Shown: positions 1-38,716 of the stretch, one piece after another
Layout of the letters: every line of letters starts with the position of its first letter
Numbering within the stretch: position 1 is the first letter of the stretch
From: a virus
Direction: 5' to 3' (one strand)
Length of the DNA stretch: 38,716 nt
Virus record (IMG/VR): IMGVR_UViG_3300024352_000054
Location: 1 to 38,716 of that record
Position numbers and translations under genes: made by a program
Notes under the pieces: model-generated
Databases searched by the model: none
Seen by the model: only the letters and a program-made list of their open reading frames with translations
Told to the model about the DNA's origin: nothing

Positions 1-81
1 GGCATTGCGACCATCACCGCTGGTGGCGCTGGCACCCAGGCCACCCTCACCCGCAGCAACACCCTCTCGGTGTTCCAGTGA
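1..81 (+). CDS. Tail fibre C-terminus (partial, 5' end missing)
   Basis: The first 26 codons of the window are open in frame 1 and stop at TGA 79-81. The residues are Gly/Ala/Thr-rich and end in TLTRSNTLSVFQ, a composition typical of phage fibre C-termini. The frame is exactly that of the truncated fibre gene at the right end of the window (37895-38716, 274 whole codons). Joining the two ends would give one protein of about 300 residues that passes from Gly-X-Y collagen-like triplets into this tail. The join is an inference; the open frame and stop are seen directly. The next gene starts at ATG 81, overlapping the stop by one base. Confidence 0.6.
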   Translation, partial: GIATITAGGAGTQATLTRSNTLSVFQ

Positions 82-473
82 TGCAGAAGCGCCTACTCCT
101 GGCGCTGATCGTGGGGGCCGTCATGGCCCCCCTTTCTGCAAGCGCCCAGATCTACAACTATTGGTATGGCCCTGGCACGCTGCGGGCTGGGACCACTACG
201 GGCACATCCACCAGCACCAGCACTGAGACGGTCAACTCTGTGCAGCAGGTGTATGGCGGCACCACCTACAGCGCCACTGGAGAGAACATCCAGCCTGGCG
301 GTGCTTTAGGCCCTGGTCAGACCTACACGGTGGCTCGCCCTGGAGAGCCGTTCCAGTTCAGCGAGACCTACCAGCCTGCAGGCATCGTGAGCATCACGAC
401 CACGGGCAAGACCGCTGTCACCAACACGCTCACCAATTCGTTGAGCGTCTTCTCTGAGATCGGGACCAACTGA
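81..473 (+). CDS. Small secreted protein, unknown function
   Basis: This is a 130-residue protein. It has a classical signal peptide (MQKR, then the hydrophobic run LLLALIVGAVMAPL, then SASAQ with a likely AxA cleavage site). The mature part is rich in Thr, Ser and Gly, with a TSTSTST run near residues 40-47. The ATG at 81 overlaps the upstream stop (TGATG), which favours it over the GTG at 78. The C-terminus contains TLTNSLSVF, which echoes TLTRSNTLSVF at the end of the fibre protein just upstream. It lies at the end of the late operon with a second exported protein. I do not recognise a family. A role in the host envelope or as a minor virion or adsorption factor is possible but unproven. 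Confidence 0.75.
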   Translation: MQKRLLLALIVGAVMAPLSASAQIYNYWYGPGTLRAGTTTGTSTSTSTETVNSVQQVYGGTTYSATGENIQPGGALGPGQTYTVARPGEPFQFSETYQPAGIVSITTTGKTAVTNTLTNSLSVFSEIGTN

Positions 474-1012
474 TGCGTCGCCTCCTTGCCCTGCTGTTGT
501 TGTTGGCTGGTCCTGCAATGGCGCAGACCACAGCGCCGATCGCTAACAGCATCAACACCACCAACGCAGGACAAGCGTCGGGCACGGTGCTCAATAGCAA
601 CACTCAGCTCAACCAGCTGCCGATCATGCAGCAGGAGTTTGGTGCTGGTTTCCGCTGTCAGAACAGCACCGTCAGCTTCTCGCCCTACTACGTCGGTAGC
701 GACACCAGCTATTCCAGCTACGTCGGGGCCAGCGGTTACGGCGGGATGGTGACGGTGAGCGTGCCGCTCGATGGTCGCGGCGTTGAATACTGCATGGCGA
801 TGGCCAAAGCCAGGGTCGAGAAGGAACAGTTCGACCTTGTGATCGTCCGTGCGCTGAAGTGCGCTGACCTGCTGCGTGCAGGCATCGTCTTCACCGATGA
901 GAACACCAAGAAGCTGTGCGACGGGCTGGCCTATGTTCCGCAGCGCGACAGCACCAAGGGCGTTGCATTGCCAGTGCCTCAGAAGACGCCTGAAGTGATC
1001 TTGACCCGATAG
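473..1012 (+). CDS. Secreted protein, unknown function
   Basis: This 179-residue protein begins with a strong signal peptide (MRRLLALLLLLAGPAMAQ, predicted cut after AMA). The mature part has an Asn/Thr/Gln-rich N-terminal stretch, then Cys residues near 62, 107 and 130 and again near 149. These could form disulfides in the periplasm. The central GASGYGGMVTVSVPLDGRG segment looks beta-rich. The start ATG overlaps the stop of the preceding gene, so the two are translationally coupled. A hairpin with a short T-run follows the stop. The function is unknown. With its neighbour it could be an envelope-directed protein expressed late in infection or a lysogenic-conversion factor. Confidence 0.75.
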   Translation: MRRLLALLLLLAGPAMAQTTAPIANSINTTNAGQASGTVLNSNTQLNQLPIMQQEFGAGFRCQNSTVSFSPYYVGSDTSYSSYVGASGYGGMVTVSVPLDGRGVEYCMAMAKARVEKEQFDLVIVRALKCADLLRAGIVFTDENTKKLCDGLAYVPQRDSTKGVALPVPQKTPEVILTR

Positions 1013-1042
1013 CTCTCGCTAAGTTGGCTATCCGTCCTTTTC
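1008..1042 (+). terminator. Putative terminator of the late operon
   Basis: GATAGC (1008-1013) pairs perfectly with GCTATC (1027-1032) across a 13-nt loop. CGTCCTTTTCT follows. The 6-bp stem is modest. The site lies exactly where the rightward late operon meets the leftward lysogeny operon, where a terminator is expected. Confidence 0.4.
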
Positions 1043-1103
1043 TGAGGGAACGGGTAGTCCGCTTTGGCAGGACGCGGTGAGGCTGGCACCTCGTGAGGAC
1101 CAG

Positions 1104-1307
1104 CTACCTGCCACCCCCATTGATGTATTCAACGGAATAACCGTTTGGCATGAGCGGGTTCTCTCTGACATTGACCACCGGCCGGCCATAGAAATCAGGA
1201 AGGGTGCAACCAGTGAAGGGTGCATCTTCTGGTGTGATGTCAGTACCGAGGTAGTAGCCGCAGGGAGGGCCTGCCAGCTGAGCAAGAAGCAATGCAGTGG
1301 TGAGCAT
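1104..1307 (-). CDS. Small exported protein downstream of integrase
   Basis: This is a 67-residue protein with a short hydrophobic N-terminus (MLTTALLLAQLAGPPCGYYL) that could be a signal peptide. The cysteine at residue 16 might suggest a lipoprotein, but it lacks a good lipobox. I chose the ATG at 1307 because GGAGG lies about nine bases upstream, at the end of the integrase gene. Longer versions would overlap the integrase and lose the N-terminal hydrophobic segment. It is the last gene of the leftward operon. A small hairpin (GCTGG/CCAGC with an inner CCTC/GAGG, 1082-1104) sits at its stop codon. No family recognised. Confidence 0.55.
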   Translation of the reverse strand: MLTTALLLAQLAGPPCGYYLGTDITPEDAPFTGCTLPDFYGRPVVNVRENPLMPNGYSVEYINGGGR

Positions 1308-1311
1308 GTGA

Positions 1312-2301
1312 TCAGGCCTCCAGTGCGCTGACGCAGGCAGCGAGTGCATCGGTTTGAAGGTGCAGGTAACGCTGCACAGAGGCCAGCGAGGTCCAACCAC
1401 CAAAGGTCATGAGCTGGTGCAGAGGGATGCCTGCAGCGGCGAGCTTGCTGGCGCAGCTGTGTCTGGTGGTATGGATGCCGAGCTGTGGGTCATCACCAAC
1501 ACCGGCGTACTCAGCAGCCTTCTCAAACAGGCGTCTGTATTGGGCGTAGGTGTAGGGGAAGACGCGATGGGTGCGGATAGCAGGCAGGTGCTGCTCAACA
1601 GCAGCTACAGCCTTGGCAGTGAGCGGGATGCTGCGGACCTTGTTGTTCTTGGTCTTGGCAAAGGTCACACGTCTACGGGCGAGGTCAATGTCTGCACCAG
1701 TGAGGTGTTCAAGCTCACCCCAGCGAGCACAGGTCTCAAGCAGGAACACCAGGCAATCGGCCGCTGCAGGTTCTCCAATGCGTTGGAAGTATTGGCAGAA
1801 CAGAGCGGTCTCCTCATCAGAGAGCACGCGGTCCTTGGTGTTTTGCAGCTTGAGCTGTTGCGGGAAGCGCGGCACCTGCTGGATGTGACCACGCAGGTGA
1901 GCGTCATTGAACATGGACCGCAGTGCTGAGACCTTCTTGTTGACGGTGGAAGGCCTGTTACCGGCGGCTAGGAGCTTTTGCCGCCAGGCATCGACATCAG
2001 GCGCTGTGATCTCACTGAGGAGGGTGTGAGGGCCGAAGTAATCAACAGCTGCTTGTGAGTACATGGCAGCTGTCCGTTCAGCTGAGGTGCCATCCCAGCG
2101 GACCTTGAGGGACAGGCGTCGTGCATCTTGCAGGCTGAACAGCTGGATGGGTGTAGCGGGCTTGGCCAGCAGTGCTTCGAGCAGCTCACGCTTACGGCTG
2201 ATGGCCTCACGTTTGGTCTTGCAGAGAGCTGTCTTGCGCTTGCCATTGACGGTGACATCAGCCACCCAGCCAGTGGGTGTATGGCGGATAGAGCCGGACA
2301 T
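1312..2301 (-). CDS. int: Tyrosine site-specific recombinase (phage integrase)
   Basis: This 329-residue protein has the full tyrosine recombinase architecture. An N-terminal arm-binding region with GWVADVTVNGKRK is followed by a SAM-like core-binding domain (about 65-150) and a catalytic domain (about 155-315). The catalytic residues are visible: Arg193 in CARWGELEHL, a candidate Lys221, His277 and Arg280 in HTTRHSCAS, Trp303 in FGGW and nucleophile Tyr312 in RYLHL. It should integrate and excise the phage genome. The start ATG is preceded by a purine-poor leader with no Shine-Dalgarno sequence (see 2302-2325). It is separated by about 10 kb from the tRNA-like attP candidate at 12458-12488, which is unusual because int and attP are normally adjacent. 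Confidence 0.95.
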   Translation of the reverse strand: MSGSIRHTPTGWVADVTVNGKRKTALCKTKREAISRKRELLEALLAKPATPIQLFSLQDARRLSLKVRWDGTSAERTAAMYSQAAVDYFGPHTLLSEITAPDVDAWRQKLLAAGNRPSTVNKKVSALRSMFNDAHLRGHIQQVPRFPQQLKLQNTKDRVLSDEETALFCQYFQRIGEPAAADCLVFLLETCARWGELEHLTGADIDLARRRVTFAKTKNNKVRSIPLTAKAVAAVEQHLPAIRTHRVFPYTYAQYRRLFEKAAEYAGVGDDPQLGIHTTRHSCASKLAAAGIPLHQLMTFGGWTSLASVQRYLHLQTDALAACVSALEA

Positions 2302-2325
2302 GGTGGTGGTTGTTGGTGGTGGTGG
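2302..2325 (-). promoter_or_regulatory. CCAACAACCACC leader of the integrase gene
   Basis: On the minus strand the whole 24-nt gap between the regulator stop and the int ATG is built from ACC/AAC triplets. It contains the exact 12-mer CCAACAACCACC at 2316-2305. There is no Shine-Dalgarno sequence. The same 12-mer occurs in other leaders at 3447-3458, 4129-4140 and, on the plus strand, 4766-4777. It could be an unstructured translation enhancer or a protein- or RNA-binding site. Confidence 0.6.
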
Positions 2326-2643
2326 TCAGAGCCCTTCGATCTGACGCCGGAGGGCTTTGCCTTTGGGTGTGAGCTGAACAAGGAAACGCCTGCCTTCTGC
2401 TGGATCACGCACGACCTGAACAAGGCCAAAGCCCTCATGACCTTTGCGGTTCATGGGGCCTAGAGCATTGATGGTGCGGCTGACAGCGCTGTTGGAGAGG
2501 TCCAGGCGTTGTTCGATCAGCCGGAGTGTGCAGGGCTCGCTTTCGGCAACGACCAGGAAGACCTGGGCGAAGTGAATAGGGAGATGGGTTGGGTCTAGGG
2601 ACGCAAACACGTCCAAAGCCCTCTCCAACAGACGTAAATCCAA
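2326..2643 (-). CDS. MarR-like winged-helix regulator, repressor candidate 1
   Basis: This protein of about 105 residues starts at TTG 2643; a GTG a few codons inside is an alternative. A helix with FAQVFLVVAE is followed by the recognition region LRLIEQRLDLSNSAVSRTIN. The wing carries VVRDPAEGRRFLVQLTPKGK and ends in the LTPKG signature typical of MarR-family proteins. It is shorter than usual MarR proteins (about 140), with reduced flanking dimerisation helices. It resembles the gene at 2865-3203 over the helix-turn-helix and wing. It lies directly upstream of int in the leftward operon, as a lysogeny regulator would. A TGCAC-NN-GTG site lies 33-44 bases upstream of its start, so it may be autoregulated. 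Which of the two relatives is repressor and which is antagonist cannot be told. Confidence 0.8.
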   Translation of the reverse strand: MDLRLLERALDVFASLDPTHLPIHFAQVFLVVAESEPCTLRLIEQRLDLSNSAVSRTINALGPMNRKGHEGFGLVQVVRDPAEGRRFLVQLTPKGKALRRQIEGL

Positions 2644-2675
2644 GGATCAGCTCTTGCCTGGGTACTAGGAGTCTC

Positions 2676-2687
2676 GCACCTGTGCAC
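2676..2687. promoter_or_regulatory. TGCAC-NN-GTG palindromic site upstream of regulator 1
   Basis: The plus strand reads GCACCTGTGCAC; the minus strand reads GTGCACAGGTGC. It matches the sites at 24394 and 37873 and lies about 33 bases before the regulator start at 2643. This fits autoregulation by a dimeric repressor, but binding is inferred. Confidence 0.55.
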
Positions 2688-2831
2688 GGCGAGCTGGCGT
2701 TTGCCAGGCGACAGCAGCCCCCATAGGCGAAACCCTGTCCTGCCAGTGGATGTAGGCAGGTCCAGGGCTGCTAGAAATACCCAGCTTGTGCTGGGATCTG
2801 CATCTGATTTACAGCGCATTGACTACTAGGT

Positions 2832-2842
2832 ATGCACGGGTG
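2832..2842. promoter_or_regulatory. TGCAC-NN-GTG site between the two regulators
   Basis: The plus strand reads ATGCACGGGTG. It lies in the 221-base gap (2644-2864) between the two winged-helix genes, just past the end of the upstream one. The rest of this gap shows no convincing gene. Confidence 0.45.
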
Positions 2843-2864
2843 ATGAGTAGGTGGACCCTACAGG

Positions 2865-3203
2865 TCACTGGTTTTTGCCAGGCGTCCTGAGGGAATCAAC
2901 GAGGTGTTGGCCTTGTTCAGTGAGCAGGAGTTGGCGGCCGCCTTTATGCGGATGTGGTCTTGCTTCCAGAAGGCTGAAGGGGCTTGGTTTCCAGGCGCCT
3001 GACACGTAGGCAGCACGGCCAAGGAGTGCTGAGACGATGCGGTGCGCTGTACGACCTGACAGGTCCATGACCTGCTGCAGTTCAGCGACTGAATCGACGC
3101 CATCAGCTACATGGAGGAGGGCCTCAGCTGTTGCTGCTGTGGTGGTTGGTGAGCAGCTGCGGAAGGCCGACAGGTAGGCCTTGAAGGGTTGGAGATTGTT
3201 CAC
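2865..3203 (-). CDS. MarR-like winged-helix regulator, repressor candidate 2
   Basis: This 112-residue protein starts at GTG 3203, which overlaps the upstream gene's stop (GTGA). A TTG three codons earlier is also possible. The helix-turn-helix region is VAELQQVMDLSGRTAHRIVS. A wing-like segment ends in GGRQLLLTEQGQHLV. It aligns by eye with regulator 1: DLS plus a recognition helix ending in a branched residue-SAL/NAL, then an LT..G..L motif. The two are therefore probably diverged paralogues. Adjacent in one leftward operon with int, they may form a two-component switch (repressor and anti-repressor, or a heterodimer). The family fit is good for the fold, but the specific role is inference. 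Confidence 0.7.
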   Translation of the reverse strand: MNNLQPFKAYLSAFRSCSPTTTAATAEALLHVADGVDSVAELQQVMDLSGRTAHRIVSALLGRAAYVSGAWKPSPFSLLEARPHPHKGGRQLLLTEQGQHLVDSLRTPGKNQ

Positions 3204-3442
3204 AAGCCGCAACGATCAAGCAGGGCTGACAAGATCTCCTCAGTCACTGGCACCTGGCCCCAGTTGATGGCTGGAGGGTTCTTGATGGCGTCAATGCGGG
3301 CCATTGCCTCGATGGCTTCAATGCTGGGCTTTCCTCGCTTGAAGCTGTCCTTCTGCCGGCTGGCAGCGAAGCAAGTGAGGGCAACAGCAAGGCCAGCAGG
3401 GCCAGCCAGGACTGAGAGCGGAAGAATGAAGAACCAGGCCAT
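3200..3442 (-). CDS. Small single-pass membrane protein
   Basis: This 80-residue protein has one N-terminal transmembrane helix (MAWFFILPLSVLAGPAGLAV) and a charged C-terminal part that begins ASRQKDSFKRGKPS. The ATG at 3442 follows the CCAACAACCACC leader by four bases, which supports it over the longer upstream start. Positive charges after the helix suggest the N-terminus faces out and the C-terminus is cytoplasmic. It sits in the leftward lysogeny-like operon and is translationally coupled to regulator 2. Membrane proteins expressed from prophages often act in superinfection exclusion; that role is a guess here. Confidence 0.65.
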   Translation of the reverse strand: MAWFFILPLSVLAGPAGLAVALTCFAASRQKDSFKRGKPSIEAIEAMARIDAIKNPPAINWGQVPVTEEILSALLDRCGL

Positions 3443-3462
3443 CGGTGGTGGTTGTTGGTGGA
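3443..3462 (-). promoter_or_regulatory. CCAACAACCACC leader of the membrane protein gene
   Basis: The minus strand carries the exact 12-mer at 3458-3447, then ACCG, then the ATG. No Shine-Dalgarno sequence is visible. It is the second of four exact copies in the window. Confidence 0.6.
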
Positions 3463-3511
3463 CAGCTGGTGAGAGCTGTAGAGGGCCCAACAGGAGGGCC
3501 CAGTGCAGCTG

Positions 3512-3694
3512 TCAGCCGTTGGCCAGTGCGAAGGACTGGAAGGCGTCCAGCAGATCGCTGAAGAGCTGGGCCTCTTCCTCGTCCTTGATCAGTTCAGGCG
3601 CTTTGGCAGCCAGCCGGTTAAGGGCTGCAAGGGTGAGCCGTATCTCCTGGCTGTTGACGAAGGCAAAGGAAGGGACGGGTTCGCGGTTGGTCAT
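3512..3694 (-). CDS. Small acidic protein, unknown
   Basis: This 60-residue protein has a predicted helical body (LTLAALNRLAAKAPELIKDE, then EEAQLFSDLLDAFQSFA). Leucine spacing suggests a small helical bundle or dimer. The start is supported by its ACC-rich leader, which follows the pattern of its neighbours. It lies in the leftward operon between a membrane protein and another small gene. No family recognised. Its size and charge would suit a protein inhibitor or anti-repressor, but nothing proves this. Confidence 0.55.
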   Translation of the reverse strand: MTNREPVPSFAFVNSQEIRLTLAALNRLAAKAPELIKDEEEAQLFSDLLDAFQSFALANG

Positions 3695-3697
3695 GGC

Positions 3698-3731
3698 TTG
3701 TGGTGGTGGTTGGTGGTTGGTGGTTGTTATT
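3698..3731 (-). promoter_or_regulatory. ACC/AACC repeat leader, variant
   Basis: The minus strand reads AATAACAACCACC followed by two further CAACCACC units before the ATG at 3694. This is a degenerate, expanded version of the CCAACAACCACC leader. The rest of the 3695-3903 gap holds GGCC-rich short inverted repeats (for example AGGCCT at several places) and a degenerate TGCAC-type site (CAGTGGTGCAC, 3830-3840). I see no gene in it. Confidence 0.45.
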
Positions 3732-3903
3732 GAGAGGCCTCTAGGAGGCCCGCTAAGGGCCTGTCAGTAGCCCAGAGCTGTGAGTGGTGCTGAGAGGCCT
3801 TACAGGCTCTCGCTGGCCCTTGTGAAGGTCAGTGGTGCACAGGATCGCCAGAGCGAACCCCAGCACCACGCAAGCCAAACGGTTACAGGTCATTCCCTTG
3901 CCC

Positions 3904-4116
3904 TCAGCCTTTGAACGTTGCACCGATTGCAAGACCCCTCAAAAACTCCTTGGCCTCTGAGGCAGTCAGACACTCAGCCAGTGCGTCAGCACCTTTGCCG
4001 TTGGTCCTCATAACTGAGTAGCCAGTCAGCGACTTCTGCAGCCAGAGATCCCACTGAGTGGCAATAGCTGCGGTCTCAGCTCTGCCGTCCAGCTCTTTCC
4101 TTGTGATGCGTGCCAT
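3904..4116 (-). CDS. First gene of the leftward operon, unknown small protein
   Basis: This 70-residue protein (MARITRKELDGRAETAAIAT...) is basic at the N-terminus and probably helical. A central aromatic patch reads WDLWLQKSLTGYSVM, and an ASEAKEFLRGLAIG helix follows. The ATG at 4116 follows the CCAACAACCACC leader and the predicted leftward promoter. That makes it the promoter-proximal gene of the lysogeny-like operon, the place where cI-like or cro-like proteins often sit. I see no clear helix-turn-helix motif. Longer upstream starts run through the promoter and are unlikely. Confidence 0.6.
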   Translation of the reverse strand: MARITRKELDGRAETAAIATQWDLWLQKSLTGYSVMRTNGKGADALAECLTASEAKEFLRGLAIGATFKG

Positions 4117-4121
4117 TGCTC

Positions 4122-4141
4122 TGTTGGTGGTGGTTGTTGGA
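4122..4141 (-). promoter_or_regulatory. CCAACAACCACC leader of the first leftward gene
   Basis: The exact 12-mer lies on the minus strand at 4140-4129 and is followed by ACCAACAGAGCA and the ATG at 4116. It sits in the transcript just downstream of the predicted start site within the 4150-4163 palindrome. Confidence 0.6.
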
Positions 4142-4149
4142 CCGATGCA

Positions 4150-4163
4150 GTGCACCGGTGCAC
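4150..4163. promoter_or_regulatory. Perfect 14-bp palindrome GTGCACCGGTGCAC, operator candidate
   Basis: The sequence is a perfect palindrome overlapping the expected transcription start of the leftward promoter (4166-4195). It is the most symmetrical member of the TGCAC-NN-GTGCA set. A repressor dimer bound here would block the leftward promoter. Confidence 0.65.
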
Positions 4164-4165
4164 AC

Positions 4166-4195
4166 GTCATAGCACCTCTTTGACACTTGTGGCAA
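4166..4195 (-). promoter_or_regulatory. Leftward sigma70-type promoter (lysogeny operon)
   Basis: On the minus strand TTGCCA (4195-4190) and TATGAC (4171-4166) are separated by 18 bases. The start point would fall near 4159, inside the palindrome at 4150-4163. It is placed to drive the genes from 4116 leftwards through int. Found by eye only. Confidence 0.45.
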
Positions 4196-4687
4196 TTGGG
4201 CGCGGGGATTGGCGTGCTGCTTCCTATGCGTGTAGACGCATACAAGCCATGCAGCCATGCCTGCTCACAGCCGGCCACACCACCACCACGCACCACACAC
4301 ACCAGCCCTCAACACCACGTCAGCGGATCTCAAATCCGCAGACACACCAGTCAGCACCTGCCCCTACCGCCCCCGCCTGCCCAGCACCTGCTCACACCCC
4401 CTGCCCCTGCCCTCAAAACGACATCAGCCCCTACCCCCAGCAACCAGCGCTCACAGCCCCAAGCACCGGGGGCATGGGGGGAACGTCACCGTCGCGCTGT
4501 AGCGGAAGCCATCACATCGCGCGAGGTAAAACTGGGAAATGAGTGAGGTGAGTGCACCCCTTGAAGTGAGTGGGTCCGAAAGGAGCCAGGAGGGAGAGGG
4601 GTGCAGGAGATCTCCAGTAGTGAGATCTAGTGACTGAATAAGAATCTAAAGAGGCGGAAAAACGGGCTAGGTGCGGACGGAGAGGTA
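4196..4687. other. Non-coding control region with strand-composition switch, possible origin
   Basis: There is no credible gene here. About 4250-4470 is C- and A-rich and almost free of G on the plus strand (CCACCACCACGCACC-type runs). From about 4535 to 4690 the plus strand becomes purine-rich, with several GTGAG units (4540-4610), the palindrome GGAGATCTCC (4604-4616 area) and an A-rich patch near 4635-4665. A perfect hairpin, GCGGAT-CTCAA-ATCCGC, lies at 4323-4339. Such an asymmetric, iteron-like region beside a Rep-like gene would suit a replication origin. This is inference. Open frames in the C-rich part are low-complexity artefacts. Confidence 0.4.
4323..4339. repeat. Perfect 6-bp stem-loop in the control region
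   Basis: GCGGAT and ATCCGC flank the 5-nt loop CTCAA in an otherwise unstructured C/A-rich stretch. No T-run follows, so it is not an obvious terminator. It could be a recognition hairpin. Confidence 0.4.
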
Positions 4688-4718
4688 TTGACACCTATGT
4701 CTGCACATGTGCAATACT
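4688..4718 (+). promoter_or_regulatory. Rightward promoter with embedded palindrome
   Basis: TTGACA (4688-4693) is followed after 19 bases by an extended -10 (TGC AATACT, with the hexamer at 4713-4718). A perfect 12-bp palindrome, TGCACATGTGCA (4702-4713), fills the spacer next to the -10. This is the classic position for a repressor operator. It would drive the RepL-like gene and its downstream partners. Confidence 0.5.
4702..4713. promoter_or_regulatory. Operator candidate TGCACATGTGCA
   Basis: A perfect 12-bp palindrome lies inside the rightward promoter. It has the same half-site (TGCAC/GTGCA) as the leftward operator at 4150-4163 and the sites upstream of late genes. The shared half-site suggests that one regulator controls both divergent promoters. 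Confidence 0.6.
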
Positions 4719-4765
4719 CGGGGTATGGAACCCGTTGCCCTGACAGGGGTGACAAATGTGTCCAT

Positions 4766-4777
4766 CCAACAACCACC
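4766..4777 (+). promoter_or_regulatory. CCAACAACCACC 12-mer in the rightward leader
   Basis: This is the only plus-strand copy I noted of the 12-mer found in the leftward leaders. It lies in the 5' untranslated region of the RepL-like gene if translation starts at 4846. Its presence in both divergent transcripts argues for a specific function rather than chance low complexity. Confidence 0.5.
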
Positions 4778-4845
4778 GGTATCACTGGCTTCTGGCTGCC
4801 CTTCCCCAATGGCCAATACCAATCCATCCCCCAATGCTTTTACCT

Positions 4846-5199
4846 ATGGACAGAACGAGCTTTGTGATGGTTCACCTCAAGGACACCGAGAGGGTCATGG
4901 ACCTGTACTCGCAGCGAGCGATCAAGCCCAGGGACGGGATGCTGCTTTGGTGCCTGCTGTCGTTTGCTGATCCATCTACCGGTCGGATCTGGGCATCAGC
5001 TGACGGGCTGGCTGACCGGATGGGCAGCAACGCTGCAGAGATCCGCGCTGGCATTGCCCGTCTGAAGAAGCAGCACCTGCTCAGGCAGATCAAGAACTCT
5101 GTGACCGGTGAGCGGTATTACCGGATCAACCCATGGATGGTCTCCTGCGGGAAGTCTCAATCCATCGGTCTGGCCATGAAGGAGTTCGAGGAGGCCTGA
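4846..5199 (+). CDS. RepL-like winged-helix protein (replication initiator or regulator)
   Basis: This protein of about 117 residues (from ATG 4846; ATGs at 4756, 4834 and 4867 are also in frame) has the layout of plasmid RepL-type winged-helix proteins. An N-terminal helix contains MLLWCLLSFADPSTGRIWAS. A helix-turn-helix follows (ADGLADRMGSNAAEIRAGIA, then RLKKQHLLRQI), and a wing ends in YYRINPWMVSCG, close to the YMINP-type ending of that family. I prefer a start downstream of the CCAACAACCACC leader. It is the first gene of the rightward operon beside the putative origin. Because the phage lacks its own DNA polymerase, a role in starting replication with host enzymes is attractive. A transcription regulator is the alternative. 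Confidence 0.6.
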   Translation: MDRTSFVMVHLKDTERVMDLYSQRAIKPRDGMLLWCLLSFADPSTGRIWASADGLADRMGSNAAEIRAGIARLKKQHLLRQIKNSVTGERYYRINPWMVSCGKSQSIGLAMKEFEEA

Positions 5200-5200
5200 G

Positions 5201-5707
5201 ATGAAGTTCCTCGCAGCTCTCGCGGCAGTGTTCCTGGCGGCACCTGCCTATGCCCAACAAGAGGCACCCGCGCCATGTGCTCGCAACATGGTCGAGAAAA
5301 CAGACGCCAACCGCTGGTGCGCAAGGCGTTACAGCGCTGAAGACATCCAATGGCAAGACCGTCAAGCGGCGGCCTACTGCCGGATGGATCGTGATCTGCG
5401 GCTTGTCCGTGGTGACGTTCTCGCTCAGCAGGGGCAGTACCTGGAGATCGCTACCAACAGGGTTTCCTGGGATTACCAGGTCCAGCGTTACGACGGGTTG
5501 ATTGCCCACGGCCCATTCATTGATCGCATCGCTGCTTGCACGGCTGATCAGCGAACCGCTTTTCACAAGCGCTACATCGAGCCGATGTTGTCTGGCGTTG
5601 GCAGCTACTACCCCTCGTACACCGGTGGCCCTGTCCACGTCCGTGCACACACCCGCTGCAATGCGAGGAAGTGCTGGTCTGTGAGGAGCTACACCCGGCG
5701 GCGCTAA
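5201..5707 (+). CDS. Secreted protein, unknown function
   Basis: This 168-residue protein has a clear signal peptide (MKFLAALAAVFLAAPAYAQQ, cut after AYA). The mature part has Cys residues spaced for disulfides (CARNM, RWCARR, AYCRMD, AACTAD, TRCNARKCW). It is Arg- and Tyr-rich with a basic C-terminus (SVRSYTRRR). It follows the RepL-like gene by one base and so is probably co-transcribed early or in the lysogen. It resembles the two secreted proteins at 81-1012 only in being exported. An envelope-modifying or exclusion function is possible. No family recognised. Confidence 0.7.
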   Translation: MKFLAALAAVFLAAPAYAQQEAPAPCARNMVEKTDANRWCARRYSAEDIQWQDRQAAAYCRMDRDLRLVRGDVLAQQGQYLEIATNRVSWDYQVQRYDGLIAHGPFIDRIAACTADQRTAFHKRYIEPMLSGVGSYYPSYTGGPVHVRAHTRCNARKCWSVRSYTRRR

Positions 5708-5800
5708 GGTCCAGTCATCCGTAACGGGTGGTGCCGACGGAGCTACTGGAGTTTGGATTTGCTGGCCGAGACAGCGGATTCCAGTTCCGGTGGTTGTTGG

Positions 5801-5836
5801 GGAAGCCCCTGCTGCTTACGGGTGGTGGGGGCTTCC
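5801..5836. repeat. 9-bp inverted repeat in the 5708-5914 gap
   Basis: GGAAGCCCC (5801-5809) pairs with GGGGCTTCC (5828-5836) over an 18-nt loop. No proper T-run follows, so it may be a weak terminator of the RepL operon or an RNA processing site. The rest of 5708-5914 has G/T-rich sequence and an unconvincing open frame from 5728. Confidence 0.4.
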
Positions 5837-5895
5837 TTGTGGCTGCAGGAGGCTGCAGGTCGACTGCGGCGCGACAGCGCTGCAAACTGGGTGTG

Positions 5896-5906
5896 ATGCA
5901 CCAGTG
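5896..5906. promoter_or_regulatory. TGCAC-NN-GTG site (ATGCACCAGTG) before the pre-terminase genes
   Basis: The site ends nine bases before the ATG at 5915. It is identical to the 11-mer at 8388-8398 that lies seven bases before the collar-type fibre start. There is little room for a separate Shine-Dalgarno sequence. Confidence 0.55.
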
Positions 5907-5914
5907 CCTTGTAA

Positions 5915-6136
5915 ATGGCCTATCTCACCAACAACGAACGACTGGATCTTGGTCTGATCGGTCAGTCCGATCGTCCTGTTGCTGACATCCAAGCAGCGCT
6001 GGCCACAGCACCTGCTGGCTACTACGTCGAGGGTGTTGCTGTTGCTGGCCCTCCTAAGGGCGGTCCTGGTGCACCTGGTCCTTCCGGTAGCGCTGGCGGT
6101 ACTGACCCCGGTAGCACCAAGCGGATGCGCAAGTGA
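5915..6136 (+). CDS. Small protein with collagen-like tail, unknown
   Basis: This 73-residue protein has a short helical N-terminal part (MAYLTNNERLDLGLIGQSD). A Gly/Pro-rich segment follows (GPPKGGPGAPGPSGSAGG), and the C-terminus is basic (STKRMRK). The start follows a TGCAC-type site by nine bases. It sits two genes upstream of the large terminase, where a small terminase subunit might be expected. However, it is too short and has no helix-turn-helix, and a better small-subunit candidate lies on the other strand at 8014-8325. It may be a minor virion protein. Confidence 0.6.
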   Translation: MAYLTNNERLDLGLIGQSDRPVADIQAALATAPAGYYVEGVAVAGPPKGGPGAPGPSGSAGGTDPGSTKRMRK

Positions 6137-6303
6137 TGGAGTTCCAGGCTGAACAGATGAGGGATGACTGCGTGAAGGTCTCCCTCTCCCATAACGGCCT
6201 GGAAGCCGTCTGCTTCGTCTCTTCCTTCCATCTGGTGGCAGATAAACGGAAGCAGCTTGAAGCGGCCTTACAGGAGCTTCTAGAGGTGGCTGAGGGCGTA
6301 TGA
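6136..6303 (+). CDS. 55-residue protein coupled to terminase
   Basis: This tiny gene starts at ATG 6136, overlapping the previous stop (TGATG). It ends at TGA 6301-6303, overlapping the terminase start (ATGA). The protein runs MEFQAEQMRDDCVKVSLSHN and on to a C-terminal helix (KRKQLEAALQELLEVAEGV). The tight overlaps on both sides show it is a real translated unit. Its function is unknown; it could be a terminase accessory or a cap on the upstream protein. Confidence 0.6.
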   Translation: MEFQAEQMRDDCVKVSLSHNGLEAVCFVSSFHLVADKRKQLEAALQELLEVAEGV

Positions 6304-8105
6304 GCTGGCAGCCTCTGCCCGAGGAACTCCAACCCCTCTCCCATTTCTGCTGTTACCTGCTGCGGGAACTCAACCTGGCTGAAACGCCAACCAAGCAGCA
6401 GGTCTCAATCCTCAACTACCTGGAGAACGGTCCTGATCGACAGATCATCACCGGCTTCCGTGGTGTGGCTAAATCCACCCTCACAGGCATGTATGCCCTG
6501 TGGCGTTTGCGTATGGACCCCTTCCGCGAAAAGGTCCTCATCGTTGGTGCCACATCCGACAAGGCTGTTGAGATCACCAACTGGATGCTGCGGTTAATCC
6601 GTGACATCGACATCCTTCAGTGCCTGGCTCCTGCTGCTGATGGTCGTGGTTCTGTTCAAGCCTTTGACGTTGGTCCAGCAATCGTTGACCAGTCACCATC
6701 TGTTCGCGCTGTTGGCATCCTTTCCCCTTCACTGACGGGTAAGCGCTGTACCGTTGCAATCGCGGATGACATTGAGACACTTAGCAACTCCATCACACCG
6801 CTAAAGCAGGAACGATTAGCTGCTGCCATTACAGAATTAGAGGCGATCAGAAAGCCTGCAGTGGAAGGGGAGTTACCACGTAAGACCATCTTCCTTGGCA
6901 CGCCTCACCTTGAGTCATCGCTATACCTACGCCTCAATAGAGAGCGGAATTATGGGATGCGTATGTGGCCTGCCCGTTATCCCAACCCTGCTGTTGATGA
7001 CGAGTGGAATTGCTATGACGGCAATCTTGATCCACTGATTGCTGCAGAGGTTGAAGAGGATCCATCACTGATTGGTGAACCCACCGATCCAGAACGCTTT
7101 GGTCATGACGAGTTACTGAAGCGTGAGATGTCGATGACACGTTCATCGGTGCAGCTTCAGTTCCAGCTCAACTGTCGTCTCTCAACCCTGGATCGTTACC
7201 CCATTCGATTGGGGGACATGATCGTGATGGATCTCGATGGCAAGGCCTTGCCGGAGGTGATCAGCTGGGCGTCAGGTCCTGACCAGCGGATTCAAGATCT
7301 GATCTGCATCGGGATGGGTGCTGATCGGTGGTATCACCGGCCCATGCTCACGCAGGGTTGGATTGCGCAGGACGAGACCTGGCGATGCGTGTTGGCCATC
7401 GACCCTTCTGGTCGTGGTGCCGATGAGTTGGCCTGGTCTGTGGTGGCCGAGCTGAACGGCAACTTCTTTGTGCTGGAGTCCGGCGGTACGACGCAGGGCT
7501 ATGCCGATGAGGTGTTGAAGCTGCTGGCGATGCGTGCCGAGCGCTGGAAGGTCACCCAGGTGGTGGTCGAGAGCAACTTCGGCGATGGCATGTTTGAGGC
7601 CCTTCTTGCACCGGTGTTGAACAGGGTGCATCCGTGTGGCATCGAGCCGATCAAGGTGACGATGCAGAAGGAGCGTCGGATCGTGGACACCATTGCACCG
7701 TTGGTGCAGCAGCACCGTTTGGTGATGTCTGCGGAGTTGATCAGGAAGGATTACCGCGAGGCAGAGCGTGATGCGGAGAAGGGTCACCAGCGGTCATTGA
7801 TGTATCAGCTCAGTCGGATCACGACAGAGCGTGGCGCCTTGATCCATGACGACCGCATTGATGCGTTGTCGTTAGCGCTGAAGTTCTTTACCGATGCCGC
7901 TGCTCAGGACCAGGTACGTGAGCAGCAGCTACGGCAACAGGATCTGATGGATTGGTCAGTGGAGTGTTTCTTGGATGAGAGCGGTGCCAGCTTGGATGCG
8001 TTGGCAATGGGTTTTAAGCCTGGTGCTGCGATGCCTCGTCGGTCGTATGGGGGTGTGAGACGGAGCGAAGGGGAACCACTTTCTCCTGGAGTGCGGAGAA
8101 GTTGA
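6300..8105 (+). CDS. terL: Terminase large subunit (T7 gp19-like, DNA maturase B)
   Basis: This 601-residue protein, close to the 586 of T7 gp19, packages DNA into procapsids and cuts concatemers. The ATPase domain has a Walker A-like loop, GFRGVAKST (52-60), and Walker B, TVAIADDIE (151-159). A KTIFLGTPH motif follows. The RNase H-like nuclease domain shows acidic residues at Asp368 (LAIDPSGRG), Glu424 (VVVESNFGDG) and Asp517/518/521 (DDRIDAL). The start overlaps the preceding small gene (ATGA). Unlike in T7, it is followed by an antisense small-subunit-like gene that overlaps its last 92 bases, and then by tail and lysis genes. Confidence 0.95.
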   Translation: MSWQPLPEELQPLSHFCCYLLRELNLAETPTKQQVSILNYLENGPDRQIITGFRGVAKSTLTGMYALWRLRMDPFREKVLIVGATSDKAVEITNWMLRLIRDIDILQCLAPAADGRGSVQAFDVGPAIVDQSPSVRAVGILSPSLTGKRCTVAIADDIETLSNSITPLKQERLAAAITELEAIRKPAVEGELPRKTIFLGTPHLESSLYLRLNRERNYGMRMWPARYPNPAVDDEWNCYDGNLDPLIAAEVEEDPSLIGEPTDPERFGHDELLKREMSMTRSSVQLQFQLNCRLSTLDRYPIRLGDMIVMDLDGKALPEVISWASGPDQRIQDLICIGMGADRWYHRPMLTQGWIAQDETWRCVLAIDPSGRGADELAWSVVAELNGNFFVLESGGTTQGYADEVLKLLAMRAERWKVTQVVVESNFGDGMFEALLAPVLNRVHPCGIEPIKVTMQKERRIVDTIAPLVQQHRLVMSAELIRKDYREAERDAEKGHQRSLMYQLSRITTERGALIHDDRIDALSLALKFFTDAAAQDQVREQQLRQQDLMDWSVECFLDESGASLDALAMGFKPGAAMPRRSYGGVRRSEGEPLSPGVRRS

Positions 8106-8325
8106 GCTTGGCGGCCATCTTGCTTTTCAGCGCCTGGGTATCGGTTTCAGCCAGATTGGCGGTGATGGAGTTTTGCTTAAGCAGTTGCAGAGCAACGCGG
8201 AGATCATCGTTGCTGACGGGTTTGTAGTTGCCGTCTTCATCTTCGCTGCCGTTCTCAATGCGCTCACGAACCGAGCGAACGACTGAGGCATGGAGTTGTT
8301 CTAACTCCTTGGCGAGATCAGCCAT
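8014..8325 (-). CDS. terS: Small terminase subunit-like protein (DNA maturase A candidate), antisense
   Basis: This 103-residue protein starts MADLAKELEQLHASVVRSVR. A helical region then contains VSNDDLRVALQLLKQNSIT and LAETDTQALKSKMAAKLNF. This pattern (a helix with EQLH..., then an LR.A.Q.LK.N.I segment followed by an acidic linker) resembles DNA maturase A of T7-like phages. Those small terminase subunits are about 90-110 residues and bind the packaging site. The gene is on the minus strand, convergent with terL and overlapping its 3' end by 92 bases. In T7 both genes are co-directional. The assignment is by pattern and neighbourhood and needs a profile search. Confidence 0.65.
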   Translation of the reverse strand: MADLAKELEQLHASVVRSVRERIENGSEDEDGNYKPVSNDDLRVALQLLKQNSITANLAETDTQALKSKMAAKLNFSALQEKVVPLRSVSHPHTTDEASQHQA

Positions 8326-8387
8326 TGGTGATAGGTGGTGTTGAGTTCATTGTGGCCTGACGCGCCATAGGAGCGAAACTGGGAAGG

Positions 8388-8398
8388 ATGCACCAGTG
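8388..8398. promoter_or_regulatory. TGCAC-NN-GTG site between divergent terS-like and fibre genes
   Basis: ATGCACCAGTG lies in the 80-base divergent gap (8326-8405), seven bases before the fibre GTG and 63 bases before the minus-strand ATG. It is identical to the 11-mer at 5896. Confidence 0.6.
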
Positions 8399-8405
8399 GT
8401 AAGCA

Positions 8406-10700
8406 GTGTCCTTTCCTTTCCCCAAGAATCCGACTGATGGGCAGGTGGTCAGCTCCACCGCCCCTGATGGCTCGATTCTGACGGCCACCTATAGGGCAGC
8501 GAAGAATGAGTGGGAGGTGAGCAGGGCGCTGCCACCGCCGACCACGATCACGGGCACACCAGCGATTGCGGTGACGCCTACTGCTGACGGGCAGGTGATC
8601 ACCTGGGATCAGGTGGCTGGCCGATGGATAGCCAAGACCCCAAGCACTGCTGCCACTGGCACCACCAAGAGTTTCGTCAAAGCAGCGCAGGCTGATGCGG
8701 ACCAGGCCAATGGTGTTGGCCCTGCTCAGCTGAAGCAGGGGGATGTGCAGTTCACCGCTGAGAACCTGCACAAGGAGATCAAGTTCTGGAATGGTGCGGC
8801 CTGGGTTGAGAGCCTGAGCGAGGACACGATCAAGCAATGGATCAGCGCTGGGTCGTTGTTCCGTGGCGTGGTGAAGGAGAGCAGCTTGAGCACGCTGCCC
8901 GCACCAGCTGTTGCGAACCGGGGTTATTACTTCAGCTGGACCGGGAACCCTGGCCATGTGGTGGCAGCGGGTGACCCAGCCATTGGCACCGACCTGGCTG
9001 GTGAAGTGCTGCAGGTGGGTGACTGGATCCAGTCGGATGGCACCAAGTGGGTGCATGTTCCTGGTGACCTGCTGAGTAAGCAGCGCTGGGATTCGCTGGG
9101 TTCATTCCAGCCTTGGTCTGACACCAGCTGGGAGAGCGGTTCTGTTGTCAGCTATCAGAAGGCGTTCTTCCGCGCTTCTGCACTGGTCTCGCCTGGTGAT
9201 GCAGCGCCTGGCACTGCTGGCAGCAAGTGGGTAGACATCACCCCGCTGCCTCATATGGGCTTGGAAGACCTGAAGAAGGTCAACGCCAACGTTGCTGACC
9301 CAGACCTGCATGGAGCTGTCTTCCAATGGGATGACAACATCAATGAATGGGTAGCCAGTGACACCTTGCAGATCGGTGCTGTCCGGTTTGACGATGAGGG
9401 CGTCGGTCCTGAGATCACGGGCTTTGCTGATACAGACTTCTCTGTAGCAGGTACTGATGACGCTAGTTATGTTCCTTCTGTCTATGCAGTTAAGGAGTAT
9501 ATCAACGCACAACCTAAGCCCTTCCTGGAAGAGTTGGATGACTGCGGTGATCTAAGCCTGGCACTTAATGGTCAGGTGCCCAGCTGGGATGCAGCCAATA
9601 GCAAGTGGATTCCAACCACTGTCAGTGCTGCTCTGTCTGGCCTGACAGATGTTGACCTAGCAACCACACCTCCTACTGATGGTCAGTACCTGAAGTACAA
9701 CGCTGCTGGTACTAACTGGATTCCTGAAACACCTGTCACTGCTCTTGATGGGCTGTCTGATGTAACCCTGGCCACTCCTAGTGATGGCCAGCTGTTGAAG
9801 TTCAACGGCACCAGTGGTCAGTGGGAGAACATCACACCGAACTACCTGAACCCCACCAACGGTTACACCAAGACCGAGGTCGACACCAAGCTCGCCACCC
9901 TCACCACCACGTTGGAACATGAGGAGTCGGTCATGGCGATTGCCAATGATCCTCCTGCTGTACCAACACTCAACGACCTCTACATCACGGGCACAGTCCC
10001 GACTGGGTTATGGGCTGGGCACGCAGGAAAGCTGGCTCGCTGGGATGGCACAGCCTGGCAGTTCGCTGATCCCCGCACTAACGAGACACACCTCGTTGAA
10101 GATGTCGCTGAGACGTGGCACTGGAATGGAACGGCATGGGTGAAGGTGGCAGTAGCCACAACAGCAACAGCTGTTTCCACTACTCCTGTTGGAACAATCA
10201 TTCAGTCGGTGCTGACCCCTCAGCAGTTCCAGACTGCAATGGGCGCCGATGGCAGCAAGTGGCGTCTTGCTGCTGGTGGTGATTGCACGGGTACTGCCTA
10301 CGCAACTCTCACTGGTGCCACAACACTGCCTGACCTGCGGGGCTCCTTCCTGCGGATGGCTGGGCAGAGCCTGTCTGGTTGGGACGGCGGTGCGCTCAAC
10401 GGATTTACTGAGGACAGCACTGCACGTCCAAAGAACGCCTTCACTGGTTCAACCGACTCCGCCGGAGGCCATACGCACAACCTGTGGTCAAGGCGGATGA
10501 GCGCTTACTCGGGTGCTGGCTATTACCCCGCTGCTCAAACAGTTGGCGAAGGTATCTCGGCAGGGGGTGTGGCAGACGTTTCTGGGCGGTGGATGGATAG
10601 CGATGGCGCTCACACCCACACCGTTCAAATCACAGGCGGCGGTGATGCTGAAACCAAGCCCAAGTCCTACGCCGTCAACTACTTCATCAAGGTGAACTGA
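8406..10700 (+). CDS. Large tail fibre/receptor-binding protein with collar-like C-terminus
   Basis: This 764-residue protein begins MSFPFPKNPTDGQ (GTG start). It contains repeated beta-rich modules: two copies of an L.GL.DV.LAT...DGQ.LK.N motif near 405-475, and repeated W-containing motifs such as FWNGAAWVE, RWDGTAWQF and HWNGTAWVK. The last 150 residues resemble a phage tail-collar domain: GTIIQSVLTPQQFQ, LPDLRGSFLRMAG, then GGHTH and AHTHTVQITGGG with TKPKSYAVNYFIKVN at the end. The paired HTH motifs are typical of metal-binding fibre tips. It probably binds the host surface, alongside the gp17-type fibre at 37895. A TGCAC-NN-GTG site sits directly upstream. Confidence 0.85.
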   Translation: MSFPFPKNPTDGQVVSSTAPDGSILTATYRAAKNEWEVSRALPPPTTITGTPAIAVTPTADGQVITWDQVAGRWIAKTPSTAATGTTKSFVKAAQADADQANGVGPAQLKQGDVQFTAENLHKEIKFWNGAAWVESLSEDTIKQWISAGSLFRGVVKESSLSTLPAPAVANRGYYFSWTGNPGHVVAAGDPAIGTDLAGEVLQVGDWIQSDGTKWVHVPGDLLSKQRWDSLGSFQPWSDTSWESGSVVSYQKAFFRASALVSPGDAAPGTAGSKWVDITPLPHMGLEDLKKVNANVADPDLHGAVFQWDDNINEWVASDTLQIGAVRFDDEGVGPEITGFADTDFSVAGTDDASYVPSVYAVKEYINAQPKPFLEELDDCGDLSLALNGQVPSWDAANSKWIPTTVSAALSGLTDVDLATTPPTDGQYLKYNAAGTNWIPETPVTALDGLSDVTLATPSDGQLLKFNGTSGQWENITPNYLNPTNGYTKTEVDTKLATLTTTLEHEESVMAIANDPPAVPTLNDLYITGTVPTGLWAGHAGKLARWDGTAWQFADPRTNETHLVEDVAETWHWNGTAWVKVAVATTATAVSTTPVGTIIQSVLTPQQFQTAMGADGSKWRLAAGGDCTGTAYATLTGATTLPDLRGSFLRMAGQSLSGWDGGALNGFTEDSTARPKNAFTGSTDSAGGHTHNLWSRRMSAYSGAGYYPAAQTVGEGISAGGVADVSGRWMDSDGAHTHTVQITGGGDAETKPKSYAVNYFIKVN

Positions 10701-10939
10701 TGACACCTCGTTGGCTCACAAGCAGCATCGTGTTGGTGGTTGCCACCACTGCGGTGCTGTCTGTGGGTTGGAGTGCAGCCTGCACCTTTTACATCGGACC
10801 ACGGATGTTTGATGCCGCCATGCAGGGCAAGTTGCAACATGAGCCTGCTGTCTGTGAAGACGCGGAGAACCGTGCCCTGCAGGTGCTCACGGCATTGCTA
10901 GCCACGTTGATTGGCTTGCGCAGTAACCCACCTGAATGA
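10700..10939 (+). CDS. Holin-like small membrane protein
   Basis: This 79-residue protein has an N-terminal transmembrane helix (SSIVLVVATTAVLSVGWSA) and a second, weaker hydrophobic stretch near the C-terminus (ALQVLTALLATLIGL). An acidic linker lies between them. A two-helix protein of this size next to a spanin-like gene and an endolysin is a reasonable holin candidate. The start ATG overlaps the fibre stop (TGATG), and its own stop overlaps the next start (ATGA). No sequence signature proves the function; it could instead be one part of the spanin or an anti-holin. Confidence 0.55.
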   Translation: MTPRWLTSSIVLVVATTAVLSVGWSAACTFYIGPRMFDAAMQGKLQHEPAVCEDAENRALQVLTALLATLIGLRSNPPE

Positions 10940-11223
10940 CGAGCCCTAGAGAGTCACTGATCGCCAAGGAACATGCAGCAGGTGCCGCTGCACTGCTCAC
11001 TGCTGTCAGTGGCTTGTTGGCTTGGATGATCAGTGCTGGCGTTCAACTGGACGGCAGGATCGACAAGCTCGAACAGGCGACACGAATCCTGCTGGGACCT
11101 GACGGCAAGATCATTCCTGCGCCTGAATCAGTGGAAGCAAAGTTCCACGCTCAGGCATTGGAACGTGAGATCACCACGTTGAGAGACCGGGTGAAGGAGC
11201 TGGAGACGAGGGCGTTCAGGTGA
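10936..11223 (+). CDS. Membrane-anchored coiled-coil protein (spanin or holin candidate)
   Basis: This 95-residue protein has one transmembrane segment (AAGAAALLTAVSGLLAWMIS) followed by a predicted coiled coil (LDGRIDKLEQATRILL and ALEREITTLRDRVKELETRA). That order matches the inner-membrane Rz-type spanins encoded near T7 gene 18.5. A holin with a soluble tail is the alternative. It overlaps the holin-like gene by four bases. Its 3' end overlaps by eight bases the convergent minus-strand gene. Confidence 0.6.
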   Translation: MTSPRESLIAKEHAAGAAALLTAVSGLLAWMISAGVQLDGRIDKLEQATRILLGPDGKIIPAPESVEAKFHAQALEREITTLRDRVKELETRAFR

Positions 11224-11533
11224 CCATCCGTGTTTGGAAGTTCGGGTCCGACTCATCGAGGTGAACCTCAGGGCCGAACCCGGTAGCTGCTAGCTCAGGG
11301 CTGATTCCTTCCTGTTGCAGCTTGGGTCTCTCGGCTGTGACCTCTGCAATCCAGGCATCGAACTTGGCCCTGGAATCGGTCTTCACCGGAAGGCTGAGGA
11401 ACTTCCGCAACAGCTTCACGTCACGGAAGAACATCGAGCAGCCATTGCGATAGGCCACGTAGTAGCGGCCATTCCAGTCAGGGCCTGTCTCGATGAGCAT
11501 CCCGCCGCCGAGGTCGAGCTTGGCTCGCTTCAT
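11216..11533 (-). CDS. Unknown protein co-transcribed with endolysin
   Basis: This 105-residue protein begins MKRAKLDLGGGMLIETGPDW and has a central NGRYYVAYRNGCSMFFRD segment that looks like a small beta sheet. A helical C-terminal half is rich in Glu, Pro and Lys. Its ATG overlaps the endolysin stop (ATGA), so the two minus-strand genes form a translationally coupled pair. A regulator or partner of the endolysin is possible. No family recognised. Confidence 0.65.
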   Translation of the reverse strand: MKRAKLDLGGGMLIETGPDWNGRYYVAYRNGCSMFFRDVKLLRKFLSLPVKTDSRAKFDAWIAEVTAERPKLQQEGISPELAATGFGPEVHLDESDPNFQTRMVT

Positions 11534-12120
11534 CGGTGCTCCTGCATGATGCGGACCAGCTTCTGCGGGTAGGAGCTGTCGGTGGCGTAACCCTGGCGCT
11601 TGAGGTCATACGCCGCGTCCTCAGCCGTGCGGCAGTGGTTCACCCCCTGGTAGCCCTTGTAATCCAGATACCAGCGGGACACGAGGTAGTTCACCGAGTC
11701 CTTGAGGGTGGGGAAGTCGATGAAGCCAGCGGTGATGGTGACCATCTGGCCGTTCACCTCTTCCTGGGTGACGTGCTGCGAGCCGCTGCCCTTGATGCCG
11801 AAGAAGTTGTTCTTGCCGCTGACAGCCGTGCCGTGGGCGGATTCCAGGGACCACTGAGCAGCAACCAGCTCTGGGAACTTGGCACCGCAAGCCTGCGCTG
11901 CTGCCTTCACCCCATCCCAGGTGTTCGGGTAATCGGCTGGTGCAGGGGGCCGCTCATGGAAAGCCTGCGTCCACGCTGCTGATTCGGTCAGCAACGAGGG
12001 GTCGGATTCCAGGATGTGCTGCCGGAGGATCTCGATGGCCTTGAGCTGCTGCGGTTCGCCACGGAAGAACTTCCAGAACTCGGCCCAGCGCTCAGCGGAG
12101 AAGGTGATGTCGCTCATCAT
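11530..12120 (-). CDS. Endolysin, glucosaminidase family
   Basis: This 196-residue protein has the fold pattern of beta-N-acetylglucosaminidases (the mannosyl-glycoprotein endo-beta-N-acetylglucosaminidase family, as in FlgJ). WDGVKAAAQACGAKFPELVAA precedes the likely catalytic Glu93 in QWSLESAHGTA. GKNNFFGIKG follows, then ITAGFIDFPTLKDSVNYLV and a C-terminal YPQKLVRIM. It should cleave the glycan strands of peptidoglycan at lysis. T7 lysozyme is an amidase, so this is an unrelated replacement. It is encoded on the opposite strand from the holin- and spanin-like genes. Two adjacent ATGs (12120, 12117) could serve as start. A CACCGGTGCAC site lies just upstream. Confidence 0.88.
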   Translation of the reverse strand: MMSDITFSAERWAEFWKFFRGEPQQLKAIEILRQHILESDPSLLTESAAWTQAFHERPPAPADYPNTWDGVKAAAQACGAKFPELVAAQWSLESAHGTAVSGKNNFFGIKGSGSQHVTQEEVNGQMVTITAGFIDFPTLKDSVNYLVSRWYLDYKGYQGVNHCRTAEDAAYDLKRQGYATDSSYPQKLVRIMQEHR

Positions 12121-12135
12121 TGGCCTGTTGTAGCC

Positions 12136-12146
12136 CACCGGTGCAC
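12136..12146. promoter_or_regulatory. TGCAC-NN-GTG site upstream of endolysin
   Basis: CACCGGTGCAC on the plus strand reads GTGCACCGGTG towards the endolysin start 16 bases away. It lies in the divergent gap 12121-12210 between the endolysin and the small gene at 12211. Confidence 0.6.
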
Positions 12147-12210
12147 AGAAAGTATTAGGGATAACTGCATCGTTTGGTTACAGTTAGTCCATAAATTGCT
12201 GGAGGTCTCC

Positions 12211-12432
12211 ATGACCACGGCGCAAAGAGAGATCAGGGAGATCAAGAAGGAGCTAGCGGAATCAGGAGCCGACCCGTTTGAGGTGGCCGCTGAAGCGCTT
12301 GCATCCGCCCGTCGCTACCGCCAACAGCTGGATGAGTTGAAGGCTGTAATGTTCCTGCGTCCACCGGATGCCAATTTCTGCTGGTTCAACCCCGCAGACT
12401 GCGGCAGTCGGCAGAGCACGGGATCCTTCTAA
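12211..12432 (+). CDS. Small helical protein upstream of attP, unknown
   Basis: This 73-residue protein (MTTAQREIREIKKELAESGA...) has two amphipathic helices (REIREIKKELAE and FEVAAEALASARRYRQQLDE). A C-terminal part contains FCWFNPADCG. The start is well supported by GGAGGT four to nine bases upstream of the ATG, one of the best ribosome-binding sites in the window. It is the first rightward gene of what would be the T7-style left end, just before the attP candidate and RNA polymerase. An early anti-host or excisionase-like role is conceivable but unsupported. Confidence 0.7.
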   Translation: MTTAQREIREIKKELAESGADPFEVAAEALASARRYRQQLDELKAVMFLRPPDANFCWFNPADCGSRQSTGSF

Positions 12433-12457
12433 TCCCTTGCAGGACAAGGCGGGACCA

Positions 12458-12488
<31 letters not shown>

Positions 12489-12505
12489 AGCGCGTTTGAT
12501 CCATT

Positions 12506-12516
12506 CACCTGTGCAT
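12506..12516. promoter_or_regulatory. TGCAC-NN-GTG site beside attP
   Basis: CACCTGTGCAT lies 18 bases downstream of the tRNA-like core. With the site at 12568 it gives two copies upstream of RNA polymerase. It could act in repression or as an arm-type site for recombination. Confidence 0.5.
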
Positions 12517-12567
12517 AGCAGTTGCGCTGGAATGGTTTGAAGCCTTTCCAGCGTTGCTGGCAAAGAT

Positions 12568-12578
12568 GTGCACTGGTG
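12568..12578. promoter_or_regulatory. TGCAC-NN-GTG site in the RNA polymerase leader
   Basis: GTGCACTGGTG lies 37 bases upstream of the preferred RNA polymerase start. Shutting off RNA polymerase would be the most economical way to silence all late genes in a lysogen. Confidence 0.55.
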
Positions 12579-12615
12579 GGGTGGAATTACTGCTGAAAGC
12601 AGCCAACTCTGCACG

Positions 12616-14922
12616 GTGAAACCCGAAAACGCGCCTTCCACACCGGTGGATGAACTGCAGCTGCAGAGGCTCAGGAGGGAGGTCAGGCGGGCCAAGGAGC
12701 GTGCTGAGGCCATGCAGCGCAACCTCAGGGATAAGGGCCGAGAAGGTTCCACGGGTTACGGGGCTGCCCTGTTTGAGCTGTATGGCGAAAGCGTCGGGGT
12801 TGCGATTGATGCGCTGCTCACAGATCTGCTGGAGAACCCCACCCGTGCGGGGAAGCACTTCAGCGCTTGGCCGCTACTACTGCACTTCTGTGATCGCGGC
12901 CCACGGTCCATTGCGGCGATAGCTCTTGGTGTGGTGATTGATGGGATCTCAACCACCCCACAGCGACCGATTCTGGCTAAGCGCATTGGTCGCGCTTTGC
13001 AGGATGAACTGAAGGCCATCCGCCTACGGAGGGGTCGCGGCGCGGTGCTCGCTGAGATGGTCAAGAAGGAGTACGGCAAGCGTGCGGTTTCAACCCGAGT
13101 GTTGGGTCAGTTGCATGTGGACCCATCGGGTTGGACGGTGCAGGACCGCCGTGAGCTGGGTCAGTTGCTGCTGGAGGTGATCGCTGCCAACACCAACTTG
13201 ATCACCTTCAGTGATGAGCGGATCCCACGGGTGCTGCCTACTGAGGACGTGCTTGAGGTGGTGCGCCTCAACCCGCCGCGACCACTGCCGGTACGGATGC
13301 TGCCGTCGATCGTGCCGCCTGAACCCTGGTGCGACGTGAGGCGTGACGGCAAGGCGCTGGTTTCCAGCCGCCGGCCGATGGATCTGTCCCACATCACGGC
13401 CAAGAGCTGCGCCACTCAGTTGGAGGTGGTGAATTACGTGGAACAGCAGCAGCTGCAGATCGACCCCTGGATGGTGGCGGTGCAGCGTGAGGCATGGGAC
13501 TGCAACCTGCCTGGTCTGTTTTCAGTGCAGCGTGACCCACAGGAACGGTGGCTAGCGACGCAGCAGGCGCCAGAGCGTGCACGGATCGAGGAGTCACTGC
13601 GGCAGTTCACCGAGGTGCAGGGCTATCCGATCTGGCTGGAGCATGACTTTGACTTCCGTGGCCGGCTGTATTGCTCAAGCCGCATTGCTGGTCACCAGGG
13701 TCCTGATCATCAGAAGGCCCTGATCTCGTTTGCGCAAAAGGAAGCGGTTGACGATGATGCGTTCAACCAGATGCTGTCGGCCGCCGCTGGGCACTACGGG
13801 TTAGGCCACTGCACCTGGGACGAGAGAGTGGAGTGGGGTAGGGACCACCTCTCTCGTCTGCAAGCAATTTCGGCGCAGCCGTTGGATCGCTTGGATCTCT
13901 GGAAGAGCGCCAAGGATCCCTGGCAGTTCCTCCAGATCGCACGCGCCATCTCGGATGTGGTGGCTGGCGACCTCTACAGCGGGGTGCCGATTCGCTTTGA
14001 CCAGACCGCAAGCGGGATGGGGGTCATCGGTGCGCTGTGCCGTGACCGTCAGCTGGCGCTGCACACCAACATCATCGGGGATCGACGTTCTGATCTCTAT
14101 GCCTACATCTCAGGCTGCCTGCTGAATCTCCTCCAGGCGGATCTGGATTCGTTCGACCCGCGTGATCAACGTCTCGCTGAGATGTGGTTGCAGTACCCGA
14201 TCGGCCGTGACCTCGCCAAAGGGCCAACCATGACGACGATCTATGGCGCTCGTCATTTCGGAATCGTTGAACAACTGATCGACTGGTTACGGCAGAAGAA
14301 GCCTGACGTACCGGTTGAGCGCTGGGCAAGGGAGTACACGCTTCCTGCGCAGTACCTGGCGCACAAGCTGAACATTGCGATTGGGGCTGAGCTGAAGAGC
14401 TGCGTTGAGCTGGAGAAGTGGCTCAGGAAAGTCAGCGCTTTATGCGTGAAGAAGCAGAAGCGGATTGAGTGGACCAGTCCACTGGGGTTCCCGATCGCGC
14501 TTGGTAATGAGCTGGAACGTCAGCAGAAGGTGCGCACGGACCTTCATGGTGCACGGCGCTGGCAGCAGGCTGATGCCGGCTGGGAGCCGGGTGAGCTGAG
14601 CGCTCGCGCAACCAATCGCGGCATCACCGCCAACACGATCCACACCTTTGATGCCGCCCACTGTCAGGCAGTGGTCCTCAGATGTGCACAGATCGAAACT
14701 CCGGTACTGACCAACCACGACTGCTTCGCCACGATCCCCGCCAGGGCGGACTGGTTGCACCATGCGTTGCTGCATGAGCTGTCGGCTCTGTATCGGCAGG
14801 ACTGGCTGGCTGAGATGCGGGTAGAAATTGGCAAGAGGGCAGGCGTACACCTACCGCACCCACCGATGGTTGGAGATCTTTGCGAAGGTGAAATCGGCCA
14901 GAACCCCTACTGCTTCAGTTGA
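12616..14922 (+). CDS. Single-subunit DNA-dependent RNA polymerase (T7 gp1-like)
   Basis: This is about 768 residues from GTG 12616 (784 from GTG 12568), shorter than T7 RNA polymerase (883). The catalytic motifs are intact: DFDFRGR (344-350, T7 DxxRGR); motif A, FDQTASGMG, with Asp462; motif B, Asp-Leu-Ala-Lys535 with TIYGARHFG and Tyr543; and motif C, NHDCFATIP, with His701 and Asp702. The spacing between Lys and Tyr (8) matches T7. It should transcribe the middle and late genes from phage-specific promoters, which I could not identify. I prefer the inner GTG because the outer one lies inside a TGCAC-NN-GTG site and adds an atypical N-terminus. Confidence 0.95.
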   Translation: MKPENAPSTPVDELQLQRLRREVRRAKERAEAMQRNLRDKGREGSTGYGAALFELYGESVGVAIDALLTDLLENPTRAGKHFSAWPLLLHFCDRGPRSIAAIALGVVIDGISTTPQRPILAKRIGRALQDELKAIRLRRGRGAVLAEMVKKEYGKRAVSTRVLGQLHVDPSGWTVQDRRELGQLLLEVIAANTNLITFSDERIPRVLPTEDVLEVVRLNPPRPLPVRMLPSIVPPEPWCDVRRDGKALVSSRRPMDLSHITAKSCATQLEVVNYVEQQQLQIDPWMVAVQREAWDCNLPGLFSVQRDPQERWLATQQAPERARIEESLRQFTEVQGYPIWLEHDFDFRGRLYCSSRIAGHQGPDHQKALISFAQKEAVDDDAFNQMLSAAAGHYGLGHCTWDERVEWGRDHLSRLQAISAQPLDRLDLWKSAKDPWQFLQIARAISDVVAGDLYSGVPIRFDQTASGMGVIGALCRDRQLALHTNIIGDRRSDLYAYISGCLLNLLQADLDSFDPRDQRLAEMWLQYPIGRDLAKGPTMTTIYGARHFGIVEQLIDWLRQKKPDVPVERWAREYTLPAQYLAHKLNIAIGAELKSCVELEKWLRKVSALCVKKQKRIEWTSPLGFPIALGNELERQQKVRTDLHGARRWQQADAGWEPGELSARATNRGITANTIHTFDAAHCQAVVLRCAQIETPVLTNHDCFATIPARADWLHHALLHELSALYRQDWLAEMRVEIGKRAGVHLPHPPMVGDLCEGEIGQNPYCFS

Positions 14923-15000
14923 TCTCAGATTGAACCCAATCGGACTCCTCCTAGGGGTCTTGCGCGGCCACACCTACGCCACTACGGTCGCGCTGTTCCC

Positions 15001-15011
15001 CACCTGTGCAG
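15001..15011. promoter_or_regulatory. TGCAC-NN-GTG site upstream of SSB
   Basis: CACCTGTGCAG ends five bases before the SSB ATG at 15017, in the 94-base gap after RNA polymerase. It is too close for an ordinary ribosome-binding site to fit between. Confidence 0.5.
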
Positions 15012-15016
15012 AACAC

Positions 15017-15682
15017 ATGGCACGCGAGCTGATCGTCTCCCCACGGGGTGAGGCGCTCTGGGCAAAGATCCTTGGCGAACCCACCGCCTATGAGGACAAC
15101 CCCAAAGCGTGGTCCGTCTCCCTGCTCCTTGATCCCCAGGATCCCGAGACGATTGCCTTCATTGAGCGACTGGAAGCCTCCTTTGAGGAGTTCCATGGCT
15201 CCAAGCCCAAGGTCGCCACGCATGGCTGGCCCTTTGCTGAGGAGACCATCAAGGATGAGAAGGGTCGCCCTGTCCCCACCGGCAAGGTCAAGTTCAACTT
15301 CAAGCGCAAGCAGGAGACTGCACGCGGCGGCATCAAGGATGGTCCGATCGTCCTGGATTCCAAGAAGAACTACTGGCCCCATGACCAGCTGATCGGCAAC
15401 GGCAGCAAGATCAAAGTGGCCTTCACCCCCTGGCCCTGGTCTGGCCCCAGCGGCAAGGGAATGAGTCTCGAACTGGAATCAGTCCAGGTCATCGAGCTGG
15501 TTGGCTACTCGAAGGAGGCGGTTGAGAGCGTCTTTGGCGAGGAAGAGGGCTACGTGGTGGATACCCCTGCTGCTGCTGTCCCCTTCAACGATGAGCCGAC
15601 CTTCGCCGAAAAGCTGAAGGCACGCGCTGCTGAGGTGCAAGCCGAAGCCGCTGATGTGCTCGCTGAGGAAGTCCCCTTCTGA
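15017..15682 (+). CDS. Single-stranded DNA-binding protein (T7 gp2.5-like)
   Basis: This 221-residue protein is close in length to T7 gp2.5 (232). It begins MARELIVSPRGEALWAKILG. A core with KVKFNFKRKQET and KIKVAFTPWPWSG suggests an OB-fold DNA-binding surface. An acidic, helical C-terminal tail (VQAEAADVLAEEVPF) ends in Phe, the residue gp2.5 uses to contact its replication partners. It protects single strands and promotes annealing. The phage has no visible DNA polymerase of its own, so the tail may contact host or other phage proteins. The ATG at 15017 is preferred over upstream starts that overlap RNA polymerase. Confidence 0.85.
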   Translation: MARELIVSPRGEALWAKILGEPTAYEDNPKAWSVSLLLDPQDPETIAFIERLEASFEEFHGSKPKVATHGWPFAEETIKDEKGRPVPTGKVKFNFKRKQETARGGIKDGPIVLDSKKNYWPHDQLIGNGSKIKVAFTPWPWSGPSGKGMSLELESVQVIELVGYSKEAVESVFGEEEGYVVDTPAAAVPFNDEPTFAEKLKARAAEVQAEAADVLAEEVPF

Positions 15683-16044
15683 TGAAGCAGGCGGACTTCG
15701 TTCTGCCTGTCAATCTCCAGCCCAAGGCACGTCCGCGCTTCCGCCGGTTTGGCAAGGCCTACACCGATGAGAAGTACCGGGCCTGGATGGAGAACACCGC
15801 TTCGATCCTTTCCGAGTGGTGGCCACATCCACCTCTTGAGAAAGGGGAAGTCATCGCTATCCACATGATCTTCCACGGTCCTGGGACCAGCGATCTGGAC
15901 AACCTTGCCGGTGCCGTCATGGATGCAGGTCAAGGTGTGGTCTGGGCTTCTGATCGAGTGACTGTTATCCGCCGCTTGGAGTTGGAGTGGGTCGGCAGCA
16001 AGAAAGCGGATCAATTCATTGTTCTCAAAGTCATCTATCAGTGA
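15682..16044 (+). CDS. RusA-type Holliday junction resolvase
   Basis: This 120-residue protein matches RusA-family endonucleases in size. An N-terminal LQPKARPRFRRFGKAYTDEK basic loop precedes the catalytic acidic cluster DLDNLAGAVMDA (Asp71, Asp73, Asp81) and WASDRVTV (Asp91). It cleaves branched DNA in replication and recombination intermediates before packaging. It occupies the position of T7 gene 3 endonuclease I but belongs to a different fold, so this is a non-orthologous replacement. The start overlaps the SSB stop (TGATG). Confidence 0.9.
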   Translation: MKQADFVLPVNLQPKARPRFRRFGKAYTDEKYRAWMENTASILSEWWPHPPLEKGEVIAIHMIFHGPGTSDLDNLAGAVMDAGQGVVWASDRVTVIRRLELEWVGSKKADQFIVLKVIYQ

Positions 16045-16613
16045 ACTGTCCCCATTGCAATCACCCTGATTCCAGAGTTAGTGAAACCAGAGCGAACCCT
16101 GATCACGATCGCCGTATTCGTATTTGCCGTGGTTGCGGTAAGACGTTCACGACGTTTGAGCGGGTGGCGGTCTACGCAGGCCGAGCGGCTGGATGGTTTG
16201 AAAGCTCTGTTGAACCAGAAGCAGAAGGAGATCCAGAACCAGCTGAGGTCAAGCCAGTACGGCGCAAAGCGCTGGAACGGTTTGTCGCGCAGCCGGCTGA
16301 CCCCCTTCTGGAACCGTTTGAGCCAGAGGTGTGCGAGGCACTTCTCTCCTGGTGGAACGAGAGCCGTCTGAGTAAGCACGGTTCAAAGGCTGCCTGGACT
16401 GAGAACGCCTGGAAGCAGAGCATCCTGCGCCTTGCTGCTCTTCCGAACTGGAAGCAGTTGGTCTTGGCGCAGGCCGGTGTTGAACACGGATGGCAGGCAC
16501 TCAAGCCTGAGTACCTGAAGGATGTGCCACCACCGCCGGCCTCTGGTCTTCAGCCGAAGTCTTCGGCGATGCAAGCCGCCATTGAGCAATGGAATACCAG
16601 AGCAGCGGGCTGA
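16041..16613 (+). CDS. NrdR-type zinc ribbon fused to a replisome-organizer-like C-terminus
   Basis: This 190-residue protein starts at GTG 16041, overlapping the RusA stop. Residues 3-40 form a zinc ribbon (Cys3, Cys6, Cys29, Cys32) with the IRICRGCGKTFTTFE pattern of NrdR, but there is no ATP-cone. A Pro/Glu-rich linker follows. A C-terminal segment (about 110-170) carries LLSWWNESRLSKHGSKAAWT and ends VEHGWQALKPEYL. A W.....K......W...L.....GW..L.PEY pattern is seen at the ends of phage replication-organizer and helicase-loader proteins. In a phage without its own helicase, primase or polymerase, this could recruit the host replisome to phage DNA. Both domain calls are by eye. Confidence 0.6.
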   Translation: MNCPHCNHPDSRVSETRANPDHDRRIRICRGCGKTFTTFERVAVYAGRAAGWFESSVEPEAEGDPEPAEVKPVRRKALERFVAQPADPLLEPFEPEVCEALLSWWNESRLSKHGSKAAWTENAWKQSILRLAALPNWKQLVLAQAGVEHGWQALKPEYLKDVPPPPASGLQPKSSAMQAAIEQWNTRAAG

Positions 16614-17152
16614 CGATCGAAACATTCCTGGCGGTAGCTGAGATGGTCGCAGCACAACTGCGCATCAAGGAGGCCGATCGCTGGGCGCCTCAGATCTGTC
16701 AGCTCAAATACGTGTCCTTCACCGCTGAGTTTCCAGAGGTGAATGACGCTCAGTTCCTCTGGTCTGCAGAGCAATGGCTGCAGGACACCGGTGGCAAGGA
16801 CTTCCTCCGCTATCCCACGTGGAAGGAGTTGATGTCGCCGCTGTATCGCAGCGAGAACGGACAGGCCAATCGCAGCTGGGGGTTCAAGGATTCCTTGCCC
16901 ATTCAGCTGCAGCCTTCAGCGCAACAGCTGGCGGCGTTACCTCCCTCGCCGCAATCCATTGCTGCATCACCTGACCCGCATAACTCCGGGGCCTATCAGG
17001 TGTTCACGACTGAACAATGGCCCGCTCTACCAGCAGCTTCTGAATCAACAGGGCTGACACCACGGCAGTGGGCCGCGTATCTCAAACAACTCGCTGAGGA
17101 GGAAACAGATGGAACCTCTGATGACCGAGGCTCAGCTCAGGGGAATCCTTGA
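16589..17152 (+). CDS. Unknown protein, possible replication partner
   Basis: This 187-residue protein starts inside the end of the previous gene (25-base overlap). The N-terminal 90 residues look helical with many Trp residues (WAPQICQLKYVSF, AQFLWSAEQWLQD). A motif KDFLRYPTWKELMSPLYRSE, then NGQANRSWGFKDSLP, follows. The C-terminal half is Pro/Gln/Ser-rich and probably disordered, and a final helix (PRQWAAYLKQLAEEE) ends the protein. The tight coupling to the zinc-ribbon protein suggests they work together, perhaps as a loader pair. I do not recognise the family. Confidence 0.65.
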   Translation: MEYQSSGLTIETFLAVAEMVAAQLRIKEADRWAPQICQLKYVSFTAEFPEVNDAQFLWSAEQWLQDTGGKDFLRYPTWKELMSPLYRSENGQANRSWGFKDSLPIQLQPSAQQLAALPPSPQSIAASPDPHNSGAYQVFTTEQWPALPAASESTGLTPRQWAAYLKQLAEEETDGTSDDRGSAQGNP

Positions 17153-17318
17153 ACGGGGCTTGGTTACAGGGAAGTGGTCCATCCAACAGTTCAACGCAAA
17201 AGCGAAAGATCCCATCCTTCCGAGTCGTGAGTTCCTAGAGGCCAATCCCAAGTTCTTGGACATGTCCTTCCGGGACATGGAGGCATACAGGAAACACAAC
17301 CATCGAGGGTATCTGTGA
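17109..17318 (+). CDS. Small unknown protein
   Basis: This 69-residue protein (MEPLMTEAQLRGILERGLVT...) has a helical N-terminus and a basic, aromatic C-terminus (FRDMEAYRKHNHRGYL). The start is preceded by AGGAGGA at a good distance, inside the end of the upstream gene. It is the first of a string of six overlapping tiny genes. The function is unknown; such strings in T7-like phages often encode host-takeover factors. Confidence 0.65.
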   Translation: MEPLMTEAQLRGILERGLVTGKWSIQQFNAKAKDPILPSREFLEANPKFLDMSFRDMEAYRKHNHRGYL

Positions 17319-17488
17319 ACTGGGGGTCGCTTCGCAAGGGGATGACTGTTCGCTTCTACACCGCTTCTGGTTGGAAGAAGGGCACCATCGCCGCCGTCTA
17401 CGAGAACAGCTGCAGCGTCCTCTGGTACGTGGGCAGCACCGAAAAAATCACGAGGGTCTATGACACACGAAGCATCAAGTTCCAGTGA
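17315..17488 (+). CDS. 57-residue protein, SH3-like beta barrel candidate
   Basis: The gene runs from GTG 17315, overlapping the previous stop (GTGA), to TGA 17486. The protein has alternating short strands (GMTVRFYTASGWKKGTIAAV, CSVLWYV, KITRVYDTRSIKF). This pattern resembles small SH3/Tudor-like barrels that bind nucleic acid or peptides. The overlaps on both ends support it as real. The fold is an inference from strand pattern. Confidence 0.6.
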   Translation: MNWGSLRKGMTVRFYTASGWKKGTIAAVYENSCSVLWYVGSTEKITRVYDTRSIKFQ

Positions 17489-17648
17489 GCCGCTGCTGGA
17501 CGTGAGCCACGAGACAATCACGCGCCTGAAGGAGATGGCGATCCGTTCGTACAACGACGCGATGACCAACGGCCAATCAACGGTTGCCTCCTGGTGGGAC
17601 GGCTACCTGCGGGCCTGTGATCACATTCTCGAAGCTGATGGCCAATAG
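17460..17648 (+). CDS. Small helical protein, unknown
   Basis: This 62-residue protein starts at ATG 17460, inside the end of the preceding gene. A Ser/Glu-rich N-terminus is followed by helices (SHETITRLKEMAIRSYNDAM and STVASWWDGYLRACDHIL). It has no signature. It overlaps the next start by 11 bases. Confidence 0.6.
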   Translation: MTHEASSSSEPLLDVSHETITRLKEMAIRSYNDAMTNGQSTVASWWDGYLRACDHILEADGQ

Positions 17649-17871
17649 AACGAGTTTCGGCGGAACGATGGAGGCGTATGAGGGCGCCCCCAATCTCGGC
17701 GAGGGGATTAGCCGGCCCGCCGCCAAGGTGCGAACCAGGGAGTTTCGACTCCTGGTGCGCTTTGCCAGGACACAACCGATGCGTGTGGTGATGCAGGCGG
17801 AGACCGCCAAGCGAGCACTGCACTACGCCCAGAACCGTTGGCCTGAGGCCTCTATCGAAATCATCAAATGA
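17638..17871 (+). CDS. Small basic protein, unknown
   Basis: This 77-residue protein from ATG 17638 has an N-terminal extended region. A strand-helix unit follows (EFRLLVRFARTQPMRVVMQA, ETAKRALHYAQNRWPEASIE). The final motif (AKRALHYAQNRWPEA) recurs in small phage proteins that I cannot name. The start is chosen to overlap the previous stop; a longer frame from 17584 would overlap far more. Confidence 0.6.
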   Translation: MANRTSFGGTMEAYEGAPNLGEGISRPAAKVRTREFRLLVRFARTQPMRVVMQAETAKRALHYAQNRWPEASIEIIK

Positions 17872-18101
17872 GCAACCTTCTTGATGCCTGCACTGAGCTG
17901 TACTGGTCTTTTGCTGAGTACGGCATTGACGATCGCCGTCGGATGAAGGCGGTGCTTTACCACCTGGCTGAGGAGATCAGAACCTGGGCACCGGATGAAA
18001 GCCAGGCCCGGATCTGTTTCCTGATGACCAATGAGATCGCGGATCGGATCAAGCGCGATTGCGAAACACCGGAGAAGAAGGATGGGGATCAAGAGTCCTA
18101 A
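17868..18101 (+). CDS. Small acidic helical protein, unknown
   Basis: This 77-residue protein (MSNLLDACTELYWSFAEYGI...) starts with an ATGA overlap of the preceding stop. It is mostly helical and acidic at the C-terminus (ETPEKKDGDQES). It overlaps the next gene by 20 bases. No family recognised. Confidence 0.6.
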   Translation: MSNLLDACTELYWSFAEYGIDDRRRMKAVLYHLAEEIRTWAPDESQARICFLMTNEIADRIKRDCETPEKKDGDQES

Positions 18102-18300
18102 CCATCCGCCCTGCCCTGGTTGCGGCAGTGGTGACACCCGCTGTCAGCAGACCTTCCTCAAGCGTGGGTTTCGCATGAGGCGTCGCAAATGCTTCTGCTG
18201 TGGCCAGATCTTTTACACCGGTCAGCCATTGGAACAGGTGACGCCTTGCCTTGATCCACGCATCCTCCCGCTCTACCCCTATGTCAAAGCTGCTGGTTGA
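18082..18300 (+). CDS. Second small zinc-ribbon protein
   Basis: This 72-residue protein from ATG 18082 has Cys11-x2-Cys14 and Cys37-x2-Cys40 in PCPGCGSGDTRCQQTF and RRRKCFCCGQIFYT. This is a zinc ribbon similar in spacing to the N-terminus of the protein at 16041. The region between the cysteine pairs is highly basic (KRGFRMRRRK), suggesting DNA or RNA binding. It lies directly before the exonuclease, overlapping its start by 20 bases. It could be a transcription or replication cofactor. The frame extends upstream to 18031, but that part is probably not translated. Confidence 0.65.
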   Translation: MGIKSPNHPPCPGCGSGDTRCQQTFLKRGFRMRRRKCFCCGQIFYTGQPLEQVTPCLDPRILPLYPYVKAAG

Positions 18301-19024
18301 TGCCGAGTATTTCCTCTACCGCGCCGCTGCCGGCTCGGAGGTGGAGATCAACTGGCACGGGGATGACTGGACCTACATGTGCCGTCATTCCGACGCGAAG
18401 CTCGGCTTCCAAGAGCAGATCGCTCTGGCAATGGAAGCCGTGCCTGCTGCTCAGCCGATGCTGGTCTTCAGCGATAGCAGCACCTTCCGTTATGGGGTGT
18501 GGCCGAAGTACAAGGCACAACGCAAGAAGATGCGTCGCCCTGCTGGCTACGGCGCACTGATCGAGTGGGTGTCTACAGCTGCAGCCTCCTGCGGCTGGAA
18601 CATCGCTCGCCTGCCCGAGGTCGAGGGTGATGACGTGCTCGGCATCCTCTATGAGGAAGGCGACGTGATCTACAGCATGGACAAGGACATGAAGACCCTG
18701 CCGGGTCGTCACCTTGTTGATGGTCAGGTCGAGCACATCAGCCTGCGGGAAGCAGATCTCGCCTTCTACACCCAGGTGCTGACCGGTGATTCAGCGGATA
18801 ACTATCCCGGTTGTCCGAAGTACGGCCCGGTGACAGCTGCCAAGTTATTGGCTGGTTGTCTCACTGAACTGGAGATGTGGAGCAAGGTGCTGGCTGCCTA
18901 TGAGAAGGCAGGCTTTGATCAGCGCTATGCGATCACACAAGCCCGATGTGCACGAATACTGCGCAGCGGTGAGTATGACCATGAACGGGGAGTTCCGATC
19001 CTCTGGAACCCGCCGGTAGCCTGA
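18281..19024 (+). CDS. 5'-3' exonuclease, FEN family (T7 gp6-like)
   Basis: This protein of about 247 residues begins MSKLLVDAEYFLYRAAAG, with the metal-binding Asp7. The acidic signature EVEGDDVLGILY, then DVIYSMDKDMKTLPG, and a helix-3-turn-helix region (TGDSADNYPGCPKYGPVTAA) place it in the FEN/5' nuclease family. In T7 this enzyme removes RNA primers and degrades host DNA. The ATG at 18281 gives the conserved N-terminus; the frame upstream is not conserved-looking. It ends the DNA-metabolism block before the virion operon. Confidence 0.9.
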   Translation: MSKLLVDAEYFLYRAAAGSEVEINWHGDDWTYMCRHSDAKLGFQEQIALAMEAVPAAQPMLVFSDSSTFRYGVWPKYKAQRKKMRRPAGYGALIEWVSTAAASCGWNIARLPEVEGDDVLGILYEEGDVIYSMDKDMKTLPGRHLVDGQVEHISLREADLAFYTQVLTGDSADNYPGCPKYGPVTAAKLLAGCLTELEMWSKVLAAYEKAGFDQRYAITQARCARILRSGEYDHERGVPILWNPPVA

Positions 19025-19041
19025 CCATAGAGACCTTCACC

Positions 19042-19233
19042 GTGACTATGCTTCCGCGCTTATCTGAACAGCTGGTGGCTGCATTGGCTGCTCAGTTTCC
19101 TGACCAGGCCCCAGACCTGGACTGGAATGAGAAGCAGGTGTGGTTTAAGGCCGGCCAGGTCTCTGTTGTTCGCTGGCTTGCTTCCAAGCTGGAGGAGCAG
19201 GAAGAAGGACCTTTCTCAGTGGAGGAACTCTGA
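19042..19233 (+). CDS. Small protein before the virion operon, unknown
   Basis: This is about 63 residues (GTG 19042, or ATG 19048). It is helical with a Trp-rich middle (DLDWNEKQVWFKAGQVSVVR) and an acidic end (EEQEEGPFSVEEL). The stop overlaps the next ATG (TGATG). It resembles in size the small proteins around T7 genes 6.3-6.5. No family recognised. Confidence 0.6.
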   Translation: MTMLPRLSEQLVAALAAQFPDQAPDLDWNEKQVWFKAGQVSVVRWLASKLEEQEEGPFSVEEL

Positions 19234-19628
19234 TGTGCTTTGGAGGGGGCGGCGGTGGTGGCGCCACCATCACGATGCCTGACACCGGTGCATACGACCG
19301 GATGGCGCAATCGCAGATCAGTGCGATGCAGTCCGTTCAGGACAACGCGATCAAGATCAAGCAGAACGAGTTGAACTCTGTTCTCTCTCGTCAGCAAGAG
19401 CAGCTCACCCAGCTGCGTGATCTCGAAACCCAGAGGGCCAATGACACCAGCGCTCAGGCCGCACGGCTTGCAGCGTTGATCGGTGCGCCGCCTCCAGAGA
19501 AGACAGCAGAGGCTCCGGTCACTGCTGCTGACCAGAACCGCAAGACCTTCAAGGGCAAATCCGCTTTAAGGATCAACCGCCCTGTTGCCACCAGCTCTGG
19601 CCAGGGAGCTGGCCTCAACATCACCTAG
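19233..19628 (+). CDS. T7 gp6.7/gp7.3-like virion protein, copy 1
   Basis: This 131-residue protein begins MCFGGGGGGG and ends SALRINRPVATSSGQGAGLN followed by IT. T7 gp6.7 starts MCF, and T7 gp7.3 ends in a short LSV....GGGINI motif. Both are minor virion proteins ejected into the host. This protein combines the two signatures with a central Gln/Leu-rich coiled coil (about 25-80). It is the first of three adjacent proteins with the same ends (19233, 19639, 20043). It lies just upstream of the portal, in the same place as in T7. Confidence 0.7.
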   Translation: MCFGGGGGGGATITMPDTGAYDRMAQSQISAMQSVQDNAIKIKQNELNSVLSRQQEQLTQLRDLETQRANDTSAQAARLAALIGAPPPEKTAEAPVTAADQNRKTFKGKSALRINRPVATSSGQGAGLNIT

Positions 19629-19638
19629 GAGACCAGCC

Positions 19639-20040
19639 ATGTGTTTCGGAGGATCCCAGCCTCAAGCCCCGCAGATCACCTACCAGGGCCCGAGTGACGC
19701 TGACATTGCTGCCAATCAGGCGGCGCTGGATCAGTACAAGACCCAGATGCAGCAGCAGTCAGCAATGTTCAACACCCAACTGCAGCAGCAGATTGATGCC
19801 GCCAATGCTGAGACCGCTTCACTGAAGACCAAATACGACACCGAGGCTGCAGCGGCAGCAGCTTCTGCAGCAGCACAGCAGACCGGCGCCTATGCCGCGA
19901 CAGCTACCCAGTCCGAGGCACCCTCTTCTGCTCAGACCACAGCGGCAACCGTCAAGAAGGAGAAGCCCAAGAGCAACCTGCGCATCAGCACAGCTGCACT
20001 GCCTAGCGGTGCTGGCACCGGTCTCAACATCGGAGTCTGA
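19639..20040 (+). CDS. T7 gp6.7/gp7.3-like virion protein, copy 2
   Basis: This 133-residue protein starts MCFGGSQPQAP and ends NLRISTAALPSGAGTGLNIG followed by V. The ends match those of copy 1. The middle is a Gln- and Ala-rich coiled coil (QMQQQSAMFNTQLQQQIDAA) and an Ala-rich stretch. AGGAG lies ten bases upstream of the ATG. It probably rides in the virion and is ejected, as inferred from the T7 proteins with the same end motifs. Confidence 0.7.
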   Translation: MCFGGSQPQAPQITYQGPSDADIAANQAALDQYKTQMQQQSAMFNTQLQQQIDAANAETASLKTKYDTEAAAAAASAAAQQTGAYAATATQSEAPSSAQTTAATVKKEKPKSNLRISTAALPSGAGTGLNIGV

Positions 20041-20042
20041 TC

Positions 20043-20627
20043 ATGTGCACCGGATCGACCAAGCAGGGGCCATCTGCTTCGTACACGCCGCCTCTCGTCA
20101 AGCAGCTGTACGACAACCCCAATCCCACCTTCAACTTCGGTGGGGTTGATGACCTTGGCCTGCGCATCCAGTCCGAGCAAGGCCGTGAGTATCTGAGCCG
20201 GATCGAGCGCAATGACGCTAATGCCAATGAGATCAGGTTTCGGGAGGCGCAGCTGAAGGCGATTGCTGATGAGCAGTACCGCCGTGACACGCCTCGTCGC
20301 TTGGCAGCAGAGCGCAGTGCGCTGGCCGCTCAGCAGCAGGCAGAGATGATCAGCTACCAGAACCGCATGGCTGAGCAGCAGGCTCAGCAGAAGGTTCAGA
20401 CCGAAGAGCTGCGTGCTCAACAGGCTGAGCGTGTTGCCGGCATCCGCTCTCGCGGACAGGCCGTCTCTCAGTCCCTGCAGATCCTGGCCCAAGCAGGAGG
20501 TCAGGCCCCTACAGCTTCGACATCCAAGCCGACTGCTGGTCGCGCCGGTGCTCGCAGCACTACTGCCTCTCTTCGGATGGGCACCACTGGTTCCAGAGCC
20601 GGCAGCGGCTCCAATCTCGCGGTGTAA
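20043..20627 (+). CDS. T7 gp6.7/gp7.3-like virion protein, copy 3
   Basis: This 194-residue protein starts MCTGSTKQGPSASYTPPLVK and ends ASLRMGTTGSRAGSGSNLAV. The terminal motif is more divergent than in copies 1 and 2. A long charged coiled coil (about 60-140, with many QQ and EQ pairs) fills the middle. NPNPTFNFGGVDDLGLRI near residue 27 is a distinct N-terminal domain. It directly precedes the portal gene by three bases. The three genes together look like an expanded family. Confidence 0.65.
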   Translation: MCTGSTKQGPSASYTPPLVKQLYDNPNPTFNFGGVDDLGLRIQSEQGREYLSRIERNDANANEIRFREAQLKAIADEQYRRDTPRRLAAERSALAAQQQAEMISYQNRMAEQQAQQKVQTEELRAQQAERVAGIRSRGQAVSQSLQILAQAGGQAPTASTSKPTAGRAGARSTTASLRMGTTGSRAGSGSNLAV

Positions 20628-20630
20628 GCA

Positions 20631-22268
20631 ATGGCCTCAGCACAGAAGCGTTATGACCAGCTGCGGACCGACCGCGATTACTACCTGGAGCGAGCGCGTG
20701 ATGCAGCACGTCTCACGATTCCATACCTGATCCCACGCAGTAACGAACCTGTACGGGAGAACAAGGACGTTCACCTTCTGCCGTGGAACGGTATTGGGGC
20801 TCGCGGTGTTCACAATCTGGCTTCTCGTCTTCTTCTTGCTCTTCTCCCTCCTACGGAGAGCTTCTTCCGCTTCACCGTGGATGAGGTGGCCATGCAGCAA
20901 GAAGAGCTGCGTCTATCGCAGTCGGGTGCTTCAGAAGATCAGATCGCAGAGATGAAGTCTGAGATCGAGCTGGCTCTCAACCGGCTTGAGCTTTCGGTGT
21001 TGCGCAGCATTGAAACCAGCAATGACCGTGTGGCTGTGCATGAGGCACTGGTTCACCTGATCGTTGCTGGCAACTGCTTGCTCTACGTCTCGGAAGACGG
21101 GTTGCAATGTTTCCACCTCAACCGCTACGTGCTGTTGCGTGACCCCATGGGTAATCCCATGGAGGCTGTGGTGTGTGAAGAACTTGCCTTCAGTGCACTG
21201 CCTCTGCCGTTGCAGAAGCAACTGCTTGAACAAGAGGAAGACCTCAAGGGAATCCTTGATGACGAGGATCTAACGGGTAGCAAGAAGGAGAAGCCAGTCA
21301 GGATCTACACCCACGTGATCTGGGCTGATGGTCGTGTCCGCTGGCATCAGGAGGTGAAGGGTCATGAGATCGAAGGCAGTCATGGCTCTTCACCCATGGA
21401 GTCCTCTCCTTGGTTGCCACTGCGCATGATCCGACAGGACAGCAGTAGCTATGGCCCTGGTTACATCGAGTCGGCTTGCATCGCTGACCTGCAAACCGCT
21501 GAGGCATTGAGCCGTGCGGTCTGTGAAGGCGCACTGATCTCCGCCCAGGTGAAGCATCTGGTCAAGCCCAGTGGTGTCACCAACGCCAAGCAACTGGCCG
21601 AAGCACCCAATGGTGCGTTTCTGCCTGGCAACCCTGATGACGTGTTCACCGTTCAAACCCAGAAGGGTGGTGACATGAACGTTGCCATGGCTGCTCTGGC
21701 TCGCGTTGAGGCGCGGTTGGCGCAGGCAATGATGCTGGCGGATGTGCGTGACTCTGAGCGCACAACAGCTGAGGAAGTCCGCCTACAGGCGCAGCAGATC
21801 GAGAACTCTCTGGGTTCGATCTACGCAATCCTCACGGTTGAGTTCCAGTCGCCGTACATCGCACGGAAACTCGAACTCTTCACCCGCAAGGGTGGGATGA
21901 CCAAGCTGCCTGAAGGGCTGGTGAGGCCCATGGTCAGTGTTGGCCTTGCTGCTGTTGGTCGCGGTAATGACCTTGAGAAGACTGCACGGTTCATGCAGAT
22001 CCTGCAGCAGACGCTGGGCCCAGAAGGCATCGCTCAGTACGTGGTGCCTGGCGAGCTGATCAAGCGATTGGCCAGCTCGATGGGCATCAGCCCGCTTGGT
22101 CTCGTCAAGACCGAGCAACAACTTGCTGCTGAAGCACAGCAACAGCAGCAGATGGCAATGGCTCAACAAGCAATGGCGGCCGGTATGGCCGACCCACAGA
22201 AGTTGGCCAATGCCGCTGCCACCTCTCAGGAGATGGCAAACCCACAACCACCTGAACCGACCGCATGA
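20631..22268 (+). CDS. Portal protein (head-tail connector, T7 gp8-like)
   Basis: This 545-residue protein is close to the 536 of T7 gp8. It begins ASAQKRYDQLRTDRDYYLER. The conserved IPYLIPRS and LPWNGIGARGVHNLASRLLL segments follow, near 30-65. A middle domain holds the FRFTVDE and ETSNDRVAVHEALVHLIVAG segments. ERTTAEEVRLQAQQIENSLG (about 370-390) is typical of T7-type connectors, and the C-terminus is Gln/Met-rich. Twelve copies would form the channel through which DNA is packaged and ejected. Its stop overlaps the scaffold start (ATGA). Confidence 0.95.
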   Translation: MASAQKRYDQLRTDRDYYLERARDAARLTIPYLIPRSNEPVRENKDVHLLPWNGIGARGVHNLASRLLLALLPPTESFFRFTVDEVAMQQEELRLSQSGASEDQIAEMKSEIELALNRLELSVLRSIETSNDRVAVHEALVHLIVAGNCLLYVSEDGLQCFHLNRYVLLRDPMGNPMEAVVCEELAFSALPLPLQKQLLEQEEDLKGILDDEDLTGSKKEKPVRIYTHVIWADGRVRWHQEVKGHEIEGSHGSSPMESSPWLPLRMIRQDSSSYGPGYIESACIADLQTAEALSRAVCEGALISAQVKHLVKPSGVTNAKQLAEAPNGAFLPGNPDDVFTVQTQKGGDMNVAMAALARVEARLAQAMMLADVRDSERTTAEEVRLQAQQIENSLGSIYAILTVEFQSPYIARKLELFTRKGGMTKLPEGLVRPMVSVGLAAVGRGNDLEKTARFMQILQQTLGPEGIAQYVVPGELIKRLASSMGISPLGLVKTEQQLAAEAQQQQQMAMAQQAMAAGMADPQKLANAAATSQEMANPQPPEPTA

Positions 22269-23128
22269 ACGACCAAGCACCTGTGATCTCTACCCCAGAG
22301 GCAGCAGCTTCTGGGATGGTTGCCCCTGGGCAGGAGAGCATCCTCGAAGAGTTCATCCAAGAACAGGAAGCTGCTTCCCGTGCTGAGGAGCAGCAAAAGA
22401 TCCTTGGCAAGTTCAATTCACCAGAGGACCTCGCCAAGGCTTATCAAGAACTGGAGAGAAAACTGGGGCAGGGATCAGCTCCTACCCCAGAGTCTCCCTC
22501 AGCAGAACCCAAACAGGCTCCCTCCGGTTATACCGCTGAACAGGCTGCTCAGGTATATGGGCAAGAAGCTGTTGATCTGCTATCTGAGCAGGGCGTTGAT
22601 CTTGCTGATGTGATGTGGAAGGCCGATAACGGCCAAGACATCAGCAATCACTACGACACCCTTGCTGAGGTGTTCAAGGTGCCACGGCAGGTTGTCGAAA
22701 ACTACGTGGGAAAGGCGCAGGTCCGACCCTCGGCAGACCCCTCACCTGGCTTGACCGATGCCGACGTGTCTGAGCTGAAGGCCTACGTCGGTGGTGATGA
22801 GCAGTTCAATGCTTTGAGCCAATGGGCTGCAGCCAACATGAACCAGCAGGAGTTGGCCAACTACAACGCTGCTGTTGATAGCGGCAACAAGGAAGCCATC
22901 CGCTGGGCGCTGACTGCTATGCAGGCACGTGCATCAGGCAAGGCAGAGGTCGCTGAACCCAAGTTGATCGGTGGTGGACAGCCGCCTGTCGTGGCCAAGT
23001 TCGAAAGCAAGCAGCAAGTGCTGGATGCCATGAACAAGACCAATGAGCGTGGTCAGCGCCTTTATGACGTGGATGATGCCTACCGTCAGAAGTTCATCTC
23101 GTTGCTATCCAACAGCGACGTGTTCTAA
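22265..23128 (+). CDS. Capsid scaffolding protein (T7 gp9-like)
   Basis: This 287-residue acidic protein (T7 gp9 is 307) lies between portal and major capsid as in T7. The N-terminal half is Glu/Pro/Gln-rich (for example ILEEFIQEQEAASRAEEQQ). A helical middle follows (EAVDLLSEQGVDLADVMWKA), and LTDADVSELKAYVGGDEQFN starts a conserved C-terminal helical domain. The end, VDDAYRQKFISLLSNSDVF, would contact the capsid protein. It guides procapsid assembly and is then released. Confidence 0.85.
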   Translation: MNDQAPVISTPEAAASGMVAPGQESILEEFIQEQEAASRAEEQQKILGKFNSPEDLAKAYQELERKLGQGSAPTPESPSAEPKQAPSGYTAEQAAQVYGQEAVDLLSEQGVDLADVMWKADNGQDISNHYDTLAEVFKVPRQVVENYVGKAQVRPSADPSPGLTDADVSELKAYVGGDEQFNALSQWAAANMNQQELANYNAAVDSGNKEAIRWALTAMQARASGKAEVAEPKLIGGGQPPVVAKFESKQQVLDAMNKTNERGQRLYDVDDAYRQKFISLLSNSDVF

Positions 23129-23234
23129 CTTGCCGGTAGGGATACATCTCACCCCTGCAACGGACCGGCCCCTGCGGGGATAACCGGGAAAGGGAAGGCG
23201 GAAGTGAACCCTGCTCACTTTCTCTTTCAAGACA

Positions 23235-24317
23235 ATGGCTGTCACTATCCCCTGGGACGCGGGTCTTTCGCGGACAGGTCAAATCAAGGGCGACGCGGCA
23301 ACGTGGGGTCCTGGTGCTGCGGGCTTTGACAAAGACCGTGCACTGTTCCTCAAGCTCGGCGCTGCTGAAGTGCTCGATGCTTTCGAGCGCACCACTGTGT
23401 TCAAGGGCAAGACCCGTGAGCGCAACATCCGTGGTGGCAAGAGCGTTGCTTTCCCCATCACCGGCAAGATGGGTGCTCGTTATCACGAGCCTGGCAAGGC
23501 GATCCTTGGTGACGGCAACATGCCGTCTGACCTGAACGAACGGGTCATCAATCTCGATGGTTTGATGATTGCCGATGTGGCAATCGACAACCTCGATGAG
23601 CTGATGACCTACTTCGATGTTCGGTCGATCTATACGACTGAACTGGGTCGCGCTCTGGCATACGAGTACGACAAGCGCGTTGCTCGCATGATCTTTGCGG
23701 CAGCAGCTAATGCCACTGAGCCTCTGGCTAAGGACGGCACGGCTTCTCCCAAGGGTCCTGCTGATAACCGGGGTCGCATCGGTGCAACCATCACCCTGGG
23801 CGCTGACTACACCGGTGCTGGCGCTACCCGCCAAGCCAAAGGCGATGCCTTGGTTAATGCCATCTTCGACGCTCGCATTGCGATGGAGAAGAAGGATGTG
23901 CCGATGGAAGGCACCGTGGCTGTGTTCGGCCCTGATGACTACTACGCCATCACCCAGTCGAGCCGTGCGATCAACACCGACTTCAACGGTGGTGGTGGTT
24001 CCAACGGCACCATCGCTGAGGGTCGCACTCTGCGTGTGGCTGGCATCCCCATCATGATGTCCAACCACGTCACCCAGCCTGCTTACACCCTGGTGGCCGG
24101 CGATTACAACGCTGACTACGCCCAGGATCTGAGCAAGTGCCACGGTCTGATCTTCAACCGTGATGCTGTTGGTGTGCTGTCTCTGCTGAGCCCCTCTCTG
24201 CAGGCCACCTCTGGTGACTGGAACATCAGCCATCAGGCCACCCTGCTGGTTGCTCGTCAGGCACTGGGTATGGGCATCCTCCGCGCTGAGAGTGCGGTTC
24301 GGGTTGTCACTGCCTGA
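23235..24317 (+). CDS. Major capsid protein (T7 gp10-like)
   Basis: This 360-residue protein carries the typical HK97-fold features of T7-like capsids: LFLKLGAAEVLDAFERTTVF, then GKSVAFPITGKMGARYHEPG, then INLDGLMIADVAIDNLDELM. The start ATG at 23235 follows a 106-base gap with no strong Shine-Dalgarno sequence. That gap contains a weak hairpin (AAGTGA/TCACTT, 23202-23220). The strong terminator at 24344 follows the gene, as Tphi follows gene 10 in T7. The protein should be abundant late in infection. Confidence 0.95.
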   Translation: MAVTIPWDAGLSRTGQIKGDAATWGPGAAGFDKDRALFLKLGAAEVLDAFERTTVFKGKTRERNIRGGKSVAFPITGKMGARYHEPGKAILGDGNMPSDLNERVINLDGLMIADVAIDNLDELMTYFDVRSIYTTELGRALAYEYDKRVARMIFAAAANATEPLAKDGTASPKGPADNRGRIGATITLGADYTGAGATRQAKGDALVNAIFDARIAMEKKDVPMEGTVAVFGPDDYYAITQSSRAINTDFNGGGGSNGTIAEGRTLRVAGIPIMMSNHVTQPAYTLVAGDYNADYAQDLSKCHGLIFNRDAVGVLSLLSPSLQATSGDWNISHQATLLVARQALGMGILRAESAVRVVTA

Positions 24318-24343
24318 TCCAGACTGGTTCTGGAATGTTCGAT

Positions 24344-24376
24344 GGGGCTGGGAGCGATCCTGGCCCCTTTTCTTTT
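24344..24376 (+). terminator. Strong intrinsic terminator after the capsid gene
   Basis: GGGGC-TGGGA (24344-24353), a GCGA tetraloop (24354-24357) and TCCTG-GCCCC (24358-24367) form a ten-base-pair stem, including two G-U pairs. TTTTCTTTT follows. The position, directly downstream of the capsid gene, is the same as T7 Tphi. There it reduces expression of the tail genes relative to capsid. Confidence 0.85.
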
Positions 24377-24393
24377 GCCCTCATACCATTGGT

Positions 24394-24407
24394 CTGCACA
24401 GGTGCAG
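24394..24407. promoter_or_regulatory. TGCAC-NN-GTGCA site upstream of tail tubular A
   Basis: CTGCACAGGTGCAG is symmetrical except for its two central bases. It ends seven bases before the ATG at 24415, just after the capsid terminator. A new transcript would have to start or be regulated here. Confidence 0.6.
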
Positions 24408-24414
24408 TAGTGGT

Positions 24415-25077
24415 ATGGGTCTTGCGAATCAGGGGATAACGCCTGGCAGGACAACCCTGCTGGAGGCCATCAACGTTCTGCTGGAGAACATCGGCGAGCA
24501 GCCGGTGGACGCCTTCGAGAAGGAACAGATCCAGGACGCACGGATCGCTGAGCACACGATCCTTGAGCTGCACCGCGAAGGACAGCTGCGGGCATGGAGC
24601 TGGAACAGTGAGGAGTTCTATCCGTTCGAGAAGGACCAGGCCACAAAGGAGATCGTGGTGCCGGCCAATGTGGTGCGGTTCACGGTGGATCCGTACTTCT
24701 ATGACGGTCGGTTCATCCTTCGTGGGCAGAAGGTCTACGACAAGCTGAATCGCACCACCAAACTGCCTGATGACATCAAGGAGATCCACGCCAATGTGGT
24801 GTGGTTATTGACTTGGGACGAGTCACCAGAAGCATTTAACCGGTACACCACGATCCGTGCAGCACGGGTGTTTGCTGCTCGCGTGATGGGTTCTGACTCG
24901 ATCGTGAAGTACACCGCTGCGGATGAGCAAGCAGCGCTGACTGAGTTGATGCGTGTGGAGCTGGATCAATCCCAGCCCAATGCACTGACAGGTGGTCGGG
25001 GCCTTGGTCCGATGCCTACCTACCAACCAGGCATGGGTCTGCTGCGTGGTGTCTACGGAGGTGTGGTCATTGGCTGA
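24415..25077 (+). CDS. Tail tubular protein A (T7 gp11-like, gatekeeper)
   Basis: This 220-residue protein matches T7 gp11 (196) in layout. An N-terminal TTLLEAINVLLENIGEQPVD helix pair is followed by ILELHREGQLRAWSWNSEEF. A beta domain comes next (EIVVPANVVRFTVDPYFYDG). VVWLLTWDESPEAFNRYTTI and a helical C-terminus complete it. It forms the ring joining the portal to the nozzle. The ATG at 24415 after the TGCAC site is preferred over the much earlier frame opening inside the capsid gene. Confidence 0.92.
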   Translation: MGLANQGITPGRTTLLEAINVLLENIGEQPVDAFEKEQIQDARIAEHTILELHREGQLRAWSWNSEEFYPFEKDQATKEIVVPANVVRFTVDPYFYDGRFILRGQKVYDKLNRTTKLPDDIKEIHANVVWLLTWDESPEAFNRYTTIRAARVFAARVMGSDSIVKYTAADEQAALTELMRVELDQSQPNALTGGRGLGPMPTYQPGMGLLRGVYGGVVIG

Positions 25078-27574
25078 GCTGTATAGCTACACGATCCCCA
25101 ATCTGATTCAAGGCATCAGCCAGCAACCGGATGCACAACGCGATCCGAGTCAGGCTGAGATCCAGATCAATGGGATGTCCTCCATCGCGGAGGGATTGAG
25201 GAAGCGGGACAGCACGCACACGCTGGCCAAGGTGAGCAGTGCACCGTTTGGTGATGCGTTCATCCATACGATCCTGCGTGATAACACCGAGGAGTATCTG
25301 GCGGTCATCACCAAGACCTCGATCCGGGTGTTTGATCTGCAGGGTAATGAGAAGACCGTTAATGCCCCTGGTGGGTATGGCTATCTGTCTTCAGTGACGG
25401 ATGCCAGGCAGCAGATCCGTGCTGTGACGGTGGCTGATTACACCTTCATCTTGAACACCAACAAGGTGACAGCGATGGACCCGGCATTGTCGCCGGAGAC
25501 AGCACGGCCATCAGCGCATGAGTGTTTGATCTGGGTGAAAGCGGCCAACTATGGCCAGACCTATAAGGTCAACGTCAACGGAACTGAAGCCACGGTGACC
25601 ACGGCTGTGGCGCCAGTGGTCAGTAACGGCACCACAGTTACTGAGAACCGGATCAGCTCAGCTGAGATTGCAGAGCAGATCAAGACAGCACTTGGCACCT
25701 TGACTGGGGTGACGATCACCCGTGAGGGTTCCGTGCTTTGGGTGCAGTCTGCCAACCCGATCACGGTGTCAGCGACTGATGCCAGGGCCAATGCTGACAT
25801 CACGGCAATTCTGGGCAAGGCGCAGGCTTTCACTGATCTACCAACGATTGGTCCAAAGGGTTATGCGGTTGAGATCTCCGGTGATCCGGGGAACAACTTC
25901 GATAACTACTACGTGGAGTTCCGTCCCAATAGCGGGACGTTTGGTGAGGGTGTCTGGGCTGAGATCGTCAGTCCTGGTGTCGAGTACAAGATCGACAAGA
26001 GCACCATGCCGCACATCCTGGTGCGGTTACCGAATGGGGAGTTCTACTTCGGCCCAGCAGATGGCAGCACCCAAGGCGGTGTTGACATGCCTGCTTGGGG
26101 TCATCGAGTTACTGGTGACTACGAGACCGCGCCTGACCCGAGCTTCATTGGTTTTGCCATCAACGATGTAGCGATTTACAAGAACCGGCTGGTCTTCCTT
26201 GCTGACGAGAACGTCATCCTCAGTCGGACCAGGGAGTTCTTTGAGTTCTTCCCTGCAACGGTCACGACAGTTCTGGATACTGATCCTATTGATGTTGTGG
26301 CTAGCAATAACCGGGTATCCGTTCTCCGGTATGCAGTGCCGTATCAGGATGAGTTGATCCTGTTCAGCTCGCAGTATCAGTTCCGCTTCAACGCAGCGGA
26401 GACGGTGCTGACACCAGCGACAGCGCAGATCACGGTGCTGACGCAGTTCGAGATTGATACCAACGTCAGGCCACAACAGGCTGGCGGCGGGATCATCTTC
26501 TGTCAGGAGAACGGGCAGTGGAGTCAGTTCCGTGAGTTCAGTGTCCGTGGTGCGGGAACTGCGCTGACTGCTGATGCACAGGATCTGACGGGGTATGTCT
26601 CGGCTTACATCCCTGACGAGGTGTTCAAGGTCACGGTGAATGACACAGGCAACAGCCTGTATGTCATCAGCGGGAAGGACGGATACAAGGATCGGATCTA
26701 TGTGTACAAGTGGTTCTTCCGTAATACCGGTGGTGGTGCGGAGAGGGCGCAGTCCAGCTGGAGCCACTGGCAGTTCAACGGCGCCGATGAGGTGCTGCAG
26801 ATTGTTTGCATCCGTGAGGCGCTGTACTGCTTAATGCGGTACGGCAATGACATCTTCCTTGAGGTCATCCCTGTGATGGACCGGATGGGTGAGGTGCTGG
26901 GCACGCCCTATCCGTTGCTGTTGGATCGGAGGGTGAGCACGACTGCTGCGACCTCTGCTGCGATGCGTGTTGCCAGGGGCACGTATGACCCGGTTACCAG
27001 GAAGACCACCTGGACGTTGCCGTATGAGGTGAAGGCCAAGACCCAGGCATGGAGTAGCTACACGGCTGGGCCGGCCACGTACAACGGCGGTGTGTTGCTG
27101 GGTGAGGCCAGCACTGGCAACACCATCACGGCCAGGGGTGACTGGAGCCAAGCGGATGTGTTCTTTGGTGAGCTGTATGAGTTCCGTTATCGCTTCACTC
27201 GTTTCCGTTTGATGCGTGAGATCGGTGGCGGCAAGGCAGCGGTGAACATGATGCGCACCCAGGTCAGGCAGGCCAAGCTCCGATACCACGAGTCAGGGTT
27301 CTTCCAGGTGAAGGTGATGCCTGAGCATCGGGTGCCTGGGCTCTACACGTTTGATGGAACGGTGAGTGCTGTTCGCAATGCCCGGATTGGGCAGGTGGGT
27401 GGCACGTATCAGCCGGATACCGCGAGGTACTTCGAGGGTGTGTTCAACATCCCGATCCTGAGTCGCGGTAGTCAATGCCTGGTGGAGATCCTCAATGACT
27501 CCCCACACCCCTGCAAGTTCAGCACCTGTGAATGGATGGCCTTACTGACTGGTCGTGCGAGGTCCCTGCAATGA
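25070..27574 (+). CDS. Tail tubular protein B (T7 gp12-like, nozzle)
   Basis: This 834-residue protein (T7 gp12 is 794) probably starts at TTG 25070. GGAGGT lies seven bases upstream, and the resulting N-terminus, MAELYSYTIPNLIQGISQQP, aligns with the gp12 start (GGISQQPD). Conserved features include GMSSIAEGLRKRDSTHTLAK, NDVAIYKNRLVFLADENVIL and YQFRFNAAETVLTPATAQI. A C-terminal GLYTFDGTVS region follows. It forms the hexameric nozzle through which DNA leaves. Its stop overlaps the gp13-like start (ATGA). Confidence 0.95.
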   Translation: MAELYSYTIPNLIQGISQQPDAQRDPSQAEIQINGMSSIAEGLRKRDSTHTLAKVSSAPFGDAFIHTILRDNTEEYLAVITKTSIRVFDLQGNEKTVNAPGGYGYLSSVTDARQQIRAVTVADYTFILNTNKVTAMDPALSPETARPSAHECLIWVKAANYGQTYKVNVNGTEATVTTAVAPVVSNGTTVTENRISSAEIAEQIKTALGTLTGVTITREGSVLWVQSANPITVSATDARANADITAILGKAQAFTDLPTIGPKGYAVEISGDPGNNFDNYYVEFRPNSGTFGEGVWAEIVSPGVEYKIDKSTMPHILVRLPNGEFYFGPADGSTQGGVDMPAWGHRVTGDYETAPDPSFIGFAINDVAIYKNRLVFLADENVILSRTREFFEFFPATVTTVLDTDPIDVVASNNRVSVLRYAVPYQDELILFSSQYQFRFNAAETVLTPATAQITVLTQFEIDTNVRPQQAGGGIIFCQENGQWSQFREFSVRGAGTALTADAQDLTGYVSAYIPDEVFKVTVNDTGNSLYVISGKDGYKDRIYVYKWFFRNTGGGAERAQSSWSHWQFNGADEVLQIVCIREALYCLMRYGNDIFLEVIPVMDRMGEVLGTPYPLLLDRRVSTTAATSAAMRVARGTYDPVTRKTTWTLPYEVKAKTQAWSSYTAGPATYNGGVLLGEASTGNTITARGDWSQADVFFGELYEFRYRFTRFRLMREIGGGKAAVNMMRTQVRQAKLRYHESGFFQVKVMPEHRVPGLYTFDGTVSAVRNARIGQVGGTYQPDTARYFEGVFNIPILSRGSQCLVEILNDSPHPCKFSTCEWMALLTGRARSLQ

Positions 27575-28017
27575 GGTGGGCGGATCCACAGGAGGGCCTC
27601 GTCTACTACGTGGCTGCGAACATCAGACGAGAGGACGAGCGTGAGGTGTGGTTAAGTCACCACATCCCAGGCCCTGAGGCGGTTGTCGAGAGCTGGCAGC
27701 AGAGCGATCTCTGCCGTTGCATCGTCACCAATGACGGTGAGCCAGTGGGTGTGACGGGTGTTGTTGGTGATCGGATCTGGTTGCTTGGCACTGAAGAGCT
27801 GACAGCAACACGGTCAAGAAGATTGCAGCTGTGCAGAGAAGGGCGAGGATGGGTTGAGCATTGTTTGAAACGAGTGGGCGGTCCCATAGGGAACGACGTG
27901 TATTACTCCAACCAAGCGTCGATCCGCTGGTTGAAGCACTTGGGGTTCACGGTTGAGCAGCCGAGGCCGTTTGGTTCAAGCGGTGCCTTGTTCTGCAATT
28001 TCTGGAGGGCAGCCTGA
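27571..28017 (+). CDS. gp13-like virion assembly protein with GNAT-like features
   Basis: This 148-residue protein from ATG 27571 sits where T7 gene 13 lies, between the nozzle and internal core proteins. It has an EPVGVTGVVGDRIWLLGTEE strand pair and an LCREGRGWVEHCLKRVGGPI helix. It also has NQASIRWLKHLGFTVEQPRP, which matches the N..HIRFLK.IG segment of T7 gp13 and the acetyltransferase-like fold. T7 gp13 is needed for head morphogenesis. Enzymatic activity is doubtful. Confidence 0.8.
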   Translation: MRWADPQEGLVYYVAANIRREDEREVWLSHHIPGPEAVVESWQQSDLCRCIVTNDGEPVGVTGVVGDRIWLLGTEELTATRSRRLQLCREGRGWVEHCLKRVGGPIGNDVYYSNQASIRWLKHLGFTVEQPRPFGSSGALFCNFWRAA

Positions 28018-28865
28018 TGGTCGTTATTGATCCGATCTCACTGGCCTTTGGTGCGGTATCCACAGGGTTGAACCTGATGGGTGCCAGCGCCAGCAACAAG
28101 GCTGCTCAACAGGACTACCTGAACCAGACGGCGTTCCAGAAAGCGAACAGTCAATTCGCGTCTTGGCAGGCTGGGTTCAACGCCAAGATCAACGACGCCA
28201 ACAACCAATACAAGTATTGGCAGGAGACTGTTAATTACAACCAGAACCTGGCGTACACGAAGGCGCTCAGGAACGTTGAACTGCTGAAGGGCATCCGGCA
28301 GGCAGAGGTGGTGCGTGACACCCGCGCCGCTGCTGGTGCCAGCTATGTGCAGGACAGCGAGGCGATTACTGCTGCCTATGGCGAGGCCTCAATGCAGGAG
28401 GCAGTAGCGATGCAGCAGTACCAGTGGCGATCACTGCAGGCGCGGTCATCGGTGCAGGCAATGAACATGGAGGGCAACAGCGTTGATCGTTTGGTCAATG
28501 ACTACGCCCGGCAAGAGGGTGACTACGCGACGCTGCAGGAGATCAACAAGGGAATCAGGAGTCGGCAGTTCAGTCGAACGCAATCAGCGCGAGTGGCGCA
28601 GTACCTGAGTCAATACAACAGTCAGCAGTTCTACGAAGAGCAGCCGTACATGGAACCGCTGCCACCGTTTGCACCGCTGCCGACGTTGATCACACCGCCT
28701 GGTCCAACGATGACAGGTGCTGGGCCGAGCAGTGCTGCTGCTGGATTGAACATCGCCACTGGATTGCTTGGTGGTGTTCAGTCGGTGTTCTCCATGCAGA
28801 ACACGTTGAACAGCCTGAAGACACCGAGCAGTTCTTCAGGTGCTGGCACACCGAAGGGGAGTTAA
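28017..28865 (+). CDS. Internal virion protein (T7 gp14-like)
   Basis: This 282-residue protein begins MVVIDPISLAFGAVSTGLNL, a hydrophobic N-terminus as in T7 gp14, which forms the outer-membrane pore during ejection. A long Gln/Asn/Ala-rich helical region (about 30-200) follows, then a Pro-rich segment (YMEPLPPFAPLPTLITPPGP) and a Gly/Ser-rich hydrophobic end. The start overlaps the gp13-like stop (TGATG). Assignment is from order and N-terminal pattern. Confidence 0.85.
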   Translation: MVVIDPISLAFGAVSTGLNLMGASASNKAAQQDYLNQTAFQKANSQFASWQAGFNAKINDANNQYKYWQETVNYNQNLAYTKALRNVELLKGIRQAEVVRDTRAAAGASYVQDSEAITAAYGEASMQEAVAMQQYQWRSLQARSSVQAMNMEGNSVDRLVNDYARQEGDYATLQEINKGIRSRQFSRTQSARVAQYLSQYNSQQFYEEQPYMEPLPPFAPLPTLITPPGPTMTGAGPSSAAAGLNIATGLLGGVQSVFSMQNTLNSLKTPSSSSGAGTPKGS

Positions 28866-28868
28866 TCA

Positions 28869-31736
28869 ATGGCACAACGTCTTCCATTTGGTGAGGTCAG
28901 CCCTGGCGCTAAGCCGCTGGGTGCTTTCGTTTCACCGGCTCAGATCCAAACTGCAGGTGCTGCACGCCCTGCACTGCTTGATTCCCCGAGTGGGGTTGTC
29001 CAACTGCAGCAAGGCAGTGGTGGCAGTGTTCAGGGGTATAACCAGTTTCAACAGGTAGCGACAGCGCTGGCACCGTTCAGCAAGACGCTGTTGAGCCTGA
29101 CTGAGACGGGGATTGTTTCGTATGTCAGTGGTCAGATTGAGTCTGGTTACTACGACGAGCTGAAGAACCAGTCAGCCAAGGCGGCGCTGGGTATGCAGCT
29201 GCAGCAAGAGCAGGGTGCGATCAATGCCGCGACCACGGTTAGCCAGCTGCAGAAGAGGGATCCAGTTGCTGCGCAGTTACTGCAGGACAGCAACCCTTGG
29301 AAGCTGATTGGTCGCCGTCGTGCTGCAGCGCAGCTGGCGGGGCAGAGCATCGACAACGCGCTGTCTTCTGACCTCATCAATAACCAAGGTCAGCTGGCCG
29401 CCATGCAGCCGGGCAGCCCTGCCTTGATGCAGCGCAAGGCTCAGATCACCCAGGAGGTGATGAGCAAGTACGGGCTGACGGGCGATGAGCTTGAAGCTCA
29501 GTTCTATACGGTGCCCAAGCTCAACCAAGCGTGGGACAAGTACAGCGAGAAACAGCAAACGCTGTATGCGCAGACGGTTAAGCAGAACACCATCGACATG
29601 GGCGTTGCGTCCATGGGTGCGTTGCTGCAGGGCTATGCACAGAACGGCATCCCGTTTAACGGTGAGATCATCCGACTAGGTGATCCACGGTTTGCGCAGT
29701 TGGGTGGCCTGCTGATGACGGCAGAGCTTGATCGCACGCTGTCGATGGTTGGTGGCACCGATCGATCAGAAGCAGTGAAGGCACTGCAGACGCAGCTGTA
29801 TGGCACGTATGGCCAGGTGCCTGGGCTGCGTGATGTGCTGACCTTTGTGCAGGGCGGCAATCCTGGTGACAAGAGCCGTCCGACATGGGGTGCCAGCAAT
29901 CCGCTGGGTGCTGTTGAGCTGACCAACCGTGGTAATGACGCACGGCTGAAGGCGTATGAGAACGAGCAGCAGGGGATTGAGAACGAGCTAGATGGGTTGT
30001 GGAACCAGGCTGGGATGCCTGGCTCAATGCTTCCCACTGATCCGGCGTATGCCGGTGCATTGCTGGAGTTCCGCAACCAGGCAGCAGCCAAGGGCTATCG
30101 AGATCTCGATGGCTACATGGGCGGGAAGATGAAGGATCGCAGCACGTTTGCTGCTGAGGCCTATGCCGCTGATCCAATTCAGGAGGACATCCTGCGTGAT
30201 CAGATCAATGACCTGACGATCACTGAGCTGCGCAGTCCTGGTGCTGTGCAGGCCTTGCGTGAACAGGTCAGGAGCATTGCTGCTGGTCAGCCCACTCGGC
30301 AGCTGCAGGAGGCAAAGCTCAAGGAGTTACGTGGTCTGCTGGATGAGAAGGTCAAGCAGGCGGAGGCCTTCACTCCTGGCATCCAGAAGGGGATTGATAG
30401 CGCTGTTCAGCAGGACCTGAAGGCTGGCCCTGTCGCCAAGTTGCTGGCGAAGAAGGGAGAGCAGAGCGCTTTCCTTGCTGCAATCCAGGGTGGGCAGAGT
30501 GCTGCTGGTGCTGCTGGTGCTGCTGATGCCAGGGCTGGTGCTTTCGCTAGCAGGGTGGAGGACCTGTACGTCCGTGCGTTCGAGACCAAGCTGGGCGAGT
30601 GGCAGGCCAAGAACCCTGGCCAACCACTGACACCTGCTACCAAGAACGTCCTGCTGAATCAGGCCGTCACCGAGGTACGCAAGGGGCAGGAATACAAGGA
30701 TGCCTATAAGCAAGCCACGGGGTTGAACCCTGGTGAGGTGGGTGCCAAGAAGGTTGGTGCTGCGGAGGTTGGCACTGAGCCCAGCGAGAAGGTGCGCGGT
30801 GTTCCGAAGTCTGCTGCTGGTCAGCTGTCAGATACAGCAGCACAACGCTTCCGTGTACAGCCCGTGATGGAGGGGCAGTGGTTACGCGAGGAGTTGGTGA
30901 ATGTGGGTAAGGGCAAGCCGGTGAGTGCTGAGCTGTATCGCTTGGCCAATCGCGCCAAGACCAGCACCAACAAGTTCCTGCTTGAGCAGCTGCGTTTCTA
31001 CCCACAGCTGGATCCACGAGGTGGGATCAGGCAATACCTGCAGAAGGAGGTGGAGAAGCAGCGGCAAGGTCAGCAGGTATCGAGTGCCAATTACCAGGCT
31101 GTGATCGGTCAGGCGCCGTTCAACCCAATGGCACCTGGCAGCTGGCTGATGAACATGCTCACGCCACCAGCTGCAGCAGCAACATTGCCTCCCAGCTATC
31201 AGCGCTTTGCTGATGAGAAGCCTGGCCGTGTTTCCACGATTGCTGGTGACAAGGGTGGGTTGGCTGCCACTGTCTCTGCTGGCGAGGGTGGATGGAACAG
31301 CGTCAACTACGGCACCACTGGTTCTGCCAGCCAGATGCGGTTGACCAGCATGACCATCAAGCAGGTGGAGGCGCTGCAATCCAAGGGCAAGGTGTTCGCC
31401 GTTGGTGCTTATCAGTTCACCCCTGGTGTGCTGGCAAGGGCACGTCGTGACGCCGGGCTGACAGGCAATGAGGTGATGACACCTGATGTGCAGACCAAGT
31501 TGTTCTGGGGTCTGGCATTGGGTGGCAAGCGTGAGCGGCTTGCTGCCTATCTACGCGGCGAGAGCAACGACCTGACCGGTGCACACCAGGACTTGTCCAT
31601 GGAGTGGGCTGGGGTCGCTGGCCCTAATGGCCGTGGCTACTACGACGGCGACAAGGCCGGGAACCGTGCATCTGTTGGTGCTGCTCGCGTGAGACAAGCA
31701 CTGATCGCTGCTCGCAAACAACTATCAGGACGCTGA
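28869..31736 (+). CDS. Internal virion protein (gp15-like) with C-terminal muramidase/transglycosylase domain
   Basis: This 955-residue protein sits in the gp15 position. The N-terminal 750 residues are helical and Gln/Ala-rich, with the SPGAKPLGAFVSP start seen in such proteins. Residues about 795-955 look like a peptidoglycan-cleaving lysozyme-type domain. Glu806 lies in ATVSAGEGGWNSVNYG, then KGKVFAVGAYQFTPGVLARA, then LFWGLALGGKRERLAAYL and HQDLSMEWAGVAGPNGRGYY. In T7 the transglycosylase lies at the N-terminus of gp16, so here the activity has moved to the end of a different core protein. It would locally open the cell wall during DNA ejection. Confidence 0.82.
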   Translation: MAQRLPFGEVSPGAKPLGAFVSPAQIQTAGAARPALLDSPSGVVQLQQGSGGSVQGYNQFQQVATALAPFSKTLLSLTETGIVSYVSGQIESGYYDELKNQSAKAALGMQLQQEQGAINAATTVSQLQKRDPVAAQLLQDSNPWKLIGRRRAAAQLAGQSIDNALSSDLINNQGQLAAMQPGSPALMQRKAQITQEVMSKYGLTGDELEAQFYTVPKLNQAWDKYSEKQQTLYAQTVKQNTIDMGVASMGALLQGYAQNGIPFNGEIIRLGDPRFAQLGGLLMTAELDRTLSMVGGTDRSEAVKALQTQLYGTYGQVPGLRDVLTFVQGGNPGDKSRPTWGASNPLGAVELTNRGNDARLKAYENEQQGIENELDGLWNQAGMPGSMLPTDPAYAGALLEFRNQAAAKGYRDLDGYMGGKMKDRSTFAAEAYAADPIQEDILRDQINDLTITELRSPGAVQALREQVRSIAAGQPTRQLQEAKLKELRGLLDEKVKQAEAFTPGIQKGIDSAVQQDLKAGPVAKLLAKKGEQSAFLAAIQGGQSAAGAAGAADARAGAFASRVEDLYVRAFETKLGEWQAKNPGQPLTPATKNVLLNQAVTEVRKGQEYKDAYKQATGLNPGEVGAKKVGAAEVGTEPSEKVRGVPKSAAGQLSDTAAQRFRVQPVMEGQWLREELVNVGKGKPVSAELYRLANRAKTSTNKFLLEQLRFYPQLDPRGGIRQYLQKEVEKQRQGQQVSSANYQAVIGQAPFNPMAPGSWLMNMLTPPAAAATLPPSYQRFADEKPGRVSTIAGDKGGLAATVSAGEGGWNSVNYGTTGSASQMRLTSMTIKQVEALQSKGKVFAVGAYQFTPGVLARARRDAGLTGNEVMTPDVQTKLFWGLALGGKRERLAAYLRGESNDLTGAHQDLSMEWAGVAGPNGRGYYDGDKAGNRASVGAARVRQALIAARKQLSGR

Positions 31737-31739
31737 CCC

Positions 31740-34610
31740 ATGCCGAAGTTCGATCTCCCACCTGAAGTCGATAGCTACGAACCCACGTGGTCACCGCCTA
31801 AGACGCCACCAAAGATGGGTGCGGGTGAGGCACGGGCTGCTGGTAACCAGCGCATTGAGAACGCTGCTGGTTCTGTGCCTGTTGTTGGCCCTGTCCTGAA
31901 GGGTCTGACGCAGTTCGCCAATGTCCTGGCCAGCCCTGACACCAAGATGGGCATCTTCACTGGCCCGGTGAATGGCATCAGCAAGCTGGGTAATGCTGTT
32001 GGTGATCTGGTCCAGGGCAAGCCGATTGATGTATCGGATGCTTGGACGATCAGCGATCAAAACGCACGTCGCCTGAACCCCTGGCGTGCTGGGGTGGGGC
32101 AGTACGTGGGGCCATCAGACCAGGCAGGTCTGGAGGTTGGCGAGGGGATAGGTGCTGAGCTGGTGGGTATCGGAATCCTTGGCCGACTGCAGAACATCCG
32201 CCGACTGCAACAAGCAGCGCAAGCGTTGAAGAAGACGCAGGCCGTCAAGAGTGCAGCTGTTGCAGCGAAGGTGAACCCAACACTGCGTGCTGGTCTGAAC
32301 GCTGGGAAGAACGTTGGCGAGGCACTGGTCAGCACCACGCTTGCTGTTCCGTTCCTCGATGCACAGGACGGCAACCTGGCGAACCTGGGTGACGCCTTTG
32401 GCCTGAAGCTGCCGGGTCGTGTTGAGCCTGGCGATAACTACCTGCAGGCCCTGGGCAAGTCGCTTGGTGTTGAGGGTCTAGCTGCACCGCTTGCATTGAT
32501 TGGTGCTGGTGCATTGATCAAACCCATCCGTGAAGGGATGGCCACCGGTGGGTTGGGTTGGTTAGACGAGCTGGCTGATGCAGAGCTGGCGCCGTACATG
32601 CCGCAGGCACCTGCTGGTCCTGCACTGCCACCGGCTGCAGCTGCTGATCTGGTGGATAACGGCAGCAAGTCACTGCCTGCCTTTGGTCAGACGGGCTTTG
32701 ACTACGGCCGGCTGGAAGCACCAGCTGCGCAGTACGACTCAGCAATCAGCCGTTCACTGCAAGAGCAGACGCAGATCAAGCAGGTCGAGCAGCAACGCCA
32801 ACGCCTGGAAGGCATGGGTCTGGTGCAGCGTGGTGAAGGTGGCCAGCTGGAGTTCAGCCTTGATGCTGGTGTTGACCCTGAGATCAGGCTGCAGGTCAGA
32901 CAGCTGCAGACGCAGCGTGGTCAGCTGATCAAACAAGCCACCGAGAGCGGACAGGACGTTGGTCAGGAGCTGGCGAACATCGACCAGCAGATCGGTGATC
33001 TGATCCAAAGCGGCAGGGCACAGGATGCGATGGATGCACGGCCACCGGTGCAGCCGGAGCTGGACATGCCTGATGGCCGGCCGGAGTTAGACACCTACCT
33101 GGCCAACCTGGATGAGCTGAGTGATGCAGAGCTGCGTCAGATCCATAGCCGTGTCTGGCGTGAGGATGCTGATGCACGGATGGTGCAGGAACAGGAAGCT
33201 GTTCAGCAGCAGGTTGCAGCAGCACAGCAGCAGATCGAGCAGATCAATGCACGCCGTGATGCTGGTGAGATCACAGATACCGGTGCCAAGCGTCTGCTGA
33301 CCAAAGCAGAGAAGGCACTGACTGATGCAGAGCTAGCGCTGCGTGGCATTGAATCCCGTGCACGGGTGCCTGAATCACTGGTTGGTGATCAGCTGCAGCT
33401 GCGCATTGAACAGCAGGGTCAGCTTGATCTGCTGCCTGCGGTGAAGCTGCCACCGTTCAAGGAGATCACCAGCACTGCGAGCGAGTTCGGCTACCGGACA
33501 GCGGATGACTACCGCAACGCACTGACGGGGTGGACACGTGATCAGCTGCGTCGCTTGGCCATGCCTGAATCGAGCCCTGAGGTGGCAGCACTGGTGAAGG
33601 CACGCACTGGCCGGCGGGTATGGCAAGCCAAGAAGCAGGACATCATTGATGCACTGGTTGAGATCAGCGAGCAGCGCGGTCGCTACCTGCCACCAGAGCC
33701 AGAGCAGTTGGCGATGCAGCTGAAGGCCAATGACTTCGGTGACTCAGCACCACTGTTTGACCGACCGGCGGAACTGGATGTGCCTGGCATGGGCAAGGTG
33801 CTTGATGCCGATGGCAATGAGGTGGTGGTTCCTCTTGAGGACTATGCCCCTCGTGGCATGGATGCCAACACCCGTGAGCGTCTGAAGGCTCAGATCCTGC
33901 AGAAGGCCATCGCTAACGGTGAGGTACAGGCACCCTTCAGCCCACTGCCCAACCGTCCTGTCACCAAGTTTGAGCAGAGTTCATTCATTGGTGAGCTGCT
34001 GGCTGATGAAAGTGGTCAGCTGCCGTTGGCGTATGCCACCGATGCCATGCCCACCTACAAGGCTGGCGGCAAGAACGTTGACTCCCTGGTGGAGGAGATG
34101 CGTCTGCGGTTTGAGTACCAGGTGCTGGATGCTGAAGCGCAGCGTGCTCAGCGTCAGGCCTACATGGCGGCGCATGGGTGGGACAAGCTGACGTGGGAAG
34201 AGCGGAAGCAGTTGGGTGTATTGGGTGAGGGGTTCTATTCCCTGGCTCCTTACAGCGAGCGCTTCCGTGACCCAACACCTGCTGCGCGTTCTGATCTGAC
34301 GCCGGCGCAGCTGGACAAGATGGCTGCCGGTGCCAAGGCAACACAGGAAGCGAAGGCTGCAACACCTCCTCGTGAGCCAGCGGTGTATGCGCTGAAGTTC
34401 GACAACGGCAATCCCGTGGTGGTGAACGAAGCAGCTATTCCAAAGCCCAGCAGGGAGCAGGCCGCGGCAGCCAAGAAGGCCAAGCGTGCTGAGTACAACG
34501 CTGAGCGTGAACGTGCAAAGCGTTCCAACACCGTCTTGGATAAGGAGACGGCCGATCTCCTCAAACAACGGGATCAGATCCTTCGCCAACAACAAGGAGC
34601 TAAGTGCTAA
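31740..34610 (+). CDS. Large internal virion protein, unknown
   Basis: This 956-residue protein lies between the gp15-like and gp16-like genes. The N-terminal 300 residues contain Gly/Ala-rich, mildly hydrophobic segments (GPVLKGLTQFANVLASPDTK and ALVSTTLAVPFLDAQDG). The middle is a charged, Gln-rich coiled coil (about 335-535). The C-terminal third has EYQVLDAEAQRAQRQAYMAA, GWDKLTWEERKQLGVLGEGF and a basic end (KKAKRAEYNAERERAKRSNT). T7 has no separate gene here, so this is probably a split or additional ejection protein. I recognise no domain with confidence. Confidence 0.8.
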   Translation: MPKFDLPPEVDSYEPTWSPPKTPPKMGAGEARAAGNQRIENAAGSVPVVGPVLKGLTQFANVLASPDTKMGIFTGPVNGISKLGNAVGDLVQGKPIDVSDAWTISDQNARRLNPWRAGVGQYVGPSDQAGLEVGEGIGAELVGIGILGRLQNIRRLQQAAQALKKTQAVKSAAVAAKVNPTLRAGLNAGKNVGEALVSTTLAVPFLDAQDGNLANLGDAFGLKLPGRVEPGDNYLQALGKSLGVEGLAAPLALIGAGALIKPIREGMATGGLGWLDELADAELAPYMPQAPAGPALPPAAAADLVDNGSKSLPAFGQTGFDYGRLEAPAAQYDSAISRSLQEQTQIKQVEQQRQRLEGMGLVQRGEGGQLEFSLDAGVDPEIRLQVRQLQTQRGQLIKQATESGQDVGQELANIDQQIGDLIQSGRAQDAMDARPPVQPELDMPDGRPELDTYLANLDELSDAELRQIHSRVWREDADARMVQEQEAVQQQVAAAQQQIEQINARRDAGEITDTGAKRLLTKAEKALTDAELALRGIESRARVPESLVGDQLQLRIEQQGQLDLLPAVKLPPFKEITSTASEFGYRTADDYRNALTGWTRDQLRRLAMPESSPEVAALVKARTGRRVWQAKKQDIIDALVEISEQRGRYLPPEPEQLAMQLKANDFGDSAPLFDRPAELDVPGMGKVLDADGNEVVVPLEDYAPRGMDANTRERLKAQILQKAIANGEVQAPFSPLPNRPVTKFEQSSFIGELLADESGQLPLAYATDAMPTYKAGGKNVDSLVEEMRLRFEYQVLDAEAQRAQRQAYMAAHGWDKLTWEERKQLGVLGEGFYSLAPYSERFRDPTPAARSDLTPAQLDKMAAGAKATQEAKAATPPREPAVYALKFDNGNPVVVNEAAIPKPSREQAAAAKKAKRAEYNAERERAKRSNTVLDKETADLLKQRDQILRQQQGAKC

Positions 34611-37600
34611 TGGCTAGCTGCAACGACCTCAACCAACAGCTCAAAGAGATTGATGATCGCCTTGCAGCTATCGAGTCCGCCAAGCGCGGGCTTGAAGCAC
34701 GGGTTGATTTGGCTGATGAGACCGCCAGTAGCAAGCCAAAGATCTTGCGCACCTGGGATGGCAAGAAGGTCGGTGTTGATTCACAGGAGTGGATCAAACA
34801 GGTCGAGCTTGATGCTGTGCGCATGGGTGATGAACAGGTCAGGCAGCTGGTCCGTTCATCGTTTGATCAGAAGAGCAAGCCTGCTGGTCGCACTGGCCGG
34901 ATGCTCAATTACTCCCAGCTGGAGCCAGATAAGGACAACCTTGCCACCTTGCTTGAGGTGATGGGTGAGACCCGTGTTGCTACCAAGAAGGGTCAAGAGC
35001 TGAAGCAGGTGTGGACTGCTGAGGTGGCCAGCAAGGAACTGCAGATCCTCGCTGCACGCTCAGGTGGTGACCCAGCTGAGATTGCAAAGCAACTGGGCAA
35101 CAGGACCAGAGGACTGAAGAAGCTACCGGCCACGGTGTACATGGTGGCCAAGGCCAAGTGGGATAGCGCCAGTCAGTACGCCGACGCCTTGGATGAGATG
35201 GCTGATGCCATCGAGCAGGGCATTGCATCTGATGCACTGAAAGCCCAGGCCGCAAACGTGGCGCAATGGGCGTATGTGTTTGAGCAGCTGGATGCCTTTG
35301 TTGGACGGAAGGTTGGCCAGGCACTGGTGACCCGTCAGTTCAAACAGGACTTTGACCTCTCCTTGGTGGACATCGGTAAGGACGCTGAGTTCCTCACGTT
35401 GGAGAAGGTGAAGGGCAACTCACTGGTTGCCGACATGCTGAAGCTGACAGCTGAGGGCAATGCCTCTGAGCTGCGTAAGCGTGCAGCAGCGAAGCGCCTC
35501 AACCAAACCGTTGGAGGTGGTGTGAATGAAGGCGGCTTCATGGCTGACCTCAGGCTGCTCAACACCTTCCGTCGCGCCAACCTGCTGTCCTCTGTAGCCA
35601 GCTGGGCTGTTCGCAACCCACTGTCTGGTGCGCTGGTGCAAGCCACCTACATGGCTGAAGACACCGTGTCTGGTGTGATCAGGACCATGAACAAGAACGC
35701 CCTCAAGCCAGGGATGTTCGATGGCCTGCAGGCTTCTGCTCATGCCTGGCGACAGTTCAACTCAGCATGGGGCATGGCATGGGGCAATGCTTCTGAGTCC
35801 TTCCGTACTGGGAAGGGAACGATGGGGGATGAGAACCTCAAGTTCGTTGATCAGAAGAACCTGTTCGAGGATCCCAAGTCCCTGATCAACAACACATTCG
35901 AGAAGTTCAAGACTGATCCCGCTTCTCTGGCCAATCCGATCAACATGTTCAACGCCATGAACGCTGCTGTCTGGCAGGTGTTCGGGCAGGTGGGCGAGAG
36001 GTTCGGTACGGATGCTGGCTATGGCCTGCCCTTCCGTCTGTTGAACATGGGTGATGAGTTCATCAGGACTCAGGCCTATGTGTGGAAGACCAACCATGAG
36101 GCGTTCCTCCGTGCGTCAGAGGAGGGACGTGCTGCTGGCAAGTCCATCGAATGGATCCAGGACAGGGCTGATGAACTGGCCGAGGGCCTGATCTTCGATG
36201 GCATCTACACCGACGACATGCTTGCGGCGTATCGCAGGAAGCGGAACGCGGAGTACGGAATCCCTGTTGGTGATGAGCTATCGGATGATGAGCTGCGGGC
36301 AATGTTGTACGACCAGTACAAGAACGCCCCGAACAAGAACAGTGAGCTAGGTGCCATTGGTTATGAGCGTGGTGAGAACGTCACGTTCACGAGGCCCTTC
36401 GATAACCAGGTCATGGCTGGTCTGAACATGACCCGTCAGAACCCAGTTGTGGGTTGGTTGGTGCCGTTCTTCAAGGTGCCAATGAATGGCATCGGCTGGG
36501 TGTTGAACCGTGAGGCATTGATCCAGATGCCACGTCAGCTGCTGATGGAAGGACGGCAGGCCTTTGCCAAGAACAAGCCATTCACCATGGAGGAGATGGC
36601 TGATGCCCGTGCTCGCACGCTGGTGTCGATGGCGATTGCTGGCATCACCCATGCACTGTGGGAGTCAGGTGTCTTCACTGATGGTGGCAGCAACGACCCA
36701 CGGCAGCGTGATCGTGAGCGTCGGGTGGCACCGTCCTATAGCTTCAGCTTGGCTGGCACGATGCTTGGTGCTGCCAAGTTCCGTGGCAGTGGCATTGATG
36801 TCATTGACCTGATGGGTCTGCACGCTGATGTGCTGCGTGCCTGGCATGACGGGTTGATCGGCAACAACGATGCCGGCATGGCCATTGGCAAGATCATGCT
36901 GGCCCACGGTGAACTGCTGAAGAACAAGGCAGCACTGAAGAACATCAGTGATGTAATGAACTGGGCGCAGGACCCATCGCGTTACGACCTAGGTCGGCTG
37001 GTTGGTTCACAGATGGGTGGCTTGATGCCAGTCAGTGGATTCCTCAGCAACCTGACCCGTTCGGTGTCTGACCCTGAGGAAATGCAGGCACCACGTCGGG
37101 CGATGACGCCTGATGAGATGGCAGCACTGAAGAAGGATCCGTTGTGGAACCTGATCTCTGCACCGTTTGAACTGTTGGGTCAGGCCTTCGCTTCAGCCCA
37201 TGCCAACTACCCAGGTATCGGGATGGCAGTGCCACGCGAGAAGGACTGGTTGGGCAACACCATCCAGCGACCGCTTGGCCTGCCGTTGGACATGACCATC
37301 CCCTTCATGCCTGTGATCAAGCCTGATGACTGGCTCTACAAGGAGCTGGCCAAGCATGGCTTCGGTGACAAGCCCAGACCCGATGGCAAGGTGTCGATGG
37401 GTGGCGTGCAACTGCAGATGACCACCGAGGAGGAGGGCTACTACCGCGATCAGATGCGCACCATTCGAGGGGTGGAACCACCAGCATCCTCTGGCCGGTT
37501 GCTGGACATCACGCAGTACGTGGAAGGCAATGACATGCAGGGTGCATTGCGTGCGCTGTTCCGTGACCCGGACTACCAGGCACTGCTGAATAACCCTGGT

Positions 37601-37852
37601 GGATCAGTCAGCCCCAGTTTGAAGGTGCAGCCTGGTAAGTCGCTGAACGATCGGAAGCAGTCCGCTGGCGGGGACATCTACGCCCCGATCGACGACATCA
37701 TCAACTACTACGACGACCAAGCGATCAAGGCTTTACTGCTGAACAACAGCATGGGATTCGCTGAGCGGTTCAAGCAGGTGGTTCAACAGAAACAGGGCAG
37801 CCTTGAGCAGTACGTGGAAACGATGTCCCCATTGGGAGTGGGCCGCCTGTAG
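34610..37852 (+). CDS. Large internal virion/ejection protein (gp16-like)
   Basis: This is 1080 residues from ATG 34610, which overlaps the previous stop (TAATG) and has AAGGAG upstream. An N-terminal coiled coil (LNQQLKEIDDRLAAIESAKR) leads into a helical region. From about residue 300, ANLLSSVASWAVRNPLSGAL, AAVWQVFGQVGERFGTDAGY and QNPVVGWLVPFFKVPMNGIG are typical of the largest internal proteins of T7-like phages. It lacks an N-terminal lytic transglycosylase, which fits the muramidase being on the gp15-like protein. It should form the trans-envelope channel. Confidence 0.82.
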   Translation: MASCNDLNQQLKEIDDRLAAIESAKRGLEARVDLADETASSKPKILRTWDGKKVGVDSQEWIKQVELDAVRMGDEQVRQLVRSSFDQKSKPAGRTGRMLNYSQLEPDKDNLATLLEVMGETRVATKKGQELKQVWTAEVASKELQILAARSGGDPAEIAKQLGNRTRGLKKLPATVYMVAKAKWDSASQYADALDEMADAIEQGIASDALKAQAANVAQWAYVFEQLDAFVGRKVGQALVTRQFKQDFDLSLVDIGKDAEFLTLEKVKGNSLVADMLKLTAEGNASELRKRAAAKRLNQTVGGGVNEGGFMADLRLLNTFRRANLLSSVASWAVRNPLSGALVQATYMAEDTVSGVIRTMNKNALKPGMFDGLQASAHAWRQFNSAWGMAWGNASESFRTGKGTMGDENLKFVDQKNLFEDPKSLINNTFEKFKTDPASLANPINMFNAMNAAVWQVFGQVGERFGTDAGYGLPFRLLNMGDEFIRTQAYVWKTNHEAFLRASEEGRAAGKSIEWIQDRADELAEGLIFDGIYTDDMLAAYRRKRNAEYGIPVGDELSDDELRAMLYDQYKNAPNKNSELGAIGYERGENVTFTRPFDNQVMAGLNMTRQNPVVGWLVPFFKVPMNGIGWVLNREALIQMPRQLLMEGRQAFAKNKPFTMEEMADARARTLVSMAIAGITHALWESGVFTDGGSNDPRQRDRERRVAPSYSFSLAGTMLGAAKFRGSGIDVIDLMGLHADVLRAWHDGLIGNNDAGMAIGKIMLAHGELLKNKAALKNISDVMNWAQDPSRYDLGRLVGSQMGGLMPVSGFLSNLTRSVSDPEEMQAPRRAMTPDEMAALKKDPLWNLISAPFELLGQAFASAHANYPGIGMAVPREKDWLGNTIQRPLGLPLDMTIPFMPVIKPDDWLYKELAKHGFGDKPRPDGKVSMGGVQLQMTTEEEGYYRDQMRTIRGVEPPASSGRLLDITQYVEGNDMQGALRALFRDPDYQALLNNPGGSVSPSLKVQPGKSLNDRKQSAGGDIYAPIDDIINYYDDQAIKALLLNNSMGFAERFKQVVQQKQGSLEQYVETMSPLGVGRL

Positions 37853-37872
37853 CAAGACCGATAACGTAAGGG

Positions 37873-37885
37873 GTGCACAGGTGCA
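37873..37885. promoter_or_regulatory. TGCAC-NN-GTGCA site upstream of the tail fibre
   Basis: GTGCACAGGTGCA lies nine bases before the tail-fibre ATG, in the 42-base gap after the gp16-like gene. It shares TGCACAGGTGCA with the site upstream of tail tubular A. Confidence 0.6.
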
Positions 37886-37894
37886 AGCCATTAC

Positions 37895-38716
37895 ATGGCC
37901 ATACCAACCCCTTACTCATACCGGCAATACACAGGGGACGGGGTTGCGAAGAACTTCTCCGTTCCCTTCCCATATCTGCAACGGGTTCACGTTCACGTCT
38001 ACCTGGACGGGAAGGAGCTGAAGGATGGGACTGACTACAACTGGACCAGCGGTACGCAGATTCAGCTGACCGTTGCACCCCAGGCCCCGGTAGCAGGGAC
38101 CACACCCAAGCCAGCTGAGGTGTTGACCGTCAGGCGCATCACGCCAGAAGACGATCAGATCGTTCAGTGGAGGGATGGCAGCTACATCATTGCGGATGAT
38201 CTGAATGAATCAGACAAGCAGTGGCTGTATCTGATTCAGGAACACCACGACAATCTGGTGTTGCTGCTCAATGGGCAGTGGACGGTGCCAGGTGGTGGCA
38301 GCCCTGCGACCAGCCTGGCGTTCTGGAACAAGCTGCCCCGTAACAAGGATCCAAACAAGGGCACAGCAACAGAGATTGCCCAGACCATCGACAAGCTGGA
38401 CCAGCTGCTGGGTGACTGGCCGAAGGATGGCAAGGACAAGTTCATCGCCACCACCGATGCGATCAGTGCTCGGCTTGATCCGTATGTGCAGGACGGCACC
38501 CCTACTGCTTACGGCCTGCCGCAGAAGGAACAGAGCGGTAAGCAGTGGTTCGATACCGATGATCTGGTCCAACGGTTCTGGGATGCAGACGCTGGCGCTT
38601 GGGTAACGCTGGCGAATACCGGACCACAGGGACCTGCTGGTGGCCCTGGCCCTGCGGGGCCTGCTGGTCCTGCCGGTCCGATTGGTCCACAAGGGCCGAT
38701 TGGTCCACCGGGTAGT
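37895..38716 (+). CDS. Tail fibre, T7 gp17-type N-terminus (3' end outside window)
   Basis: The 274 codons are open to the window edge. The N-terminal 150 residues match the T7 tail-fibre attachment domain: YTGDGVAKNFSVPFPYLQRV, then VYLDGKELKDGTDYNWTSGT, VLTVRRITPEDDQIVQWRDG and SYIIADDLNESDKQWLYLIQ. A middle segment with tandem D/N-rich repeats follows. The last 30 residues are Gly-X-Y triplets (GPQGPAGGPGPAG and on), a collagen-like shaft. The frame continues into codons 1-27 of the window if the ends are joined. It would then end with a short Gly/Thr-rich tip and total about 300 residues. Confidence 0.92.
   Translation, partial: MAIPTPYSYRQYTGDGVAKNFSVPFPYLQRVHVHVYLDGKELKDGTDYNWTSGTQIQLTVAPQAPVAGTTPKPAEVLTVRRITPEDDQIVQWRDGSYIIADDLNESDKQWLYLIQEHHDNLVLLLNGQWTVPGGGSPATSLAFWNKLPRNKDPNKGTATEIAQTIDKLDQLLGDWPKDGKDKFIATTDAISARLDPYVQDGTPTAYGLPQKEQSGKQWFDTDDLVQRFWDADAGAWVTLANTGPQGPAGGPGPAGPAGPAGPIGPQGPIGPPGS

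Follow-up and report, generated by a model that had tools for sequence, protein, structure and literature searches.

Three adjacent genes upstream of the portal gene in the 38,716-base virus record IMGVR_UViG_3300024352_000054 (the window) encode proteins A, B and C, each of which combines an N-terminal MC head, a middle region, and a C-terminal tail of the form x-x-L-R/K-I/M ... G-x-G-x-N-I/L that is preceded by a basic stretch. On balance, we interpret these as paralogs, three internal virion proteins with two ends each that belong to the same class as T7 gp6.7 and gp7.3. By analogy with T7 they would most likely be internal, ejected core/tail adaptors, with a portal-barrel end, a helical rod, and a nozzle end, and A, B and C together with T7 gp6.7 and gp7.3 probably constitute one widespread family. 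This interpretation draws on the relations among whole-protein and first-40-residue profiles, the results of a tail-only HMM, the conserved place of the genes, the coincidence of both ends with segments resolved in T7, the behavior of relatives in other phages, and a cysteine make-up resembling that of ejected proteins. Against it stand the non-significant match between C and gp6.7, the lack of any accepted Pfam or PHROG match for A–C, and the third proteins of some loci that do not have an MC head.

The gene order in the window is exonuclease, a 63-aa ORF, the tightly packed genes A, B and C, and portal (Table 1). A, B and C are intact ORFs, each with a GGAG-type Shine-Dalgarno sequence on its 5' side; B starts at an ATG, and the TTG start at 19585 in the ORF list lies upstream of it. 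The sequences run MCFGG...ALRI...GAGLNIT in A, MCFGG...NLRI...GTGLNIGV in B, and MCTGS...SLRM...GSGSNLAV in C. A sequence-only reading of this region had reported three neighbors with MC starts and L-R-I/M ... G-rich ends, and this is correct except that C ends in SNL and not in LNI/L. The closest annotated phage record is that of S-SRP02, a freshwater Synechococcus podovirus (68.3% DNA identity, with 56% of the 6 kb around A–C covered), in which A and B are listed as hypothetical proteins and C has no annotation; neither 'mass spectrometry' nor 'virion' occurs in the S-SRP02 paper.

Table 1. Positions of genes A, B and C, their parts, and neighboring genes in the window. Residue numbers refer to the encoded proteins.
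Feature	Position	Strand	Description
Exonuclease (context)	18284..19024	+	phrog_107, 9.7e-51
63-aa ORF before A (context)	19042..19233	+	phrog_4970, 8.6e-11; its family is the control set
Gene A	19233..19628	+	131 aa; two-ended, gp6.7-like head, gp7.3-like tail
Head of A	19233..19280	+	residues 1-16, MCFGGG...; sole cysteine is Cys2
Predicted helix of A	19287..19481	+	residues 19-83; AlphaFold2, mean pLDDT 61.9, low confidence
Tail of A	19554..19625	+	residues 108-131; profile comparison, tail-only HMM
Gene B	19639..20040	+	133 aa; two-ended protein
Head of B	19639..19683	+	residues 1-15; sole cysteine is Cys2
Tail of B	19969..20037	+	residues 111-133; profile comparison, tail-only HMM
Gene C	20043..20627	+	194 aa; two-ended; the least conserved of A–C; a different head in 9/45 loci
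Head of C	20043..20069	+	residues 1-9; sole cysteine is Cys2
Predicted helix of C	20175..20504	+	residues 45-154; AlphaFold2, block pLDDT 88-98 over residues 51 to 140
Tail of C	20559..20624	+	residues 173-194; profile comparison, tail-only HMM
Portal (context)	20631..22268	+	phrog_449, 3.4e-143

Profiles were built from de-duplicated sets of A (25 sequences), B (28), C (30), single two-ended forms (51; chosen with a looser pattern than the single forms in the locus reading of copy number below), gp6.7 (21) and gp7.3 (30), with the 63-aa ORF family (41) as control. HHalign of whole profiles relates A, B and C to one another (E of 1.4e-16 for A–B, 1.7e-11 for A–C, and 1.9e-12 for B–C), to the single two-ended forms (1.3e-9, 8.3e-8, and 6.4e-5 for A, B, and C respectively), and to gp7.3 (3.2e-8, 3.0e-7, and 4.9e-4). 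A and B also match gp6.7 (1.9e-4 and 1.6e-4), but C does not (E 0.1, with 1 of 40 column shuffles as high). The single forms match both gp6.7 (6.7e-9) and gp7.3 (6.2e-8), which match each other (6.1e-6). For every non-control pair other than C–gp6.7, none of 40 column shuffles reaches the observed score; the six comparisons with the control family give 0.48–0.90, with 6 to 35 of 40 shuffles as high. The proposed relation to T7 gp6.7 through the heads and to gp7.3 through the tails is thus found by profile comparison.

With only the first 40 residues included, A–B gives 4.5e-8 (0/30 shuffles as high), and A–C and B–C give 2.3e-5 and 2.7e-5 (1/30 for each). The gp6.7 head, residues 1–15 in T7, is matched by A (1.9e-4) and B (3.7e-4), in both cases with 0/30 shuffles as high, and the heads of the single forms are matched by gp6.7 (6.8e-6), B (2.6e-5), A (0.0022), and C (0.0028); the gp7.3 head matches no other head (0.38–0.74). 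These comparisons suggest a relation of the A and B heads to that of gp6.7, which the C head shares only via A and B, and a relation of all three tails to the gp7.3 end. Comparison of the middles alone gives 0.07 for A–B (2/30 shuffles as high), and 0.0098 and 0.026 for A–C and B–C, which align over just 1–8 columns yet score above all 30 shuffles. Judged by profile, heads and tails are common to A, B and C, and the middles of A and B are unrelated; the middle of C possibly has a faint relation to those of A and B, or shares helix composition with them.

An alternative explanation for these matches is convergence, with Gly-, Pro-, and Gln-rich low-complexity proteins coming to look alike without common origin. 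All members are indeed biased in make-up, and most whole-profile pairs align over short stretches of 20–46 columns. However, shuffled profiles of the same make-up never reach the scores of the A/B/C pairs or of each with gp7.3 (0/40), the tail is strictly C-terminal and strand and gene order are also strict, and Cys2 is present in 25/25 A and 28/28 B proteins with no other cysteine; we regard convergence as very improbable. Chance or composition as the source of the likeness was rejected on the shuffled profiles together with gene place.

A search of IMG/VR with A identified 48 loci, of which 46 were read gene by gene together with S-SRP02 (n = 47); L031 and L048 were left out because their contigs are cut within A. 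In 45/47 loci A, B and C are all present and the next ORF occupies the place of the portal gene; this ORF is cut by the contig end in five of them (L008, L016, L027, L035, L046). The contigs of the remaining two loci (L009, L039) stop after B. The third protein has a different head but keeps the tail in nine of the 45 (L016, L017, L026, L027, L028, L034, L044, L045, L047). The middles are kept within each family, with mean column identities of 53% for A, 45% for B, and 26% for C.

AlphaFold2 modeling of A and C predicts a single helix in each with unstructured ends, and the middles of both look like rods in these models. At a helix rise of 1.5 Å per residue, the predicted helix of C would span ~165 Å. 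This is close to the 170 Å height given for the P-SCSP1u portal in the available text of PMC10575957, a coincidence and no more. The sequence-only description of shared ends flanking variable coiled-coil middles holds for the ends, by profile, and for the helical nature of the A and C middles as modeled; within families the middles are conserved.

In the T7 record gp6.7 starts MCF and gp7.3 ends KKSLSVARSSGGGINI, as had been noted in proposing that the two ends are on separate T7 proteins. This is so for the MCF start and the full tail, but gp6.7 also contains a trace of the tail (GRKGLKVERDD), and the gp6.7 proteins of VP4 and of ICP3 (gp34) have a head and a full tail in one protein. According to the portions of the T7 cryo-EM paper available (PMC11784390), the outer face of the portal helical barrel is surrounded by 12 copies of gp6.7 residues 2–15, and gp7.3 residues 84–98 are present in six copies, every one of them anchored on a neighboring pair of gp12 nozzle proteins and having K84 and K85 at the DNA end. 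After DNA ejection, conformer B of gp6.7 (model 11–59) binds through its helix 2 to the interface of two neighboring gp12 proteins and to the turn of gp14 (PMC11784390); on our reading of the residue range, the GRKGLKVER trace falls inside this helix. By sequence, the head and tail of A, B and C correspond to the two stretches resolved in the T7 structures, gp6.7 2–15 and gp7.3 84–98. T7 protein 6.7 is present in PDB entries 9jyy, 9jyz, and 9jz0, and protein 7.3 in 9jyz; we take these to be the models of PMC11784390, although the available text names no codes.

A, B and C share with T7 gp6.7 the MC start with Cys2 as the only cysteine, with gp7.3 the C-terminal L-x-V/I ... G-x-N-I tail, and with both a gene location between exonuclease and portal, gene C adjoining the portal gene as that for gp7.3 does. 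They differ from gp6.7, which has no long helix between its ends and a mere trace of the tail, and from the gp7.3 of most T7-like phages, which starts MG..KK and has no cysteine.

These T7 structures bear on the proposal, made in the sequence-only reading, that the ends are sorting signals for packaging that were copied with different cargo. That ends are shared while the middles of A and B are unrelated, and that three copies lie side by side, would suit packaging tags attached to different cargoes for delivery into the host. However, in T7 each end binds at a site of its own (PMC11784390, in the text available) and is a structural anchor there, the middles are conserved within families and those of A and C model as bare helices, and most single-copy relatives have no cargo-sized middle. 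We therefore think that tagged cargo is improbable; what survives of the proposal is the shared ends, the helical middles, and the relation to gp6.7 and gp7.3, and the sorting and cargo components are not supported.

As adaptors, A–C would be present in the virion, bind the same places as the T7 ends, and be ejected. Taking the binding places from T7, the head would dock on the portal barrel or core and the tail on the nozzle interface, and a two-ended protein would carry two addresses, one for a place in the head and one for a place in the tail or extended channel. The three struts could assist in seating the core on the portal and, on ejection, in rebuilding the core as a channel, and the job of T7 gp6.7 plus gp7.3 would be done by one protein in Syn5, and by two or three in the lineage of the window. 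The T7 docks are separated by the portal wall, so that one short chain could hardly sit on both at once, and the two-address idea therefore needs separate states or populations.

Available texts report that phiPsa17 gp6.7 and gp7.3 (PMC4517105), and Peru-2 P2_32, which is in the place of 6.7/7.3 (PMC13320782), are detected in virions by mass spectrometry, and that T7 gp6.7, gp7.3, gp14, gp15, and gp16 enter the cell ahead of the DNA (PMC2525648). A–C could instead be assembly scaffolds only, seating the nozzle on the adaptor as proposed for gp7.3, with the head just recruiting them to the portal and no part in an ejected core. The tail is the more constant of the two ends and is kept where C heads are replaced, consistent with such a role, but the detection of both phiPsa17 proteins in virions, and the description of the head-bearing relative gp6.7 as a core protein in T7 (PMC11784390), make it unlikely, and we retain the interpretation of A–C as ejected adaptors.

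Comparison with known families gives few matches. A, B and C have no match up to E 1 to PF17570 (T7-like_gp67) or phrog_1391 in Pfam and PHROG scans, and none to PF11653 (VirionAssem_T7) in the Pfam scan, with phrog_1320 reached by A alone (E 0.14); they thus differ from members of the gp6.7 and gp7.3 families in failing both family models. There is no accepted match for A, B or C in these scans; B matches phrog_4295 'internal virion protein' (0.0012) over its helical middle, and this match was not accepted. Pairwise searches of annotated phage records match A to four records and C to none at E 1, and Syn5 gp36 to two Syn5 records alone, so that pairwise searching appears blind to this family. 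A search of PDB sequences with the A profile gives two helical chains (0.035 and 0.85), and with the single-form profile T7 protein 6.7 (8.7e-4) and chain 'Gp17' of 9vvp (0.0091); the single two-ended forms have no known function in the PHROG library. Because A–C pass neither family model, we place them outside the known gp6.7 and gp7.3 families, in a new variant of the class that is two-ended and multiplied. We found no description of the shared end pair in the available portions of the literature on gp6.7 and gp7.3.

Portal loci were collected in portal-protein scans with window, Syn5, VP4, and LUZ100 queries (the best 80 at most per query) and were chosen regardless of motif. Among the matches listed, the tail-only HMM, for which some of the source proteins had been selected by MC start and only the last 36 residues were used, yields 305 C-terminal matches (E <=0.01) in 29,161 stop-to-stop ORFs, of which 304 are on the portal strand; 17 further matches are not C-terminal. 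With near-copies removed, 165 tail-bearing proteins with a start remain among the matches listed, and the end pair that the sequence-only reading had suggested seeking in other phages is common, with a possible MC start in 122 and none in 43, where 'MC' requires some in-frame start followed by TGC or TGT, not necessarily the best start. About half of the 43 have a basic MG..KK start as in gp7.3 and eight are at a contig edge, and eight more tail matches in the same listed matches have no start and run off the contig. As background, de-duplicated genes four and five upstream of the portal in four lineages have, among the matches listed, an MC start in 2/172 and a tail in 2/172, or an MC start in 12/172 if any in-frame start is allowed. 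At positions 1, 2, and 3 upstream of the portal in window-type loci, again among the matches listed, an MC start is found in 23/34, 21/29, and 13/24 genes respectively, and a tail in 27/34, 22/29, and 15/24. Among the 36 listed window-type loci in which three upstream genes were read, 16 have three tails, 15 have two, four have one, and one has none, counts that include misread and truncated genes. Start sites in the sets and locus counts were assigned heuristically, with a later ATG taken for some Syn5-type proteins.

The number of genes carrying these ends varies by lineage. Syn5-like loci and many LUZ100-like loci have one two-ended gene, T7-like loci have a head-bearing gp6.7 and a tail-bearing gp7.3, and the lineage of the window has two (A and B only) or three two-ended genes; in three T7-like loci (L275, L281, L294) the MC start is on the gene adjoining the portal. 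Unlike A, B and C, the single two-ended forms are present in one copy and most have only a Pro-rich linker, and not a helix, as the middle. Syn5 gp36 has an MC start and a full tail in one protein, encoded by a single gene ahead of the portal; P-SSP7 gp23 (phrog_13568) and HTVC304P gp28, likewise from a single gene ahead of the portal, also have an MC start, and their tails are degenerate. In a portal tree of 107 rows, with heuristic copy-number labels, partly truncated contigs, and 23/107 rows labeled 'unclear', ten of 11 'multi' rows group in a single clade of 16 rows (support 100), whose sister is the Syn5/pelagiphage clade; the remaining rows among the 16 are four single, one split, and one tail-only. 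The eleventh (L281) is in the T7 clade, and 'split' rows are in the T7 clade, in the LUZ100 group, and singly elsewhere (L369, L080). One two-ended ancestor may have split, or two proteins may have fused.

The end pair provides candidates in ICP3 (gp34 and gp36), VP4, LUZ100, Syn5, P-SSP7, pelagiphages, and the lineage of the window, and brings T7 gp6.7 and gp7.3 together in a single family whose members are commonly two-ended. It also pinpoints residues for mutation in T7, namely Cys2, L-R-I, and G-x-N-I.

The six family sets contain no cysteine outside residue 2 in 21,216 residues, and the control 63-aa family has five in 2,535. The 'single' and gp6.7 sets were chosen by MC start, so Cys2 is no evidence there, but the A, B and C sets were not so chosen; both Cys codons occur at residue 2 in A, B and C, which argues for constraint on the protein. 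In seven phages (T7, Syn5, P-SSP7, HTVC304P, LUZ100, S-SRP02, and the window), the proteins that we class as ejected have three cysteines outside residue 2 in 18,138 residues, and selected other proteins have 257 in 28,760; a background rate from heuristic ORFs was discarded, as many of these are not genes. Two of the three exceptions are the last residue of a protein (the product of 31740-34610 in the window, and S-SRP02 gp46), and the third is residue 6 of the product of 34604-37852 in the window, whose class is a guess. There are likewise no cysteines in P22 gp7, gp20, and gp16 (1,309 residues), in the ejected-protein sets of K1E (2,393) and PT2 (2,514), or in N4 gp50, gp51, and gp52 (4,294); N4 gp53 and gp54 have seven. 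We take N4 gp51 and gp52 to be the 'two additional ejection proteins' of the N4 preprint.

With no cysteine except Cys2, A, B and C have the make-up of ejected podophage proteins by this measure of our own, which is not an established family test. It offers a simple check for ejected proteins, although scaffolds share the trait: the scaffold protein is Cys-free in 10/10 phages examined, as are the LUZ100 portal and capsid, P22 gp26, and the N4 capsid protein, so that lack of cysteine is no proof of ejection. For N4-like vRNAP the lack of cysteine has been published and suggested to reflect entry into the cell (PMC3715699, PMC2784036, in the text available); we found nothing comparable on T7 or P22 in the parts of the literature that our search covered, and the word 'cysteine' is absent from three ejection papers (PMC12633501, PMC8954989, PMC11440229).

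The gp14 proteins of T7, Syn5, P-SSP7, HTVC304P, and LUZ100 resemble A, B and C in having an MC start and no other cysteine, and the gp14 copies of Bylgja and ICP3 also start MC; gp14 differs in having no tail of this type, and the gp14-like proteins of the window, S-SRP02, K1E, and PT2 have no cysteine. T7 gp14 is located at the portal barrel (PMC11784390, in the text available). A speculative interpretation is that the Cys2 thiol has a job, either in a ring locking the core on the portal barrel or in cross-links within the rebuilt channel, and that two-ended forms are tethers. In such a scheme gp14 and gp6.7, or its two-ended relatives, would each keep one cysteine, at the presumed mature N-terminus, cross-linking of the rebuilt channel would occur in the oxidizing cell envelope, and the tail of a tether would find the nozzle first and draw the core after it. 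Cysteine is entirely absent from the portal, capsid, scaffold, gp15-like, and gp16-like proteins of LUZ100, so that, among the head and core proteins examined in that phage, these thiols could pair only with each other.

An unannotated ORF in S-SRP02, a freshwater Synechococcus podovirus that is the best match of the window among annotated phage records, encodes 189 aa beginning MCSGG and is situated between p037 and the portal gene. We conclude that this is the S-SRP02 counterpart of C, the third of the window's three adjacent genes for two-ended proteins preceding portal. C-type proteins at nine homologous loci (L016, L017, L026, L027, L028, L034, L044, L045, and L047) carry a different conserved head, W-[LIV]-[QE]-I-[AS]-PG, together with the usual tail, and the head of this protein type thus looks exchangeable. 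At locus L145, three genes with an MC head precede portal, all without the usual tail, and two of the three end in KYG.

The first of the window's three genes, A, is preceded by a 63-aa ORF (phrog_4970) with a GQ-x-SVV motif, relatives of which also lie ahead of the genes with the end pair in phages resembling Syn5, pelagiphages or LUZ100; it is possibly the counterpart of T7 gp6.5.

A 2026 preprint describes gp6.7 and gp7.3 orthologs as not readily identifiable in ICP3; in contrast, we find the end motifs on ICP3 gp34 (both ends) and gp36 (tail). An unannotated 67-aa ORF in LUZ100 is gp6.7-like, starting MCFAKTPKM, containing KLRIDL and matching phrog_1391, the gp6.7 family (E 0.014). It overlaps annotated gp32, whose start as annotated may be wrong. 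A further relative of gp6.7, from another solved structure, is chain S of PDB 9vvp, named Gp17 (74 residues, 16 chains).

The window encodes a tyrosine integrase and a MarR-like protein, and S-SRP02 has integrase and MarR genes too; in large late proteins of both the sole cysteine is the very last residue.

Coordinates of the features discussed
Feature	Location	Strand	Remark
Tyrosine integrase	window 1312-2301	-	near left end
MarR-like winged-helix protein	window 2326-2643	-	near left end
63-aa ORF	window 19042-19233		
Large late protein	window 31740-34610		
S-SRP02 189-aa ORF	L051 13749-14318		MW822601.1 24140-24709
S-SRP02 large late protein	L051 25418-28468		
C-type protein, different head	L044 4105-4593		example
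ICP3 gp34	L388 2876-3127		MC head and tail
ICP3 gp36	L388 3570-3860		gp7.3-type tail
LUZ100 67-aa ORF	L056 16627-16830		OP329100.1
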